From: Tepidisphaera sp.
Lineage (GTDB): Bacteria; Planctomycetota; Phycisphaerae; Phycisphaerales; UBA1924
DNA: 64,000 nucleotides
Assembly: GCA_016124375.1 (NCBI GenBank)
Contig: WGNV01000010.1
Span: 62,001-126,000 of the forward strand
Direction: 5' to 3'
Positions 1-64,000 of this stretch are shown piece by piece (within the stretch, counting starts at the first letter, position 1; each line of letters opens with the position of its first letter). A program made the translations under genes and the position numbers. The notes under the pieces are model-generated. The model ran no database searches. It was given only the letters and a program-made list of their open reading frames with translations, and was not told the origin of the DNA.

Positions 1-1434
1 AGCCCGGGCGTCACCACCCAAGCCGTGCTCTTCGATGCCGGCCGCGGACCGGAGGTCTTCGTCGGAGGCCGAATTTCCGCATTCAGCGTCGCCTCTACGA
101 CGCAGCCGGTCCTCTCCGTTCCGACACAAGGCTACGTGCGCATCCCCCAAGCCGGCCCCAACGCGGGCCGCGTGCTGGAGGGGGGCGAAGGCCTCGGCTT
201 CTCACCGGCGTATTTCTCCGGACCCCCACGCCTCGGCATGCGGAAAGTCTTCTTTGCTGGCCGCGAGCAACTGGCGTTCACTGGCAACGTCTTCTCGGGT
301 GGCGGCATCCCCAGTGGTTCCTATGCCCTCTTCGATGGACAGACCTGGACCGTGAATCCGCAGTACCAGTACTCTTCGTTCCTGGACATCCTCCCAGTCA
401 ACGACGCTGGCAACGAGCGACTGCTCGTCGCCACCTTCTCCGAACACCTCGGCTTTGTCGTCCCCGGCTCGCCACATGTCGCGCCGTACTCCACCAACGC
501 CCCGGGCTTTACCGGGGCTGTCACGATGCTCTTCTTCGACGACGGCAACACCAACGGGCCGGTGCTGTACATTCTTGATCAAAGCCGTCTCATCCGCCGG
601 GTGAATGGCCAATGGCAGACCCTGCTCTCCACGGGGCAGCCCGGCGCTCTGCTGGTTGCCGATCTTGGCGCCGGCCCGCAACTGTTTCTTGCAGGCCTGG
701 TCAACGGCATTCCCGGCGTCGGCGTCTGGAACGGCTCCAGCTTCGAACTTCTCGACTCTCAAACGTTCCCCAGTGCGCCCACATCACTCGCCCTGCACGA
801 CGACGGCTCCGGCCCCGCCATCTATGCCGGGTTCAACGGCATCCTGCGCCTTAGCTCCGGGGCCGCGACCGGACGCGTCGCCAAGTTCGATGGCACGCAC
901 TGGTCCGCGCTTGGCCACGGGCTTACGAACGGGTCGGTTCGCCTCGCCATGCAGTCTTTCGACGACGGCTCCGGCCCCGCCCTCTACGTTGCGGGCGACT
1001 TCCTCACCGCGGGCGACCGCCCCTCGCGCGGGTTTGCCCGCTGGCACGCCAATCAATGGGAGCCCGTGCTCGACATAAACCCCCAGTCCACCGCCCTCGA
1101 GCTTTCCCTCGCCACGCTGGGCGACTCGCTCTACCTCGCGGGCTACCTCGCCGATAGCGGTCTCCGCCTACCCGGGGCATCCATGGACACCGCCAGCAAC
1201 ATCATTACCGCGGGCAATCTTCTCGCCATCCGCCGCTGCCCGCCCGCGTGCTTCCCGGATCTCAACCGCGACGGCGCGGTGGATCAGGGTGATGTGGACT
1301 ACCTGATCAACGCCGTCTCCGGCGGCGACAACCCCACCGGCGCCAACCTTGATCTCAACAGCGACGACGTTGTCGATCAAGCCGACGTCGATGTCCTTGT
1401 CAACGTCGTCGCTGGGGCGCCGTGCGGCAACTAA
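1..1434 (+). CDS. Secreted repeat protein with C-terminal dockerin-like domain (5' end outside window)
   Basis: The frame is open from base 1, so the listed GTG at 25 is internal and the N-terminus lies outside the window; about 477 residues are visible. The body repeats blocks of the type 'DDGSGPALYVAGDF', each followed by a 'W.G..W' stretch, which suggests a beta-propeller-like fold built from imperfect repeats. The last ~65 residues form a dockerin-like module: two Asp-rich calcium-loop repeats (DLNRDGAVDQGDVDYL and DLNSDDVVDQADVDVL), introduced by 'CPPACFPD' and closed by 'AGAPC'. This fits the planctomycete GC-type dockerin proteins as I know them. It is a tandem paralogue of the next gene. 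A secreted or surface location is inferred; substrate and partner are unknown. Confidence 0.85.
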   Translation, partial: SPGVTTQAVLFDAGRGPEVFVGGRISAFSVASTTQPVLSVPTQGYVRIPQAGPNAGRVLEGGEGLGFSPAYFSGPPRLGMRKVFFAGREQLAFTGNVFSGGGIPSGSYALFDGQTWTVNPQYQYSSFLDILPVNDAGNERLLVATFSEHLGFVVPGSPHVAPYSTNAPGFTGAVTMLFFDDGNTNGPVLYILDQSRLIRRVNGQWQTLLSTGQPGALLVADLGAGPQLFLAGLVNGIPGVGVWNGSSFELLDSQTFPSAPTSLALHDDGSGPAIYAGFNGILRLSSGAATGRVAKFDGTHWSALGHGLTNGSVRLAMQSFDDGSGPALYVAGDFLTAGDRPSRGFARWHANQWEPVLDINPQSTALELSLATLGDSLYLAGYLADSGLRLPGASMDTASNIITAGNLLAIRRCPPACFPDLNRDGAVDQGDVDYLINAVSGGDNPTGANLDLNSDDVVDQADVDVLVNVVAGAPCGN

Positions 1435-1682
1435 TTCCGCAACCTTTCAGCGCGCCAATCGGTACACCCATCATTCGATCGTGCGTTTTCCGGCTCCTGA
1501 ACGTGCAACTCCGGTTACCCCCGCGCTGCAGGAATGCCCTGTGCTCGCTACGAGTCGCGCAGACAAGCGATCGCTTTTCCGCAGTCACCCACTCCAGTCC
1601 AGCCGAGGACGAACGGGGCGAGCAAGGTCAGGTCTTGGGATGTCGCCCCTCGGAACACCGCGAAAGCTCTAGGAATCAGCGT

Positions 1683-4262
1683 ATGAGCAATCAGTTCCGA
1701 GGTGTGTCAACTTGCGTGTTCATCGCCATATCGGCGGCCATCAGTCCGCTCGCACCGGCGCAGCCCTGCGGGCTTCGAGCCGACTTCGGCCCCGGGGTGA
1801 CCGGGCTCCCCCCCAACTACGTACCTTCTCCTCCGACGATCAATAGCCTTGCCGTTCACGACGACGGCAGCGGTCCGGCCTTGTATCTCTGCGGCTACGC
1901 GTTTTCCTTCGGCCAGGCCGACCCCGCGGGCGTTTCTCATTCGGTCGGACGAATTCGCGGCATGACGGCCGAAAGCGTCGGGTACCGAACCGATGGCGTC
2001 GCTCTTGCTGCCGCGAGCCTCGACCTGCAGTCCAACCTTCCCGGCGGCCCTCGACTTTACGTCACCGGCCCGGGGTTCGCCGCGCGCAACGCTGGCGGCG
2101 GCGCCATCACGAATATCGCCATGTGGGACGGGCAGCAGTGGAACTCGGTCGGGACCTTGGCCCCGCCCGGCAGAGCCCTCGCGGTATTTGATGACGGTCA
2201 CGGCGGCGGCACGCAACTTTACGTCGCGGGTGATCCCCTGGACCCTTCCGGTAGCCTGGTCTCACGCTGGAATGGTGTTGCATGGGAGGTACTCCCGCCC
2301 CCCGCGCCTTCCGGGACCAATGTCGTAGGCCGCGCGTTGACCGTGTTCGACGATGGCTCCGGCCCCGCGCTGTATCTCGCCGGTGCCTTTGGCGCCACCG
2401 ATTCGGATCTCTCAGGCCTCGCGAAATGGAACGGGCAGGGGTGGGAGGTGCTTCACGCGCCGGCGACCGGCGCATCTCTTTCCAGTCTTGCAGTCTTCCA
2501 GAACAAACTTTACGTTGCCGGCTCGTTCTCTCTCCCGGAACCCGGCAAGGGCGGAATCGCTGCCCGAAACCCGGACGGAACCTGGTCCGGCATTGGTGCC
2601 TCGACCCAAACATTTGGAATCCTTCTTCCGACGCTCAGCGTCGCGTCCGACGCCAACGGGTTAGCCTTGTACATCGGCAATCTCGCCTGGATGCCGAATG
2701 GCGTCGGATCCGCATCTGTCTCCGGCTGCTTCCTCCGTTACGACGGCTCGTCGGTCACCTCACCCGTTCGCACCTACTGGTCTCTCTCATCAAGCAACGG
2801 CGCCGGACGCGGCTACTGCGTGGCGGCCTACAACGCTGGCGACGCCCCGTCGCTCTACCTCGCCGGGAACTTCAGTGCCTATTCCACCGGAACTCCCCAG
2901 ACACTGCCCCTGACCTCCGCCGCGTACTCCATCGTTCGAATTCCTCAAAGCGGCCGACAGGCGGGTCATATCCTGGAGCTCGGAACCGGTGTAAATACTG
3001 GTATCTTCTTGACCGGAGAGTTTAACAACAATCGACCAAACATGCTTAAGGTTCGATTCCAAGGGCGCGACCAGTTAGCGTTCTTTGGGGGCATCGGGGG
3101 CGGGGGGGGCGAGCCAAGTTTCGGATACGTGCTCTTCGACGGCGAGCACTGGACGACCAACCCCCAACGCGTGCAGGGAACATCCGCGGGACCATTGTTT
3201 GTTGCCGGCGTGCCCGCGCAGGTCGACGGCGAAGAACGAATGCTGCTCGCTTCAACCGAGTCTAGTAGCCTCGGATACATCATCCCGGGCTCAACCATGT
3301 TCACCGCCTACGGCCCCAGTGTCTTTGGCGCCTCGCAGGCGCGATCCCTGCAGTTCTTCGACGATGGCACCACCAACGGTCCCGTGCTCTACATGTCCGG
3401 CACCTCCCGCATCAGCCGGCTGATCAATGGCTTTTGGCGAGATCTACCGACGACTCACTCCACTAACTCCATGCTGATAGGCGATCTGGGTGACGGCCAA
3501 CGCCTCTACGCCGGCGTCTTGGACTTCGGCGCGGCGGGCGTCAGCGTCTGGAACGGCTCCGACCTCGTTCTGATGGGCACGCCGGGAGAACTCCCCGCCG
3601 GTCCCACGACGTTGGTCATCCACGACGATGGCCTCGGCCCGCGCCTGTACGCCACGTTCCCCGGCGCAGGCCAGTCTCAAGGCCGCACCCTAAACCGAAT
3701 CGCGGTTCTTGAGGGCCAGCACTGGCAGCCTCTGGGCGAGGGACTCGTCGGAGGAACCTCTATCATCGCCCTGGCATCCTTTGATGACGGCAGCGGCCCA
3801 TCCCTCTACGCCGCGGGTGACTTCACGGCCGCAGGATCCACTCCGAGCAAAGGCTTCGCTCGATGGCACAACAACGCTTGGGAGCCCGTGCTCGACATCA
3901 ATAATCGCAACGATGGCACTCACTACTACGACTTCTCTCTCGCAACCCTCGGCGATTGCCTCTATGTCTTCGGCAGGTTTGCGACTACCGGTCTGCGTCC
4001 CGCCGGAGCGCCCATCGACATTTCCAGCAATGCCATCTTGGGCGAAAACCTCATCGCCATCCGCCGCTGCCCGCCCGCGTGCTTCCCGGATCTCAACTGC
4101 GACGGCGCGGTGGATCAGGGTGATGTGGACTACCTGATCAACGCAGTCTCCGGCGGCGACAACCCTGCCGGCGCCAACCTTGATCTCAACAGCGACGACG
4201 TCGTCGATCAAGCCGACGTCGACGAGCTCGTCAACGTCATTGCTGGGGCGCCGTGCCAGTAG
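1683..4262 (+). CDS. Secreted repeat protein with C-terminal dockerin-like domain, full length
   Basis: 859 residues from the ATG at 1683. The track's start at 1422 was rejected because the extension has no protein character, whereas 1683 begins a signal peptide (basic start, then 'CVFIAISAAISPLAPAQP'). The body has repeated 'DDGSGPALYLAG' blocks with 'W.G..WE.L' motifs, as in the upstream paralogue but longer. The C-terminus carries 'CPPACFPDLNCDGAVD' and a second Asp-rich loop, ending 'AGAPCQ', so it is a dockerin-like calcium-binding pair. The last ~200 bases are almost identical to the upstream gene while the bodies have diverged. Export is well supported; the function is unknown. Confidence 0.88.
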   Translation: MSNQFRGVSTCVFIAISAAISPLAPAQPCGLRADFGPGVTGLPPNYVPSPPTINSLAVHDDGSGPALYLCGYAFSFGQADPAGVSHSVGRIRGMTAESVGYRTDGVALAAASLDLQSNLPGGPRLYVTGPGFAARNAGGGAITNIAMWDGQQWNSVGTLAPPGRALAVFDDGHGGGTQLYVAGDPLDPSGSLVSRWNGVAWEVLPPPAPSGTNVVGRALTVFDDGSGPALYLAGAFGATDSDLSGLAKWNGQGWEVLHAPATGASLSSLAVFQNKLYVAGSFSLPEPGKGGIAARNPDGTWSGIGASTQTFGILLPTLSVASDANGLALYIGNLAWMPNGVGSASVSGCFLRYDGSSVTSPVRTYWSLSSSNGAGRGYCVAAYNAGDAPSLYLAGNFSAYSTGTPQTLPLTSAAYSIVRIPQSGRQAGHILELGTGVNTGIFLTGEFNNNRPNMLKVRFQGRDQLAFFGGIGGGGGEPSFGYVLFDGEHWTTNPQRVQGTSAGPLFVAGVPAQVDGEERMLLASTESSSLGYIIPGSTMFTAYGPSVFGASQARSLQFFDDGTTNGPVLYMSGTSRISRLINGFWRDLPTTHSTNSMLIGDLGDGQRLYAGVLDFGAAGVSVWNGSDLVLMGTPGELPAGPTTLVIHDDGLGPRLYATFPGAGQSQGRTLNRIAVLEGQHWQPLGEGLVGGTSIIALASFDDGSGPSLYAAGDFTAAGSTPSKGFARWHNNAWEPVLDINNRNDGTHYYDFSLATLGDCLYVFGRFATTGLRPAGAPIDISSNAILGENLIAIRRCPPACFPDLNCDGAVDQGDVDYLINAVSGGDNPAGANLDLNSDDVVDQADVDELVNVIAGAPCQ

Positions 4263-4282
4263 GCGAGCCGCGTTGTTCCGGC

Positions 4283-5227
4283 TCAGGGCGCCGGGTGCTT
4301 GGGCTTTTCGCCGCTCAACACCCGCCACAAGTCCTTGACGACCCAGCTCATGTTAACATGAGCCGCGGCGGTGCTGGCCGCCAGGTGCGGGGCGAGGTGA
4401 GCGTTGGGCACGCCCAGCAGCGGATAGTCTGCCCCGAAGGGCTCGGGGTCGTGCACGTCGAGCATTGCCCGTGCTGCCGGGTTCGCTTTCAGGAACGCGG
4501 CCAGTGCGGCCGGATCCAGCACGAAGCCCCGCGCCGTGTTGAGCAGCAAGACGCTGGGCCGGGCCATCGCCAGGAACGCCTCGTTCACAAAGTGCCGATT
4601 TTCGGGGCGATTATCGATGTGCACCGTCACGATGTCTGCCCGCTTCATGAGCTCGGGCAGTTTCGCCGGGATCGCCCCGTGCCGCTTCTCGGGGCTGATC
4701 CGCAGCAGATCGTGGTACAGCACCTCCATGCCGTAGCCCGCGGCGATCTTGGCGACCCGCCGGCCGACCCTGCCCAAGCCCAGAATACCCATGGTCAGTT
4801 CGCTGAACTGCGCCGGTGCTTCAAGCTCACGCCGCAACTCGTTCCATCGCTGCGCCGAGATGTGCGAATCCAAAAACAGCCTTGGCCGCAGCGCGTCGTG
4901 CAGCAGCGCGAAGACGTATTCCGAGACCGCGACGGAGTTGGCGTCGGGCGTGTGGACGACCTCGATGCCCCGCCGCCGGCACTCTGCGACGTCGATCCGT
5001 TCGAGCGCCACCCCTGCCCGCGCGACGCAGCGCAGCTTGGGGGCCTTATCGAGGAATGCGCCGTCCACCCGTGTGTAGGTGCGCACGACGATGGCCTCGG
5101 CCTTGGCGAGGTGCTCGTCGAACTCGGGCTTGGTGAAGTGGCAGGCGACGAGATCGCACGACTCCCGCAACCACGCGGCAGCCGCCGGATCCAAATCCTC
5201 GGTCTGGAGCACAAAGGGCCGGGCCAT
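4283..5227 (-). CDS. D-isomer specific 2-hydroxyacid dehydrogenase family protein
   Basis: 314 residues, normal for the family, which performs NAD(P)-dependent reduction or oxidation of 2-keto/2-hydroxy acids. The cofactor fold is visible as 'GILGLGRVGRRVAK' near residue 145. The catalytic Arg is in 'LLNTARG', the acidic partner in 'DVHDPEPF' and the catalytic His in 'LAPHLAAST'. The N-terminal half is the usual substrate-domain Rossmann fold. It resembles SerA/GhrA-type enzymes but lacks the regulatory ACT domain of long SerA, so the substrate cannot be assigned. It lies 74 bp downstream of the SPFH gene on the same strand and could be co-transcribed with it. Confidence 0.9.
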   Translation of the reverse strand: MARPFVLQTEDLDPAAAAWLRESCDLVACHFTKPEFDEHLAKAEAIVVRTYTRVDGAFLDKAPKLRCVARAGVALERIDVAECRRRGIEVVHTPDANSVAVSEYVFALLHDALRPRLFLDSHISAQRWNELRRELEAPAQFSELTMGILGLGRVGRRVAKIAAGYGMEVLYHDLLRISPEKRHGAIPAKLPELMKRADIVTVHIDNRPENRHFVNEAFLAMARPSVLLLNTARGFVLDPAALAAFLKANPAARAMLDVHDPEPFGADYPLLGVPNAHLAPHLAASTAAAHVNMSWVVKDLWRVLSGEKPKHPAP

Positions 5228-5301
5228 GAAGGCGAACCGTAGGCGGTGCGCACGCGCGTGCCACCGATGAAGCCGCCCCGGCTTTCTCCGCGATCTGTCG
5301 C

Positions 5302-7041
5302 CTACTGGCCCGTCGCGGCCGGCGGCTGCGCGGGCTTCATGACCGGCGTCTGCGACGCCCCCGGGCCCTCGTCTTTCCCCATCATGTTGTCCAGCATCGT
5401 GCTCATCAGCAGGTTTCCCGCGTCGGCGTTGTGTGCGCCGCCCGTGCCGCCCGTCATCAGGATCCGGGGCGTGATCTGGATGTTTCGCTCGCCGACGATC
5501 TTGAGCATCTCGATGGCCGCGGCGTTGCTCTTGCCGATCTGATTCGCGATCTGCTCGTACGCCTTGGCCTGTGCCTCGGCCTTGATCGCGATCGCCTGGG
5601 CTTCCGCGTTGGCCTCGACGATCTTCTGCTTTTGTGCCTCGCTCGCGATCTTTACCGAGTAGGTCGCCGTCGCCAGTTTCTTCTCTTCGTCAGATTCCTG
5701 GGTGGTGCGGGCGAGCTGCTTCTTTTGCTCGGCCGCCCGCTGCTGCTCCTGAAAGGTCAGTTGCTCCTGCTTGGCGATCTCCCGGTCGGTCTGCGTCTTG
5801 AGGAGCGCCCCGAGGGTTTCTTCATCGCCCACGTTGCCGATGCGCACCGCGGTCACCGTCACGCCGAAGCGTGCCATCTGCTTGGCGAGCGACTCCAGGC
5901 TCTGCGTTTCCTGCTGCGAGCGCTGCTGCACGTAGTCCAGGGCCTTCACGTTCTCCGCGTGATTGCGGAAGATCGCCCGCACTGCGCTGTTCAGCGCATT
6001 GCGAAAGCGCGGCCCTTCGTCATCGCCCAGCTTGGCCGCCACGATCGGCGCGTGCTCGGGCTCGATCACGTATTCGACGCGTACGTCGACCGGAAACGTG
6101 AACCCGTCGCTGGTGCGGACCGTGATTCCCCGTTCTTCGGTCATGGGGTCGTGCGCCGCCACCACGCCGCCGCCCTTGGGGTTGCGCTGGTCGGCGCCTT
6201 CCGAATATGCCGGGTTGGTCGCTGCCGACGCGGTGTAGTGGGCGATCATCTGCGTCGTCCAGATTTCAGTGACCGAATAGGCGTCGGTGTTGAGGGGATA
6301 CTTGCCGGGGGGCAGCACCTTGGCCCGCACGCCCATCTCGCGCTCGCCGGCCAGGCGAAGCTGCGAGCCGTCCGTTCCCGCGTCCACCTTGCCTTCCACC
6401 AGCGCCCCCATCTCCCCCTTCACCGCGATCGTGGGCGCTTCGCCGTAGTTCGCCTTCAGCACCGCCACCTCGCCGGGGGCCACTTCCGTCTGCTTGGTCA
6501 TCTTCACCCGATACAACTCGGTGTTAAGTCGATACTTGCCCGGGGGCAGCACCGTCGCCTGCTTGCCCTTGTATCCCTTGCCCGCCGTGAGAAAGTACTT
6601 TGCGTCCAGCATCTGCTGCACCTGGTCGGGAGCCCAATCCGGCGCAAACAGCTGCCCGGCGGGCAGCGGCAACCCGTCGGCCGTCTCCACCAGCCCCAGC
6701 TCGTCGCTCTGCACTTCGACCAGCGGCACTGTCTTCACGGTGTACAGCACGGGCCAGTAACCAAAGTGCAAACCGGGGGCGAGCACCTCGGCCTGCACGC
6801 CCTTCTCGCCATCCGTGGCGATGATCTTTCCGCCGGCGAGATTGCCGCCGATCGCGTTCCGCGTCACGATGCCCACCTGGTTGGCCCCGACGTTCGTGAC
6901 GCTGCCGAACACAAACCCGACCAGAAAAACCACGATGGCCAGGAGCGCGCCGGCCGCCCGCAGGGGCCCGGCCGCCCGCATCGAGACGATCAGAATTCCC
7001 ACCGCCAGCACCAAGCCCAAAAACGTAATCGCAAGCGCCAT
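5302..7041 (-). CDS. SPFH/band 7 domain membrane protein (flotillin-like)
   Basis: 579 residues from the ATG at 7041, preceded by an AAAGGGGGG ribosome-binding site; the longer ORF start at 7158 adds a non-conserved stretch. The N-terminus has two close hydrophobic segments ('LGLVLAVGILIV' and 'GALLAIVVFLVGFVFG'). An SPFH domain follows ('GITVRTSDGFTFPVDVRVEYVI'), then a long Gln/Glu/Ala/Lys-rich coiled coil from about residue 420. The tail is Pro/Met rich. The first half contains two copies of a short 'VLPPGKY.LNT..Y.V' unit about 85 residues apart, an internal duplication. Such proteins scaffold membrane microdomains; the role here is inferred only from the fold. Confidence 0.88.
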   Translation of the reverse strand: MALAITFLGLVLAVGILIVSMRAAGPLRAAGALLAIVVFLVGFVFGSVTNVGANQVGIVTRNAIGGNLAGGKIIATDGEKGVQAEVLAPGLHFGYWPVLYTVKTVPLVEVQSDELGLVETADGLPLPAGQLFAPDWAPDQVQQMLDAKYFLTAGKGYKGKQATVLPPGKYRLNTELYRVKMTKQTEVAPGEVAVLKANYGEAPTIAVKGEMGALVEGKVDAGTDGSQLRLAGEREMGVRAKVLPPGKYPLNTDAYSVTEIWTTQMIAHYTASAATNPAYSEGADQRNPKGGGVVAAHDPMTEERGITVRTSDGFTFPVDVRVEYVIEPEHAPIVAAKLGDDEGPRFRNALNSAVRAIFRNHAENVKALDYVQQRSQQETQSLESLAKQMARFGVTVTAVRIGNVGDEETLGALLKTQTDREIAKQEQLTFQEQQRAAEQKKQLARTTQESDEEKKLATATYSVKIASEAQKQKIVEANAEAQAIAIKAEAQAKAYEQIANQIGKSNAAAIEMLKIVGERNIQITPRILMTGGTGGAHNADAGNLLMSTMLDNMMGKDEGPGASQTPVMKPAQPPAATGQ

Positions 7042-7346
7042 GAATACCCCCCCTTTGAGCCACTGCCGCTCGCGCCCGCCGCAGTCGCGGCGACCATCGG
7101 TCCGGCGGTGTCCACTCGTATCTATACATTCGTAATCCCCGCCCCGCCATTTCGACACCCGACAGCACGCGCGACCTGGCGGCCGCCGAAACCGCCGTCA
7201 CGCGTGTCGGGTCTAGTTCCCTGGCTTTTGTCGTGGCCCAGGGCTTTGGCCGGTGTCCGTCCCGATCTTCGCCGGCCCGGCGGCAACTGCCTGTCCCCTT
7301 TACTACCATCGGCCGTCCATCTTTTCACCCGTTCGAGGAGTCCCGC
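7042..7346. other. Divergent intergenic region between SPFH gene and asnS
   Basis: About 305 bp separating two divergently transcribed genes, so it should hold both promoters. I see the SPFH Shine-Dalgarno sequence just inside the left edge and GAGGAG just before asnS at 7335-7340. I could not pick out convincing -35/-10 boxes, and ORFs crossing the region are frame shadows. Confidence 0.5.
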
Positions 7347-8882
<1,536 letters not shown>

Positions 8883-9092
8883 TCCCCCGCAGCCCCCTGC
8901 CCCCCGCCCATGCTTCCAAACAGAGCGCCCGCGGCGCCTTTGGGTGGCCCGGCGGTCCCCGCCGGTCTTCATCGTGCCACGCACCGCACTCCGGCCATGG
9001 GCGCACCCCCGCGCGTGCCCACGAGCGCGGCTCCGCGGCCGCCGCGGTGGGCGGCCATCACCGAGTCTGGGCCGCCCGCGTGCCGGGGTACG

Positions 9093-9476
9093 ATGATTCG
9101 CGATGCACGTTCGCGCCCGCCCTCCCCGGAGCCCCCGCCGGTGCCCACCGCCCCGCCACGCATCACGCCCCTCACCACGGTGCTCGCGCTGGTGCTGCTG
9201 GCCTCATCGGTCGCGGCCGCGTTGGCGTTGCCGCGTGCGCAGTTCGCCGATCCGGCCGACCAGCCCGGCCTCTACGTGCTGGCGGCGGTCCTGGGCGTGG
9301 CCGCGGTCGTCGTGGGCGGGGTGCTTTATAACAGGATCGACCCCCAGCCCAATCGCTGGGCGGCGGTCATCGGCGGGTTCTTCGCCGGCGTGCTCGCCAT
9401 CTTCGTCCTGACCGTGCTGACCTGGGCGGCGATCATCGCGTACATCCTCTTCGCCGCGCGCAACATCGTGTGCTAG
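9093..9476 (+). CDS. Small hydrophobic membrane protein, unknown function
   Basis: 127 residues from the ATG at 9093; the 188-aa ORF begins earlier, but its first 61 residues are Pro/Arg-rich and look like untranslated leader. The N-terminus is Pro-rich and cytoplasmic-like ('RPPSPEPPPVPTAPP'). Three hydrophobic segments follow: 'TVLALVLLASSVAAALAL', 'YVLAAVLGVAAVVVGGVL' and 'FAGVLAIFVLTVLTWAAIIAYILF'. No catalytic motif is visible and I do not recognise the family. The next small membrane gene follows after 78 bp on the same strand. Confidence 0.6.
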   Translation: MIRDARSRPPSPEPPPVPTAPPRITPLTTVLALVLLASSVAAALALPRAQFADPADQPGLYVLAAVLGVAAVVVGGVLYNRIDPQPNRWAAVIGGFFAGVLAIFVLTVLTWAAIIAYILFAARNIVC

Positions 9477-9554
9477 CCCGCCCGCCGGGGCGTGGTAGTA
9501 TGCGGCGGCGAGAGGGGCGCGGGGCCGCCCGCGGCCGCCGCAAAGGAAGCTCGC

Positions 9555-9842
9555 ATGTTCATCGCTCCTCACAACACCCCGCGCCGGCTCTGGGCCGGGC
9601 TGGCGTGCCTGAGCGCCGCGGGGTTCGTGCTCGACGGGGCGGTCTTCGTCGGCTGCACGCTGGCGGCCGGGCGGGTCATGGGCTTTGCCGATCCGCACCA
9701 CCCCTCGCCGACGGCGACGCAAGCCCTGATGGCCCTGCTCGCCGTCTTTGTCGCGTGGAGGCTGCTGGTGTGGCCGGCGCGGTGGGCGGTTGCGCGTGCG
9801 AAAGCAGCGCTCATGGCCAGGGCGATGGGCACGGGCCGGTAG
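9555..9842 (+). CDS. Small membrane protein, unknown function
   Basis: 95 residues from the ATG at 9555, chosen because AAAGGAAG lies five bases upstream; the ORF's GTG at 9492 has no such site. Two hydrophobic stretches are visible, 'LACLSAAGFVLDGAVFVGCTLAA' and 'ALMALLAVFVAWRLLVW', with a basic C-terminus. No family recognised. It probably shares a transcript with the preceding small membrane gene, and a 21-bp tandem repeat starts 20 bp after its stop. Confidence 0.55.
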   Translation: MFIAPHNTPRRLWAGLACLSAAGFVLDGAVFVGCTLAAGRVMGFADPHHPSPTATQALMALLAVFVAWRLLVWPARWAVARAKAALMARAMGTGR

Positions 9843-9861
9843 CGAACACCGGCGGATGAAC

Positions 9862-9955
9862 CGTTCGCAGGGCAGAGCGGCTCGTTCGCACCTGCGAACG
9901 CCGCGTTCGCAGGTGACAACGCCGCGTTCGCACGTGCAAATGTCGTTTTGCGCAC
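9862..9955. repeat. 21-bp tandem repeat array (CGTTCGCA...)
   Basis: Four units begin CGTTCGCA at 9862, 9883, 9904 and 9925 (exact 21-bp register), and a decayed partial fifth starts at 9944. The second halves vary but units 2-4 keep the CCTG/GGTG/CGTG core. It lies between two plus-strand genes. A 21-bp unit keeps frame, so antisense ORFs show a seven-residue repeat, but no convincing gene covers it. Confidence 0.8.
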
Positions 9956-10054
9956 GGCCATGAAAAAACGCGGGAGGCGTTGAAGGCCGCTTCGCCCGCC
10001 GCCGGTCTCTCTTTCGTGTCGGGCGATCTCTCCCGGCGCAGCAAGGAGCACCCC

Positions 10055-10720
10055 GTGGCCGCGACCTATATCCCTTCGCGCGATTCGGAGCTGGACACCT
10101 GGGCCCTCAACTTCAAGACCCTCATCGCGGCCACGCCCGGCAACTACGGGCTGGCGGCCCCGGACGCGACCGCCATCTCCGCCGCCTACGCCACCTGGAA
10201 CGCCGCGTATCTCGCCGCCAGCAACCCCACGACGCGCACCGTCGCGACAGTGGCGACCAAGAACGCCCAGAAGGCGAATCTATTAACAGTGGTCCGCGGC
10301 TACGCGGCCACCATCCGCGTGAACAAAGGCGTGAGCAACGCCCTCAAGCTCGGGGTGGGGCTGCACGTGCCCGACCTGCAGCCAACGCCCGTGCCCGCCC
10401 CCGCCACCAAGCCGGTGCTGGCGATCGCCCGCATCGACCAGGGCTTTCAGGAAGTGCGCGCCACCGATGAAATGACCCCCAACAGCCGGGCCCGCCCCGT
10501 CGGCAGCGCGGGGATGCTCCTCTACCGCGCCGTCGGCCCCGCCGCGGTGAACGACCCGGGAGAGGCCACGTTCCTCACCTTCATCGGAAGGACCACCGCC
10601 ATCAGCGAGTTCGGCAGCGACGACAAGGGCAAGGTGGCCACCTACCTCGCACGCTGGACCAACGCCAAGGGCGAGGTGGGGCCGTGGAGCCAGGCGGTGA
10701 CGGCGTCGATCGCGGCGTGA
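10055..10720 (+). CDS. Conserved hypothetical protein, C-terminal fibronectin-III-like region
   Basis: 221 residues from the GTG at 10055, preceded by AAGGAG seven bases upstream; the track's start at 9980 lies outside the conserved part. The N-terminal ~120 residues are an Ala-rich helical domain starting 'YIPSRDSELDTWALNFKTLI'. A Pro linker ('PTPVPAPATKP') leads to a beta-rich C-terminal region ending '...YLARWTNAKGEVGPWSQAVTASI', typical of an FN3-like strand pattern. I recall similar planctomycete and Bacteroidetes proteins without known function. No signal peptide is visible, so it is probably cytoplasmic. Confidence 0.75.
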   Translation: MAATYIPSRDSELDTWALNFKTLIAATPGNYGLAAPDATAISAAYATWNAAYLAASNPTTRTVATVATKNAQKANLLTVVRGYAATIRVNKGVSNALKLGVGLHVPDLQPTPVPAPATKPVLAIARIDQGFQEVRATDEMTPNSRARPVGSAGMLLYRAVGPAAVNDPGEATFLTFIGRTTAISEFGSDDKGKVATYLARWTNAKGEVGPWSQAVTASIAA

Positions 10721-10782
10721 GGATGGGGACATGAATGCGGCATGCGGCCCGGGAGCGTCGGCGCTCGCCTCGGCCCCGCGGC

Positions 10783-11550
10783 TTACGCCGTGCGCCGCCG
10801 GCGCGTCAGCGCCACCCCGCCCAGCCCCAGCACCGCGGCCGCGCCCGGGGCGGGCGTGATCACCGCGATGTTGAGCCCGACGCCATCCCCCGACACCTGG
10901 TTGAAGTTGACGGTCAGCGAGTTGATCGCGTCGTTGATCTGCACGAGCGCCAGCGCCGAGTTCCAGTTGGGGCCGGCGGTGGTGGGGCCGCTGACGGCGT
11001 TCTGCAAGGAGAACGTGCCCGGGCCGCTGCTGAACTGGTTGGGCCCCCACGGGCCCCCCACGCCGAAGTCCTGCCCGAGGTACGTGCCGTTCTGGCTCAC
11101 CTGGCAGGTGGAGATCGCGCCCGGCAGGGTCTGGTCGAGGCGGCCCAGCCCGACGACGCCCAGGTACACCGAGTTGGCCGCCATGGTGGTGGGGAAGGTG
11201 TAGGTGATGCTCCAGGCCAGCGTCGGCGGGGGCGGGGCGACGAGGTTGGAGCGGGCGAAGAGCTCGACGGGCCCCCAGGTGTACGTGTTCGGCCCGGAGG
11301 TGATGGAGTCGCCCCCGAAGATGGGAGTCTGGTTGAGCCGCGCGGTGGAGAAGGAGGGCGTGACGGTGTAGTTGATCTGCACGAGCCCCACGCCCGGGAC
11401 GTTGTACGACGAGCCGTTGGGGGGCGTGCCGCCGAAGGGCGTGGGCGTCATCTGCATCCACGAGAGGGGGATGGTGGCGGCCCCGGCGCTGGGGGCGATG
11501 GCCAAAAGTGTTCCGGCAAGGAGAGCAGTGACCGCGGCGGAAGCGTTCAT
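10783..11550 (-). CDS. Secreted protein with PEP-CTERM-like C-terminal tail
   Basis: 255 residues from the ATG at 11550, where a signal peptide starts ('AAVTALLAGTLLAIAPSAGAA'); the ORF's upstream extension is dropped. The mature part is Thr/Pro/Asn-rich and beta-like, with no catalytic motif. The C-terminus 'PAPGAAAVLGLGGVALTRRRRTA' has the three parts of a PEP-CTERM-type sorting signal: a Pro motif, a hydrophobic stretch and a basic end. Such tails are normally processed by exosortase-type transpeptidases, none of which is in the window. It overlaps nothing, and is divergent from the glycosyltransferase gene. Confidence 0.85.
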   Translation of the reverse strand: MNASAAVTALLAGTLLAIAPSAGAATIPLSWMQMTPTPFGGTPPNGSSYNVPGVGLVQINYTVTPSFSTARLNQTPIFGGDSITSGPNTYTWGPVELFARSNLVAPPPPTLAWSITYTFPTTMAANSVYLGVVGLGRLDQTLPGAISTCQVSQNGTYLGQDFGVGGPWGPNQFSSGPGTFSLQNAVSGPTTAGPNWNSALALVQINDAINSLTVNFNQVSGDGVGLNIAVITPAPGAAAVLGLGGVALTRRRRTA

Positions 11551-11686
11551 GGGCGAGACTCCGATGTTTAAGGCACACCCCGCTACGCCGGACACGCGTC
11601 AGGCATTGGGGATGCTTAGAAAAGCGACATCCGGGGGCGGAACTCACGCCGCCGCGGCGTGCGGCGTTTCCGTATCCTGCAACCCC

Positions 11687-12901
11687 ATGCAGCCGCAAGC
11701 CGCTCCGAGAGTTCTCATCCTCACCGCATCCGTTGGTGCCGGGCACGTCCGCGCCGCCGAGGCCGTTGAACTCGCGCTCAAAGAAATCGACCCCGGCGCC
11801 CACGTCCGCAACGTCGACCTCATGACGTGCGCCACCGCCGTCTTCCGGCGCATGTACTCCAAGTGGTACCTCGACCTCGTCTCTCACGCCCCGCACCTGC
11901 TCGGGTATTTCTACGACCTCACCGACCGCGCCCCTTCCAACTCCACTCGCGACACCATTCGCGTGATGGTCGAGCAGGCCAATCTCGCCCGGCTCGATCC
12001 GATTCTGAACGATCCCCAGGGCTGGGACATCGTCGTCAACACACACTTCCTGCCCGCCGAGATCATCGCCCGTCGCCGTCGCAAGAAGAAACCAACAAAC
12101 GTGCCCCGAAGGTTTCGCGTTGGCGAGGGGCCCGCGTCCGCGTCTGACGTCGCCCCCCAGTTCACCGTCGTCACCGATTTCGACGCCCACGGCCTGTGGG
12201 TCAATGACCCCACCGACCACTACTTTGTGGCCACCGACGAAGCCGCCATCTCGCTGGGGCGCTGGGGCGTGCCGCGCGAGCGCATCACGATCAGCGGCAT
12301 CCCGGTGCACCCTGTATTCGCCAAACCCTTGGACGCCCGTGCCGCCCGCGCCAAGCACGACCTGCCGCAGGACAAACCCGTCATCCTCCTTCTTGCCGGC
12401 GGCTTCGGCGTCGGCCCCGTGGAGACGCTCTTCGATGCCGCCATGCATGTCAAAAGGCCGATTCACCTGGCCGTGGTCTGCGGCAAAAACGACGACCTCA
12501 AGGCGCGCCTCCAACGGGCTGCCAAAGCCGCCCCCCACACAAGCACCATCATCGGTTTCACTCGCGAGATGGACGAACTGATGGCGGCCGCCACTCTCGT
12601 CGTCTCCAAACCCGGGGGCCTGACCACCAGCGAGATCCTCGCGCGCGGGGCGGCGATGGCGATCGTCAATCCCATCCCCGGCCAGGAATCTCGCAACAGT
12701 GATTATCTCTTGGAAAACACCGCGGCGATCAAGATCAACTCGGCCGCCGTCCTCCCCCACAAGCTCAATCAACTCCTCGCAAACGAATCACGCCTCGCGG
12801 CCCTGCGCCAGAACGCGAAAGCCCTCGGCCGCCCCCGCGCCGCCTACGACGTGGCCAGGGCGGTGCTTGCGGCGGCCGGGGCGAGCGGGCGCGACGCCTA
12901 G
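11687..12901 (+). CDS. MGDG synthase / UgtP-type glycosyltransferase (GT28 family)
   Basis: 404 residues from the ATG at 11687; upstream ORF sequence overlaps the divergent gene and was rejected. The N-terminal MGDG-synthase domain starts 'RVLILTASVGAGHVRAAEAVE', with the Gly-rich, His-containing acceptor loop. The C-terminal UDP-sugar half has 'ILLLAGGFGVGPVE', 'TRE MDELMAAATLVVSKPGGLTTSE' and 'NPIPGQE', matching the GT28 donor site. The family moves glucose or galactose onto diacylglycerol at the inner membrane. A basic stretch 'RRRRKKKPTNVPRRF' before 'FTVVTDFDAHGLWV' looks like an extra loop. The sugar and acceptor cannot be read from sequence. Confidence 0.9.
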   Translation: MQPQAAPRVLILTASVGAGHVRAAEAVELALKEIDPGAHVRNVDLMTCATAVFRRMYSKWYLDLVSHAPHLLGYFYDLTDRAPSNSTRDTIRVMVEQANLARLDPILNDPQGWDIVVNTHFLPAEIIARRRRKKKPTNVPRRFRVGEGPASASDVAPQFTVVTDFDAHGLWVNDPTDHYFVATDEAAISLGRWGVPRERITISGIPVHPVFAKPLDARAARAKHDLPQDKPVILLLAGGFGVGPVETLFDAAMHVKRPIHLAVVCGKNDDLKARLQRAAKAAPHTSTIIGFTREMDELMAAATLVVSKPGGLTTSEILARGAAMAIVNPIPGQESRNSDYLLENTAAIKINSAAVLPHKLNQLLANESRLAALRQNAKALGRPRAAYDVARAVLAAAGASGRDA

Positions 12902-13374
12902 AGCTTCGCGACCTTGATAAGCGCGAAAATGAAAAGCGGCACGCCAACGCCGATCAACATGTAGATCACCGGTGCGCGGCTGGTCTCCTTGATGAGATAG
13001 GCCTTGTCGGGGTAGTTCGGGCTCACAAACGCCTGCACCTTCGCTCCCACCGGAAACGCCACGAGCTCTGTCTCCGCGTGCCCCGCGGTCGGGTAGTTGC
13101 GCGGCGTCTTGATCGGACGCATCATCGTCCCCTCGTAGCTTGTGCCGTCGAGCTCGTAGGTGAACTTCACCCGCGGCTCATAGATGTAGCTGGTGATTCC
13201 TCCGGCGTCGTCGCCCGTCAGGTCGCGCACCTCAAAGACACCCGCGGCGGTGATCGTCGCCTGCACGGGGCGGGCTCCGGAGAGCAGCCGCCACTGCATG
13301 TAGAACTCGGAGACGCCCATGGCGAGCATGAGCAGGCTGATGACCCCAAAGACCACAATGAGCGTCATTTTCAT
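12898..13374 (-). CDS. DUF3592-like membrane protein
   Basis: 158 residues. An N-terminal TM segment ('TLIVVFGVISLLMLAMGV') and a C-terminal one ('VIYMLIGVGVPLFIFALI') flank a beta-rich domain with 'PVQATITAAGV', 'VKFTYELDGTSYEGT' and 'VQAFVSPNYPDKAYL', the typical DUF3592 pattern. Function unknown. Its stop codon shares the palindrome CTAG with the stop of the convergent glycosyltransferase gene, a four-base overlap, so there is no room for a terminator between the two. Confidence 0.85.
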   Translation of the reverse strand: MKMTLIVVFGVISLLMLAMGVSEFYMQWRLLSGARPVQATITAAGVFEVRDLTGDDAGGITSYIYEPRVKFTYELDGTSYEGTMMRPIKTPRNYPTAGHAETELVAFPVGAKVQAFVSPNYPDKAYLIKETSRAPVIYMLIGVGVPLFIFALIKVAKL

Positions 13375-13821
13375 GGGAGGCTCCGATCGTCCGGGGAATA
13401 CGCGGAATCTCGCGGGCTGCGGGGCGGCTGGTCAATGACGGTGCGGACGCACGGCGAGGAGTCTACCAACCGACACCCCTGCACGAGAAGCAAAGCACCG
13501 AGTCACTTGAGATCGAAACGTCATTACGCCAGCCGGACGATTGGTGGGAGAGACTGACAAGCCGCGAGTGCTCGAGCGAGCGGACCGGAATGCCGCTGTG
13601 GACCAAGCTCCCCAAAGTGTGGTGCAGATTTCGCAGGAGCTTTACCTAGTCTGGTGTCCGGGAGTTGGTGCTTCAACCGTGAAGCCCGGCAGAGCAAAGA
13701 CTTCGGTGGCACGATCCGAAAGCCACCCGCGATTTGTCGCACGACCGAGGGTGCCGCGAACACGAATGGGCCGAGCGACCATTGAGGCCGCTCGGCCCGG
13801 GGGACTCATGCTCCCGAGGCG
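13375..13821. other. Intergenic stretch without a convincing gene
   Basis: About 447 bp. ORFs here are Arg/Pro-rich shadows, one of which runs antisense through the Cys-rich gene. The right end has a candidate hairpin (13768-13798). I see nothing else I can support. Confidence 0.5.
13768..13798 (-). terminator. Candidate hairpin downstream of Cys-rich gene
   Basis: GGGCCGAGCG pairs perfectly with CGCTCGGCCC over an 11-base loop, 24 bp after the stop of the Cys-rich gene on the minus strand. No clear T-run follows, so intrinsic termination is only possible, not shown. Confidence 0.4.
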
Positions 13822-14052
13822 TTACTTACCGCAGCACGAGCTGCCGCAGCAGCCCTGCCCGCAGCAGGAGCCGTTGCAGGACGAGCATCCGTCGTCACAG
13901 CATGCCGCTCCGCAGGAGGAGCAGGTCGCGCTGCAGCAACTCTGGCACGGCGCTGCGCAGGCGGAAGGCGCCTTCGCGGCGGTGGGAGCGAGGGAAGAGA
14001 CGCCGGGCATCATTGCCGCGAGGACCGCGGCTTTGAGCATCATCGAAATCAT
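13822..14052 (-). CDS. Small Cys-rich secreted protein (possible metal-binding)
   Basis: 76 residues from the ATG at 14052, with GGAG eight bases upstream. The N-terminus is a signal peptide ('MLKAAVLAAMMPGVSSLAPTAAKA'). The remaining ~48 residues contain 16 Cys, many as CC pairs or C-x2-C ('CQSCCSATCSSC', 'GQGCCGSSCCGK'), with only a few acidic residues. The density is metallothionein-like, but an exported protein of this kind would more likely be disulfide-rich or bind metal in the periplasm. The neighbouring gene upstream on the same strand (gap 138 bp) also encodes a secreted Cys-rich protein. Confidence 0.75.
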   Translation of the reverse strand: MISMMLKAAVLAAMMPGVSSLAPTAAKAPSACAAPCQSCCSATCSSCGAACCDDGCSSCNGSCCGQGCCGSSCCGK

Positions 14053-14190
14053 GATGAATTCTCCAAACTTGGTGAATTGATAGAGATACGGTCGCGATGC
14101 GGCACAACGGCCGACGCGCCACAGTCAGAACTGACCCCGGCCACCTCGAGTCGGCGGCAACGGAGAGCTTCACAAATCGTGCTCTGACTA

Positions 14191-14676
14191 CTAGGTGGTG
14201 CGGATGCAGAGCAGAGCGCGCCTGGTTCTATTGGAACTATCCCAAGGCCCCGCGCGGGCGTGCATCATCGTGCCCGTCGGGTTTTCAAACGCCGTTGGGA
14301 TCGGAGTGAGCCAAGCCGGGACAGCAATCGCCGCGCTTGCGAGCTTCGGGATCGAGGGCTTGGACAAGTCGGGCCTGATGAGAATCGGCCCGGTCCGGAT
14401 GAGTACGCATGTGAGCGGGCCGCAGCATGATTTGCCGGCCGAAAGTCCGATCGGAGCGGACGAATCACAACAGTTGTCGGGACGACCCGACGTTGCCGTC
14501 GCGCTAGACCCAAGGACGCAGCGTGCGCAGCCGCCCGAGCAGGAGTCGGTCGAATCGCTCAAGCAGCAGTTCATTTCAGGTGAGACGCGCTGGGCAGCCG
14601 AGCGGCAGCCCGCATAGCTCCAGCCTAAATAGGGCTGAAGCACGATCGCGAGGATGAGAACGAGAATGCGAATCAT
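14191..14676 (-). CDS. Secreted Cys-rich protein, unknown function
   Basis: 161 residues from the ATG at 14676, which begins a signal peptide ('MIRILVLILAIVLQPYLGWSYAGC'); the ORF's start 15 bases earlier is possible. The first ~90 mature residues have Cys pairs ('MNCCLSD', 'SCSGGCARC', 'DNCCDSS', 'SCCGPLTC'). The second half is Pro/Ile-rich without Cys until near the end ('RRALLCIRTT'). I do not recognise the family. It is the first gene of a probable two-gene unit with the smaller Cys-rich protein and is divergent from the M28 peptidase gene. The shared high Cys content suggests metal or redox stress, as an inference. Confidence 0.65.
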   Translation of the reverse strand: MIRILVLILAIVLQPYLGWSYAGCRSAAQRVSPEMNCCLSDSTDSCSGGCARCVLGSSATATSGRPDNCCDSSAPIGLSAGKSCCGPLTCVLIRTGPILIRPDLSKPSIPKLASAAIAVPAWLTPIPTAFENPTGTMMHARAGPWDSSNRTRRALLCIRTT

Positions 14677-14869
14677 GGCATCGACCGTCAAGGGATGATA
14701 CGGGGGCCGTGGAGCGGGTGATTCGGGCTGCGCTGAGATATCGGAATGAGTTGTGCCCTGATCGAACTTGAACGCTGGGTCATTCGCGGGTTGTACTGGC
14801 CCGCTCCATTACCGGATACCCTACGTCCGAGAGTAACGGCAAGGTTCGGAAAGTGTGAGGAGATTCGAC

Positions 14870-16207
14870 ATGCGCGGCATCGCTTGGATACGACCAGTCA
14901 TGGCCCTCGTTGCGTGTACGCCCATTTCAACGGCCCAGCCGCACTACAGCTCCCTCGCCTCCACCATTTCTTCCGAGCGAGTTTCCGCCACCATCCACAC
15001 CTTGGCCGCTTTCGGCACCCGCCACACGCTCTCCGACCCCGCCTCGACCACGCGCGGCATCGGGGCCGCTCGTGCGTGGATCAAGTCGCAGCTTGACGGC
15101 ATGGGGCCGAACATGGCGGCACGTTTCGAGGAGTTTGACGCCCCGAAGCTGCCGCGGATTCCGAACGGGGCGAAGCTGGTCAACGTCGTCGGTGTCGTTC
15201 GCGGCACCTCAACCCCCGACGACATCGTGTACGTGCTCGCGCACTACGACAGCATGTGCGCGGATGTAATGGACTCCAAGAGCGATGCGCCGGGGGCGAA
15301 CGACGACGCGTCGGGCGTCGCCGCCGCGCTCGAGGTTGCCCGTGTCGTCGCCGCCCATCCGCTCAAGTGCACCCTCGTCGTCGTCTTCACTGCCGGCGAA
15401 GAACAAGGCCTCGTCGGCGCGACCTATCGCGCCAACCAAGCCGCCGCCAACCACGAGTTCATCCGGGGCGTTCTTAATAACGACATCATCGGCGACCCGA
15501 CTTCACCCCACGCTGGCGCTTCGCCGCACGGCGGCTCGACCCCGCGCCTCGTCCGCGTGCTCTCCGAAGGCCTGCCCCGCGACGCCAGCGCCGAAGCGCT
15601 CGCCAAAATCCGCCTCACCAGCGCCGAGAACGACAGTCAAAGCCGCCAGCTCGCCCGTTACATCGCTTTCGTCGCCCGCGAAGAACGCACCGCCGTGCAG
15701 CCGATGCTCGTCTTCCGCCCAGATCGCTTCCTGCGAGGCGGCGACCACCAGCCATTCCTCGATAATCACTTCCCCGCCGTCCGATTTGCTCAGGTTGACG
15801 AGGACTACACCCGCGAGCACGCCAATGTAACAACCAAGGACGGCAAGCCCTACGGCGACGTCCCCGACTATGTTGACTTCGCCTACGTTGCCGATGTCGC
15901 TCGCCTCAACCTCGCCACCGCCGCCTGGCTTGCCAACGCTCCGCGCGCCCCGGCCAACGCCCGAATCGTCACCGCCAAGCTCGACATTGACACCACCATC
16001 CGCTGGGACGCCTCGCCCGGCGCCGCCTCCTACGAAGTCGTGTGGCGCGACACTACCGCGCCCGACTGGCAAGAGTCCCAAGGCACCGCCGCCGTCACCG
16101 AAGTAACACTTCCCATCAATAAGGACAACTTCTTCTTCGGCGTGCGCGCCGTCGGCGGCGACGGACTTCGCAGTCCCGTCACCTTCTGCGGCGCCGCCAA
16201 GGAGTGA
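14870..16207 (+). CDS. Secreted M28 family zinc metallopeptidase
   Basis: 445 residues from the ATG at 14870 (GAGGAG upstream; the GTG at 14855 overlaps that site). A signal peptide is followed by the M28 domain. Its zinc ligands are visible: His/Asp in 'AHYDSM', the bridging Asp in 'PGANDDASGVAA', the catalytic Glu pair in 'TAGEEQGL', an Asp in 'NNDIIGD', and late His residues in 'GDHQPFLDNHFPA'. The last ~90 residues resemble a fibronectin-III module ('TIRWDASPGAASYEVVWRD'). The family has aminopeptidase or carboxypeptidase activity in the periplasm or outside the cell. The exact specificity is not readable. Confidence 0.92.
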   Translation: MRGIAWIRPVMALVACTPISTAQPHYSSLASTISSERVSATIHTLAAFGTRHTLSDPASTTRGIGAARAWIKSQLDGMGPNMAARFEEFDAPKLPRIPNGAKLVNVVGVVRGTSTPDDIVYVLAHYDSMCADVMDSKSDAPGANDDASGVAAALEVARVVAAHPLKCTLVVVFTAGEEQGLVGATYRANQAAANHEFIRGVLNNDIIGDPTSPHAGASPHGGSTPRLVRVLSEGLPRDASAEALAKIRLTSAENDSQSRQLARYIAFVAREERTAVQPMLVFRPDRFLRGGDHQPFLDNHFPAVRFAQVDEDYTREHANVTTKDGKPYGDVPDYVDFAYVADVARLNLATAAWLANAPRAPANARIVTAKLDIDTTIRWDASPGAASYEVVWRDTTAPDWQESQGTAAVTEVTLPINKDNFFFGVRAVGGDGLRSPVTFCGAAKE

Positions 16208-16268
16208 CCACGCCCTCGCGGCCCAACCCGGCAGGTGCCCCGCCGCGCATCACCCTCGCCCCGCCTTC

Positions 16269-17456
16269 TCACACCAGTATGGCTTCGGCCGCCGGCTGGG
16301 GCTTGTCGCCCGTCCGCTCGCACAAGAATCGCTCCGCCAGTCTGGCCACTTCCCGCGGCTGCTCCAGCACCAGCGAGTGCCCGCACCTCGGCAGCGTCAC
16401 CAGCTTCGCCTTCGGCAGCTGTGCCGCGAGCTTGTACCCCATCGATACCGGCAGCACCTCGTCGCACTCGCCCCACACGATCAGCGTTCGGGGCGACACG
16501 TGCGAATACCCCGCCACGATCGGTTCGATCTTGTCCCAGCGTGGGCGACCTTTTTCGTGCGGCACCGCCTGGTGCAGCATTGCCTGCATCGCCAGGCGGC
16601 TGGGCGTGTGGGTGAGCACGCGCAGCTTGTGGTCGGCCTCGCGCCGCATCACCGGCGCGTCCGGCCCGCAGCCACTGAGCAGCGCCGAGGCCAGGTTCTC
16701 TCGCAGAGTTCCCAGCCCTCGCGCTGACCAAATCTTGATGTTCGAAACGCGTCGCAGCCGCGTGAGGTCCGGGTTTTCCTTGTTCACCGCCACGTCCAGC
16801 GGCGCCAGCAGCAGCATGGAGTCCACACGCTCCAGCACGTCCGCAAACTCCTGGCGCAGCGCCGCCGCCGCGAACATGCGGATGACCACCGCCCCGCCAA
16901 GCGAGTGAGCTACGAGGCGCACGCGGGGCGAATCCTTGCGTGTTCGCAGGTGCGATCTCAGGGCGGCGAGCACCCGCCTCGCCAGCGCCCCGGGGGCATA
17001 CAGGGCCCGATTCCGGCGCGTGGGCCGTGGCTTGTCGCTGTCGCCGCAGCCCGGCAGATCGATCAACAGCACGTTGCGCCCCTGCTCGGCCATCGCGCCG
17101 GCGAGGTACCGCCACATGGTGCGATCGGTGAATACGCCGTGAACACACACGATTACTTCGCCCTGCCGCTCGCCGATCTCCTGAGTCGCGATTCGCACCA
17201 GGGGCGAAAGGCCGCCTCCCGTGATGGTCGTCGTCAGGTGTTGTGGGGCGGTCTCAAAGGCCCGCACTAGCGAGGCGAAGGGCTCGAGCGTCCGCTCATC
17301 CGAAAGTCGCCTTTCATACACCCCGCCGCGCCGCGCTCCCAGCAGCTGCGCCCCCAGCGACCACACGCCCTGCCTTACGCGTGCGGCTACCTCCGGCACA
17401 CCGGACCGCGCCGGGCCGAGACTGATCCGCCGAGTTTCCGCCACAAATCGGCCCAT
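16269..17456 (-). CDS. Alpha/beta hydrolase fold protein
   Basis: 395 residues. The alpha/beta hydrolase domain begins near residue 98 after an N-terminal extension: oxyanion motif 'VIVCVHGVFTDRTMW', 'DLPGCGDSDKP', nucleophile elbow 'LVAHSLGGAVV', acid region 'LIVWGECDEVLPV' and catalytic His in 'PRCGHSLVLEQP'. The long N-terminal ~95 residues have no recognised domain. Substrate unknown (esterase, lipase or haloperoxidase-like are all possible). It converges on the M28 gene with a 61-bp gap. Confidence 0.88.
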   Translation of the reverse strand: MGRFVAETRRISLGPARSGVPEVAARVRQGVWSLGAQLLGARRGGVYERRLSDERTLEPFASLVRAFETAPQHLTTTITGGGLSPLVRIATQEIGERQGEVIVCVHGVFTDRTMWRYLAGAMAEQGRNVLLIDLPGCGDSDKPRPTRRNRALYAPGALARRVLAALRSHLRTRKDSPRVRLVAHSLGGAVVIRMFAAAALRQEFADVLERVDSMLLLAPLDVAVNKENPDLTRLRRVSNIKIWSARGLGTLRENLASALLSGCGPDAPVMRREADHKLRVLTHTPSRLAMQAMLHQAVPHEKGRPRWDKIEPIVAGYSHVSPRTLIVWGECDEVLPVSMGYKLAAQLPKAKLVTLPRCGHSLVLEQPREVARLAERFLCERTGDKPQPAAEAILV

Positions 17457-17610
17457 GCGCGGCAGAGCGTACTAGCCGCCCTGCCCGGCTTGGGCCCGAC
17501 ATGACAAACTTCGCGCAAGTTGAATGGGACGCACGCAAAGGCGACACGGGCCACGCGTCCTTGCATGGCCCGTGCGAAAAACTTGTTGGTTGTGGCTGCG
17601 GGGCGAGATC

Positions 17611-18192
17611 TCACGCCACCAGGTTGGTGGCGGCCTCGATCGATTCGACCACCTGGCGCACCTGGAAGGGCTTCTTAAGGAAGACGTCAAAGCCCTGCGA
17701 GCGGAGGCCCTGGGCCTGCCCGTCGGTCAGCTTGCCGCTCATCGCGACGATCTTGGTGAACTGCAGTTGCTCGTTCTTCCGCACGCTCTCGGCAAACGCG
17801 CGGCTGTCGGCGTCGCCACCCAGGTGCAGGTCCAGCAGCAAGACGTGCGGCTTGAACTTCTCGCACTCCATCCCCGCCTTGAACGCGCTCGTCGCCGTGC
17901 GAACGTCGTAGCTGGTCTGCTCGGTCAGGATGCGCTCCAGCGTGTCGACGACCTCTCGCTCGCCGTCCACGATCAGCACCCGGGTTCGGCCGGAGTTCAG
18001 CCCCTCCAGCGGAATCCCGTGCGCCCGCATGAACTTCATGAGTTCCGAGGCGGGGATGCGCCGATCGCGGCTGCCCGGGATTCGGTACCCCTTGAGGGAT
18101 CCCGAGTCGAACCACTTGGAGACCGTCCGGGGCGCGACGTTGCAGATCTTCGCAACTTCGCCCGTGGTCAGCACTTCTTTATCGAATGGCAT
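17611..18192 (-). CDS. Orphan response regulator: excisionase/MerR-type HTH fused to receiver domain
   Basis: 193 residues. The N-terminal ~65 residues are a small winged helix-turn-helix of the excisionase type ('LTTGEVAKICNVAPRTVSKWFDSGSLKGYRIPGSRDRRIP'). A receiver domain follows: 'RVLIVDGEREVVDTLERIL', phospho-acceptor Asp in 'VLLLDLHLGG', Thr/Ser position in 'IVAMSG' and Lys in 'FLKKPFQV'. The acidic pair usually found after the first strand is 'DG' instead of 'DD'. The domain order (DNA-binding first) is reversed relative to most response regulators. No kinase is adjacent; the nearest is the hybrid kinase 31 kb away. Confidence 0.9.
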   Translation of the reverse strand: MPFDKEVLTTGEVAKICNVAPRTVSKWFDSGSLKGYRIPGSRDRRIPASELMKFMRAHGIPLEGLNSGRTRVLIVDGEREVVDTLERILTEQTSYDVRTATSAFKAGMECEKFKPHVLLLDLHLGGDADSRAFAESVRKNEQLQFTKIVAMSGKLTDGQAQGLRSQGFDVFLKKPFQVRQVVESIEAATNLVA

Positions 18193-18611
18193 AGGCGCAC
18201 CTCAGGGGAACACACAACGTCGCGCACGCCCGGTGCTCCACCGGACAGGCCGACGCCCGCCATTCGATCGGTCCCCGCACGCTTCATGATGAGCCGAGTA
18301 TGTCGGGACGCGAAAAGATCGCTTTTTAGGACTTTGCACGCACGCGGTCGCCCTCCCCCCAACCTCCCGACCCCCGGGTTTTTTGCAGGCCGGATAACCT
18401 CCCGAAACCGCCAGCCGGCCAGTTGACGCCTTCGCCTCCGGTCCGGTACAGTGTTCGCCTTGGTCCGGGCGGCATCTGTGAGGGGGGCGATCCTCCTTAG
18501 TAGCCGCGCCGGGTGCTGCCTCGTTGCAGGCGACAAGGTTGTGGTTCGGGCTTCTCGGCCCTGCAGCAGGCGGGGCCCGGGGTTCGTAGTTTCTGGCGAT
18601 AGGAGTCGATT
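18193..18611. other. Divergent intergenic region, 419 bp
   Basis: Lies between the HTH-REC gene (minus) and the HEAT-like gene (plus), so both promoters should be here. The left end holds a TGAGGTG-like ribosome site for the regulator and the right end AGGAG before the GTG at 18612. No reliable promoter boxes, hairpin or gene seen; ORFs crossing it are basic shadows. Confidence 0.5.
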
Positions 18612-20849
18612 GTGACGCACCGTTCCGCCTTTGCGTGCTTCTCTTCCGTGGCCTCACCCGCGTTGCTGGCCCGGGCCGCGGTTCTGTCGCTGATGATGCT
18701 CTCCGGCTCGGCCTTTGGCCAGGCCGCGGCTCCTGACGCCGCGCAGAAAGAAGCGGACGCCAACGCGACGCACCTGATCCAGGACTTCGCCCACTACGTG
18801 AAGATCGCCAGCTTCGATGCTGCCGCCGGCACCGGCACGCAGTTCCTCGATCTGAAGCTCGCCCCGACCAAGCTGGTCGACATCATCGAGAAGAGCGGGG
18901 ATCAGCAGAAGATCAACGACGCGCTGCAGATCGCCGCCCGTCGCCCCGAGCTTGCCGACATCGCCGGCAAGATCATGAAGGCCTTCGAAGACGGCAAGCT
19001 GCAGCGGGCCCGCGACCCCAAGGAGATCGCCAAGGCGATCGAGGACCTGACGGGCACGGTGCGCGGGCGCCTGCTCGCCCGGGAGCGCCTGCTGTTCGCC
19101 GGCGAATACGCCCTGCCCCAGTTGCTCGAGAACCTGCTCAAGAACGATAACGCCGCCCGCTCGGCCGAAGTCCAGCGGGTGCTGATCGACCTCGGTCGCC
19201 AGAGCGAGATCCCGCTGTCGGTGGCGATGATGAAAATGCCCGCGGCTCAGCAGGAGCGCGTGGCCAATGTGCTGGGGCTTATTCCCTGGAAGACCAGCCT
19301 GCCCTTCCTGAAGGACCTGTCCGAGACCACGCAGAACGACAACGTCAAGCAGGCCTGCCAGCGGGCGATCAACGCCCTGGGCGGCGCGTCGCAGAGCACG
19401 CAGGAGCTCTACCAGGCGTTGGCCGAGGACTACTACGCCGAGAAGGCCGAGAGCCTCAGCTTCCCGGGTGAGGAGTTCCAGCTTCTGTGGAGCTACGACC
19501 CCGGCACCGGCCTCAACGAGATCGCCATCCGGACCGAGGTGTACAACGAGGCCATGGCCATGCGTCTGGACGAGCGGGCCATGGAGATCGAGCAGGGCAA
19601 CGGCGGCGTGTCGCCCCAGGCCCTGGCGCTGTGGATCGCGGCCAACTTCTCCCGCGAGATCGACACCCCCAAGGGATACATCAACCCCGTTTATCCGCTG
19701 CCGGGCCTGGCCGCCAACGGCGCCAAGCCCCGTCGCACGGCTGACTACTTCGCCGCCGCCGCGGGTGGGGGCGTCGCGCAGCTGGTGCTGGCCCGGGCGC
19801 TCGACGCTCGAGACACCCCGCTGGCCCGCAAGGCCCTGCACATCGTGGAAGAGACCGCGGGCGGGCGTGCCATCCAGCCCGATGGCGAGCGGACCCCGCT
19901 GGTGGACGCGCTGACCTACCCCGACCGTCGCGTGCAGACCGAGGCCGCCCTGGCCATCGGCATCAGCCAGCCGCAGGAGACCTTCTCCGGCGCCGAACGC
20001 GTGGTTCCCACGCTTGCCTCGGGTCTGAAGGGCAGCACGGCCCAGTACGCCGTCGTGATCGGCGGTAACACCGAGAACTACCAGGTTGCCCGGCGTTCGC
20101 TGGAGAAGCTCGGTTACTCCGTGCTTCCGCACGGCGACCACCTGGCCGACATCGCCACCCTGGTGGCCGAGGCCCCCAGCATCGACTTCGTGATGGTGCT
20201 TGGCCAGAACTCGGAAAAGTTGCCCCCGGTGGTCGACGAGATTCGCGGCACCATCAAGACCGCCGCGAGCCCCGTGCTGGCCATGACCGGTCCCGAGTCG
20301 TACTCCGAACTGCGGCACCGCTACGACGGGACGCAGGGCGTCGGGGTGCGCCAGGTCGGCATCAGCGAAGACCAGACGGAGAAGGCGATTACCGACCTGG
20401 CGATCGCCACGACGGGCGGGCCGATCTCGGCGGGCGAAGCCGCCGACTACGCCAAGCGGTGCCTGGCGGCTCTGCGTGACCTCGCGGTGTCGGGGAACCA
20501 GGTGCTGAACGTGGGCGACGCGGCGACCACGCTGATCGGTGCCCTGAGCGAGAAGAACGCGGATGTCTCGGGCATCTGCGAGGTGCTCAGCCGCATCGAC
20601 CAGGACCGGGCCCAGCGTGCCGTGCTGGACGCGGCCATGAAGTCGGGCGGTGCGGACCGGGTCGCGCTGCTGGGCAAGGTGGCAGACTCGGCCAAGCGGT
20701 TCGGCAACAAGTTGGAGGCTCGCCAGGTCGCGGGGGTGCTTGACCTCGCCGCCAAGGGCGACGAGGCGGAGGCGACTGCGGCGGCGGCGCTGCTGGGCGC
20801 GCTGCAGGTGCCCAACAACGAGCTGATGCCGCTGATCTTGAGCAAGTAA
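18612..20849 (+). CDS. Secreted HEAT-like repeat protein with degenerate receiver-like domain
   Basis: 745 residues from the GTG at 18612, six bases after AGGAG. A signal peptide ('AVLSLMMLSGSAFG') is followed by an all-helical region to about residue 470 with HEAT-like features ('ALPQLLENLLKND', 'ALGGASQ', 'PLVDALTYPDRRVQTEAALAIG'). Residues ~476-600 look like a receiver fold ('AVVIGGNTENYQVARRSLEKLGYSVL', 'DFVMVLGQ', 'SPVLAMTG') but lack the acidic pair, the phospho-Asp and the Lys. The C-terminus returns to helices. A strong terminator follows, then the pseudopilin cluster. Function unknown; a periplasmic scaffold is my inference. Confidence 0.82.
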   Translation: MTHRSAFACFSSVASPALLARAAVLSLMMLSGSAFGQAAAPDAAQKEADANATHLIQDFAHYVKIASFDAAAGTGTQFLDLKLAPTKLVDIIEKSGDQQKINDALQIAARRPELADIAGKIMKAFEDGKLQRARDPKEIAKAIEDLTGTVRGRLLARERLLFAGEYALPQLLENLLKNDNAARSAEVQRVLIDLGRQSEIPLSVAMMKMPAAQQERVANVLGLIPWKTSLPFLKDLSETTQNDNVKQACQRAINALGGASQSTQELYQALAEDYYAEKAESLSFPGEEFQLLWSYDPGTGLNEIAIRTEVYNEAMAMRLDERAMEIEQGNGGVSPQALALWIAANFSREIDTPKGYINPVYPLPGLAANGAKPRRTADYFAAAAGGGVAQLVLARALDARDTPLARKALHIVEETAGGRAIQPDGERTPLVDALTYPDRRVQTEAALAIGISQPQETFSGAERVVPTLASGLKGSTAQYAVVIGGNTENYQVARRSLEKLGYSVLPHGDHLADIATLVAEAPSIDFVMVLGQNSEKLPPVVDEIRGTIKTAASPVLAMTGPESYSELRHRYDGTQGVGVRQVGISEDQTEKAITDLAIATTGGPISAGEAADYAKRCLAALRDLAVSGNQVLNVGDAATTLIGALSEKNADVSGICEVLSRIDQDRAQRAVLDAAMKSGGADRVALLGKVADSAKRFGNKLEARQVAGVLDLAAKGDEAEATAAAALLGALQVPNNELMPLILSK

Positions 20850-20884
20850 GCGCCAGCTCGGAATCTACGCCCAGGCCGAAAAAG

Positions 20885-20924
20885 AGCCCGCGACGCGAAC
20901 CATTCGCGTCGCGGCTTTGTTTTT
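20885..20924 (+). terminator. Intrinsic terminator after HEAT-like gene
   Basis: CCGCGACGCGAA pairs with TTCGCGTCGCGG (12 bp, three-base loop), followed by CTTTGTTTTT. It is placed 36 bp after the stop codon. Confidence 0.92.
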
Positions 20925-21275
20925 GGCCGGGGTGGTCTTCAGGCCCGTTTGGGATTGCCGTGCCGCCGGTTGCGGCTTTCGCGCAAGGGGCCCGGCTTCT
21001 CGGACACCCTGGTTTCCATAAAAGCGTCGGTCGTTGCGTTGTGGAAACGTTGCGGCTGGGCGCTCTCGGCGCGGGCGTTACAGGCGGCGCGGGCGCCCGG
21101 CGGAGATCGTGCCGCGGCTGAACGAAGCCGGCGCGAAGGCCGATCCACTTGCACCGAATGTGCCCGCGTGTGTGGGCGTCGGCGCCTCGGGGTTCCGGAG
21201 GAGGATCCCTTGGGCAGAGCTTCGAGGCGTGGTCGCTCTCGAGTGGTCGGAATCCAATTGGAAGGAGTTGTAAGC
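20925..21275. other. Leader region of the pseudopilin cluster, no gene
   Basis: About 350 bp between the terminator and the first pseudopilin ATG. The track ORF from 20949 simply runs into the pseudopilin frame; its extension is Arg-rich and lacks a ribosome site. It presumably holds the promoter of the cluster, which I cannot pinpoint. Confidence 0.5.
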
Positions 21276-21707
21276 ATGCGCAACCGGATGAAGAAGGCCT
21301 TTACGCTCGTTGAAATTCTGATCGTGGTCGTGATCCTGGGCATCTTGGCCGCCATCGTGGTGCCCCAGTTCACCAACGCGACCGAGGATGCTCAGGCTGG
21401 TAACCTCAAGACTCAGCTCTCGAGCCTCCAGAACCAGATCGAGCTGTACAAGGCGCGTACGAACGCCTATCCCGACCTGGCCACGACCGGTTGGGACCTG
21501 CTGATCGACCCCAACGGCGACGGCAACTTCGACGACGGCTACATCAAGGAAGCCCCGAAGAACCCCGCGGCCCCCTCGGGCGTGCAGACCACCATCGGCA
21601 CCGCGCACGCGGCGACCTGCGGCTGGGTCTACGACTCGACGACCGGCAAGCTCGAGGCGACCTACTTCGATGCCTCGACCGGCAAGATCACTCCCGGCAC
21701 TCCGTGA
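21276..21707 (+). CDS. Type II secretion GspG-like pseudopilin
   Basis: 143 residues from the ATG at 21276, eight bases after GAAGGAG. The class III prepilin signal is 'RNRMKKA|FTLVEILIVVVILGILAAIVVPQF', with Glu at +5 after cleavage by the prepilin peptidase. The C-terminal half carries a GspG-like pattern ('LYKARTNAYPDLATTGWDLL', 'YIKEAPKNP', 'GWVYDSTTGKL'). GspG is the major pseudopilin of type II secretion and builds the periplasmic pseudopilus. A second GspG-like gene follows after 118 bp. The cleavage position has Ala instead of the usual Gly at -1. Confidence 0.9.
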   Translation: MRNRMKKAFTLVEILIVVVILGILAAIVVPQFTNATEDAQAGNLKTQLSSLQNQIELYKARTNAYPDLATTGWDLLIDPNGDGNFDDGYIKEAPKNPAAPSGVQTTIGTAHAATCGWVYDSTTGKLEATYFDASTGKITPGTP

Positions 21708-21825
21708 GTGGGCTGATCTGAATCGAACCAACTGTGCGACGGGGGCCTAGCGGTCCCCATCGCGCTATTCACGAACGTCGGCCCGGTGCGTGTCGGCTGG
21801 GTCGGGCCGGGAGGGAAGGACAACG

Positions 21826-22263
21826 ATGACCAAGCTCCGCTCACGACGATTCCGCGCTTTCACGCTGGTCGAGATCCTGATCGTCGTCGTCATTCTCGGA
21901 ATCCTGGCGGCGATCGTCACCCCGCAGTTCAGCTCCGCCACCGAAGAGGCCCAGAAGACCAGCACCTACGACCAGTTGCTCAAGGTTCGGGCCGCGATCG
22001 GGGTCTACTACGTCCGCAACGGCAACACGCTGCCCAACATCACTGCGGGCGACGGCACCTGGGGCCCGCTGATGGCGGACGACTACATGCGCGAGCCCCC
22101 GCCCAACCCCTATGTGGGCGGGGCGGGCAAAACCGTGATCGTGCTGGGCACCGGGCCGGACACCACCTTCCAGACGACGCACGGCTGGATCTACAACGAC
22201 ACGACGGGCGACCTGTGGGCGGGCGGGTTTGACGCCAATGACCAGCCGCTGCCCAGGCCATGA
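21826..22263 (+). CDS. Second GspG-like pseudopilin
   Basis: 145 residues from the ATG at 21826, preceded by GGGAAGGA. The prepilin signal 'RRFRA|FTLVEILIVVVILGILAAIV' is nearly the same as in the previous gene, again with Ala before the cleavage point and Glu at +5. The rest has diverged ('YDQLLKVRAAIGVYYVRNGNTLP', 'YMREPPPNPYVGG', 'GWIYNDTTGDLW') while keeping the same architecture. The pair looks like an old tandem duplication. It could be a minor pseudopilin partner of its neighbour. Confidence 0.9.
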   Translation: MTKLRSRRFRAFTLVEILIVVVILGILAAIVTPQFSSATEEAQKTSTYDQLLKVRAAIGVYYVRNGNTLPNITAGDGTWGPLMADDYMREPPPNPYVGGAGKTVIVLGTGPDTTFQTTHGWIYNDTTGDLWAGGFDANDQPLPRP

Positions 22264-22379
22264 GTGGGGGGGGCGAGGTCAGATAACGCAAAGGCGCGTG
22301 GATCGCGGCTTTCGGACCGGTGGAACTGATCGAAGGGCTTGGGTGAGCCGATGAAATCGGGGATCCCAAGGAGCAACCA

Positions 22380-22799
22380 ATGAGCACCCCCACGCCCGCC
22401 ACGACCCAGACCGGTCGCACGTACACGAACCTGGCCCTCACCGTCATCGCCGGTCTGCTGGCGATCAATGTGCTGGATCGCGCCCGCCCGAGCTCGATGG
22501 AGAGCGTGGCGCTGGCGCAGCCGACGACGGTTCGGAATGTTCCGGGCGCGACGCCATCAAGTCAGGTGACGCCGGTGAATGAGGACGACACCAACGGGCG
22601 CACGAACGCGGCCGAGCAGCGCAAGCAGATCATCAACGAGCTGCGGGCGCTGGGCACGCGCATGGACCGCATGGAAGGCGTGATGCGCAGCGGGCTGAGC
22701 GTGAAGGTGACGGAGCTGCCCCCGGGCTTTGGGGCGGAAAAGAGCGGCAAGGGCGAGCGGAGCGAGAAGCCCGCCCCGCCGGCCGCGAGCAAGAACTGA
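22380..22799 (+). CDS. Small single-TM protein in pseudopilin cluster
   Basis: 139 residues; the ATG at 22380 follows AAGGAGC. One TM or uncleaved signal segment ('LALTVIAGLLAINVLD') comes after a Thr/Pro-rich start. Then there is a Pro/Asn linker, a predicted amphipathic helix ('RKQIINELRALGTRMDRMEGVM') and a Lys/Pro-rich tail. I do not recognise the family. Its position between pseudopilin genes suggests a secretion-system accessory role. Confidence 0.7.
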   Translation: MSTPTPATTQTGRTYTNLALTVIAGLLAINVLDRARPSSMESVALAQPTTVRNVPGATPSSQVTPVNEDDTNGRTNAAEQRKQIINELRALGTRMDRMEGVMRSGLSVKVTELPPGFGAEKSGKGERSEKPAPPAASKN

Positions 22800-22843
22800 G
22801 CGAGATCGGACGCAGCGAGGCGGGGAAGCAGGGAGGAACGGAC

Positions 22844-23374
22844 ATGCGCGCCAGGACACGGGGTTACACGCTCGTGGAGATGCTGATCGTGATCACGATC
22901 CTGGGCATCGCCGCGGCGATGGCGATCCCATCGTTCGGGTCGGTGGGGGTGCTGCGCGTGCAAGGCGCGGTGCGGACCATCGTGGCGGACATCACGGTGG
23001 CGCAGAGCGATGCGGTGGCGCTGCAGAAGGGGCGCGGCATCGTGTTCGCCAACAACAACAACGACCCTCGCTACACCATCGCCGAGGTGAACGGCAATCA
23101 GCTGGACACCGAGTTGGATCGCCTGACGGTGCGGCACATCGGTGGCGATGAGTACGGCAACACGACGATCACGGCGATCAACTTCCCGAACAACACGCTG
23201 GTGTTTGATGAGCTGGGCGGGCCGGTGGATGCGCCGGGCAGCAGCACGCCTTCTGCGGCGGGGTACATCGACATCACCGGCTCGAACCAGAGTTATCGAA
23301 TCAATGTGGACGCGTATACCGGGCGGGTGCAGGTGACGATCCCGCCGGTGCAGCAGCCCGTCCCCAACCCCTGA
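22844..23374 (+). CDS. GspH/FimT-family pseudopilin
   Basis: 176 residues; GGGAGGAACGGAC precedes the ATG. The prepilin signal 'RARTRG|YTLVEMLIVITILGIAAAMAIPSF' has the classical Gly before the cleavage and Glu at +5. The downstream domain has the GspH/FimT pattern: 'VRTIVADITVAQSDAVALQKG' followed by a beta-sandwich ('RYTIAEVNGN', 'TLVFDELGGP', 'YRINVDAYTGRV'). GspH-type minor pseudopilins prime pseudopilus assembly. It lies 44 bp downstream of the small TM gene, consistent with one operon. Confidence 0.9.
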   Translation: MRARTRGYTLVEMLIVITILGIAAAMAIPSFGSVGVLRVQGAVRTIVADITVAQSDAVALQKGRGIVFANNNNDPRYTIAEVNGNQLDTELDRLTVRHIGGDEYGNTTITAINFPNNTLVFDELGGPVDAPGSSTPSAAGYIDITGSNQSYRINVDAYTGRVQVTIPPVQQPVPNP

Positions 23375-23400
23375 GGCCCGGAAGGACGCGAGGAACACGA

Positions 23401-23646
23401 ATGAGCGCACCCCGCAAGAGTCTCGCGAATCGCTGGCCTTTGCTGGCGCTGGCCCTTGGCGGGCTGGCGCTGCTCATCTGGCTGAAGCTGCGGGTGATGA
23501 CAGGGGTCCCGCGCACGGCGTATGCCGACCCGAGTGAGGCGGAGAAGGCCAAGCAGGCGGTGACGCAGCCGCAGAGCAAGGCGCTGACGCCGGAAGACGC
23601 TGCGACGCTGGGGACGCTGTCATCCTCTGGTCCGGCGCCGCGCTGA
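23401..23646 (+). CDS. Small single-TM protein following GspH-like gene
   Basis: 81 residues, 26 bp after the GspH-like gene with GCGAGGAA upstream. A basic start ('MSAPRKSLANR') precedes one TM segment ('WPLLALALGGLALLIWLKL'), then a short polar tail rich in Ala, Lys and Gln. No family recognised. Its plan (TM plus polar tail) resembles the 139-residue protein two genes upstream. A role with the pseudopilus is inferred from location only. Confidence 0.65.
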   Translation: MSAPRKSLANRWPLLALALGGLALLIWLKLRVMTGVPRTAYADPSEAEKAKQAVTQPQSKALTPEDAATLGTLSSSGPAPR

Positions 23647-23708
23647 GGCGGGGATGCACGGAGCATGATGAAGGCGGACGGGCGAGCCGGCGCGGGTGAC
23701 GCGGTGGG

Positions 23709-25136
23709 ATGGCCGCGCGATATCATGCGAAGGTGACCAGCGCCGCCCGGCCATACACGTCTGATTTCAGCATCGAGTTCGAGGCCGAGACGCAGCGTCT
23801 TTTGCGTCGTCGGTTTCTGTGGTTTTCGGGGATTCTGTCGGCGTTCAAGGGTGCGGTGCTGGTGCTGGGCGTCGTGCTGCTGGTGCACGGGCTGCGCACC
23901 CCGCCCCCGGGCGCTGAGCACCCGCCCGCGCCGGAGCGGGAGCCGCTGGGCCTGGCGCTGCAGGCGCTGTCGCTGGGCGTGTATCTGACGTGTTTCTGGC
24001 GGGCCCGGCGGGGGATTGATCGGGGCGAGGCGCTGCTGCGCCTGACCTATTTCCTGGTGGTGGCCGACGGGGTGCTGAGCATCGCGACGCCATACATGGG
24101 GGTGCGCCCGTCGCTGGGGCTGATCGGGGTGATGCTCATTCACTTCGGGGCGAGTTGCTTTCTGCCCTGGACGCCGGTGCAGGCGGCGCGGCCTTTGGTG
24201 CCGCTGCTGCTGGTGAGCACGCTCTTGGCGCTTTCGCCGATCGACACCAGCGACTTCGGGACGCGGATCGAGGTGATCGCGCTGTCGCCCCTGGTGGGGG
24301 CGCCGGGGCTGCTGATGTGCTGGCTGAGGCACAGCCAGCGGGTGAAGCAGGCGACGTTCCGGTTCCTGGAGCGGCGCTACGGCGAAGTGCGGCGGGAGCT
24401 GATCGATGCGCGGCGCCTGCACGAGAGCTTGTTTCCGGCGCCGATCACGCGCGGGCGGGTGCGGGTGGCGTATGCGTACGCGCCGATGCAGCAGATCGGA
24501 GGGGATTTTCTGTTCGTGCACGGGGAAGCGGAGGATGGGCCGCTGGACGTGGTGGTGCTGGACGTGACCGGGCACGGGATCGCCGCGGCGTTGACCGTGA
24601 ACCGCATCTGGGGCGAGCTGCAGCGGATCTATGCGGAGCAGCCCGGCGTGGGCCCTGGGGAGGTGATGCGACTGCTGAACCGCTACGCGCATCTGACGCT
24701 GGCGCGGCACTCGGTGTACCTGACGGCGTTCTGCATGCGCGTCGACCCTGCGGGTGACCGGGTGGAATATTGCAGCGCCGGACACCCGCCGGCGTTCATC
24801 CGGGCGGCCAACGGCACGCTGCACGAACTCGAGTCAACGACGCTGGTGCTGGGCGTGTGCGCCGACAAGGATTTTCATCCCGAGCCCGGCTCGACGCGGC
24901 TGGGAGCGGGCGAGACGGTGATCGTGTACACCGACGGCGCGATCGAGGCGATGGGCATGGATGGGCGGTGCATGGGCATCGACGTCTTCCGGCGCGTCTT
25001 GGCGGGGATGCAGCGCCCGGAGATCGGCGGCTGGCCGGGGCGGGTGATCGAGGCGGTGGAGCATTATCGGGACGGGCCCCCGACCGACGACACCCTGGTG
25101 GTGGAGGTGAGCCGCCCGCTGGTGGCGGCGGATTAG
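23709..25136 (+). CDS. Membrane-anchored PP2C/SpoIIE-type serine phosphatase
   Basis: 475 residues. Several hydrophobic segments fill residues ~38-205 ('FLWFSGILSAFKGAVLVLGVVLLV', 'LGLIGVMLIHFGASCFL', 'LVPLLLVSTLLAL'). A linker helix leads to a C-terminal SpoIIE/PP2C_SIG domain: 'QQIGGDFLFV' and 'VVVLDVTGHGIAAAL' supply metal-binding Asp residues, and 'YCSAGHPPAFI', 'VIVYTDGAIEA' and 'PTDDTLVVEV' complete the set. Such enzymes dephosphorylate anti-sigma-antagonist proteins; no antagonist or anti-sigma factor is adjacent. It follows the pseudopilin cluster by 62 bp, but the link is unproven. The octamer repeat array starts four bases after its stop. Confidence 0.93.
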   Translation: MAARYHAKVTSAARPYTSDFSIEFEAETQRLLRRRFLWFSGILSAFKGAVLVLGVVLLVHGLRTPPPGAEHPPAPEREPLGLALQALSLGVYLTCFWRARRGIDRGEALLRLTYFLVVADGVLSIATPYMGVRPSLGLIGVMLIHFGASCFLPWTPVQAARPLVPLLLVSTLLALSPIDTSDFGTRIEVIALSPLVGAPGLLMCWLRHSQRVKQATFRFLERRYGEVRRELIDARRLHESLFPAPITRGRVRVAYAYAPMQQIGGDFLFVHGEAEDGPLDVVVLDVTGHGIAAALTVNRIWGELQRIYAEQPGVGPGEVMRLLNRYAHLTLARHSVYLTAFCMRVDPAGDRVEYCSAGHPPAFIRAANGTLHELESTTLVLGVCADKDFHPEPGSTRLGAGETVIVYTDGAIEAMGMDGRCMGIDVFRRVLAGMQRPEIGGWPGRVIEAVEHYRDGPPTDDTLVVEVSRPLVAAD

Positions 25137-25139
25137 GGC

Positions 25140-25302
25140 GGAAGAGCGAAGCGGCGAAGCGGCAAAGTGGTGTAGTAGCAAAGTGGTGTAGTGGCGAAGT
25201 GGCGGAGTGCAGCGCCAAGCACATGCTGCGCTACGATCGGGTGCTGGTGCGGATTTTTTTCCTTCACTTTGCCACTCCGCCACTTTGCCACTCTGCCACT
25301 TC
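25140..25302. repeat. Octamer (GTGGCAAA-type) inverted-repeat array, copy 1
   Basis: The left arm (25140-25209) is tandem AGCGGCGA/AGTGGCAA/AGTGGTGT units. The right arm (25253-25302) is TTTGCCAC/TCCGCCAC/TCTGCCAC units in reverse orientation. They are separated by about 43 bp of unique sequence containing the T-rich run TTTTTTTTCC. It starts four bases after the phosphatase stop codon and ends 37 bp before the SGNH hydrolase start. Confidence 0.9.
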
Positions 25303-25339
25303 CTGGCGCTCGACCCAGTCTGGAGAGGAGATTCTCACG

Positions 25340-26263
25340 ATGCGTTTCAAAATGCCGTTCGGGGCGTTGGTGGTCGCGATCGCCGGGTCGGCGGCGCTGG
25401 CTTCGAACTCCACGTACATCTCGCTGGGTGATTCGCTGGCCTTCGGGTTCACCACGCTCAGCGAGGGGCCGTTTCCGAACAACGGCGATCGGGGCTATGT
25501 GGGGCTGTACGCGGACTGGCTGGCGACGCAGCACGGCGGCGACCGGCCGAACGTGATCAACCTCGCGATCCCCGGCGAGTCGTCCGTGAGTTTTTTTGAC
25601 ACGACGCAGGCGTATCGGGCGGCCAACACCAACTACATCGGCGTGAACCTGAGCCAGTCGCAGCTGTTCCAGCAGACGGTGGCGGCCCAGACCGCGATGG
25701 GGCACAGCATCGACACGATCACCATTTCGATAGGCCCGGATGACTTTTTAGCGGTGGCGGACCAGCCGGACTTTTTGAACCTGCCCCCGACCCAGCAGTT
25801 GGCGATTCTGGGGCAGACGCTGGACACGCTGGCGACGAACTACGTGGCGATCGCGGCGGAGGCGAGGGCGGCGGCGCCGCTGGCGAACATCATCGTGGTG
25901 GGGGATTACAACCCGTATGCGATCCTGCCCCAAAGCCCGCTGTATCCGTTTGCGGGCGTGCTGATCGACAACATCAACCAGATCGGGCAGGCGGCGGCGG
26001 ACGGCGTGGGGGGGCGGTTTGTGGATACGAGCGCGGCGTTTGCCGGGCACGAAGCCGAGTACACGCACATTTTGGACGAGCCGTTTCCGAATGAGAACAT
26101 TCACCCGACGGCGCTGGGGTATCAGGTGATCGCGAACTTGATCATCGTGCCCGGGCCGGGGGGCGTCGGGGTGGCGGGCGCGATGGTGCTCGCCGGAATG
26201 CCGGGGGCGAGGAGGCGCAGGAGAGAAGCGGCAAAGTGGCAAAGTGGCGTAGTGGCAAAGTGA
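25340..26263 (+). CDS. Secreted SGNH/GDSL-type hydrolase with RRRR tail altered by repeat
   Basis: 307 residues from the ATG at 25340 (GGAGAGGAG ten bases upstream). A signal peptide is followed by an SGNH hydrolase: block I 'YISLGDSLAFGF' holds the nucleophile Ser, 'IAIPGESS' follows, block III is 'ISIGPDDF' (GPDD in place of GxND) and block V 'NIHPTALGYQV' has the catalytic His. The tail 'VPGPGGVGVAGAMVLAGMPGARRRRR' is PEP-CTERM-like. It is followed by ~11 extra residues ('EAAKWQSGVVAK') encoded by the octamer repeat, which also supplies the stop codon. The family comprises esterases and lipases; the substrate is unknown. Confidence 0.88.
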   Translation: MRFKMPFGALVVAIAGSAALASNSTYISLGDSLAFGFTTLSEGPFPNNGDRGYVGLYADWLATQHGGDRPNVINLAIPGESSVSFFDTTQAYRAANTNYIGVNLSQSQLFQQTVAAQTAMGHSIDTITISIGPDDFLAVADQPDFLNLPPTQQLAILGQTLDTLATNYVAIAAEARAAAPLANIIVVGDYNPYAILPQSPLYPFAGVLIDNINQIGQAAADGVGGRFVDTSAAFAGHEAEYTHILDEPFPNENIHPTALGYQVIANLIIVPGPGGVGVAGAMVLAGMPGARRRRREAAKWQSGVVAK

Positions 26264-26345
26264 AGGAAAGCTCGACAGCCATCCGCTCTCGCCCCAAGGC
26301 CGCTCGGTCACTCTGCCACTCTGCCACTCTGCCACTTTGCCATTT
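26229..26345. repeat. Octamer (GTGGCAAA-type) inverted-repeat array, copy 2
   Basis: The left arm GGCAAAGTGGCAAAGTGGCG... (26229-26263) forms the end of the SGNH gene. The right arm (26309-26345) is four TCTGCCAC/TTTGCCAT units in inverse orientation, ending eight bases from the stop of the convergent MazG-like gene. The spacer is about 45 bp. Confidence 0.9.
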
Positions 26346-26353
26346 CATCCCGC

Positions 26354-26662
26354 TCAGTCCTTCACGCCTTCGACGCCGCCTTGCTTGGTGTACTTGGCCA
26401 GGGCGGCTTCAAGGTCGACGCCGTTGATGTTGGCCAGGGTGGTGAGCCAAGCGATGACGTCGGCGAATTCTTCGTCGAGGTTGGCGCGTTCGGCGGGTGT
26501 AGGGGTCTTGCCGGGCGCGTTGTTTTGCAGGGCGGTGGCCAGTTCGCCAAGTTCTTCGACGAACCACATGAAGGTGCCCGGGGTGCCGCGGGCGGCGTCG
26601 GTCTTGTAGTAGCGGTTGCGAATGAGGGCCTGAAAGTCGCGGAAGGTGAGTGGGTTGGGCAT
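26354..26662 (-). CDS. MazG-like nucleotide pyrophosphohydrolase family protein
   Basis: 102 residues from the ATG at 26662; the longer ORF start adds an unlikely Pro-rich leader. The motif '[13 protein letters not shown]' gives the ExxE pair and '[27 protein letters not shown]' gives the second metal-binding helix with its D, matching the all-alpha NTP pyrophosphatase (MazG) fold. Enzymes of this type hydrolyse NTPs or non-canonical dNTPs to monophosphate and PPi. The length fits single-domain MazG-like proteins. It is convergent with the SGNH gene and divergent from rpsL. Confidence 0.85.
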
Positions 26663-26847
26663 GGGCGGAGGGTACTCTGGGCTGTCGGCGAGGGGGAGGC
26701 CGGGCTGTGGCGGGTGGCTTGTCCCGGCCCGGTTGGCTGCTACACTTCCCGCCCGGGACTTTTGGCTCCGGAGGGTGGGTTTGGGCCCGGAGTGTACCGA
26801 GCCGGAGTCTGCCAAGGTTCGCGTGTTTGGGATTGGGATTTTGCCGC

Positions 26848-27225
26848 ATGCCGACGATTAATCAACTTGTTCGCAAGCCCCGTCAGCCTTTGTCTCGCAT
26901 CAACAAGGTGAAGGACCTGCAGGGGGCTCCGCAGAAGCGCGGCGTGTGCACCATCGTGCGCACCATGACCCCCAAGAAGCCCAACTCGGCCCTCCGAAAG
27001 ATCGCCCGCGTGCGACTGTCGAACGGCAAGGAAGTGACGGCGTACATCGGTGGCGAAGGGCACAACCTGCAGGAACACTCGATCGTGCTGGTGCGCGGCG
27101 GGCGTGTGCGTGACCTTCCCGGTGTCCGGTATCACATCGTGCGCGGCACGCTCGACTGCTTGGGCGTCGAAGGCCGCAAGAAGGGCCGCTCCAAGTACGG
27201 CGCCAAGCGCGGCAAAGCCTCGTAA
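26848..27225 (+). CDS. rpsL: 30S ribosomal protein S12
   Basis: 125 residues from the ATG at 26848, starting '[12 protein letters not shown]' as in other S12. The decoding-centre loops are intact: '[17 protein letters not shown]' and '[11 protein letters not shown]'. In '[14 protein letters not shown]' an Arg stands where E. coli has Lys ('[14 protein letters not shown]'); this Lys-to-Arg change is a classical streptomycin-resistance position. There is no obvious Shine-Dalgarno sequence just upstream. It is the first gene of a shortened str operon with rpsG. The 252-bp gap to rpsG contains repeat elements. Confidence 0.98.
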
Positions 27226-27254
27226 AGCCTCGTAAGGCATCGCGGGCACAACAA

Positions 27255-27298
27255 CGAGCCCGAAGCGCCAGCAAGGGTCTCAGCGACGCCCGAACTGG
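27255..27298. repeat. 40-bp dispersed repeat CGAGCCCGAAGCGCCAGC..., copy in rpsL-rpsG spacer
   Basis: The first 40 bases match the copy inside the E1-enzyme gene at 28523 at 35 of 40 positions by eye. The core CCCGAAGCGCCAGC(A/G)AGGGTCTC is one I recall as frequent in planctomycete genomes. It lies 30 bp after the rpsL stop. Confidence 0.8.
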
Positions 27299-27326
27299 CA
27301 CGCAGCAGAAAACTGAAGTTCGTGTA

Positions 27327-27349
27327 GGCACAGGCCAGACGCCTGTGCC
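27327..27349. repeat. Palindromic element GGCACAGGC-n5-GCCTGTGCC
   Basis: A perfect 9-bp inverted repeat with a five-base loop (CAGAC) in the rpsL-rpsG spacer, about 128 bp before the rpsG start. It looks like a REP-type palindrome, not a terminator: no T-run follows. Confidence 0.75.
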
Positions 27350-27477
27350 ACAAGGGTGAGAAGGTTCCAGTTTCGATCAACAACGGCAGTAATCGCGGCA
27401 GGCTGCTCCGCTGAGCGGGCCGGGCCGGGGTGAAGGTGTGCGGGGGTGGCCCAGCACCAGCCAGCAAGGAGTTTCAC

Positions 27478-27975
27478 ATGGGTGGCAAGCGTTTTACCAA
27501 TGCCGACAAGCAGCTGCGTCCGGACCCCCGCTTCGGTGATCGCACGCTGTCGCGGTTCATCAACTGCGTGATGCAGGACGGCAAGAAGGCCGTTGCCCAG
27601 CGCGTGGTGTATGACGCGTTCGAGGTGATCCAGGGCCGCCTGGCCAAGGAAACTTCGCCTGAGGCCCCCAAGGAAGCGATCGAGGTCTTCCAGCGGGCGC
27701 TCGAGAACGTCAAGCCCTTTGTGGAAGTTCGCAGCAAGCGCATCGGTGGTGCGAACTACCAGGTGCCCATGCAGGTGAACAAGAAGCGCCAGCAGAGCCT
27801 GGCGTTCCGCTGGATTCTCGAGGCGGCTCGCAGCGAGAAGGGCCGCCCGATCTCGCAGCGCCTCGCCGATGAGCTGTACAACGCCGCCCGCGGCGAAGGC
27901 AAGGCGATGGGCACCCGCGACCAGACCCACCGCATGGCCGAAGCCAACCGCGCGTTCGCCCACTTCGCGAACTGA
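27478..27975 (+). CDS. rpsG: 30S ribosomal protein S7
   Basis: 165 residues from the ATG at 27478, seven bases after AAGGAG. S7 binds the 3' domain of 16S rRNA and nucleates head assembly. Conserved stretches are '[23 protein letters not shown]', '[17 protein letters not shown]' and '[18 protein letters not shown]'. The usual downstream partners fusA and tuf are absent: a terminator follows and then a ThiF-type gene. The str operon is therefore reduced to two genes here. Confidence 0.98.
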
Positions 27976-27998
27976 GCGCAGAAGACACACGAACCTCT

Positions 27999-28034
27999 CA
28001 CGCCTCGGCCTCTGGCCGGGGCGTGTTTGTTTTT
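27999..28034 (+). terminator. Intrinsic terminator after rpsG
   Basis: CACGCCTCGGCC pairs with GGCCGGGGCGTG (12 bp with one G-T wobble, loop TCT), followed by TTTGTTTTT. Confidence 0.93.
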
Positions 28035-28038
28035 GGGG

Positions 28039-28135
28039 AAGGCACCAGGCACTAGGCATTAGGCACTAGGGAAGAAGAAGACTGAGGTCCCGGGGCTCTT
28101 CCCTAATGCCTAGTGCCTGATGCCTAGTGCCTTTT
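28039..28135. repeat. Heptamer (GGCACTA) long inverted repeat
   Basis: The left arm (28039-28077) has GGCACCA, GGCACTA, GGCATTA, GGCACTA heptamers then GGGAAGA. The right arm (28096-28135) is the inverse with only a few mismatches over ~38 bp. The 18-base spacer leaves a long, nearly perfect hairpin between the rpsG terminator and the E1-enzyme gene. Confidence 0.9.
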
Positions 28136-28162
28136 GCTCCATGCCTCCCCCTACGCTCCGCC

Positions 28163-29290
28163 ATGTCCCTCTCCCGACATCACCGCCAGACGCTGCTCCC
28201 CGGCATCGGCGATGCCGGTCAGGCGAAGCTGGCGGCTTCGCACGCCGCGATCGTCGGCGTCGGGGCGCTTGGGTGTGCTTCGGCCGAGCTCTTGTGCCGC
28301 GCGGGCGTCGGCACGCTCACGCTCATCGATCGCGACGTGGTCGATCTCACCAACCTGCAACGTCAGGTGCTGTTCGGTGTTGCGGATGTGGGCATGCCAA
28401 AGGCGGAAGCGGCGACAGCGCGGCTGCGGGCGATCGATCCCGGGGTGCGAGTGATCGCGCACGCGGCGGACCTGACGGGGGCCAACGCCGAGCGCCTGCT
28501 GGGGCTGGAACGCGGGGCGCCACGAGCCCGAAGCGCCAGCGAGGGTCTCCGCAATGTCCGAATCGCAGCCGGCACCGAAGATGTAGATTCGCCACCATCC
28601 CCGCCCGACATTTTCATCGATGGCACGGACAACTTCGAAACGCGGTACCTGCTCAACGACCTGGCCGTGAAGCACTCGCTCCCCCTCGCCTACGGCGGCG
28701 TCATCGCTACGCGGGGCATGTCGGGCACGTTTGTGCCGGGCGGGCCGTGCCTGCGCTGCGTGTTTGAAGAGCCCCCCGAACCCGGCAGCCAGCCCACCTG
28801 CGACACCGCCGGCGTGTTCGGGCCGGTCGTCGCCATCGTCGGGGCGACGCAGGCCGCCGACGCGATCAAGATTCTTTGCGGCCAGCCCCACACGCTGAGC
28901 CGCACGCTGCTCAACTTTGACATCTGGGCCAACGAAAGACGCCGCTTCCCGCTCGGCGATTCGCCCCGCCCCGATTGCCCCTGCTGCGGCTCGCGCCGCT
29001 TTGAGTTTCTTGAGCACGCCCGCGGCGATTCGCTGAGTTTGTGCGGGCAGGACGCGATCCAGGTGTCGCCCGGGCGCGACGTCACGCTCGATCTCGAATC
29101 GCTGCGCGAACGCCTCGCCCGCGTCGCCGCTTCCGCGCCCGTCGCCACGCGATTCATGGTGCGGGCACGGGTGCAAAGCGGCACAGGCGAAGTCGACATC
29201 AGCGTCTTCGCCGACGGCCGCGCGATCATCCGCGGCACCACCGACGCGAACGTCGCGAGGTCGGTGTACGCCAAGTACATCGGGGCCTAA
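28163..29290 (+). CDS. ThiF/MoeB-family E1-like adenylyltransferase with in-frame repeat insert
   Basis: 375 residues from the ATG at 28163. The nucleotide site is 'AAIVGVGALGCASAELL', followed by 'LIDRDVVDLTNLQRQVLF', the substrate-binding 'DGTDNFETRYLLND' and the CxxC pairs 'PCLRCVF' and 'CPCCGS' for structural zinc. The C-terminal ~90 residues resemble a divergent accessory domain. These enzymes adenylate the C-terminal Gly of ThiS or MoaD for sulfur transfer; which one is served here is not decidable. Between 'LLGLERG' and 'PDIFIDGTDN' about 33 residues are extra ('PRARSASEGLRNVR...'), encoded by the dispersed 40-bp repeat. Confidence 0.92.
   Translation: MSLSRHHRQTLLPGIGDAGQAKLAASHAAIVGVGALGCASAELLCRAGVGTLTLIDRDVVDLTNLQRQVLFGVADVGMPKAEAATARLRAIDPGVRVIAHAADLTGANAERLLGLERGAPRARSASEGLRNVRIAAGTEDVDSPPSPPDIFIDGTDNFETRYLLNDLAVKHSLPLAYGGVIATRGMSGTFVPGGPCLRCVFEEPPEPGSQPTCDTAGVFGPVVAIVGATQAADAIKILCGQPHTLSRTLLNFDIWANERRRFPLGDSPRPDCPCCGSRRFEFLEHARGDSLSLCGQDAIQVSPGRDVTLDLESLRERLARVAASAPVATRFMVRARVQSGTGEVDISVFADGRAIIRGTTDANVARSVYAKYIGA
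28523..28562. repeat. 40-bp dispersed repeat inside the E1-enzyme gene
   Basis: Second copy of CGAGCCCGAAGCGCCAGC(A/G)AGGGTCTC, in frame within the E1 gene and encoding 'RARSASEGLRNVR'. It matches the copy in the rpsL-rpsG spacer at 35 of 40 bases. Confidence 0.85.
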
Positions 29291-29297
29291 GCGAGAA

Positions 29298-29891
29298 CTA
29301 CTTCCCGCGATTCGCCCCCGGCACCCACAGCACGTCGCGCTTGCCGCCGTCGTTCGCCACACGCGACAGCACGAACAGCAGGTCGCTCAGGCGATTGAGA
29401 TACTTCACCGCTTCAGGGTTCACGCTCACGCCATGTCCCGCCTGCAGGGCCACGGCGATTCGTTCGGCGCGGCGGACCACGGTGCGGGCGACGTGCAGAG
29501 CCGCGGCTACCGGCGTGCCCCCGGGCAGCACGAAACTGGTCAGCGGCGCGAGCCCGTCGTTGTGCTCGTCGATGGTGCGTTCGAGGCGAGTGGTTTGGCT
29601 TTCGACGATGCGCAGGCGGTTCTTCTCGTTGGGCTCGATGGGCGTGGCGAGATCCGCGCCGAGGTCGAACATGTCGTGCTGGATGGCGCGGAGGATGGCG
29701 CCGAGCGTGACGGTGGCGGTATCGGACGACTGGTCGCACAGCGTCACCGCCACGCCGATGGCGGCATTGGCCTCGTCGACCGTGCCATAGGCCTCGACGC
29801 GCAGGTCGTCCTTGCGGACACGCTGCCCTCCGACCAGGCCGGTGGTGCCGTCATCGCCGGTTTTGGTGTAGATTTTGGTGAGTTTGACCAT
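29298..29891 (-). CDS. Cob(I)yrinic acid a,c-diamide adenosyltransferase, PduO type
   Basis: 197 residues, the normal size. It transfers the adenosyl group of ATP to cob(I)alamin, making coenzyme B12. Family motifs: 'KIYTKTGDDGTTGLVGGQRVRKDDLRVEAYGTVDEANA' (P-loop-like ATP site) and 'FVLPGGTPVAAALHVARTVVRRAER' with the conserved Arg residues, ending '...YLNRLSDLLFVLSR'. It is convergent with the E1 gene and divergent from recJ. No cobalamin riboswitch is seen upstream (62 bp to recJ). Confidence 0.95.
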   Translation of the reverse strand: MVKLTKIYTKTGDDGTTGLVGGQRVRKDDLRVEAYGTVDEANAAIGVAVTLCDQSSDTATVTLGAILRAIQHDMFDLGADLATPIEPNEKNRLRIVESQTTRLERTIDEHNDGLAPLTSFVLPGGTPVAAALHVARTVVRRAERIAVALQAGHGVSVNPEAVKYLNRLSDLLFVLSRVANDGGKRDVLWVPGANRGK

Positions 29892-29953
29892 GCTGTCGTC
29901 TCCAATCCGGGGCGTCCCGCGCGGGCCGGGCGTCGTCGCGATATTCTGCGGCC

Positions 29954-31819
29954 ATGCCGGTGGCGACGGATCGCACCCAACCCGTGCCCGACCTGATCAA
30001 CACTAGCGCCGCCGCTGCGCCCGGCGCGGGGGGACAGGCTCGCGGGCGAGCGAGCGATGCCGCCGGTGTGCGCGGGATGACTAAAGTGTGGCGACTGCGC
30101 GGGGCGATGAGCGCCGCCGGAGCGCCGCTGGTGCAGCGAGTGCTGATCGCCCGGGGCCTCACCGACCCGGCGACTTCGGAAAAGTTCCTCGACCCCAAGC
30201 TCACGCACCTGCACGATCCCTCGGGCATTCCCGACCTGGACAAGGCGGCGGAGCGGTTGCTGCGAGCGGCTCGCGCGGGCGAACGCATCGTCATCTACGG
30301 CGATTACGACGTCGATGGCGTGAGCGCGACCGCGATCCTCTTCCACATGCTGCGCGAAATCGTGCCGGGCGTGAAACTCGGCACCTACGTGCCCCATCGC
30401 ATCGACGAGGGGTACGGGTTGAACGTGGAGGCGGTGCGCGAACTGGCCCGCGAGGGGGCACGGGTGATCGTCAGCGTCGATTGCGGCATCACCGCGATCG
30501 CGCCCGCCCAAGCCGCACGCGAGGCGGGCGTGGACCTCATCATCACGGATCATCACAACCCGCCCGCGTCGGTGGCCGAACTGCCCGACGCTTTCGCCGT
30601 GGTGCACCCGCGCCGGCCGGATTCGGCGTATCCCTTCGGCGAACTCTGCGGCGCGGGGGTGGCGTTCAAACTCGCGTGGCGCTTGGCGACCCTTGCGAGT
30701 GGGGGCAGCAAGGTATCGGAAGCGATGCGGGGGCTGCTGATCGAGTTGCTCGGGCTGACGTCGCTGGGGGTGATTGCGGATGTGGTGCCGCTGGTGGATG
30801 AAAATCGTGTGATCGCGAAGTTCGGGCTCGGGCGGATCAAGGATTCACGGATCGAGGGGCTGCGGGCGCTGGTGCGGGCGTCTCGCCTGGACAGCGACAA
30901 GGTGAGCGCCGAGGACGTGGGGTTCAAGATCGGTCCGCGACTGAACGCGTGCGGGCGCATGGGGCATGCGCGCGAGGCGGTGGAGTTGCTGACGGTGGCG
31001 AGCGGGGCGCGGGCGAACGAGATCGCCACGCAGTTGTCGCGCATGAATGATGAACGGCGCGACGAGGAGCGGCGGATCTTTGAGCACGCACTGGAGATGG
31101 CGCAATCCCAGGGCATGACCGGAACCCAGTCGCGGGCCATCGTCTTGGCGCACGAGGGGTGGCACAGCGGGGTCGTGGGCATCGTGTGCTCGCGCCTGGT
31201 GGAGCGGTTCAATCGCCCGACGATCCTGCTCTCGAGCGCGGCCGAGGGGCTGCACGGGTCGGGGCGGTCGATTGAGGGATTCAGTCTGCACGCGGCGCTG
31301 GTGGAGTGTGCGCCGTTGCTCACGACCTTTGGCGGGCACGACATGGCCGCGGGGATGAAGCTGGCGCATGCGCAGTTTGCCGCATTCGTGCAGGGCTTCA
31401 CCCAGGTCGCGAACCGAGAGATCAGCCCCGAGCAACTGGTGGGTGCAGCGAAGTACGACTGCGGCGCGAGCCTGCACGAACTCGATCTCACGACGGTGCG
31501 TCAGTTGGCACGGCTCGGGCCCTTCGGGGCCGGTAACCCGGGGGTGCGCGTGCGGCTGGCGCCGGTGCGGGTGGCGGCCAGGCCGGAGATCTTCGGGCAG
31601 ACGGGCAAGCACCTATCGCTGCGGGTGGCGGATGAGCGCGGCGGGCGCGGGCTGAGGCTGATCGGCTGGAACTGGGCGAGCCGCATCGCCGAGATTCCTG
31701 CGGGCGCGACGATCGAGGCGATCGTGACGCCGACGATCTCGACGTTCGGCTCGCCCAGCGTCGAGCCGGTGATCGACGACATTCGCATCGTCGATGCGCC
31801 TTCCGGCCCCGGCGCCTAG
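29954..31819 (+). CDS. recJ: Single-stranded-DNA-specific exonuclease RecJ
   Basis: 621 residues from the ATG at 29954; the conserved N-terminus begins near 'MTKVWRLRG' (ATG 30077), so the shorter start is possible, and neither has a clear ribosome site. DHH-family motifs: 'YGDYDVDGVSATAI' (metal-binding Asp residues), 'VDCGITA' and 'ITDHHNPP' (the DHH triad). The DHHA1 domain has 'HEGWHSGVVGIV' and 'GGHDMAAGMKL', followed by a C-terminal OB region. RecJ degrades ssDNA 5'-3' in recombination and mismatch repair. Confidence 0.95.
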   Translation: MPVATDRTQPVPDLINTSAAAAPGAGGQARGRASDAAGVRGMTKVWRLRGAMSAAGAPLVQRVLIARGLTDPATSEKFLDPKLTHLHDPSGIPDLDKAAERLLRAARAGERIVIYGDYDVDGVSATAILFHMLREIVPGVKLGTYVPHRIDEGYGLNVEAVRELAREGARVIVSVDCGITAIAPAQAAREAGVDLIITDHHNPPASVAELPDAFAVVHPRRPDSAYPFGELCGAGVAFKLAWRLATLASGGSKVSEAMRGLLIELLGLTSLGVIADVVPLVDENRVIAKFGLGRIKDSRIEGLRALVRASRLDSDKVSAEDVGFKIGPRLNACGRMGHAREAVELLTVASGARANEIATQLSRMNDERRDEERRIFEHALEMAQSQGMTGTQSRAIVLAHEGWHSGVVGIVCSRLVERFNRPTILLSSAAEGLHGSGRSIEGFSLHAALVECAPLLTTFGGHDMAAGMKLAHAQFAAFVQGFTQVANREISPEQLVGAAKYDCGASLHELDLTTVRQLARLGPFGAGNPGVRVRLAPVRVAARPEIFGQTGKHLSLRVADERGGRGLRLIGWNWASRIAEIPAGATIEAIVTPTISTFGSPSVEPVIDDIRIVDAPSGPGA

Positions 31820-31854
31820 TGCCCGGTACGCGGTGCCTTCTCTCCAAAAACGCA

Positions 31855-31890
31855 CCCGGGACGAACCCCCTCACAGGCTCGTTCCCGGGG
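31855..31890. terminator. Weak bidirectional hairpin between recJ and TPR gene
   Basis: CCCGGGACGA pairs with TCGTTCCCGGG with one bulge, in the 127-bp convergent gap. No clear T-run on either side, so only a candidate. Confidence 0.4.
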
Positions 31891-31946
31891 CATTGTGTGC
31901 GTGTAGGCGTGTGGTGAGGTGGTGATTCGGGCGTGAGGGTGGTGGG

Positions 31947-33170
31947 TTACTGCACGGCGCTGAGCAGCGTGGCGGCGTCCTTGTTGTTCGGGTCGAGCTT
32001 GAGGGCCATCTGGAAGTTGCCGCGGGCGTCGGCGGTCTGATTCATGTCGCGCTGCACCAGACCCAGGAGGATGTACGTCTCGGGAGTCTGCTGGATGTTG
32101 AGAGCGCGGCGGAGGTAGTCGATCGCGCCGGGGTTGTCGCCGTTCTGGCGGAGATAGAGAGCGCGGAGGACGTAGCCGTCGGGCTTGTTGGGGGCCAGGG
32201 CGATGGCGCGCCCGCTGGCTGTGCGGAGGCGAGCGTGGTCGTGGAGCTGGTAGCAGACCTGGCCGAGTTCGAGCCAGGCGTCGGTGTCGGTGTTGCCGTC
32301 GGTGTCGGCGGTGAGCTTGATGAGGATTTCGCGCGCCTCGACGGGGCGGTCGAGCTGCATGAGGCACTTGGCGCGGGCGTGGAGCAGGTCGCGCCGGCCC
32401 TCGTTGGCCTTGTTGGTCAGGATGCGGGCGAGGTTTCCCTCGGCCTGGCCGAACTGGCCCGTGGCGATCTGGGCGCGGATAAGGTCTTCGATGATCGCCT
32501 GGTCATCGGGGGCCAGCAGACGGGCCTCGTTGAACAGCGGGATGGCGTCGGCGGGCTTGTCGCGCAGCATCGCGATGTGGCCCAGCGTCTGCTTCACGCC
32601 CGGGGCGTGGTCGAACTTGTCCAGGCGCGCGGTCAGGTACTTCTCCGCGTCGTCGAGGCGGTCCAGGGCCATCATCATCTCGGCGGCGGCGATGGCGTAC
32701 TGCGGGTTCGAGGGGTCGCGCTCGTTGGCACCCTCGTAGCGGCGCAGGGCTTCTTCCTTTCGGTCGATGCGCTCGGCCAGGATGCCCTGGTAGTACCAGG
32801 TGTCGACGTCGGCGGCGTTCATCTTCTCGGCCTGGGCAAAGGACGCGCTGGCGGCGTCCAGATCGCCCTGCTCCATCAGGATGCGCCCACGCAGCACGAA
32901 GCTCTTGACCACCTTGTCGTTGAGCTCGATCGACACGTTGACATGCTTGAGCGCCTTGGGAAGGTCGCCCGCGAGGAAGGCCTGCTGGGCCATCGTCCAT
33001 TCGGTGGCGCTCTTGAGCTGCTGCATCTTCTCCTTGGCGAGGTTGCTGCCTTCGGAGGTGAACGCACCGTTGGTGCCGCAGGCGCCCAAGAGGGTCGCCA
33101 GCGAGAGACCGGTTCCGAGAACCAGCGCGGCCTTGGCGCGATCGAACGAGCGGCGGGTGTTCTGTGCCAT
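31947..33170 (-). CDS. TPR-repeat lipoprotein downstream of secretin
   Basis: 407 residues. The signal 'ALVLGTGLSLATLLGAC' ends in a lipobox-like LGAC, so it is probably a lipoprotein. From residue ~60 on, TPR units repeat ('AQQAFLAGDLPKALKHVNVSIELN', 'TWYYQGILAERIDRKEEALRRYEGA', 'EARLLAPDDQAIIEDLIRAQ', 'FQMALKLDPNNKDA'). It lies 113 bp downstream of the secretin gene on the same strand. TPR lipoproteins such as PilF/PilW act as pilotins for secretins, so this role is plausible but inferred from context. Confidence 0.88.
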   Translation of the reverse strand: MAQNTRRSFDRAKAALVLGTGLSLATLLGACGTNGAFTSEGSNLAKEKMQQLKSATEWTMAQQAFLAGDLPKALKHVNVSIELNDKVVKSFVLRGRILMEQGDLDAASASFAQAEKMNAADVDTWYYQGILAERIDRKEEALRRYEGANERDPSNPQYAIAAAEMMMALDRLDDAEKYLTARLDKFDHAPGVKQTLGHIAMLRDKPADAIPLFNEARLLAPDDQAIIEDLIRAQIATGQFGQAEGNLARILTNKANEGRRDLLHARAKCLMQLDRPVEAREILIKLTADTDGNTDTDAWLELGQVCYQLHDHARLRTASGRAIALAPNKPDGYVLRALYLRQNGDNPGAIDYLRRALNIQQTPETYILLGLVQRDMNQTADARGNFQMALKLDPNNKDAATLLSAVQ

Positions 33171-33283
33171 GTGAGGGTGCTCCTGCGTGTGAGGGGTGAG
33201 GGAGTGAGGGCGCCGGGGGAGACCCGGCGAGTTCGAGGCAAGCGCTCACGCCGGGGTTTTTCACCCGGCGTGGCGTGATGGGT

Positions 33284-35581
33284 TTACTTGTTGAAGTCGG
33301 GGGCCGGCACCGGGGTCACCTCAGGGGTGGTGGGCATGTCCGGGGCGTTGGTGAAGGTCTGCATCGGGGTCTGAGCGGGCTTGGCCTTGCTCATCTGGAC
33401 CCACTGGCGGAGCATGGCGAAGCGGAAGTTGCCGAGCCCGGCGACGCCGGCGGGAGCGTTGGAAGCGTCGGTGTTGGCGGCCGCGGTCTGGGTAGAGGGG
33501 GTGTTGGCGTCGGTGTTGGCGGCGGGCTGCACGTGGTAGGTGGCGGTGGAGGCGGTGTTGGTGTTCTGGGCAGGGTTGGTGCTGGCGGGCTCGCCTGGGT
33601 TGAAGGTCTCGTCGGTGTTGGTGCCGGAGTTCTGGGCGGAGCGGGTGAAGGAGGTCTCGGGAGATTCGGTGGCGTTGGCGTGGACGGTGGTCTTGATGTA
33701 GTTGGCGGTTTCGCCGTCGATGATCCGCTGGAGAGTGCTGCGGGTCGGCCAGACCGTCTTCTCGGTGGAGAGCTTCTCACGCAGGCCGATGGCTTCGGGC
33801 TGGTTGGGGTTGATGGCGAGCGAGCGCTGCAGGAGCCAGAGGGCCTTGTCGGTGTCGCCCTTGGCGGCTTCGTCGTCGGCCTCGACGTTGAGCTGGCTGC
33901 TCATCTTGTCGCGGCTCCAGAAGAGCGTGCCCTCGCGAGCCCCGGCGACCGCCCGCTCGAGCTGGTCGCGCCCGCGCTGGCCGGCGTCGGCGAGCTGCGA
34001 GTCGTTGACGATGTGCGGGGTGATCATGAAGATGATCTCGTTGCGCTCGGTGCTGTCGTCGTGCCCGCGGAAGGCGGCGCCGATCAGCGGGATGTCGCCC
34101 AGGAAGGGGACCTGGTTGCGCGAGCTCTGGGTCTGCTCGCGGAAGAGGCCGCCCAGCACCACCGTCTGCCCGTCACGCAGCATCACGTTGGTCGTGAGTT
34201 CGTTGGTGTTCTCGTCGGGGATGGTGACGGCGGCACCGGTCGCGTCCTTGGTGTCGCGGATGACGGCGTCGGAGACCTGGGGCTTGAGCTCCATCCGGAT
34301 CATGCCGTCGTTCATCACGATCGGGCGGAAGTAGAGCTGCGTACCAGTGTCCAGGAACTGCACGGTCTGCGTCGTCGTGGTGTCGGTGCTGGTGGTGCTG
34401 AGGTAGCCGACCTTACGACCGACCAGGACGCGGCTGGCCTGACGGTTCAGGGCCATGATCTTGGGGTTGGAGAGGATGGTGGTGTCGGTCACTTCGTCGA
34501 GCACGCGGAGGAAGACCGCGACGTCGTCGCTCACGACGCCGACCTTGAACCCGCCGGAGCTGGCGGTGTTGCCGTTGGTGCTGGTGACGCCGACGGCGTG
34601 GCTGTCGGCGGGCAGCGGGTTGCTGCCGCCCGCGGTGGTAGCGCCGCGGATCAGGCCATTGACGACGCCCAGGGGGCCGCCGGCGCTGACGAACTCGGTG
34701 AACTTGCTGTCGGCGATGATGGAGAAGTCGATGCCCAGGCCGTTGGCTTCGGTGAGCGCGGTCTGGAGGATGGTGGCCTCGACGAGGACCTGCGCGGGGC
34801 GAGTGTCGAGCTGCTTGAGGAGCTGCTCGATCTCGTTGACGTTTTCCTCGTAGTCGTAGACGACGAGCATGGAGGTGTTGGCATACTCCTCGTTGCCCTG
34901 GGGCACATCGCCCAGGGTCGGGAAGTTGGCGAGCTTGCCGTTGGTCTTGATCTGGCCGGCTTCGCCGTTGGGCCCGGCGACGCTGAGAAGCGGGGTGACG
35001 AGGGCGGCTGCGTCGGTGGAGGAGAGGTAGTTGAGGTGGATGACCTTGCTGATGCGTTGGCGCTGGGCCTGCTGCAGGGCCTTGAGTTCGTCGAGGGTGT
35101 AGATGGTGATGAAGTTGCCGTTCTCGAGATAGCCATAGCCGTTGATGTTGAGGATGGCGTCCAGGGCCTCGTAGAAGGTGACGCCGTAGAGGTTGGCGGA
35201 GACGCGGGCATTGACGTTCTTGCTGGCGATGATGTTCTTTTTGCTCTGGATGCTGAGCATTTCCAGGACGGTGCCGAGGTCTTCGTCGTTGACGTGGAGG
35301 TCAACGATCATGTTGTCGTCGACGGTGACGCGGGCGGGGTCGGCGTCCTGGGAGGACTTGTTCTTGGCGCCCGGACCGCCCAGAAGGCCAGCGGGGTTCG
35401 CGTGGGGCTTGGGGGCGCCCAGGGAGCCGAGCCCGGCACCGGCAGGGGGCAGGTTGTTAGGCTGCTTGGCCTGCGCGAAGGCGGGATTTGTGCCGGCGAG
35501 GTGGAACAACACGGCCGCAACAAAGGCCGAACCAACTCGAATCGAAGGACGAACCTGGAAACGGCCGCTGTGCTTGGTCAT
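33284..35581 (-). CDS. Type II secretion / type IV pilus secretin (GspD/PilQ family)
   Basis: 765 residues from the ATG at 35581 (AGAGGTCC upstream). A signal peptide is followed by a Pro/Gly-rich linker and an STN-type domain ('NMIVDLHVNDEDLGTVLEMLSIQSKKNI'). Secretin short domains come next, then the secretin core: 'VLVEATILQTALTEANGLGIDF', 'VMLRDGQTVVLGGLFREQ', 'VPFLGDIPLIGAAFRG' and 'NEIIFMITPHIV'. The C-terminal ~180 residues are Asn/Thr/Ala-rich low complexity. It forms the outer-membrane channel. No GspE/PilB ATPase or GspF is adjacent; the pseudopilins are 8 kb away. Confidence 0.95.
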   Translation of the reverse strand: MTKHSGRFQVRPSIRVGSAFVAAVLFHLAGTNPAFAQAKQPNNLPPAGAGLGSLGAPKPHANPAGLLGGPGAKNKSSQDADPARVTVDDNMIVDLHVNDEDLGTVLEMLSIQSKKNIIASKNVNARVSANLYGVTFYEALDAILNINGYGYLENGNFITIYTLDELKALQQAQRQRISKVIHLNYLSSTDAAALVTPLLSVAGPNGEAGQIKTNGKLANFPTLGDVPQGNEEYANTSMLVVYDYEENVNEIEQLLKQLDTRPAQVLVEATILQTALTEANGLGIDFSIIADSKFTEFVSAGGPLGVVNGLIRGATTAGGSNPLPADSHAVGVTSTNGNTASSGGFKVGVVSDDVAVFLRVLDEVTDTTILSNPKIMALNRQASRVLVGRKVGYLSTTSTDTTTTQTVQFLDTGTQLYFRPIVMNDGMIRMELKPQVSDAVIRDTKDATGAAVTIPDENTNELTTNVMLRDGQTVVLGGLFREQTQSSRNQVPFLGDIPLIGAAFRGHDDSTERNEIIFMITPHIVNDSQLADAGQRGRDQLERAVAGAREGTLFWSRDKMSSQLNVEADDEAAKGDTDKALWLLQRSLAINPNQPEAIGLREKLSTEKTVWPTRSTLQRIIDGETANYIKTTVHANATESPETSFTRSAQNSGTNTDETFNPGEPASTNPAQNTNTASTATYHVQPAANTDANTPSTQTAAANTDASNAPAGVAGLGNFRFAMLRQWVQMSKAKPAQTPMQTFTNAPDMPTTPEVTPVPAPDFNK

Positions 35582-35878
35582 GATCGGACCTCTGTGTGTC
35601 TTTGGGTTCTGATGACTGCATGAAGCCCGGCGGGCACGCCAGCCCGAGGGCCCAACTCCGCCTCTTTCGTCGTCCGAGTTGACGCGCGACTTTGCGCTGC
35701 TGTGCCGAGATTTACGACTTTGCTTCGCGTGCCTGCCCTTCCAGGCGGCCCGCCTGCGCCGGTGTAACTGTCCCACTCCGAATCGGATGGGCGGCGGCGC
35801 GGGTCCATACCATGGGACTATCGGACGCTGCGGTTATCGCAGGTCCGCGCAGACATCGCGCCACGGAGGAAAAAAACT
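35582..35878. other. Divergent intergenic region, about 297 bp
   Basis: Between the secretin gene (minus) and the DinB-like gene (plus). It holds the secretin ribosome site on the left and a strong GGAGG on the right. I see no gene and no sure promoter boxes. Confidence 0.45.
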
Positions 35879-36415
35879 TTGCGTCAGCACCTCGAAAATG
35901 TGATCGCCGCGGCGGTCCGCACTCGTGATAACGGGCTCAAGCTGCTGGAGGGGATATCTCCCGAGCGGGCGGCGATGAAGCCGCGATTTGAGACGGCGGG
36001 GGGATTGGTGGTGATCGATACCAACCATCCGAGCTTCATCTGTGGGCACCTGGGTCTGTACGGCGCCCGAATGTTCACGTTTGTGGGCAAGGATCCGGCG
36101 CCGGTGGCGCCGCCCCAGGGCTGGGATTTGCTCTACAAGGCGGGCGTGCCGTGCGAGGACGATCCAAAGGGGACGATCTATCCCGCCTGGGGAAAGGTGC
36201 GCGAGCAGTTCGTGAACTCGCTGAACGCGACAATCGACATGTTCGGCACGCTCGACGACAGCGTGCTGCTCAGGCCCATGGCCGACGAGCGAGCAAGGCA
36301 GTTCTTCCCGACCGTCGGGCTCGCCTTGAACTTCATGACCACGACCCACGTGGCGATACACATGGGACAGTTGAGCGCATGGCGACGCTGCTTCGGCATG
36401 CCCGCGGCGACGTGA
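35879..36415 (+). CDS. DinB-like four-helix protein
   Basis: 178 residues starting at a TTG (35879), chosen because a perfect GGAGG lies nine bases upstream. The pattern is that of the DinB superfamily: helix 1 'RQHLENVIAAAVRTRDNGLKLLEGI', a His-containing 'HPSFICGHLGLYGARM' and a final helix 'TTTHVAIHMGQLSAWRRCFGM' whose two His could complete a metal site. The family often uses bacillithiol or mycothiol, or acts in detoxification; substrate unknown. It converges with the MBL gene 13 bp away. Confidence 0.8.
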   Translation: MRQHLENVIAAAVRTRDNGLKLLEGISPERAAMKPRFETAGGLVVIDTNHPSFICGHLGLYGARMFTFVGKDPAPVAPPQGWDLLYKAGVPCEDDPKGTIYPAWGKVREQFVNSLNATIDMFGTLDDSVLLRPMADERARQFFPTVGLALNFMTTTHVAIHMGQLSAWRRCFGMPAAT

Positions 36416-36428
36416 TCGCCCGCGCCGC

Positions 36429-37082
36429 TCAGGCTCGAACGTAAGGGTTCGTTCGCTTTTCAACGCCGATCGTCGTCGGCGGGCCGTGCCCTGGATACAG
36501 CGTGGTCTGGTCCGGGAGCGTGTAGAGCCGGCGGCGGATGGAAGAGGCGAGCGTGTCGAAATCGCTGCCCGGGAAATCCGTGCGCCCGATCGATCCGGCG
36601 AATAACGCGTCGCCCGAGATGAGCGTGTGGCTCGGGGCGTGATGGAACGCGACGCTGCCGGGGGAGTGCCCGGGTACGTGCAGCACGCGCCACTCGCTCG
36701 GGCCGAGCTGAAGGGTCTGGTTATCTCGCAGCGTGTGCTCGGCGGCGGCGAAGGACATCGGCATGCCGTAGAGCGCGCTGAGGTTGAGTTCGGGGTCCTC
36801 CAGCCATTCCGCCTCCGCGTCGTGGAGATACACCGGAACGTCCGGAAACGCGCGACGCACGTCCGCTAACCCGGATATGTGATCCGCGTGGGCGTGGGTG
36901 AGCAGGATGGCCGCGGGCGCGGCACCCAGCGCGGCCAAGCGATCGATGAGCGGCTGCGGCTCGAAGCTCGGATCGATGATCCACCAGACGTTGTTCATGC
37001 CGATCAGGTAACTGTTCGTAGCGAACGGGCCCAGAGTGAAGCATTCGATTTTTGGAAGCAGGGGCGAAGTCGGCACAGTCAT
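36429..37082 (-). CDS. MBL-fold metallo-hydrolase (glyoxalase II-like)
   Basis: 217 residues from the ATG at 37082; the upstream ORF extension is basic and unlikely. The metal motif 'LLTHAHADHISGL' (HxHxDH), 'VLHVPGHSPGSVAF' (third His), 'LISGDALFAGSIGRTDFPGSD' (bridging Asp) and 'TLYPGHGPPTTIGVEKRTNPY' (last His) are all present. The arrangement fits the glyoxalase II / persulfide dioxygenase-like subgroup; the last motif is close to the YcbL type. Substrate not determined. Confidence 0.92.
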   Translation of the reverse strand: MTVPTSPLLPKIECFTLGPFATNSYLIGMNNVWWIIDPSFEPQPLIDRLAALGAAPAAILLTHAHADHISGLADVRRAFPDVPVYLHDAEAEWLEDPELNLSALYGMPMSFAAAEHTLRDNQTLQLGPSEWRVLHVPGHSPGSVAFHHAPSHTLISGDALFAGSIGRTDFPGSDFDTLASSIRRRLYTLPDQTTLYPGHGPPTTIGVEKRTNPYVRA

Positions 37083-37220
37083 GGTTCGAGCGTAGCGCCC
37101 GCCCGCGCGATTCCGAAAAATCCCGAACGTCGTACAATCAGAAGTTGCGCGAATGGCGGTGAAGCATGACGGGGGCATTGTCCCGCGGATGGCGTCGTTC
37201 CGCTGTCGGGAGGTAACACG

Positions 37221-38249
37221 ATGACGAAGCAAAGCGAGCCCGAGAAGATGAGCGCGTCCATGCCCGTAGCTCAGCCGGGAGCCACCCCGACGTATGAGGC
37301 AGGTGCGGCCAAGCCTTCGAACCCAGGCGCGGGGGCGGCGTTTGTGACGCTGGTTATCTTGTACGGAGCGGCACTGGTGCTGAGCGTGGCGATGGCGCTG
37401 CGCGGCAAGTATGACCTTGGGGTGCAGGGCATTCTGCTGGTGCTGACGATGGCGCCTGTGGCGTTTGTGCTGGCGATCCTGGCGTTTGGGGCCAGGCAGC
37501 GGGCGTGGACGCAGCAGTTGGCGGATCTATCGCGAGCGGTCAGAGTGCTGAACGAGCAGGCGTCGCTTTCGGATGATGCGAGGCGGATTCTGAATCGCGG
37601 GGCGGAGCGCGAGGTGCTGTGCCGCGCGATCGAGGAAGACATCTCGGCGCAGAACTGGGATGCGGCGTTGGTTCTTGTGAAGGAGCTGGCCGATCGATTT
37701 GGATATCGGGCCGAGGCCGAGCAGTTCCGCTCGCGGATCGATGAATCCAGGCGGCAGACGCGCAACGCGGAGATCAGCGACGCGATCGGGTATCTGGACG
37801 GCTTGATTCTGCAGAGGCGGTGGGATGAGGCGATGGCCGACGCTGGGCGCATCATGCGGCTGTACCCGGACTCGCCCCGGGTCGAGTCGCTGCGGAACCA
37901 TGTGGCCGAGGCGCGGGCAAATCACAAGCGCGGTCTGGAGCGGCGGTTTTTGGAGGCATCGCAAGAGGGCAAGAGCGATGAGGCGCTGGAACTGCTGCGC
38001 GAACTGGATCAGTATTTGTCGCCCGCGGAAGCCGAGCCCTTGCGCGAGTTGGCGAGGGGTGTTATTGGCAAGGCCCGCGAGAACCTGGGCGCTCAGTTCA
38101 AGCTGGCGGTGCAGGACAAGAGGTGGGGTCAGGCGGCCCGCATCGGTGAGCAGATTATCAGTCAGTTTCCAAACACTCGCATGGCCGGGGAAGTGCGCGG
38201 CGTGATCGACGGCATCCGCGAGAAGGCCTCGGCAATGTCGGGGGTGTGA
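37221..38249 (+). CDS. Two-TM protein with TPR-like helical cytoplasmic region, unknown function
   Basis: 342 residues; GGGAGG lies upstream of the ATG. After a Pro/Ala-rich start, two TM helices are visible ('AAFVTLVILYGAALVLSVAMAL' and 'GILLVLTMAPVAFVLAILAFG'). The rest is helical: a coiled coil 'AWTQQLADLSRAVRVLNEQASL' followed by TPR-like hairpins ('WDAALVLVKELADRFGYRAEA', 'RWDEAMADAGRIMRLYPDSPRVESL', 'KSDEALELLRELDQYLSPAEA'). No catalytic motif. It could be a scaffold. It ends at an octamer repeat that also embraces its terminator. Confidence 0.8.
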   Translation: MTKQSEPEKMSASMPVAQPGATPTYEAGAAKPSNPGAGAAFVTLVILYGAALVLSVAMALRGKYDLGVQGILLVLTMAPVAFVLAILAFGARQRAWTQQLADLSRAVRVLNEQASLSDDARRILNRGAEREVLCRAIEEDISAQNWDAALVLVKELADRFGYRAEAEQFRSRIDESRRQTRNAEISDAIGYLDGLILQRRWDEAMADAGRIMRLYPDSPRVESLRNHVAEARANHKRGLERRFLEASQEGKSDEALELLRELDQYLSPAEAEPLRELARGVIGKARENLGAQFKLAVQDKRWGQAARIGEQIISQFPNTRMAGEVRGVIDGIREKASAMSGV

Positions 38250-38263
38250 GGGAGCGGGGAACG

Positions 38264-38372
38264 AAATGGCAGAGTGGCAAAGTGGCGGAGTGGCAAAGTG
38301 AAAAACCGCGACGCTTCAGCGTCGCGGCTTCTTTATTCGGTCTCTCGACCACTCGACCACTTCGCCACTTCC
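38264..38372. repeat. Octamer (GTGGCAAA-type) inverted-repeat array, copy 3, around a terminator
   Basis: The left arm (38264-38300) is AGTGGCAA/AGTGGCGG units starting 14 bases after the stop of the upstream gene. The right arm (38346-38372) is ACTCGACC/ACTTCGCC units ending three bases from the stop of the convergent phosphoesterase gene. Between the arms lies a perfect intrinsic terminator. Confidence 0.88.
38301..38335. terminator. Bidirectional terminator inside the octamer array
   Basis: AAAAACCGCGACGCT-TC-AGCGTCGCGG-CTTCTTTATT: a ten-base perfect stem, A-run on the left and T-rich on the right, so it could serve both convergent genes. Confidence 0.88.
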
Positions 38373-38375
38373 GGC

Positions 38376-40940
38376 TCAATCATCGTCCCCGTCGTCGCCA
38401 CCATTGCGGGGAGCCGTCGGCGCTCCGGGCATGTTATCCGGGAAGGGTTGCTTGCCCTCGGTCGCGCAGAACCACTGCACGCGCTGGTACCAATATGGAT
38501 CGGCGCCATCGATGGTATTCCAATTAAGACTGTCGGAGATCTCCGCCCACTTCTGGTACTCGGCGCTCTGGGCCTTTCGCGGCGGGTTGCGCTCGCCCAA
38601 TGGCACGTTATTGGGCGTGTGCTCGTAGGGGGTCAGGTCGGGCGTGTCTTGGAAGCACGTCGTGATCGGCGTCGCCATCGCGTCGAAGCGGCACATTGGG
38701 TCGAGCCCGAGAATGAGTTCGATCGAGCGCAACATGCCCGCGGTGGTGTATTGATGTGAGTCGGTGATGTGACGCTTGTTATATGGACTGATCACGAAGA
38801 ATGGCACACGGTGGCCATCGACGTGATCGGGCGAGGCCTGGCCGTCGTCCTCAATACAAAAGATGATCGTGTCCTTCCACGCGGCGGACTTGGTGACGGC
38901 TTCGACGACGCGACCGAACGCCAGGTCGTTATCCGCCTGCATTGAGCGGATGGTCGGGTACTCGGGGTTCATTCCTTCGCCGTGATCGCTGGGCAGTGAG
39001 AGGATCATGAGGTCGGGCAGCGTGCCGTTGGCGACGCCCTTGTTGAAGTCCTCGATAAACACATCCGCCCGGCTTTGGTCGCTCTGGATCAGGGGCCAGT
39101 AGTGCACGTTGGGGTGTATATATGGTTTCAGCCCGGCGACGCGGGTGTGGGCGATGTAGGTGAACTTGTGGGTGCCCGCTTTGTAATCTTCGTAGGCCTC
39201 GAACCAGTCCTTGGGGCGTCGGGGTTGGTACTCGGCGAGGGCGTCGTCGCAGAACTCGCCGTAGACGCGAATGGTTTTGTGCTTGGCGGCGGCGACATCC
39301 CACAGGCAGCCCCCGGTGGAGATGGACATAGCGCAGTCGCCGTCGTCGGGGTAGGTTCGCGAATAACCGACGTAGAAGTGTTCCAGATAATCGTTGGCCA
39401 TGGACTGCGTGGACCACGCGTGACCGTCGGCGGAGTTGGTGCCGCTGACGTAGCCGTTGTCGAAGAGGGTGAAGTCGCGGGCGAGTTTGCGGTGGTTGGG
39501 CATGACGGTCTCGCCCATGGTGCAGAGTTTGGGGTCGCCGTTGCCTTCTTTCATGTCGCCGAAGATCGAGTCGTAGGTCTGGTTCTCCTTGATGATGTAG
39601 AGGACGTGCTTGATGGAGCCGCGATAGACGGGCAGGTTGGGGCGGGGGTCGTCAACGACTTCCCAGTGGTTATTGGCGGCGACGAGCGAGGTTTCGGCGG
39701 CGAGGTCTTTGCTGAGATCGACGATGGTGATGGAACCCTGGAAGTCGTGCGGGCTGCCGGGGTTGCCGTGGATGGTGTTTTGGACTGAGCCATTGCCCTT
39801 GCTGTTGAGGACGTAGGCGAAGGCGCCGTCGTGGGAGATCTGGACGGCGCACGGGAAATAACCAGCGTGGCGGAAGCCGCGAACTTTGCCGGTGGGGATA
39901 TCGATCTCGGCGAGGGCGTTGTCACCCCCGTCGGCGGCGTACAGCGTGTCGCCCTTGATGGCGAGGGCGTTGGGCATGGCGCCGATGACACGCATCTTGC
40001 CCCAGGAGATGGGGATGGTGCGGGTGACTTTCTGGTGGGGGATGTCGAGTTCGCTGATGCTGTCGCTCATGGCGTTGGCGACGTAGAGCTTGTCGCCGCC
40101 GAGCACCATGTTGGTGGGGTGAATCCCGACGTCGACGTGTTTGGTGTTGCCGGTGGCGAGGTCGATGAAGGAGACGGTGCCGCTGCTCGGGGCGCCGCGT
40201 TCGTCGACGACGATGGGTTCGCCCGCGCTGGGAGAGGTGGTGTCGCTGGCGAGGGGTTTGCGCCCGCCCCAGTTGGTGACGATGAGGGTCTTCTCGTCGG
40301 GTGAGAGTTTGACTTCGTAGGGGAGGGTTTGAACGTCGAAGGCTTTGACGCGCGTGTGCGTGGCGAGGTCGACTTGGATGACTTGGTCGAGCCCGGCCGC
40401 GGCGACGAAGAGGGTCTTGCCGTCCTTGGTCATGCACATGCCGCCGGGCACGGCGTTGCGAGTGTCGCCGTCGGCGTTGAGGGAGATGCGTTCCTTGGGC
40501 TGGCACTCGGAGTCTTCGTAGAGGTATTCCTGCAGGTGGCCGTGATCGGTGGAGACAATGAATCGCATGCCGTCGGGCGTCCAGTTGGTGCCCTCGTGGC
40601 TGCCGGTCCAGAGGATGCCGTGGAAGCCGGCGCTGATGCGTTCGCCGTCGGGGGTGCGCATGAGGTCGCTGCGCGACTGACCCAGCACGCCCTTGGGTGT
40701 GCAGAGGAAGACTTCGTTCTTGGAGAGGACGGCGACCATGTCGTCCTTGGGATGGAGGGCGATGTCGCTGGGGCGTCCGGGGAAGGCGATGGCGTCGCCC
40801 TCGATGCGCTGGCCGCTGCTGACGAGGAAGGAGCCGTCCTTTTGGTAGCCCAGGGGCTGAGTGATGGGCGTGGGCTGAGCGAGGCAGAGGCCGCAGATGG
40901 CGAGCAGGGTCGCGGCGGGCGCTTGGCGAACGTGAATCAT
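38376..40940 (-). CDS. Secreted beta-propeller / phosphoesterase fusion protein
   Basis: 854 residues. A signal peptide ('ATLLAICGLCLA') is followed by a YVTN/YncE-like beta-propeller to about residue 430: repeats such as 'PSDIALHPKDDMVAVLS', 'YEVKLSPDEKTLIVTNWGG', 'DKLYVANAMSDSISELDI' and 'VQISHDGAFAYVLNSKG'. The C-terminal half is a phosphoesterase domain of the acid-phosphatase/phospholipase C type, starting 'HVLYIIKENQTYDSIFGD' and containing 'DGHAWSTQSMAND', 'SLPSDHGEGMNP' and 'IIFCIEDDGQASPDHVDGHRVPFFVISPY'. The predicted metal-bound Asp, Asn and His residues are kept. The substrate is probably a phosphate or phospholipid ester. Confidence 0.9.
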   Translation of the reverse strand: MIHVRQAPAATLLAICGLCLAQPTPITQPLGYQKDGSFLVSSGQRIEGDAIAFPGRPSDIALHPKDDMVAVLSKNEVFLCTPKGVLGQSRSDLMRTPDGERISAGFHGILWTGSHEGTNWTPDGMRFIVSTDHGHLQEYLYEDSECQPKERISLNADGDTRNAVPGGMCMTKDGKTLFVAAAGLDQVIQVDLATHTRVKAFDVQTLPYEVKLSPDEKTLIVTNWGGRKPLASDTTSPSAGEPIVVDERGAPSSGTVSFIDLATGNTKHVDVGIHPTNMVLGGDKLYVANAMSDSISELDIPHQKVTRTIPISWGKMRVIGAMPNALAIKGDTLYAADGGDNALAEIDIPTGKVRGFRHAGYFPCAVQISHDGAFAYVLNSKGNGSVQNTIHGNPGSPHDFQGSITIVDLSKDLAAETSLVAANNHWEVVDDPRPNLPVYRGSIKHVLYIIKENQTYDSIFGDMKEGNGDPKLCTMGETVMPNHRKLARDFTLFDNGYVSGTNSADGHAWSTQSMANDYLEHFYVGYSRTYPDDGDCAMSISTGGCLWDVAAAKHKTIRVYGEFCDDALAEYQPRRPKDWFEAYEDYKAGTHKFTYIAHTRVAGLKPYIHPNVHYWPLIQSDQSRADVFIEDFNKGVANGTLPDLMILSLPSDHGEGMNPEYPTIRSMQADNDLAFGRVVEAVTKSAAWKDTIIFCIEDDGQASPDHVDGHRVPFFVISPYNKRHITDSHQYTTAGMLRSIELILGLDPMCRFDAMATPITTCFQDTPDLTPYEHTPNNVPLGERNPPRKAQSAEYQKWAEISDSLNWNTIDGADPYWYQRVQWFCATEGKQPFPDNMPGAPTAPRNGGDDGDDD

Positions 40941-41189
40941 GCGAATCTCCGGAGATGGGTAATCACGGCAACCGCGAGCGAGGCGCGATGCCCGAGTGCG
41001 AGCGAGCAGTTTAGAAACTGGGGTATGTCTTGTGGCTCACGCGAGCGTCGCGAAGTGTCCGAGCGAGTGATCTTTACACGGTTTTAGCGCATCTGGCTTG
41101 GCGGATGCGGGGTGCGGGCAGAGTTCGCGCGGGCGCGGGCTTTACAATGTGGCGGGGCCAGTCCGAACGACCTTTACAAAGGAAGATGC

Positions 41190-42341
41190 GTGAGCGGCAG
41201 CACAGACAAGTATGACGTGGCGATTGTGGGCGCGGGGATACTGGGACTGTCGCACGCGTATCAGGCGTCGAAGCGCGGGCTGCGCGTGGTGGTTTTGGAG
41301 CGACACGCGTTTGCGCAAGGCGCGTCGATTCGGAACTTTGGGATGGTCTGGCCGATCGGGCAGCCGGCGGGGAGGCTGTTTGAGTTGGCGCTCCGCAGCC
41401 GCGGAATTTGGTTGGAGGTGTGCAGGGCCGCGGATATCTGGCATGACCCGTGCGGGAGCGTTCACCTGGTGACGCGCGAGGATGAGATGCGCGTGCTGGA
41501 AGAGTTTGTGGAGTTTGGCAGGCCACGCGGATATCAGGTGGAACTGTGGGACAAGGCCGAGGCGTGCCGTCGGTCGCCGGTGGCACGCGCGGATGCGGTG
41601 ATCGGCGGGTTGTGGAGCGCGAGCGAAGTGGGGGTCGATTCGCCCCGGGCGATCTCGGGCATCGCGGGGTGGCTGGCGAGGGAGCACAAGGTTGAGTTTC
41701 GATTCTCGACGCCCGTGCTGGCGATCGAGTCGCCCCGGGTGATGATTCCCGGGGGCGAGGTGCATGCGCCGCGAGCGATCGTGGCGACGGGCAGCGACTT
41801 TGAGCAGTTGTACCCGGAGGTGTACGCGAAGGCGGGTGTGCAGCGCTGCAAGTTGCAGATGATGTCGCTGGCGTCGCCGGCGCCGGGGTGGAAGCTGGGG
41901 CCGATGATCGCGAGCGGGCTGACGATCCGGCACTATCCGAACTTTTCGCCGTGCCGAAGTCTGTCGGCGCTCGAGGCGCGGATCCAGCGTGAGCAGCCCG
42001 AGCTGAACGACCTGGGCATTCACGTGATGATGTCGCAGCACATGAGCGGCGAACTGATCATCGGGGATAGTCACCAGTACGACGGCGCGATCTCGCCGTT
42101 TGATTCGGCGCGCATAGACGAGTTGATCCTGGCGGAACTCAAGCGGTTCATCACGCTGCCGGCGTGGAACATCACGCGGCGATGGAGCGGGGTGTACTCG
42201 AAGCTGCCCGGAAGCACGCTGCTGTGCGAGGACGTGGCGCCGGGCGTGCGGGTGGTGAACGCGACGGCTGGCAAGGGCATGACGATGGGCTTTGGCCTGG
42301 CGGACCTGATGTGGGAGGACTGGGATGGTTTCAAGCTCTGA
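41190..42341 (+). CDS. FAD-dependent oxidoreductase of the phosphonate-linked family (TIGR03364-like)
   Basis: 383 residues from the GTG at 41190, preceded by AAAGGAAG; the ORF's earlier ATG adds a non-homologous leader. A DAO-type FAD fold: dinucleotide site 'DVAIVGAGILGLSHAYQASKRGLRVVVLER', then 'ASIRNFGMVWPIGQPAGRL' and the C-terminal 'VNATAGKGMTMGFGLADLMW'. This sequence style matches a family I recall as adjacent to phosphonoacetaldehyde hydrolase genes. It probably oxidises an aminophosphonate (for example 2-aminoethylphosphonate or an N-methyl derivative) to phosphonoacetaldehyde, in place of the transaminase PhnW. It overlaps phnX by 17 bp. Confidence 0.85.
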   Translation: MSGSTDKYDVAIVGAGILGLSHAYQASKRGLRVVVLERHAFAQGASIRNFGMVWPIGQPAGRLFELALRSRGIWLEVCRAADIWHDPCGSVHLVTREDEMRVLEEFVEFGRPRGYQVELWDKAEACRRSPVARADAVIGGLWSASEVGVDSPRAISGIAGWLAREHKVEFRFSTPVLAIESPRVMIPGGEVHAPRAIVATGSDFEQLYPEVYAKAGVQRCKLQMMSLASPAPGWKLGPMIASGLTIRHYPNFSPCRSLSALEARIQREQPELNDLGIHVMMSQHMSGELIIGDSHQYDGAISPFDSARIDELILAELKRFITLPAWNITRRWSGVYSKLPGSTLLCEDVAPGVRVVNATAGKGMTMGFGLADLMWEDWDGFKL

Positions 42342-43173
42342 TCGCTTTGTCCGCACGCCCAATGTCGGCCCGGGGCGATATGCCCTGGGCATCCGTGCGG
42401 TGATTTTGGACTGGGCGGGCACGTGCGTGGACTTCGGGTCGTGCGCGCCGGCCGCGACGTTCGTGGAGGCGTTCGCCAAACACGGGGTGATCGTGACGCC
42501 CGCCGAGGCGCGGGCCCCGATGGGCATGGCCAAGCGCGAGCACATCCAGGCGATCGCGGCCAGCTCGGCGGTGGCGGCGCAGTGGAAGGCGGCCCACAAA
42601 CGCGAGTTCTCGGAAGGCGACATCGACGCGGTGTATGAGACGTTTCTGCCCCTGCAGGAGTCGTGCGTCGAACGGTTCAGCTCGGTGATTCCCGGTGCGG
42701 TCGAGACGCTGGCGTGGCTTAGGAGCAAGTCGATCAGGGTGGGCTCGAGCACGGGCTACACGCGGGAGATCATGGACCGGGTGATGCGGGTGGCGATGTC
42801 GCAGGGGTTCCAGGTGGAGACGATGGTGTGCGCGACCGACTTTCCGCAGGGGCGACCCTGGCCCTGGATGATCTTCGAAAACATGAAGCGGCTGGGCGTG
42901 TGCCCGCCTTCGAGTTGCATCGTCGTCGACGACACGGTGGTGGGCGTTCAGGCGGGCGTGAACGCGGGCACGTGGTCGGTGGGCGTGGCGGCGACCGGCA
43001 ACCTCGTGGGCCTGTCGCTCGCGGAGTTTGAATCCCTACCCGACGCGGAGCGGCACTCGCGGCTGGACAAGGCTCGCGCGGCGCTCGAAGACGCCGGGGC
43101 GCACTACGTGATCGACTCGATCGGGGAACTGCCCCGGGTGATCGCGGATATCCAGGGGCGCATGGCGGGGTAG
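42325..43173 (+). CDS. phnX: Phosphonoacetaldehyde hydrolase
   Basis: 282 residues. It cleaves phosphonoacetaldehyde into acetaldehyde and phosphate through a Schiff base. HAD motif I is 'VILDWAGTCVDF' (nucleophile Asp), the cap carries the Schiff-base Lys in 'PMGMAKREHI', motif II is in 'GSSTGYTREIM' and motif IV in 'CIVVDDTVVGVQAGVNAGTW'. 'TDFPQGRPWPWMIFENM' is also typical of the family. The start (ATG 42325) overlaps the end of the FAD oxidoreductase gene, indicating translational coupling. Together they form a two-gene aminophosphonate breakdown cassette. Confidence 0.96.
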   Translation: MVSSSDRFVRTPNVGPGRYALGIRAVILDWAGTCVDFGSCAPAATFVEAFAKHGVIVTPAEARAPMGMAKREHIQAIAASSAVAAQWKAAHKREFSEGDIDAVYETFLPLQESCVERFSSVIPGAVETLAWLRSKSIRVGSSTGYTREIMDRVMRVAMSQGFQVETMVCATDFPQGRPWPWMIFENMKRLGVCPPSSCIVVDDTVVGVQAGVNAGTWSVGVAATGNLVGLSLAEFESLPDAERHSRLDKARAALEDAGAHYVIDSIGELPRVIADIQGRMAG

Positions 43174-43299
43174 CGAGGGGGTCTCTTGTGGAGTCGGTAT
43201 TTGTGGCGAGGCTCTCGCGCGAGCGGAGTCTTCGTCGCGTTTGGCACCGTAAGAAACCCCCGTCTGCGCTTCCGTCTCGTGTTCGGGTGCAAAAATGAA

Positions 43300-43325
43300 A
43301 AGCCCCGCGCCAGAGCGCGGGGCTT
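43300..43325. terminator. Bidirectional terminator between phnX and the large dockerin gene
   Basis: AAGCCCCGCGC-CAGA-GCGCGGGGCTT, 11-bp perfect stem. On the minus strand it is followed by TTCATTTTT, so it fits the large dockerin gene best; on the plus strand GGATCTTATTT follows. Confidence 0.9.
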
Positions 43326-43340
43326 GGATCTTATTTCCGG

Positions 43341-43360
43341 CCCTAGTGCCTAGTGCCTAT
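43341..43360. repeat. GGCACTA-type heptamer fragment
   Basis: CCTAGTGCCTAGTGCCTAT: a short one-armed copy of the heptamer family seen at 28039-28135, placed ten bases from the stop of the large dockerin gene on the minus strand. Confidence 0.7.
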
Positions 43361-43370
43361 TTCCTCACTC

Positions 43371-46300
43371 TTACGGGCACTGGCCGCTGGCGATGGTGTT
43401 GATGAGGGCGTCAACGTCACCCTGATCGCCCACGCCGTCGTGGTTGAAGTCGGGGTCGATGCCGCTGGGGTTTTCGCCGCCCGCGATGACGTTGATGAGG
43501 TAGTCCACGTCGCCCTGGTCGGCGACGCCGTCCTGGTTGACGTCGGGATCGCAGGCCGGGGAGCCGACGACGCCGGAGAGGTTGAGGTTGCTGATGGCCC
43601 ACCAGCCGGAGTTGGAGTCATTGAAGCGCAGGCGAGCGGTCTGAGCGCCGGCGGGGTTGTTGAGGTAGACGGTGACGGTCTCGTTGCCGGTGGTGACCTT
43701 GTTGCCGGGGTTCCATGCGAGGACAGGGGTCCAGGTGGTGCCGTTGTCGTAGGAAACATCGACGCTGCTCATGTGGTTGGCCCCGGTGCCCCAGCTGGAG
43801 TCGAAGGTGAGAACGAGGGTGCCCTCGTTGACGCCGGCGACGCCGTAGGCGGTGGTGCGGAGGTGACCGGTGCCGGGGCAGCCGCGCTGATCGAAGTCGG
43901 AGACGAAGGCGGTGTTGGGGAGGAAGTCAAAGCGTGCGCCGCCGCCGGAGCGAGCCCAGGCGTTGGTGACCCAGGCGCTCCAGCCTTCGAAGTCGCCGCC
44001 GCTGGTGGGGCAGGGGCCAAGGTCGGCGTTGTTGTTGGTGAAGGAGCCTGGCTGAGCCTCTGGGGCCGAGTAGTAGTTGCAGGCCGCGACCGGCGGCACG
44101 TCATCCAGCGGGGTGGGCTGCGGGTTGGGCACGCCTTCGAAGTTCTCGGTGAGGGTCTGCGTGCCGTTGGAGGTGAAGGACATGTTGTCCAGGGCCCACC
44201 ACCAGTCGTTGCGGGCGTTGGTGAGGCTGAACTCGAACTTGACGGCGGTCGCGCCGCTGGGGATGTGAAGGGCGGTCTTGTCGAGGTTGATCGTGTCGTT
44301 CTCGTGGATGTGGTCTTCGTAGTAGTACTGGCTGGTGGGGTCGGAATCCCAGTGGATGAGTTCGACGCCCGGCTGGTCAACGCCGCCGACGGTGTAGATG
44401 GCCTTGACGATGGCGGTCTGGTTGTTGGTGTGGGTGCGGCCCGCAGTGCCGGTGGTACCGGGGGCCGACAACGTGGTGCCGATATCGATCGAGAAGCTGT
44501 TGGCCGAGACGCTGGTGATGTTGTACGCACCGTCGATCGGGGGAACACTGTCGGAGCCGCCGATGACGACGAGCGCGCCATCCGGGAAGCCGGAGGGCGA
44601 ATCGGTGGTGATCAGCACGCGGGTGGTGCTGGGGATCTGAGCGATGCTGGTGATGCCGACGCTGACGTCGCAGGAGCAGCGGTCATCGAGACCTTCGGGG
44701 CGCCAGCTGGAATCGAACTGGAGGTTGGCGCTGTTGACGGCCGCGGGCAGAGGCTGGGCGGGCGTCGTGAGGAAGGCGTTGAAGTTGCTCTGGCCGTTGG
44801 GCGAGTCATCCCAGGCGTCCGGGTCGGCAACCGCGACGAAGCCGCGCGCCTTGGTGAAGTTGGAGCGCTCCTGATCGCCCTGCTCCTGGATCCACCAGCC
44901 CTTATCGAGGAAGGTGAACCCGCGGAACGCGGTGCGGCCGCACTCCTGCGGGCAGGCGCCGATGGGCGTGAAGATGTCGGTCCAGCCATCCGGGGCATAG
45001 GGCGACCAGGGGGTGAAGCAGGCGGCGTAGTCGATGCTTGGGGCCACGGCCATCACCGCGGTGGTGGGGGCGTAGTTCAGCAGGTTGAGGGTGGTCTCAC
45101 CCTGGATGAGGGCGATGTTGTCCAAGGCCCACCACCAGTTGTTGCCGCCAACGTAGCGGAAGCGGAACTGCACGTGGCTGGAGCCTTCCGGCACGATGAA
45201 GGGGACAGCATCGCGCTCGTTGGGAGCGTCGTTCTTGAAGAACTGGCTGGCCTGGTCGGATTCCCAGCGGAGGACTTCGAGGGTGGTGTTGTTGGGGTCG
45301 TCGAAGGTAGCTTCGATGGTGGCGGTCTGGCCGGATTCCCAGCGCCAGCTGCTGTCGAAGGTGAGGACCATCAGGCCGCCGTTGCGGCCCGAGATGTCGA
45401 TCTGCGGGGTGCGCATGCTGGTGTCGAGGTCGCCGGGCTCGTGCGTCGCGTCATCGAACTCATCGCCATCGGCGACGGCGATGTTGCCGGAGCTGTTGAA
45501 GAAGAGGGCGCCGTTGTTGGTGCCCATGTCGTTGTTGGCGGCGCAGTACCAGTACTCGCGCGTGGTGAACGACCAGCCGCGCCACTCGGGCACGCCGCCC
45601 GAGGCGGGGCTGTCGACGGCGACGGTCATGGGCCCGTAGGGGGCGTTGGCGCCGCCGGTGTGGGTGAAGACGTTCTGGCCGCAGTACGAGAGGCGGCAGC
45701 CCTGGGGCGCGGCGTCGATCGGGGGCTCGAGGGTCACGCCTTCAAAGTCTTCGGTGTAGCGGGTGATGTTGTTGCCGCCCTGGCTGGCAGTGGCCGCGAG
45801 GTTATCGATGGCCCACCACCAGTCGTTGCCGGCGTTGGTCAAACCGAACTCGAAGCGGACGGAAGTGGCGCCGGCGGGGACGTTGAGCACGCTGTTGTCG
45901 AGGACGATGGTGTCGTTCTCGTGGATGTGGTCGGCGTAGAAGAAGGGCCCGTTGGGGTTGGAGTCCCAGTGCAGGACCTCGACGCCGGGCTGTTCGGTGC
46001 CGCCGACGGTGTAGAAGGCGCGGATGGTGGCGGTCTGGTTGTTCGTTCCGGGGCCGTCATCAAAGCCCTCGGGGCGCCAGCTGGAGTCGAAGGAGAAGGC
46101 GAAGGAACCGGCGTCGATGCCGGTGAGATCGATGGCGGGCGTCTTCATGAAGGCGTTCATGTAGCCGCAGAACTGAGCGCCGCTGGCGGGGCCGCCGCGA
46201 TCGTCCCAGGCGTCGGGATCGGCGACGGCGACATTGCCAATGCCCTTGGTGAAGTTGGAGCGCTCCTGATCGCCCTGCTCGCCGATCCACCAGTTCTTGT

Positions 46301-46616
46301 CGACGAAGGACCAGCCTTCGAACTCACGGAAGCCCTTGTTGGCGCAGGAGGTGCAGACCTGCTGGATGTTGCAGATGCTGGGGTTGGCGCAGGAGAATGT
46401 CTTGGTCTGGCAGTCATTCCACTCCCAGCCCGGGGGCGGGGTGTGGGTGAAGACGGGCGTGGGCGCCACGCACGTATTCGCGACCCAGGTGTCTTGGGGC
46501 TGCTGATCGAGCACGGCGCTGTCGAAGTTCTCGCTGTAGAACACGGTCTGGGCGTTGACCGACGAGCCCGCGGCCATGGCGAGCAGCCCGGCGGCTTTCA
46601 AAAATCCATAACGCAT
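43371..46616 (-). CDS. Giant modular secreted protein with dockerin-like C-terminus
   Basis: 1081 residues from the ATG at 46616 (AGGAGG five bases upstream; GTG 46619 is the alternative). After a signal peptide there are four related beta-rich modules of ~230-250 residues. They share 'GWSFVDKNWWIGEQGDQERSN', 'VAVADPDAWDD', 'FDSSWR.E' and 'WWWALDN', and look like MAM or carbohydrate-binding jelly rolls. The third module holds an extra ~84-residue insert ('VLITTDSPSGFPDGALVVIGG', 'YNITSVSANSFSI') resembling an E1_FCCH-type module. The end is a dockerin-like pair ('DVNQDGVADQGDVDYL', 'DFNHDGVGDQGDVDAL'). Function unknown; adhesion or polysaccharide binding is an inference. Confidence 0.9.
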   Translation of the reverse strand: MRYGFLKAAGLLAMAAGSSVNAQTVFYSENFDSAVLDQQPQDTWVANTCVAPTPVFTHTPPPGWEWNDCQTKTFSCANPSICNIQQVCTSCANKGFREFEGWSFVDKNWWIGEQGDQERSNFTKGIGNVAVADPDAWDDRGGPASGAQFCGYMNAFMKTPAIDLTGIDAGSFAFSFDSSWRPEGFDDGPGTNNQTATIRAFYTVGGTEQPGVEVLHWDSNPNGPFFYADHIHENDTIVLDNSVLNVPAGATSVRFEFGLTNAGNDWWWAIDNLAATASQGGNNITRYTEDFEGVTLEPPIDAAPQGCRLSYCGQNVFTHTGGANAPYGPMTVAVDSPASGGVPEWRGWSFTTREYWYCAANNDMGTNNGALFFNSSGNIAVADGDEFDDATHEPGDLDTSMRTPQIDISGRNGGLMVLTFDSSWRWESGQTATIEATFDDPNNTTLEVLRWESDQASQFFKNDAPNERDAVPFIVPEGSSHVQFRFRYVGGNNWWWALDNIALIQGETTLNLLNYAPTTAVMAVAPSIDYAACFTPWSPYAPDGWTDIFTPIGACPQECGRTAFRGFTFLDKGWWIQEQGDQERSNFTKARGFVAVADPDAWDDSPNGQSNFNAFLTTPAQPLPAAVNSANLQFDSSWRPEGLDDRCSCDVSVGITSIAQIPSTTRVLITTDSPSGFPDGALVVIGGSDSVPPIDGAYNITSVSANSFSIDIGTTLSAPGTTGTAGRTHTNNQTAIVKAIYTVGGVDQPGVELIHWDSDPTSQYYYEDHIHENDTINLDKTALHIPSGATAVKFEFSLTNARNDWWWALDNMSFTSNGTQTLTENFEGVPNPQPTPLDDVPPVAACNYYSAPEAQPGSFTNNNADLGPCPTSGGDFEGWSAWVTNAWARSGGGARFDFLPNTAFVSDFDQRGCPGTGHLRTTAYGVAGVNEGTLVLTFDSSWGTGANHMSSVDVSYDNGTTWTPVLAWNPGNKVTTGNETVTVYLNNPAGAQTARLRFNDSNSGWWAISNLNLSGVVGSPACDPDVNQDGVADQGDVDYLINVIAGGENPSGIDPDFNHDGVGDQGDVDALINTIASGQCP

Positions 46617-46943
46617 CACTGCCTCCTCACACTAAGGAAAACGCTTGCATAGTGGGCTCGACGACCGAGCGCCGCATTGAGGTGGAAAACTAGCCGCAGC
46701 GCACAAAATGCACAACACGTAGATGGTTAACTTTCCGCCAAACTTGAGTGTGGCATCCGCAAAGCAATTTCCTTAGCGCAACTCTCACGAGTTCTATGCG
46801 CGGTTCGCGCGAAAGCGCTTGCGGTGGTCGAGTATGCTTGGCCCTTTCACTGACGAAGAGGTCTGGTATCGCTCGTCGCGTGAGGGGACACGTTGGTGTG
46901 GCGGGGCGCTCGGTCGCTCCAGGGGCTTCAACGAGGAGGCTGT
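46617..46943. other. Divergent intergenic region, 327 bp
   Basis: Separates the large dockerin gene from the H-x9-DG gene and looks less GC-rich than its neighbours on inspection. It should carry both promoters; I found no sure boxes. The right end has GAGGAGG just before the 46944 ATG. The small ORFs inside are not convincing. Confidence 0.45.
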
Positions 46944-47930
<987 letters not shown>

Positions 47931-47956
47931 ATGTCGCAGGCTGAGCAAACGTACGG

Positions 47957-47988
47957 GCCGCCCGATCCGTCGGGCGGCTCTTTGTTTT
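47957..47988 (+). terminator. Intrinsic terminator after H-x9-DG gene
   Basis: GCCGCCCGA-TCCG-TCGGGCGGC, nine-base perfect stem, followed by TCTTTGTTTT. Confidence 0.93.
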
Positions 47989-48155
47989 CAGGCGAGGCGC
48001 GAGAAGCGGCCCGATCGCCGGGCGCCTCAACGCGGAATGGCCACGACGCGCCGGTTTACAAACCCTTAGCGCAGCGCTCATGTGGTGCGCGAAGCCGAGT
48101 GCGAGTAGTCTTGGGTGACGGGCTTTTCCACACTTCGTGAACAGGATATTGACGC

Positions 48156-48896
48156 ATGAATCTGGCGATCTTCGACATTGACGGCACGCTGACGCGGACG
48201 ACGCATGTGGATGACCTGTCGCTGGCCGCGGGCTTTGGAAAGTTCCTCGGTGTGAACCTCCCCCGGGTGGACTGGTTTGAGTTTGGGACTTCGACGGATC
48301 AGGGGCTCTGCATCGAGGCGTGTCGGCGGCATCTGGGACGGGCGCCGAGCGATGCGGAGATCGCGGCCGCGCGGGAGAGTTTCCTGCAAGAGCTTCGAAG
48401 CCGCATCGAGGCGGATCGCTCGCTGTGCGAGCCCGTGCCGGGCGCGCGGGAGATTTTCGAGCATTTGCGCCGGGCAGGGTGGGCTCTGGGCGTGGCGAGC
48501 GGGGCGTGGGAGCAGTCGGCGCGGACCAAGCTGAAGTTCGCGGGCGTCGAGATCGGCTCGATGCCCGCGACGTTCTCGCATGCGTTGCCCGACGGTCGCC
48601 CGGCGCTGCGGGAGGAGATCGTCGGCGGCACGATTTCGAAGCTGCTGAACGGCAGCTCGCGTGATGGAACTCGCATCGTGTACATCGGCGACGGGGTGTG
48701 GGACGCGCGGGCGGCGCGGGCCCTGGGCATCGGGTTCGTCGGTCTACGGCACGACGGCGTGCACGAGCATCTTCGAGCCGAGGGCGCGGGAGAGATCTTG
48801 AACGATTTTCGTGCGCCTGAGGCGGTTATCGAAGCCCTGTCGCGGGCCGTCTCCCCTTTGCGGGCGGGAGAGCCAAGCCCGCAACCCGCGATGTGA
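48156..48896 (+). CDS. HAD-superfamily hydrolase (phosphoserine phosphatase-like)
   Basis: 246 residues. Motif I 'LAIFDIDGTLTRTT' holds the nucleophile Asp, motif II is in 'LGVASGAWEQSARTKL', a Lys lies near 'SKLLNGSSRDGTR' and motif IV is 'IVYIGDGVWDARAARALGIGFVGL'. The alpha-helical cap between motifs I and II is of the C1 type. The family removes phosphate from small metabolites; I cannot name the substrate. It stands alone between a terminator and the histidine kinase. Confidence 0.88.
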   Translation: MNLAIFDIDGTLTRTTHVDDLSLAAGFGKFLGVNLPRVDWFEFGTSTDQGLCIEACRRHLGRAPSDAEIAAARESFLQELRSRIEADRSLCEPVPGAREIFEHLRRAGWALGVASGAWEQSARTKLKFAGVEIGSMPATFSHALPDGRPALREEIVGGTISKLLNGSSRDGTRIVYIGDGVWDARAARALGIGFVGLRHDGVHEHLRAEGAGEILNDFRAPEAVIEALSRAVSPLRAGEPSPQPAM

Positions 48897-49092
48897 TGAG
48901 CGTGAGCCCCCTGTTTATGGCGTGGGACGTAGTTGACGCACAGGCCTTGGCGACAGAAGCGTCTGGAATCACCAAGAGCGGGCTTGGCGCGGCCGATCTA
49001 TCTGTGCCGCGCGACACACGAACCTGGGTGGTTCGCAGTCGCAGCGAGCAGGAGACAAGCGTCGTCGCACGCAGGGGCGTCGCGGCTTCGAC

Positions 49093-52000
49093 ATGGCCAA
49101 GCCCCCGTTCAATGTTGTTCGCGCGCTGGTCGAGATCATCCTGATCATCGCGCTGGCCGAGCTCGGGGTGATGTTCCTGCTGCCCGTGATCGCGTCGGAT
49201 GTCGGCCCGTGGGTGGAGAACTCCCTGGATGCGGCGCTGTTGTCGATCATTTCAGGGCCGCTGATTCTGTGGCGCGTGCGCGTGCACGCTGCGCGGACTG
49301 AGGGCCAGTCGGGGTCGCACCCTCGGACTGTGTGGCGGTTGCGGCTGGCGACGCTCAGCGTGGTGCTTTCGGGCACCGGCTTTGCGATCGCGATGGCGAT
49401 CAACTCATGGCACGAGATTCGGAGTGAGGCCAACACACGCTTTGAGCGCCAGGCGGCGCTCGAACTGCGGGAGATCTACGGTCGCGTGAACAAGCCCATT
49501 TACGGGCTGATGGGTGCGAGGGGAGTTTTCGCGGCGGTAGGCGACGGCGTGACGCGCGCGGAGTTCAAGCAATATGTCGATGCACGCGATCTGCCCAGGG
49601 AGTTTCCCGGGGCGATCGGATTTGGGCTGATCCGGCGTGTGGACCGGGACAAGCTCGAGGAGTTCGTGGCGGCTGAACGAGCGGACGGAGCGCCAGATTT
49701 TGACGTGCGACTGTCGCCCACGCCGGGCAGCGGGCTGGAGAACGCGCCGGACCTGTATGTCATCGAGCACATTTATCCGCTGGAGCGCAACCGGGCAGCG
49801 TGGGGATACGACGTCGGTGGCGACCCGACACGGCGCGAGGCGATTCTGAGGGCGATCCGCACGGGCGAGCCGACGATCACGGGCAAGATTCAACTGGTGC
49901 AGGACCACATCAAGCGGGCGGGGTTTTTGTACTACGTGCCGGTGTATCGCGCGGGCACGACGCCCGGAACGCCCCAGGAGCGGGAGCGGGACCTGCTGGG
50001 CGTGCTGTACGCGCCAATCGTGCTGGAAGATGTGATGCGGGGAGTGGACAGCGCGAGTCGCGGACAGTTGGACGTTGACCTGTTCGACGGGGAGCGTCTG
50101 TCGCTGGCGACGCTGCTGTCGGACCGCGACGACAACTTGCGCGAGATCGTGAATGCGAATGAGGATGTAGTAGCCGCAGACGCGGACGGGCGGCAGTTCT
50201 TTGCCAAGTACCCGCTGGACGTGGTGGGTCGGCGCTGGACGGCGGTGGTTCGGTCGACGCCGGAGTTTGATGCGGACATCAACCACTGGATGCCGCCGCT
50301 GATCGGCGTCGGGGGCACGCTGCTGTCGATGCTGCTGGGGACGATGGTGTGGTGGATGGGCACCTCGCGGGCCCGGGCCGAGGCGCTGGCGGCGAGCATG
50401 ACCGAGGATCTGAGGCGGCTGTCGGCGATCGCGCAGTGCACGCGCAACGCGGTGGTGGTGACGGACGCGGACCGCAGAATCGTGTGGGTGAATCAGGCGT
50501 TCGAGGAGATGAGCGGGTACACGCTCGGAGAGGCCCTTGGCAAGAGCCCCGGGGGGTTGCTGCAGTGCGAGAAGACCGACCCGAGCACGATCAAGGCGAT
50601 CCGGGATGCGCTGACGCGGGGCGGGGGTTGTCGGGTGGAGCTGGTGAATCGCGGCAAGCACGGGCGGGAGTACACAGTCGATCTGGAAATCCAGCCGATC
50701 CGCGATGAAATCGGCACCGTGACGGGATTCATGGCGATCGAGGCGGATATCACCGAGCGGGTGCGGATGACGCACGAGCTGAGCCGCACCGAGGCGTTGC
50801 TGCAGGAGATGGGCTCGGCGGCACGGATCGGCGGATGGGAGCTCGACCTGGCGGCGGGGCAACTGGAGTGGACCCGCGAGACCCGACGGATCCACGAGGT
50901 GGATGACGATTACGTGCCGACGGTGGAAGCCGCGATCGAGTTTTACGTGCCCGAGGCACGGGAGCAGATCAAGGCAGCGATCGCGCGGGCGATCGAGCGC
51001 GGCGAGGGATGGGACCTGGAACTGGGATTCGTGACCGCAAGGGGGAACCCAAGACTGGTGCGGGCGCTGGGGCGTGCGGAGCGACGGGACGGGCGCACGC
51101 TGCGCCTGTACGGCGCGTTTCAGGATGTCACCGAGCAGCACGACCAGCGACGGGCGATGCATGAGCAGAGCGAGCGGCTGGACTTGACGGTGCACTGCGC
51201 GCACATCGGCACGTGGGACTGGAACGTTAACACGGGGCACGTGTTGTTCAACGACGTGGCGCAGATGATGCTCGGGTACGCGCCGGGGGATTGGGAGCCG
51301 CACGTTCGGGCGTGGGAGGACCGCGTTCATCCCGAGGATCTGGCGTCGGTGGCGCTGTTGTTGGAAGCGCACCTGAGCGGACGGACGGAAGAGTATCGGG
51401 CGGAGTTTCGGATGCGCCGGGCGGACGGGACGCATGCGTGGATTCTTGGGGCCGGGCGCACGGTGTCGAGAGATGAGCAGGGGCGGGCGACGCGGATCCT
51501 TGGTGTGAACGTGGACATCACGTCGGCGCGCGAGCAGGCAGCGCGGCTGGAGCTGACGGTGGAGTCGGCGAATCTGGGGACGTGGGATTGGAACATCGCG
51601 AGTGGCGCCGTGGTGTTCAATCACGTGGCGCAGACGATGCTGGGGTATGAGCCCGGTGACTGGGAGCCGCACGTGCGGGCGTGGGAGGCGCTGGTGCACC
51701 CTGACGACAAGCAGATGGCGATGCGGGTGCTGACGGATCACCTTGAGGGACGCACGGGCGAGTATCGTTGCGAGCACAGGCTGCGGCGAAAGGATGGAAC
51801 CTGGGCGTGGATACTCGACGTCGGGCGGGTGATCGAGCACGACGCGTCGGGCAAGCCGGTGCGGGCGATGGGCGTGCATCTGGATGTGACGGCGGCGCAC
51901 GAGGCCGCGGACGCGCTGCGGGCGGCACGGGCGCAGGCGGAAGCCGCGAGCATGGCCAAGAGCGTGTTCCTGGCGAACATGAGCCACGAGATTCGCACGC

Positions 52001-53172
52001 CGATGACGGCGATCCTGGGCTATGCGGATCTTCTTGCGGAAGGAGGAGACAGGGAGGCAGCGCCGCGCGAGCGCCTGGATCAGATCGACACGATCAAGCG
52101 GAACGGCGAGCACCTGCTCAACATCATCAACGACATCCTGGACATCTCGAAGATCGAAGCGGGCAAGATGACGGTCGAGCGGATGCCCGTCGATCCCTTC
52201 CAGCTGCTCCTGGATGTGGAATCGCTGATGGCGGTCAAGGCTCGGGCCAAGGGGCTTTCGCTCCGGGTGGAGGCCGACGGGCCGGTGCCGGTGGCGATCC
52301 GCACCGACTCGGTGCGTCTGCGGCAGATCCTGGTGAACCTCGTGGGCAACGCGATCAAGTTCACCGAGATGGGCGGAGTGAGAGTGCGCATGCGTCTGGA
52401 CAAGCGGCATTCGGAACGGCCCCAGATGCTCTTTGACATCATCGATACCGGCATCGGGCTGTCGGAAGAGCAGCAGGCGAAGTTGTTCGACGCGTTCCAG
52501 CAGGGGGATTCGTCGACGACGAGGCGGTTCGGAGGCAGCGGGTTGGGGCTGACGATCAGCCGCTCGTTGGCGAAGATGCTGGGGGGCGACGTGTCGGTCG
52601 TCAGCGTGCCGGGCGAGGGGAGCACATTCACGGTGCGGGTGGAGACCGGCTCGCTGGAAGGCGTTGAGCTGGTCGAGCGCGCCGGGCGCGCGGCCCGGGA
52701 GGTGGTGCCCGCGCAGCCGACAAGCACGCTGGCGGTGCTCGCGGGGGCGAAGATCCTCCTCGCCGAGGACGGTCCGGACAACCAGCGCCTGATCGCCTTC
52801 CATCTTCGAAAGGCGGGGGCGGAGGTGAGAGTGGTGGAGAACGGGCGGCTGGCGCTGGAGGCGATGACGATCGACGGCACGCTGGCGGGCGCGCTGACCG
52901 AGCCGCCGCAGTTTGATTTCGTGGTGACCGACATGCAGATGCCGGAGATTGATGGGTATTCGCTGGCGCGGACGCTGCGTGCGAGGGGTTGGACGCGATC
53001 GATCGTCGCGCTGACGGCGCACGCGATGCAGGGGGACGAGGCCAGGTGCCTCGAGGCCGGCTGCGACGCGTACGCGAGCAAGCCCATCGACAAGCACAGG
53101 TTGTTGGAAGTGTGCCTGGGGGCGTTCATGAAGGCCCGAAGCGGGCAGGACGGCGAACTCCGCGCGGCCTAG
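49093..53172 (+). CDS. Hybrid sensor histidine kinase with CHASE, four PAS and receiver domains
   Basis: 1359 residues. The N-terminus has TM segments ('ALVEIILIIALAELGVMFLL', 'LATLSVVLSGTGFAIAMA') enclosing a CHASE-type sensor ('FPGAIGFGLIRRV', 'YVIEHIYPLERN', 'GKIQLVQD', 'FLYYVPVY'), with another TM near residue 400. Four PAS units follow; the last two are close copies ('IGTWDWNVNTGHVLFNDVAQ', 'LGTWDWNIASGAVVFNHVAQ'). Then comes HisKA ('ANMSHEIRTPMTAILGYADLL'), an ATPase ('NLVGNAIKFTE', 'DTGIGL', 'GSGLGLTI') and a receiver ('ILLAEDGPDNQRL', 'FVVTDMQMPEIDGY', 'SKPID'). No dedicated response regulator is adjacent. The signal is unknown. Confidence 0.95.
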   Translation: MAKPPFNVVRALVEIILIIALAELGVMFLLPVIASDVGPWVENSLDAALLSIISGPLILWRVRVHAARTEGQSGSHPRTVWRLRLATLSVVLSGTGFAIAMAINSWHEIRSEANTRFERQAALELREIYGRVNKPIYGLMGARGVFAAVGDGVTRAEFKQYVDARDLPREFPGAIGFGLIRRVDRDKLEEFVAAERADGAPDFDVRLSPTPGSGLENAPDLYVIEHIYPLERNRAAWGYDVGGDPTRREAILRAIRTGEPTITGKIQLVQDHIKRAGFLYYVPVYRAGTTPGTPQERERDLLGVLYAPIVLEDVMRGVDSASRGQLDVDLFDGERLSLATLLSDRDDNLREIVNANEDVVAADADGRQFFAKYPLDVVGRRWTAVVRSTPEFDADINHWMPPLIGVGGTLLSMLLGTMVWWMGTSRARAEALAASMTEDLRRLSAIAQCTRNAVVVTDADRRIVWVNQAFEEMSGYTLGEALGKSPGGLLQCEKTDPSTIKAIRDALTRGGGCRVELVNRGKHGREYTVDLEIQPIRDEIGTVTGFMAIEADITERVRMTHELSRTEALLQEMGSAARIGGWELDLAAGQLEWTRETRRIHEVDDDYVPTVEAAIEFYVPEAREQIKAAIARAIERGEGWDLELGFVTARGNPRLVRALGRAERRDGRTLRLYGAFQDVTEQHDQRRAMHEQSERLDLTVHCAHIGTWDWNVNTGHVLFNDVAQMMLGYAPGDWEPHVRAWEDRVHPEDLASVALLLEAHLSGRTEEYRAEFRMRRADGTHAWILGAGRTVSRDEQGRATRILGVNVDITSAREQAARLELTVESANLGTWDWNIASGAVVFNHVAQTMLGYEPGDWEPHVRAWEALVHPDDKQMAMRVLTDHLEGRTGEYRCEHRLRRKDGTWAWILDVGRVIEHDASGKPVRAMGVHLDVTAAHEAADALRAARAQAEAASMAKSVFLANMSHEIRTPMTAILGYADLLAEGGDREAAPRERLDQIDTIKRNGEHLLNIINDILDISKIEAGKMTVERMPVDPFQLLLDVESLMAVKARAKGLSLRVEADGPVPVAIRTDSVRLRQILVNLVGNAIKFTEMGGVRVRMRLDKRHSERPQMLFDIIDTGIGLSEEQQAKLFDAFQQGDSSTTRRFGGSGLGLTISRSLAKMLGGDVSVVSVPGEGSTFTVRVETGSLEGVELVERAGRAAREVVPAQPTSTLAVLAGAKILLAEDGPDNQRLIAFHLRKAGAEVRVVENGRLALEAMTIDGTLAGALTEPPQFDFVVTDMQMPEIDGYSLARTLRARGWTRSIVALTAHAMQGDEARCLEAGCDAYASKPIDKHRLLEVCLGAFMKARSGQDGELRAA

Positions 53173-54596
53173 GAAGGATCGCGCCCCCAGCCCGGCGCGG
53201 GCGAGCCGTCGGCGGGCAGGCGGATGCGCTGGCCCTGGTCGTCTGCAAGTTCGATCTTTGCGCCGGCGGATTTCAGCTGAGCGAGCTGGCGGGTGCCGAT
53301 CCTGGCGCGGAGCGTGACGAAGTCGCCCTTGTAATCGCGATCGAGCACCTGGCCTCGCGATTCGATGAGGTGAATGGTCTTTGAGTCCGCCAGCGGAACG
53401 GAGACGCGGAAGACCTTGACATCGCCTTGGGCGGCGCTGCGAACGAGTGCGGTGAGCTCGGCGATGCCCAGCTGGGGCGAGCCGTCGGCGTTGGGAAGCG
53501 CGCAGATGGGAATCGCGCCGGGGCTGCGGCGCTGCCACACGAGCAGTTCGGCGTTGTCGCGCAGGCGATCGACCTTGTTGAGCAGCAGCACGCGTTCCGG
53601 CTCGCGCCAGTGCTGGTCCTCCTCGTGACGGCTGGACCGGAGCTCCCTGAAGAGTTCATCGAGCACGCGGTTGACCGTTGCGAGCTGTAGCTCCGCGGCA
53701 GGGTCGGAGACGTCGAGCACGATGAGCAGCAGGTCGGCGTGGGTGGCTTCCTCCAGCGTGCTCTTGAACGACGCGACCAGATGGTGGGGGATGTCGCGCA
53801 CGAAGCCGACGGTGTCGGAGAGCATCACGGTGAGCGAACCCCCCAGGTTCCACTCTCGCGTGCGGCTCATCAGCGTCGCGAACAGGCGGTCGTCGGCGTA
53901 GGCCCCGCCCGCGGTCAGCGAGTTGAACAGCGTCGACTTGCCCGCGTTGGTATAGCCCACGATGCCGACGGTGAAGTGCTCGCGCTTGCGCGCGGCGACC
54001 TCGCGACGGCGACGCGCCTGGATCACGGCCAGATCACGCTGCAGGTCGAGCTTGCGGCGCTGAACCAGCCGACGGTCGATCTCCAGCTGCATTTCACCCG
54101 GCCCACGTGTGCCGATGCCCCCGAGCCCCGCCCCGCCCGTGATGCGCTCAAGGTGATCCCACATCGCGCGCAGGCGAGGGAAGGTGTACTCGAGCTGGGC
54201 CATCTCGACCTGCAGCTTGGCCTCGGCAGTCGTCGCGCGGCTGGCGAAGATGTCGAGGATGAGCTCCGATCGATCCACCACCTTGCGCCCGGTTTCCTTT
54301 TCGATGTTCGCGATCTGCTTGGGGCTCAGGTCGTGATCGAAGATGATGGTCTGGGCGTTCAGGGCTTCGCACAGGCCCTTGAGTTCCTGAATCTTGCCCG
54401 AGCCCATGTACGAGCCCGCGACCGGCCGATCGAGGTTCTGCACGCACTCCCCCACGACGATCGCGCCCGCCTGTTCGGCCAGGCTCTTGAGTTCCCCGAA
54501 GGGATCGCGCGGGTCGTGAGTTGAATCCGGGAGCCGGACGGCGGCAAGGACTGCACGCTCCGCGGCGACCTCCAGTTTGGTGCGTTCTTTGGCCAT
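53169..54596 (-). CDS. hflX: GTPase HflX
   Basis: 475 residues from the ATG at 54596; the extra 58 residues of the ORF look like leader. HflX is a ribosome-associated GTPase that splits stalled 70S ribosomes. The N-terminal HflX domain has 'GSGKIQELK', 'IIFDHDLSPKQIANIEKETGRKVVDRSELILDIF' and 'GTRGPGEMQLEIDRR'. The G domain shows G1 'GYTNAGKST', G3 'LSDTVGFVRDIP' and G4 'LLNKVDRL'. It shares a CTAG palindrome with the stop of the convergent kinase gene and is divergent from the Ctp-type protease gene. Confidence 0.97.
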   Translation of the reverse strand: MAKERTKLEVAAERAVLAAVRLPDSTHDPRDPFGELKSLAEQAGAIVVGECVQNLDRPVAGSYMGSGKIQELKGLCEALNAQTIIFDHDLSPKQIANIEKETGRKVVDRSELILDIFASRATTAEAKLQVEMAQLEYTFPRLRAMWDHLERITGGAGLGGIGTRGPGEMQLEIDRRLVQRRKLDLQRDLAVIQARRRREVAARKREHFTVGIVGYTNAGKSTLFNSLTAGGAYADDRLFATLMSRTREWNLGGSLTVMLSDTVGFVRDIPHHLVASFKSTLEEATHADLLLIVLDVSDPAAELQLATVNRVLDELFRELRSSRHEEDQHWREPERVLLLNKVDRLRDNAELLVWQRRSPGAIPICALPNADGSPQLGIAELTALVRSAAQGDVKVFRVSVPLADSKTIHLIESRGQVLDRDYKGDFVTLRARIGTRQLAQLKSAGAKIELADDQGQRIRLPADGSPAPGWGRDPS

Positions 54597-54732
54597 GGGC
54601 GGCGAAGGGTAGCCGCGTGCCCGCGATCGCTGGCGGCGGGCTGCGTCGATCCGGGTCAGGCCCGCCTGCGTACCTATCATCACACGATGCGCGGTTGGCC
54701 TTTGCCCGCCGGCGTTTTGGGAGCCCTCGCCC

Positions 54733-56505
54733 GTGAATAACCCCGAATCTTCCGATCGTTCCTCCCGCACTTCTCACGCCCTGCGCCCGGTGTTCCTGCT
54801 GCCGGCGCTGGTGATCGTCGGCTTCGGGCTCTACGGCGGGGTCACGATGGGCCAGCGACTGGCCGGGGGACACACCGACGACTACTCGTTCTTCGATGAA
54901 CTGGTCGAGGTGAAGCAGCTGATCTCGCAGCGATACGTGGACGCGCCGGACGAAAAGGCGATGCGCGAGGGCGCGATCAAGGGCATGGTCGAGTCGCTGA
55001 ACGATCCCTACACGATCTATGTTCCCGCGAGCGATCAGCAGAACTTCACCAAGGACCTGACGGGCGAGTACGTGGGCATCGGCGCCCAGGTGAACACGCA
55101 GAACGGCTGGCTCACGATCGTGTCGCCTCTGGAAGATTCGCCCGCGTTCCGGGCCGGGCTGATGGCCGACGACCGCGTCACCGAGATCGACGGCAAAACC
55201 ACCCAGAACATGTCCATCGATGACTGCATCAAGCTGCTGCTGGGCGAGCCCGACACCAAGGTGAAGCTCACCATCGAGCGCAAGGGTGAAAAGCTGCCCA
55301 TCGAGATCACGCGCGAGCGGATCAAGACCCGCTCGGTCAAGGGTTTTCATCGCTCGCCCACCGACCCGGAGGGCTGGGATTACCTGATCGACCCCGCACG
55401 CTCGATCGCCTATGTGCGCCTCACCCAGTTCACGCCCGATTGCTCGAAGGAAGTGCTGGACGCGCTCAAGTCCGTCGGCGCGGAGCAGGGCAAGCTCAAG
55501 GGGCTGGTGCTCGATCTTCGCTTCAACCCGGGGGGCCTGCTGAACGAGGCAGAAGAGATCGCCGACGATTTCCTCGAGTCGGGAATCATCGTCTCGACGC
55601 GCGGCCGCGCCCACGAAGAGGTCGTCCGCCGCGCCAACAAAGACGGCACGCTGCCCAACTTCCCCATCGCCATCCTGCTCAACGGCAGCAGCGCCTCGGC
55701 CAGCGAGGTGCTGAGCGGGGCGCTGGTCGAAAACAACCGCGCGATCGTCGTCGGCCAGCGATCCTTCGGCAAGGGCACGGTCCAGAGCGTGATCGAGCTG
55801 CCCAGCGGGCACGGATCTGAACTCAAAATGACCGAGCAGGGGTATTACCTGCCCAGCGGCCGCAGCCTCACCCGCAAGGACAACTCGCCCACCTGGGGCG
55901 TCGATCCCACCGACGGCTTCTACGTTCCCATGAGCGATGAGCAGTTGGTCGCCATGCTCGAGGTGCGGCGCAAGCAGGAAGTGCTGCACGCCAAGGGCGA
56001 GCAGGCCGGCGGCACCAGCGAAAAGTGGAGCGACCCGGCGTGGGTGCTGGACTATCTGAAGGATCCGCAGCTCACCGCCGCGGTGCAGGCGATGCAGGCG
56101 AAGGTGGACACCGGCGAGTGGAAGAAGACCGGCGAGGCGGTGGGCAAGGGCACGCCGCTGGCCGCGGCTGAGCTGACCCGCCTGCGCGACTACCACGAGC
56201 GTCTGCTGAAGGAAATCACCCGCGCCGAAAAGCGGATCGACACCCTCGAGACCGCCGACCCCAACCTGCCCAAAGACGAGGCCAAGGCCAACGACCTGTG
56301 GCCCGATGACATCGATGTCAAGGGCGGCACGCTGGAAGTCAAGGACAAGTCCGGCAAGATCGTCGCCACCCTCGAGATCACCGGTTCCGACCTGGAGCAG
56401 GCCCTTGAAGACGCAAGTGTAAAAAAGAAGAGCGAAGGCGCGGCGGACGGGAACGCGCCAGCCTCGCCCAAGTCTGAACCCAAAAAGGACGACCAGCCCA
56501 AGTGA
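54733..56505 (+). CDS. S41-family C-terminal processing protease (CtpA-like)
   Basis: 590 residues from the GTG at 54733. An N-terminal TM anchor ('PVFLLPALVIVGFGLYGGV') is followed by the S41 N-terminal helix bundle, a PDZ domain ('GIGAQVNTQNGWLTIVSPLEDSPAFRAGL') and the catalytic core. The core has the nucleophile Ser in 'LNGSSASASEVLSGAL' and Lys in 'SFGKGTVQSV'. The C-terminal ~150 residues are a helical, charged extension ('LAAAELTRLRDYHERLLKEITRAEKRID') with a Lys-rich tail. It cleaves exported or misfolded substrates near their C-terminus. The stop overlaps tsaD (GTGA), indicating translational coupling. Confidence 0.95.
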   Translation: MNNPESSDRSSRTSHALRPVFLLPALVIVGFGLYGGVTMGQRLAGGHTDDYSFFDELVEVKQLISQRYVDAPDEKAMREGAIKGMVESLNDPYTIYVPASDQQNFTKDLTGEYVGIGAQVNTQNGWLTIVSPLEDSPAFRAGLMADDRVTEIDGKTTQNMSIDDCIKLLLGEPDTKVKLTIERKGEKLPIEITRERIKTRSVKGFHRSPTDPEGWDYLIDPARSIAYVRLTQFTPDCSKEVLDALKSVGAEQGKLKGLVLDLRFNPGGLLNEAEEIADDFLESGIIVSTRGRAHEEVVRRANKDGTLPNFPIAILLNGSSASASEVLSGALVENNRAIVVGQRSFGKGTVQSVIELPSGHGSELKMTEQGYYLPSGRSLTRKDNSPTWGVDPTDGFYVPMSDEQLVAMLEVRRKQEVLHAKGEQAGGTSEKWSDPAWVLDYLKDPQLTAAVQAMQAKVDTGEWKKTGEAVGKGTPLAAAELTRLRDYHERLLKEITRAEKRIDTLETADPNLPKDEAKANDLWPDDIDVKGGTLEVKDKSGKIVATLEITGSDLEQALEDASVKKKSEGAADGNAPASPKSEPKKDDQPK

Positions 56506-57557
56506 TCGTGCTCGGCCTGGAGTCGTCGTGCGATGAGACGGCCGCGGCCGTCGTGGAGAACGGCACGCGCGTGCACGCCAGCATCGTCGCGAGTCAAAAC
56601 GACATCCACGCGGAATACGCGGGTGTGGTGCCCGAGCTGGCCAGCCGCGCGCACGTGGAGCGAGTGCTGCCCGTGGTGCGGCAGGCGCTGGGCGAGGCTG
56701 GGCTGGGGCTGGGCATGGTCGACGCGATCGCGGTCGGGCATCGCCCGGGGCTGATCGGGTGCCTGCTGGTGGGCGTGGCGGCAGCGAAGGCGCTTGCTTG
56801 GTCATTGGACAAGCCCCTCATCGGTGTCGATCACGTGCATGCTCACCTGTACGCTGGCGAACTGGGCCAGCCCGCCGCCGACGCTGCGTCGCTCTTCCCG
56901 GCGCTGGGGCTGGTCGTGTCGGGCGGACACACCAGCGTGTACGAGGTCACATCGTGGACGAGTCTGCGCCGCCTAGGTGCGACGATCGACGACGCGATGG
57001 GCGAGGCATACGACAAAGCCGCGGCCATTCTGGGGCTGCCGTTCCCCGGAGGGCCGAATCTGGATCGGCTGGCGCGTGAGCACGCGGGCGGCGAACGCAT
57101 CGCTCTGCCCGTCAGCCGCCTCGGGCACGACTCGCTTGATTTCTCGTTCAGCGGGCTGAAGACCGCGCTGCTCTACGCGGTCAAAGGCGTGCCGGGCGAG
57201 CGCGTGCCGCAGACGCCGCCGGCGCTGGACGACGCGCGCCGCCGCGTGCTGGCCGCGAGCTTTCAGCACGCGGCGTGCGAAGCGGTGCGGCTGAAGCTCA
57301 CCCGCGCGATCGAGCAATCCGCATCTCGCGGCATGCGCTTCCGGCGACTGCTGGTGGGTGGGGGTGTGACGGCGAACACGCGCTTGCGGGAGGTGCTGGG
57401 CGAGGTCGCGGCCGCCCACGCCCTGACCATGCGATTGCCGGCCCTTGACGTCTGCGTCGATAACGCGGCCATGATCGCGGGGCTTGGGTGCGAACTGCTC
57501 CGGGCCGGCGAGCGCAGCGACCTCTCGCTGCTCGCGGTGCCCACGACCTCGGCGTGA
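56502..57557 (+). CDS. tsaD: tRNA N6-adenosine threonylcarbamoyltransferase
   Basis: 351 residues from the GTG at 56502, overlapping the protease stop by four bases. TsaD completes the t6A modification at position 37 of ANN-decoding tRNAs with TsaB, TsaC and TsaE, which are not in the window. Family motifs: 'LGLESSCDETAAAVV', the iron/zinc His pair in 'GVDHVHAHLYAG', 'VVSGGHTSVYEV', 'DDAMGEAYDKAAAILGLPFPGGP', 'DFSFSGLKTALLY' and 'VGGGVTANTRLREVL'. Confidence 0.97.
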   Translation: MIVLGLESSCDETAAAVVENGTRVHASIVASQNDIHAEYAGVVPELASRAHVERVLPVVRQALGEAGLGLGMVDAIAVGHRPGLIGCLLVGVAAAKALAWSLDKPLIGVDHVHAHLYAGELGQPAADAASLFPALGLVVSGGHTSVYEVTSWTSLRRLGATIDDAMGEAYDKAAAILGLPFPGGPNLDRLAREHAGGERIALPVSRLGHDSLDFSFSGLKTALLYAVKGVPGERVPQTPPALDDARRRVLAASFQHAACEAVRLKLTRAIEQSASRGMRFRRLLVGGGVTANTRLREVLGEVAAAHALTMRLPALDVCVDNAAMIAGLGCELLRAGERSDLSLLAVPTTSA

Positions 57558-57702
57558 GGGGAAACGGGGTCGTACCGCAGGTTCGGGCTCTTGGTCCAGC
57601 ACCGCTTCGTCCAACCGCAAACTGCTCTAGCATTCCTGCCTGGCACAGTGCCAACCCATCTTCGTTTCCCCGCCTCACCCCGCGTCGCTGGACGAAGCCG
57701 CA

Positions 57703-58176
57703 TTGCTGGTGGTGTGCAGCGCCACCAAAGGCCGCTCGGGCGGGCCGGGCGGGCAGAACCGCAACAAGGTCGAGACCAAGGTCACGCTGACGCACCTGCC
57801 CACGAGCCTGGAGGCGCACGCCTCGGAACGACGCAGCGCCGAGGAGAACCGGCGCGTGGCGCTCAGACGCCTGCGTCTGGCCCTGGCGACGCTGGTGCGT
57901 TGCCCCGTGCCGCTGGGCGAGGTGCGATCGGCTTTGTGGCTCAAACGCTGCGATGGAAAAGGCAGACTCGCCTGCAGCCCTGACCACTGGGACTATCCCG
58001 CCCTGCTGGCCGAAGCGCTCGATGTGACGTGGGCGGCGCGATTGGACGTCTCCAAGGCGGCCCTGCGCCTGTGCTGCACCACCAGCCAGCTCATCAAGCT
58101 CATCAAGGACCACCCCGCGGCCATGGTCGCGCTCAACGCGGCTCGCGAAGAAGCCGGCGAACACGCGCTCAAATAG
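57703..58176 (+). CDS. RF-1-domain peptidyl-tRNA hydrolase-like protein (start uncertain)
   Basis: 157 residues from a TTG in the track. The GGQ motif 'GRSGGPGGQNRNKVETKVTL' marks the class I release-factor/ArfB-type catalytic loop. A helical C-terminus follows ('AEENRRVALRRLRLALATLV', 'CTTSQLIKLIKDHPAAMVALN'). The conserved N-terminus 'HPASLDEAALLVVCSA' lies upstream of the TTG: the frame is open from 57631 with no ATG or GTG, so the true start is probably a rare codon such as the CTG at 57688 or further up. It is 145 bp after tsaD on the same strand. A ribosome-rescue role is inferred. Confidence 0.8.
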   Translation: MLVVCSATKGRSGGPGGQNRNKVETKVTLTHLPTSLEAHASERRSAEENRRVALRRLRLALATLVRCPVPLGEVRSALWLKRCDGKGRLACSPDHWDYPALLAEALDVTWAARLDVSKAALRLCCTTSQLIKLIKDHPAAMVALNAAREEAGEHALK

Positions 58177-58227
58177 CATCCGGCGATTCGACCCGCCGAT
58201 CGCCCGCAATGGCCTCCAAAAACAACA

Positions 58228-58255
58228 AACCCCGCGCCGGAGTCGGCGCGGGGTT
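58228..58255 (-). terminator. Intrinsic terminator for PEP-CTERM gene
   Basis: AACCCCGCGCC-GGAGTC-GGCGCGGGGTT, 11-bp perfect stem. On the minus strand it is followed by TGTTGTTTTT, 29 bp after the PEP-CTERM stop. Confidence 0.92.
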
Positions 58256-58284
58256 CGCGGGTTTCAGGAACGCAAACTACTGAC

Positions 58285-58911
58285 TTAGCGGCGACGACGC
58301 CCGGCGACCAGGCCGCCCAGGCCCAGCAGGGCGAGCGACGAGGGGGCCGGAACAGCGTTCAGGCTGAAGGCGTTGAAGGGAACCGAGGTCTGCGAGCCGC
58401 CACCGAAGGTGGGGTTGTTGCTGCCGATGGTGGGAGGCGTCGCGGTGAGGAACCAGCGGCCGGTGCCGGTGCCGACGGTGAGCTGCAGGATGCCAGCGGT
58501 GGGAATCTGGAAGGTCGAGTCGCTGCCATCGGGCAGGTTACCGAAGGTGATCGTCCAGATGAAGTTGCCACCCTGGGGCAGGGCCAGGCTGCCGCTGTCG
58601 GCGGCGAGGCTGTTGTCGGGGTTGAAGAACTGGAAGCTGATGGTCTCGCCGGCGTTGGTCACGCCGCCGACGAAGACGAGGCTGGCGAGCGTGGTGCTGG
58701 CGCCGCTGGCGGTGCTGGTGTAGTCATCGAAGCCGATCGCGCCGCCAGCCGCGGCGAAGGCGGAATAGGGCCCGGCCTGACCGTTATAGATCTGCGTCAC
58801 CGCGCGGGACTGATACCCGGCGTCGGAGCCGATCGGGCGGGAGGAAATCGTGATCGCCTGGGACGAACCCGCCACCATCGCCAACACAAGAACGGACGCG
58901 AAAGCCTTCAT
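58285..58911 (-). CDS. Secreted protein with PEP-CTERM-like tail
   Basis: 208 residues from the ATG at 58911, preceded by AAGGAGAAGAAAAG. A signal peptide ('ASVLVLAMVAGSSQA') is followed by a Ser/Thr/Gly-rich beta domain ('IYNGQAGPYSAFAAAGGAIGFDDYTS', 'ISFQFFNPDN', 'QLTVGTGTGRWFLTATPP'). The tail 'VPAPSSLALLGLGGLVAGRRRR' is a clean PEP-CTERM-like sorting signal. Function unknown. A hairpin lies in its leader, and it has its own strong terminator. Confidence 0.88.
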   Translation of the reverse strand: MKAFASVLVLAMVAGSSQAITISSRPIGSDAGYQSRAVTQIYNGQAGPYSAFAAAGGAIGFDDYTSTASGASTTLASLVFVGGVTNAGETISFQFFNPDNSLAADSGSLALPQGGNFIWTITFGNLPDGSDSTFQIPTAGILQLTVGTGTGRWFLTATPPTIGSNNPTFGGGSQTSVPFNAFSLNAVPAPSSLALLGLGGLVAGRRRR

Positions 58912-59241
58912 CTTTTCTTCTCCTTCCGGGGCGCGGTAGCGCCCACATCGCGGCACGCCGAGTCGTTCGGCGTGCACGACAATCACTGCGGCTTGTGGGG
59001 CCGCACGTTGGCGCACACATATGCGCCGTCGCTGTGATGAAGGGAGTGGTGTCTCTCTCCAATCCCTACGTCTGTAGTATGAACGAAGCGGGGCACGGCG
59101 TCAAGGAAATCCAGCGTTTGCAGCTGCTTGTGACCGTTTACACCCGCGCTCTCGGGCCTTGCCCACGTCTTATAACCTAATTATTTGGTGGATATGCACC
59201 CAAGCGGGAATGCCCCATGGTCCCGGCCTCAGCGCTGATTC
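58912..59241. other. Leader and intergenic region upstream of PEP-CTERM gene, 330 bp
   Basis: No gene seen. Close to the PEP-CTERM start is a perfect nine-base inverted repeat GCACGCCGA-GTCGT-TCGGCGTGC (58953-58975), about 42 bp upstream of the ATG, in the probable 5' leader. The T/A-rich ACGTCTTATAACCTAATTATTTGG near 59167 is the least GC-rich stretch and a possible promoter area. Confidence 0.5.
58953..58975 (-). other. Leader hairpin upstream of PEP-CTERM gene
   Basis: Nine-base perfect stem with a five-base loop (GTCGT), no T-run. It may stabilise the leader or be an operator; neither can be told from sequence. Confidence 0.5.
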
Positions 59242-59826
59242 TCAATCGCTGTGGCGCTGGCGAAGCTTCGGGCTCAGACGCAGCGTCAGGTGCACCCGCT
59301 CGATCTCTCTCAGCCAATCATCCAGCGTGGCGGCGATCTCATCATGCGCGACCTCGGCAGTGGGCAGCGGGCAACTGGCCCCCAGGGCCTTGGCGGCCAA
59401 GGCCCGCAGGCGCGAGAGGCTCTTGTCGCCGTAGAGGCCGACGAACTCGAAGTCTTCGCTGGCGAAGATGACGGTGGGGACGCGCAGGCCGCCGCAGATC
59501 CGGACTTGTTCGCTGAGGTCGGCGTGCACGTCGCGGTCGAGGCAGCGGAGCTTGATGAGCTCGGGACGTTCGTCAGCGATGATGTGCAGCAGGGGCACCT
59601 GTGCCACGCAGTCGCCGCACCACAGGCCGGAGATGACGAGCACGTGCATCTGGCGGGTGAAATCGTGCATGCTGCTGCGCTGCACGCTGTTGAGCCCGGC
59701 GTGGTCGCGGGCGACGCGTTCGAAGTTCTTCCAGGCGTCGAACTGGTCGGGCTTGCCCGACTTGATGTAGGCGGGGTATTCCAGGCCTTTTTCGAACTTG
59801 GATTTGAGGAACTCGGGGGTCAGCAT
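59242..59826 (-). CDS. Thioredoxin-family protein
   Basis: 194 residues. A thioredoxin-like fold with the redox motif in 'VISGLWCGDCVAQVPLLHII' (WCGDC, a variant of WCGPC) and the cis-Pro in 'GLRVPTVIFA'. The N-terminal ~60 residues are a helical extension. There is no signal peptide, so it is cytoplasmic. The CGDC centre and length match the small family of thioredoxin-like proteins found in Firmicutes and planctomycetes; the substrate is unknown. The deoC gene lies upstream on the same strand with a 54-bp gap. Confidence 0.88.
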   Translation of the reverse strand: MLTPEFLKSKFEKGLEYPAYIKSGKPDQFDAWKNFERVARDHAGLNSVQRSSMHDFTRQMHVLVISGLWCGDCVAQVPLLHIIADERPELIKLRCLDRDVHADLSEQVRICGGLRVPTVIFASEDFEFVGLYGDKSLSRLRALAAKALGASCPLPTAEVAHDEIAATLDDWLREIERVHLTLRLSPKLRQRHSD

Positions 59827-59880
59827 CGGGGGATTGTAACATCACCCGAGCCTGGGCTCCGGCACGCGGAGCGGGCGGCT

Positions 59881-60882
59881 TCACGCTTCGGAGAAGTCGT
59901 AGTGGGCCTGATAGCGCCCGCTGGCGAGCCAGGCGAGCTGGCGCACGATGTCATTGCACAGCGTGCTGGCCCCGAAGCGGAACCACTGTGGCGTGAGCCA
60001 CGGGCACCCCTCGCAGCCCGCGACCTTCAGGGCCCCCAGCGTCTCCTGCACCATCACCAGGTAGTGCAGCGCCTGCTTGGCAGTGCGGATGCCCCCCGCC
60101 GGCTTCATGCCCACCACGCGACCGGTGGAAAGGTTCCAGTCGCGGATCGCTTCGAGCATGACGAGCGTCACGGGCATGGTGGCCGCGGGCGTCACCTTGC
60201 CCGTGCTGGTCTTGATGAAGTCGCCCCCGGCGGCCAAGTCCTGCGGCTCATCCGCCACGCCCCACTCCGCATCCACGTCGTGCATCGCGCGGATCGCCAG
60301 GTCGCTCGCCTTGCGCACGTGGTCGAGGGTTTCCAGTTCACCGGTTTCCAGGATCACCTTGAGGTGAGCCGCCGAGCCATCGCCGCGCCGGCACGCACGC
60401 TTGGTCTGGCGGATTTCTTCCGCGACCTCGTCATAGCGGCCCGCGAGGAACGCGCCGCGATTGATGACCATGTCGATCTCGTCGGCGCCCGCGTCGACCG
60501 CGCGGCGGGTATCTTCCAGCCGCACATCGAGCGGGTATTGCCCGCTCGGAAACCCAGTCGCGACAGCGGCGATCTTGACAGGCGACGCCTCGCCCAGCGC
60601 CCGCCGGCACTCGGCCACCAGGTTGGGATACACGCACACTGCCGCCACGTGGGGCAGGCGGGCGCCCAGCACCGCCTCGTCGCGCTCCCACGGGCGCAGC
60701 GCCTTCGCACACAGCCCGCGGGCCTTTTCCGGGCTGTCCTTGCCTTCGAGCGTGGTGAGATCGAGCATCGAGAGGGCCAGCAGCAGCCCCTGGCGCTTGG
60801 CGGCGCTCTTGATGGAACGCTTGGTGAACGAGGCCGCCCGCTCGGCGGCCATCACGCTATCGACTGTGGGGCTCGCGAACAT
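59881..60882 (-). CDS. deoC: Deoxyribose-phosphate aldolase
   Basis: 333 residues from the ATG at 60882; the 500-aa ORF extends out of frame into the next gene. It splits deoxyribose-5-phosphate into glyceraldehyde-3-phosphate and acetaldehyde. The Schiff-base Lys is in 'GGDFIKTSTGKVT', with the proton-relay Lys in 'VVGMKPAGGIRT' and the Asp region in 'ADEIDMVINRGAF'. The first ~70 residues are longer than the short bacterial enzyme, and the whole resembles the long DeoC group. In this window acetaldehyde is also the product of PhnX, but the genes are 17 kb apart. Confidence 0.95.
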   Translation of the reverse strand: MFASPTVDSVMAAERAASFTKRSIKSAAKRQGLLLALSMLDLTTLEGKDSPEKARGLCAKALRPWERDEAVLGARLPHVAAVCVYPNLVAECRRALGEASPVKIAAVATGFPSGQYPLDVRLEDTRRAVDAGADEIDMVINRGAFLAGRYDEVAEEIRQTKRACRRGDGSAAHLKVILETGELETLDHVRKASDLAIRAMHDVDAEWGVADEPQDLAAGGDFIKTSTGKVTPAATMPVTLVMLEAIRDWNLSTGRVVGMKPAGGIRTAKQALHYLVMVQETLGALKVAGCEGCPWLTPQWFRFGASTLCNDIVRQLAWLASGRYQAHYDFSEA

Positions 60883-60929
60883 GGGCGATGGTAGTGGGGG
60901 CGGGCGCCAGGGGCCGGGATGCGCTCGGG

Positions 60930-61832
60930 CTACGCCAGAAACTCCTGGATCGCCCGGATGCAAGCCTCGCGCTGGTTCGCGTCGAGCCACAGGGTCTTGT
61001 GTCCGCCGTACTTGATCTCGACGAAGCGTCCGTCTGGGGCGGCGTCGGCGATGGCGCGACCGTCTTCCAGCGGCGCGATGTCGTCGACCTCGCCGTGCAG
61101 CACCAGAAGGGGGCAGCGAACGCCAGCCGCGGCTTGGGCCCTGTCGAAGGCGGCGTGGCCTGGCGCACCGGCCAGTTTCATCGCTATCACCAGAGACCAG
61201 GCGTGTGGTAGCCCTTGCTGGGCCAGCACCGCCCGCGCGGGGGTGATGGCGAGGCGATACGGAGCTTCGGCGATGACCTGGGTGGCCAGTTCGGGGCGCG
61301 AAGCCGCCAGCGCCACGCTCAGCCCCGCGCCGAGCGAGTAGCCGCATAGAACCAGAGGTGAGGCGAAGCAATCGAGGGCCCATCCGGCGACGCGTTCGAG
61401 CGCCCGGAGGTCGGCCGCGGCGCCGAGCTGGCTGACGCCGCCGCTGTCGCCATGCGCCGGCAGGTCCCAGGCGATGATGCGCGAGGCGTGCCGGGCCAGT
61501 GCATCGATCCGCGTCAACACGCTGTGCCGAGACTGCCCCCAGCCGTGCGAGAAGATGACGACCGGACCGTTGGGCGAGTCACCCGCGACGCTCCACAGGG
61601 CCAGCGCCGGCACGCCGCCGGTCGGCTCCAGCCGAAGTTCTTCGTATTCGCGGGGCTTTTCCAGTTCACCCGGGTCGCCCGGCAACCCGCGTGACACGGC
61701 GTAGGCGTAGCCCCGCCGGCGCGGGCGGGTCAGGCCCCACCATGTGTGGATCACCAGCATCGCGCAGGAGATGACCAGGCCCAGCCCCAGCAGGCCGGCC
61801 AGCTTCAGCGCGCTTTGCATCGTGTCGTTCAC
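60930..61832 (-). CDS. Membrane-anchored alpha/beta hydrolase
   Basis: 300 residues from the GTG at 61832, which overlaps the rseP stop as GTGA (ATG 61820 is the alternative). An N-terminal TM anchor ('LAGLLGLGLVISCAMLVIHTWW') is followed by an alpha/beta hydrolase fold: 'VVIFSHGWGQSRHSVL', 'WDLPAHGDSGG', nucleophile 'LVLCGYSLGAGLSVALAA', acid 'LVLHGEVDDIAPLEDG' and His 'YGGHKTLWLDANQ'. Substrate unknown. The overlap with rseP implies translational coupling. Confidence 0.9.
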   Translation of the reverse strand: MNDTMQSALKLAGLLGLGLVISCAMLVIHTWWGLTRPRRRGYAYAVSRGLPGDPGELEKPREYEELRLEPTGGVPALALWSVAGDSPNGPVVIFSHGWGQSRHSVLTRIDALARHASRIIAWDLPAHGDSGGVSQLGAAADLRALERVAGWALDCFASPLVLCGYSLGAGLSVALAASRPELATQVIAEAPYRLAITPARAVLAQQGLPHAWSLVIAMKLAGAPGHAAFDRAQAAAGVRCPLLVLHGEVDDIAPLEDGRAIADAAPDGRFVEIKYGGHKTLWLDANQREACIRAIQEFLA

Positions 61833-63979
61833 AGCCCCAGGAGCTGCCGGATGTCGTTGAAGGTGACCACCAGGAACACGCACGCCAGGAAGACCAGCCC
61901 CGCGAGCGTGGCGGCATTCTGCACCGCGATCGGCGCCGGCCTCCCTCGCACCTGCTCCCACACCAGGAACAGGAACTGCCCGCCGTCCACGATGGGTAAT
62001 GGCAGGAAGTTGATCACCGCCAGGTTGATGCTGATGAGCCCCATGAAGAACAGCAGCCACACCAGCCCACGGCTGGCCACCAGCGTGCCCAGGTGCGCGA
62101 TCCCCACCGGGCCCTTCAAGTGCTCGATCTTGACGGTCCCCTCGGCCAGCCGCGCGAACGTGAGATACGTCGTCAGCATCACCTGCTTGGCCCGGCGCAG
62201 GCCCAGCCGCATCGCGTCGATCGGGTTCTGGCCCTTGAGCAGAAACTCCTCGGGCTCGAAGGCGCCGGTCGAGAGCGGGCTCTCCCACCCGAGCGCGAAC
62301 AGGTCGCGCAGGTCGTCGGATGTGAGTGACCAAGTCTTGTGCTGCGTGGGAAGATCCCCCAAAACCGAGCCCTGCACGGGCTGGCGGAGCTCGACTTGCA
62401 CATCGACGGGCTTGCCGTCCGCCGTGGCGCTCAGCCGTTCGTACGCCTCACGCGTTGCCCGCCGCAGTTCGCGGCGAACGTCCGCCAGATTGTGCACGGG
62501 CGCTCCCGCGACGCTGACGATCTGCGTGCCGGGCGAATCGATCAGCCGCACCGCGGCGGGGGCGTAGGGCGTCGAAGTCTGGCGGGGCGGGGTGAGCGAC
62601 AGCAACTGCGCCGGGGGCTGGGCCACCAGCGTGGACTCATCTCCCACATCGCCTGCCGAGAAGCCGATGAGCCCGTGCGAATCGACCTTGACGTTGGGCA
62701 GAGAAACCTCGTGCAGCTCGCCCTTATCGTCCTTACGGAGCACGACGATCGGCAGCGTTTCGCCCGGGTGCGAGCTGATCTGCTTCAGACCTTGCCACAG
62801 GCTGGGGTACTCCACATCGCCCACGCGCACCAGAACGTCGCCGTCTTTGAGGCCCTGGGCCTTGGCGCGATCTAAGGGTTTCACCACGGTCATGACGGGC
62901 GTCAGGCCGAGCAGGTTGTCCACCTCGGGCGTGGGCTGGCCCTTGGGCTTGGGCAGCACGTCTGGCCTCAGTGCCACGCGGGGCTTCATCGCGCCCGCGA
63001 ACGTCTCGCCCGTGTCGGACACAAACTCCACGGGCACGGGCGCACCGTCCGAGGCGTTGATCGCCTCGACCAGTTCGTGCAAGCGCGTCACGGGCGTGCC
63101 GTTGACTTTCGCCAGGCGCATCTCGGGGGCGAGCCCCGCGAGGCCGATCTGAGACATCTGTTCGGCCCACAGTTTGCGCGATGCCGCGTCCTTGATTTCG
63201 GGCAGCTCCAGGGTGCGGGGCGGCTCGATGCCGATGTCTCGCAGCCCGCTCAGACGATTCACCTCGGGCGTGACCTCGATCTCAAGAGGCAGGACGAATC
63301 CGGCGCGCTGGACGCTCAGCTTCAGCGTGTCGTGAGGCCCCGACATGGCCGCGGCGGTGATGATGTCGTTGAACGAGTCGGGCTTTTCGCCATCGACCGC
63401 GAGAACGACATCACCCGGCTTCAGACCCGGGCCGATGACGCCGCCCTTGAGGCCCCCGCCTTCGACCCTGGCCTTGGCCGCGGGCGAGCCGGGATACACC
63501 ATGCCGATCTTGGGCGGCTCGGTCTTGAGCCCCACCATGAAGACGATCGCAAAGATCACCAGCGCGCTGATGATGTTCATCACGACGCCCGCGGAGATCA
63601 CCACCATCCGCCGCCAGACCTTGCAGTTCTGATAGCTGTCCGGCGCGCTGCTGACGGCGGTCGGGTCCAGGTCTTCCTGCCCGAGCATCTTCACATAGCC
63701 CCCAAAGGGCAGGGCGTTGATGCGGTACTCCGTCGGGCTGATCCCGGCGCCCAGGCCCCGGGTGGTGCGCTCGAAGTACTCCCGCTCGCTCGAACCCCGG
63801 CGCACGCCCAGACCCTTGCGGAAGGTCACCAGCGGCGGCCCAAAGCCAATGGCGAAGGCCAGCACGCGGATGCCCGCCCAGCGGGCCGCCAGAAAGTGCC
63901 CCAGTTCGTGCAGGAACACGATGAACCCGAAGCCCAGCATCACCAGCAGCAGGTTCAGCACTGTGTTGAGCGAATCCAT
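61829..63979 (-). CDS. rseP: RIP zinc metalloprotease (RseP-like)
   Basis: 716 residues. Site-2 protease: 'GFIVFLHELGHFLAARWAG' (HExxH zinc site in TM1) and the third ligand in 'NFLPLPIVDGGQFLF' (LPxxDGG). Two PDZ-like regions lie between ('IGMVYPGSPAAKARVEGGG', 'AKAQGLKDGDVLVRVGDVEYPSL'). TM segments flank the core. It is much longer than E. coli RseP (450 aa, from memory) owing to a long periplasmic middle part with a third PDZ-like section ('IDSPGTQIVSVAGAPVHNL'). RseP cleaves membrane-embedded anti-sigma factors and signal-peptide remnants. It is the first gene of the pair with the alpha/beta hydrolase. Confidence 0.95.
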   Translation of the reverse strand: MDSLNTVLNLLLVMLGFGFIVFLHELGHFLAARWAGIRVLAFAIGFGPPLVTFRKGLGVRRGSSEREYFERTTRGLGAGISPTEYRINALPFGGYVKMLGQEDLDPTAVSSAPDSYQNCKVWRRMVVISAGVVMNIISALVIFAIVFMVGLKTEPPKIGMVYPGSPAAKARVEGGGLKGGVIGPGLKPGDVVLAVDGEKPDSFNDIITAAAMSGPHDTLKLSVQRAGFVLPLEIEVTPEVNRLSGLRDIGIEPPRTLELPEIKDAASRKLWAEQMSQIGLAGLAPEMRLAKVNGTPVTRLHELVEAINASDGAPVPVEFVSDTGETFAGAMKPRVALRPDVLPKPKGQPTPEVDNLLGLTPVMTVVKPLDRAKAQGLKDGDVLVRVGDVEYPSLWQGLKQISSHPGETLPIVVLRKDDKGELHEVSLPNVKVDSHGLIGFSAGDVGDESTLVAQPPAQLLSLTPPRQTSTPYAPAAVRLIDSPGTQIVSVAGAPVHNLADVRRELRRATREAYERLSATADGKPVDVQVELRQPVQGSVLGDLPTQHKTWSLTSDDLRDLFALGWESPLSTGAFEPEEFLLKGQNPIDAMRLGLRRAKQVMLTTYLTFARLAEGTVKIEHLKGPVGIAHLGTLVASRGLVWLLFFMGLISINLAVINFLPLPIVDGGQFLFLVWEQVRGRPAPIAVQNAATLAGLVFLACVFLVVTFNDIRQLLGL

Positions 63980-64000
63980 GGTCTAGTTTATCGTCATGAG

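Follow-up and report, generated by a model that had tools for sequence, protein, structure and literature searches.

What kind of element is the long inverted repeat of GGCACTA-like heptamers that separates rpsG from a ThiF/MoeB-family gene in the 64,000-nt stretch of Tepidisphaera sp. DNA analyzed here (hereafter, the window)? Array parsing resolved two 37-nt arms that are 86% complementary, the left one (28039–28075, plus strand) reading GGCACCA GGCACTA GGCATTA GGCACTA GGGAAGA and the right one (28097–28133, read on the minus strand) reading GGCACTA GGCATCA GGCACTA GGCATTA GGGAAGA, and an arm search placed between them a 21-nt loop (28076–28096) that holds no gene. Folded as RNA, the hairpin at 28039–28135 reaches -62.4 kcal/mol, compared to -34.0 kcal/mol for shuffled sequences (z = -8.1), showing that the repeat described in an earlier note, with arms of ~38 bp, is real. 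Its position after the rpsG terminator was also correct: rpsG (27478–27975, plus strand; PF00177, E=2.7e-55) is followed by an intrinsic-terminator-like stem-loop and a T-run (27999–28025, plus strand; terminator check), and the hairpin lies 3' of this site and 5' of the ThiF/MoeB-family gene (28163–29290, plus strand; PF00899, E=4.4e-70). A search of the 64-kb window against Rfam matched no family.

Several other arrays are present in the window. The one-armed relative that had been reported near 43341, at the stop side of a large gene, was recovered by array parsing and gene calls at 43339–43366 (minus strand; GGAAATA GGCACTA GGCACTA GGGCCGG), 6 nt past the stop codon of gene 43371–46601 (minus strand), and a degenerate one-armed array of the GGCACTA family was found at 31805–31837 (minus strand) in the gene-distance analysis. 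A two-armed GGGACTG element (7938–7965, plus strand; 8001–8036, minus strand) had been taken for an intergenic CCCCAGT hairpin (7938–8036); array parsing and an in-frame check place it inside asnS, the asparagine-tRNA ligase gene (7347–8882, plus strand; PF00152), as an in-frame insertion at residues ~197–231 (gap 196–232 in the alignment to PDB 6pqh). Octamers (AGTGGCRN) form a parsed hairpin with arms at 25149–25206 (plus strand) and 25260–25301 (minus strand), a one-armed array at 38265–38304 (plus strand), 15 nt past a stop codon, and a second hairpin, identified by arm search and gene calls, with arms at 26225–26263 (plus strand) and 26308–26346 (minus strand). The right arm of the latter lies 9 nt past the stop of a MazG-like gene, and its left arm overlaps the end of a GDSL-lipase ORF (25340–26263), the C-terminal codons and stop codon of which (in AGTGA) apparently come from the octamer array.

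To place these arrays in context, we compared the genome of the window (G000; 3.1 Mb of sequence, 76% complete) with six congeners (G001–G006), i.e., seven genus genomes in total; L-numbers denote sampled stretches or loci and C-numbers contigs. The units are dispersed throughout G000, with 49 matches to a degenerate GGCACTA triplet and 38 to a GGGACTG triplet (0 for each reversed control), and 94 to an octamer triplet (6 for the reversed control). From about 0.96 Mb of sampled sequence we parsed 95 heptamer/octamer arrays of at least three units; the stretches were chosen around known arrays and are biased to array sites in G000, so that array densities in this genome are not unbiased. GGCACTA and GGGACTG (= CCCCAGT) units occur together inside single arrays, and we therefore treat as one family (GGSAYYD) what had been reported as two, whereas the AGTGGCRN octamers and the GGCATTC heptamers (with recurring GTGATTC) are separate families. 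Of the 50 GGSAYYD arrays, 46 have four heptamers, to which some add a fifth, tail-like unit. A mixed array of ~300 nt fills one intergenic gap in G002 (L294 10539–10846), running from about 11 GGCATTC units into GTGGTGGA octamers, i.e., unit switching and expansion within one gap.

The arrays follow simple rules of position and orientation. They point away from the nearest gene, at a median distance of 9 nt on the 5' side vs 108 nt on the 3' side, with start codons being approximate because gene calls rest on a small, purpose-written gene model. Arrays adjoin stop codons, with GGSAYYD arrays mostly beginning 2–7 nt after them, and also -10-like sites, and at several loci terminators lie between the arms. 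Arm symmetry is found well beyond this locus: among the 95 arrays there are 22 facing pairs vs no back-to-back pairs, and 19 of the 22 facing pairs join arrays of the same family, compared to nine expected (a count reached in none of 20,000 random draws). Thus, the proposal of a common architecture with differing units stands with regard to the architecture, except that GGCACTA and CCCCAGT are not separate. A de novo search for long facing pairs returned five, two of which carry an IVP motif (see below); the facing pair at L068, with a 761-nt spacer, encloses an ordinary ORF that is not an IVP. In G000, genes with an upstream array (L055 7487, L040 3889, L073 9800) often have a -10-like TACNNT or TAGACT 6–8 nt before the ATG, suggesting, from the sequence, that their transcripts may be leaderless.

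Comparisons with relatives indicate that the arrays are insertions, because the rpsG–ThiF gap of congener G002 has no array and in-frame copies lie within asnS, valS, thrS, dnaE, purL, and carB. In-frame arrays were also found in dus and in a radical-SAM gene (menaquinone-pathway type by eye; apart from asnS, host genes were named by reading their proteins), and thrS, dnaE, and purL have 77–94% matches in relatives. Essential genes, including dnaE and several tRNA synthetases, thus carry in-frame copies. At two orthologous gene boundaries (L040/L265, L066/L294), a GGCATTC array in G002 stands opposite a GGGACTG array in G000. Two sites in dnaE carry arrays in G000 as well as in G003, the units differing between the two genomes, and a third is occupied in G003 only, by an octamer-armed insert encoding a PF05635 protein; the dnaE frame of G003 is open across this insert, part of the locus being masked as N. 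Over this insert (L325; G003 C8, about 20850–21350), two reading frames, dnaE and IVP, are thus open at once. No target-site duplication was evident in the rpsG and dnaE comparisons, in which the comparators are diverged.

The gene linked to these arms belongs to the S23/IVP family (PF05635, 23S_rRNA_IVP), a four-helix protein for which, to our knowledge, no function has been described. A profile search matched PF05635 in five of the seven genus genomes, nearly all matches lying between inverted tandem arms; G001 and G005 had neither a PF05635 match nor GGCACTA arrays. Arms flank 15 of 16 IVP loci in the genus, 14 of 24 in a random Planctomycetota sample that was not picked for arrays, and 23 of 26 in other genomes, a set drawn from genomes picked for GGCACTA arrays and including two duplicates of G003 loci (G136 = G003 = D1_Bin_30, Phycisphaerales). 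Among 167 control genes, only five had flanks reaching the complementarity cut-off (a score of at least 27) and none showed a 7/8-nt period, whereas the arms of IVP loci mostly have a period of 7 or 8 (Fisher p 1e-11 to 1e-22 for IVP loci vs control genes). IVP loci with inverted 7–8-mer arms occur in Planctomycetota, Bacteroidota, Gemmatimonadota, Cyanobacteriota, and other groups, and the class is therefore not particular to planctomycetes and wider than the earlier note proposed. On named plasmids (Nostoc, Calothrix, Anabaena, Geminocystis, Pseudanabaena, and others, and Gemmatirosa), 10 of 12 IVPs exceed shuffled flanks, and several of their arms are plain heptamers (e.g., TAGGGAG, TAGGGTG, AGGGAAC).

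The association is not complete in either direction. Arms were undetected at 10 of the 24 Planctomycetota IVP loci, an IVP was undetected in six of 19 array-bearing genomes, and G006 has IVPs and no GGCACTA arrays. The three IVPs of G000 have GGCATTC, GAAGTTCC/GAAGAGAC, and AAATTGCT arms, and the search of this 76% complete genome yielded no GGCACTA-armed IVP; the IVP between groES and groEL of G003 has arms of the GGCACTA family, which is the unit family of the hairpin at 28039. The IVP beside dcd in G000 (L317; C8:185908–186222) carries a TGA in frame and is apparently a pseudogene, whereas its orthologs in G003 and G002 are open. A search of phages gave no IVP match, and 14 IVP loci, mostly arm-poor, had no rRNA match. 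On cyanobacterial plasmids, IVP elements lie between CRISPR genes (cas6–cas4 twice, cas10–cmr3; L409, L412, L413), a placement that could account for the IVP label in a list of genes linked to CRISPR (PMC10910872). The best PDB match of the IVP is XCC0516 of X. campestris (PDB 2gsc, E=2e-27), whose four-helix bundles assemble into a pentamer (PMC4990558). PF05635 is also similar to Avd, an accessory protein of diversity-generating retroelements (PMC10053308).

The same host sites hold different occupants in different genomes. Between groES and groEL, three genomes have an IVP, its arms being GGCACCA/GGCACTA in G003, of the GGCACCGG type in DLM2.Bin69, and AAGCAATAAGCCTT in a Flavobacterium; G002 and G004 have gene-less 9-mer hairpins, G006 a gene-less 8-mer hairpin, and G001 a gap of ~33 nt with no array. 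The accB–accC site contains an IVP in G000 and G004 and a gene-less GGCACTA hairpin in a relative (L100), and the iscS–iscU site an IVP in G000, G002, and G003 and a one-armed GGCACTA/GGCATCA array in DLM2.Bin74 (L190). Same-site IVPs are orthologs (68% identity at accBC, 60–75% at iscSU, 67–86% at dcd among G000, G002, and G003). Arms match within an element (median score 46.5) and often not across species at the same site (at accBC, scores of 20 and 25 across species vs 86 and 64 within the element), which implies that both arms change together. The dnaE, groES–groEL, accB–accC, and iscS–iscU sites of relatives keep the architecture and swap the unit; judged from these sequences, the pattern fits one element class with a changeable unit.

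Membership of the repeat at 28039–28135 in this class of hairpin elements is well supported, and the repeat is probably a gene-less copy, with the rpsG terminator on one side of its insertion site and the start region of the ThiF-family gene on the other. Elements of this class have two inverted arms around a loop, each arm repeating a 7–9-nt unit in tandem a few times, often about four. The loop encodes an S23/IVP-type four-helix-bundle protein (PF05635) in long forms and spans 9–135 nt in short forms such as the one at 28039. Copies settle in gaps between genes and, in frame, at tolerant loops within genes, and may spread as a unit. Slippage could alter the unit within an arm and spread the variant along it, and hairpin-templated correction during replication could copy the change to the other arm; on the simplest reading, element integrity would then depend on hairpin pairing and not on sequence. 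An RNA-binding role of the IVP protein at the arms is plausible, and it may act on the hairpin, perhaps as RNA with trimming by RNase III, by analogy with rRNA intervening sequences. Two points are unaccounted for by this model: the one-armed copies and the tight spacing of 3–7 nt after stop codons.

Both of these points would be more natural if the arrays came first, i.e., if slippage-prone heptamer and octamer arrays grew at gene boundaries and IVP genes landed in or between them as preferred sites, a scheme that also accommodates the majority of arrays without an IVP. We nevertheless regard this order of events as unlikely, since growth from a boundary would hardly place two-armed units in frame within conserved genes, arms pair with others of their own family, and IVP arms at a fixed site change together. 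The agreement of families within pairs likewise weighs against functional 3'-end or promoter-side elements, selected gene by gene for termination or mRNA stability, with two arms contributed by two neighboring genes. The contact of arrays with stop codons and -10-like sites and the terminators between arms would suit such a function, but presence within the genus is patchy, many orthologous sites are empty, and arrays also occur within genes, making this explanation very improbable; coincidence at gene boundaries as the source of two arms was rejected, with 19 of 22 facing pairs being of the same family vs nine expected.

An origin in G-quadruplex formation, with four units providing four G-tracts as proposed for GGGAATC (Xanthomonas) and GGGGAYT (Nostoc), would account for the four-unit preference, the position and orientation rule, and the inverted pairs, all as in PMC4692102. 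Only 12 of the 95 arrays fit a G4 pattern, none of them a GGCATTC or octamer array, and units in other hosts lack G-tracts (e.g., AAATTGCT, GTCATTG). Because the four-unit form persists in 24 arrays that have GGG in no more than one unit, G4 was rejected as the cause of the four-unit form, and we give this origin hardly any weight. Equally remote is the movement of REP/REPIN-like repeats by a RAYT (Y1) transposase, despite the dispersed intergenic inverted pairs with short spacers and the presence of RAYT genes in G000: the palindromes beside two RAYTs are of other kinds, no RAYT has heptamer/octamer arrays at its flanks, RAYT is strong in array-poor G005, and array-rich G003 has only weak Y1 matches. 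The transposase link that had been suggested is thus not supported, and a RAYT/REPIN origin was rejected, because RAYTs neither are flanked by the arrays nor track them and have different repeats of their own. The reverse transcriptase suggested as another link fared no better, and the retroelement reading was rejected: a profile search that detected its controls found RVT_1 in none of the seven genus genomes (71–96% complete). No mobility enzyme for the element was found among these candidates.

The repeats that do accompany RAYTs are of other kinds. Another dispersed repeat, TACGAGCCCGAAGCGCSAGCGAGGGTCTC, has 28 copies across the sampled stretches, including 27255–27277 and 28523–28545 in the window (one copy lies within the ThiF gene) and L082 2221, 2820, and 2887. 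It is probably the REP of the RAYT-like Y1 transposase at C8:2463, because three copies flank that gene. Beside the second RAYT (C1:116479), on either side, lie copies of a different palindrome, GGTTGCCAGGGGTGGC...GCCACCCCTGGCAACC (L080 10360–10389 and 10977–10997). A further Y1_Tnp match (G000 C4:472006–472233) lies within a 1307-aa open frame, with similar long frames in G002, G003, and G004.

Set against known systems, the hairpin insertion element resembles REP/BIME/REPIN sequences with RAYT in its short, dispersed, inverted intergenic repeats, but each of its arms is a tandem array whose unit can change, and no RAYT is linked to it or tracks it. Like MITEs, non-autonomous short inverted-repeat copies stand beside longer gene-bearing ones; unlike MITEs, there is no transposase, no target duplication was seen against the diverged comparators, and the arms are not conserved between copies. 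The TAACTGA direct repeats of Beggiatoaceae (PMC4679880) and the cyanobacterial STRR heptamers share intergenic heptamer arrays and a puzzling cross-phylum distribution, whereas most TAACTGA repeats are located 5' of start codons and the abstract mentions no IVP link. The rRNA intervening sequences (IVS) with an S23/IVP ORF in Leptospira, Coxiella, and Salmonella (PMC4990558) are similar in having complementary ends that form a long stem, as at 28039–28135, an S23/IVP four-helix ORF in long forms (found in the class, absent from the 28039 copy), forms with and without the gene, and a sporadic distribution. However, the arms here are tandem 7–9-mers, and the location is not 16S/23S rRNA: the 28039 copy lies between rpsG and the ThiF-family gene, and the class occurs in mRNA genes and between genes. 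The element class is therefore filed as IVS-like, not as IVS.

The heptamer repeats of Xanthomonas and Nostoc (GGGAATC/GGGGAYT; Rehm et al., PMC4692102) share with ours the intergenic heptamers, the four-unit mode, the facing pairs, the orientation away from the nearest gene, and the location, which is close to stop codons for sense-strand arrays and upstream of genes for antisense-strand arrays. In addition, groES and dnaE are among the repeat-associated genes listed in that paper, and a Xanthomonas protein, XCC0516 of X. campestris, is the best PDB match of the IVP. They differ in that our units are mostly without GGG (A-type arrays, including both arms at 28039, lack four GGG tracts), in the several unit families per genome, and in the explicit IVP link. 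Titles, abstracts, and searched passages of freely available papers matching the names of the protein family yielded no link between the PF05635 family and tandem-repeat arms, and the novelty of the IVP–arm link is not certain. Heptamer repeats have been reported from bacteria for decades, and we know of no explanation of their origin. It is an evenly balanced proposition that a multi-phylum hairpin class, with S23/IVP in its long forms, inserting into operons and in frame into genes, and keeping its arms complementary through changes of unit, is the shared origin of the heptanucleotide repeats of cyanobacteria, Xanthomonas, and other bacteria, moving without a known transposase or reverse transcriptase. 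Tying heptamer repeats and the S23/IVP protein together across several phyla points to where the repeats may come from and to what the protein may act on, the arms of its own hairpin.
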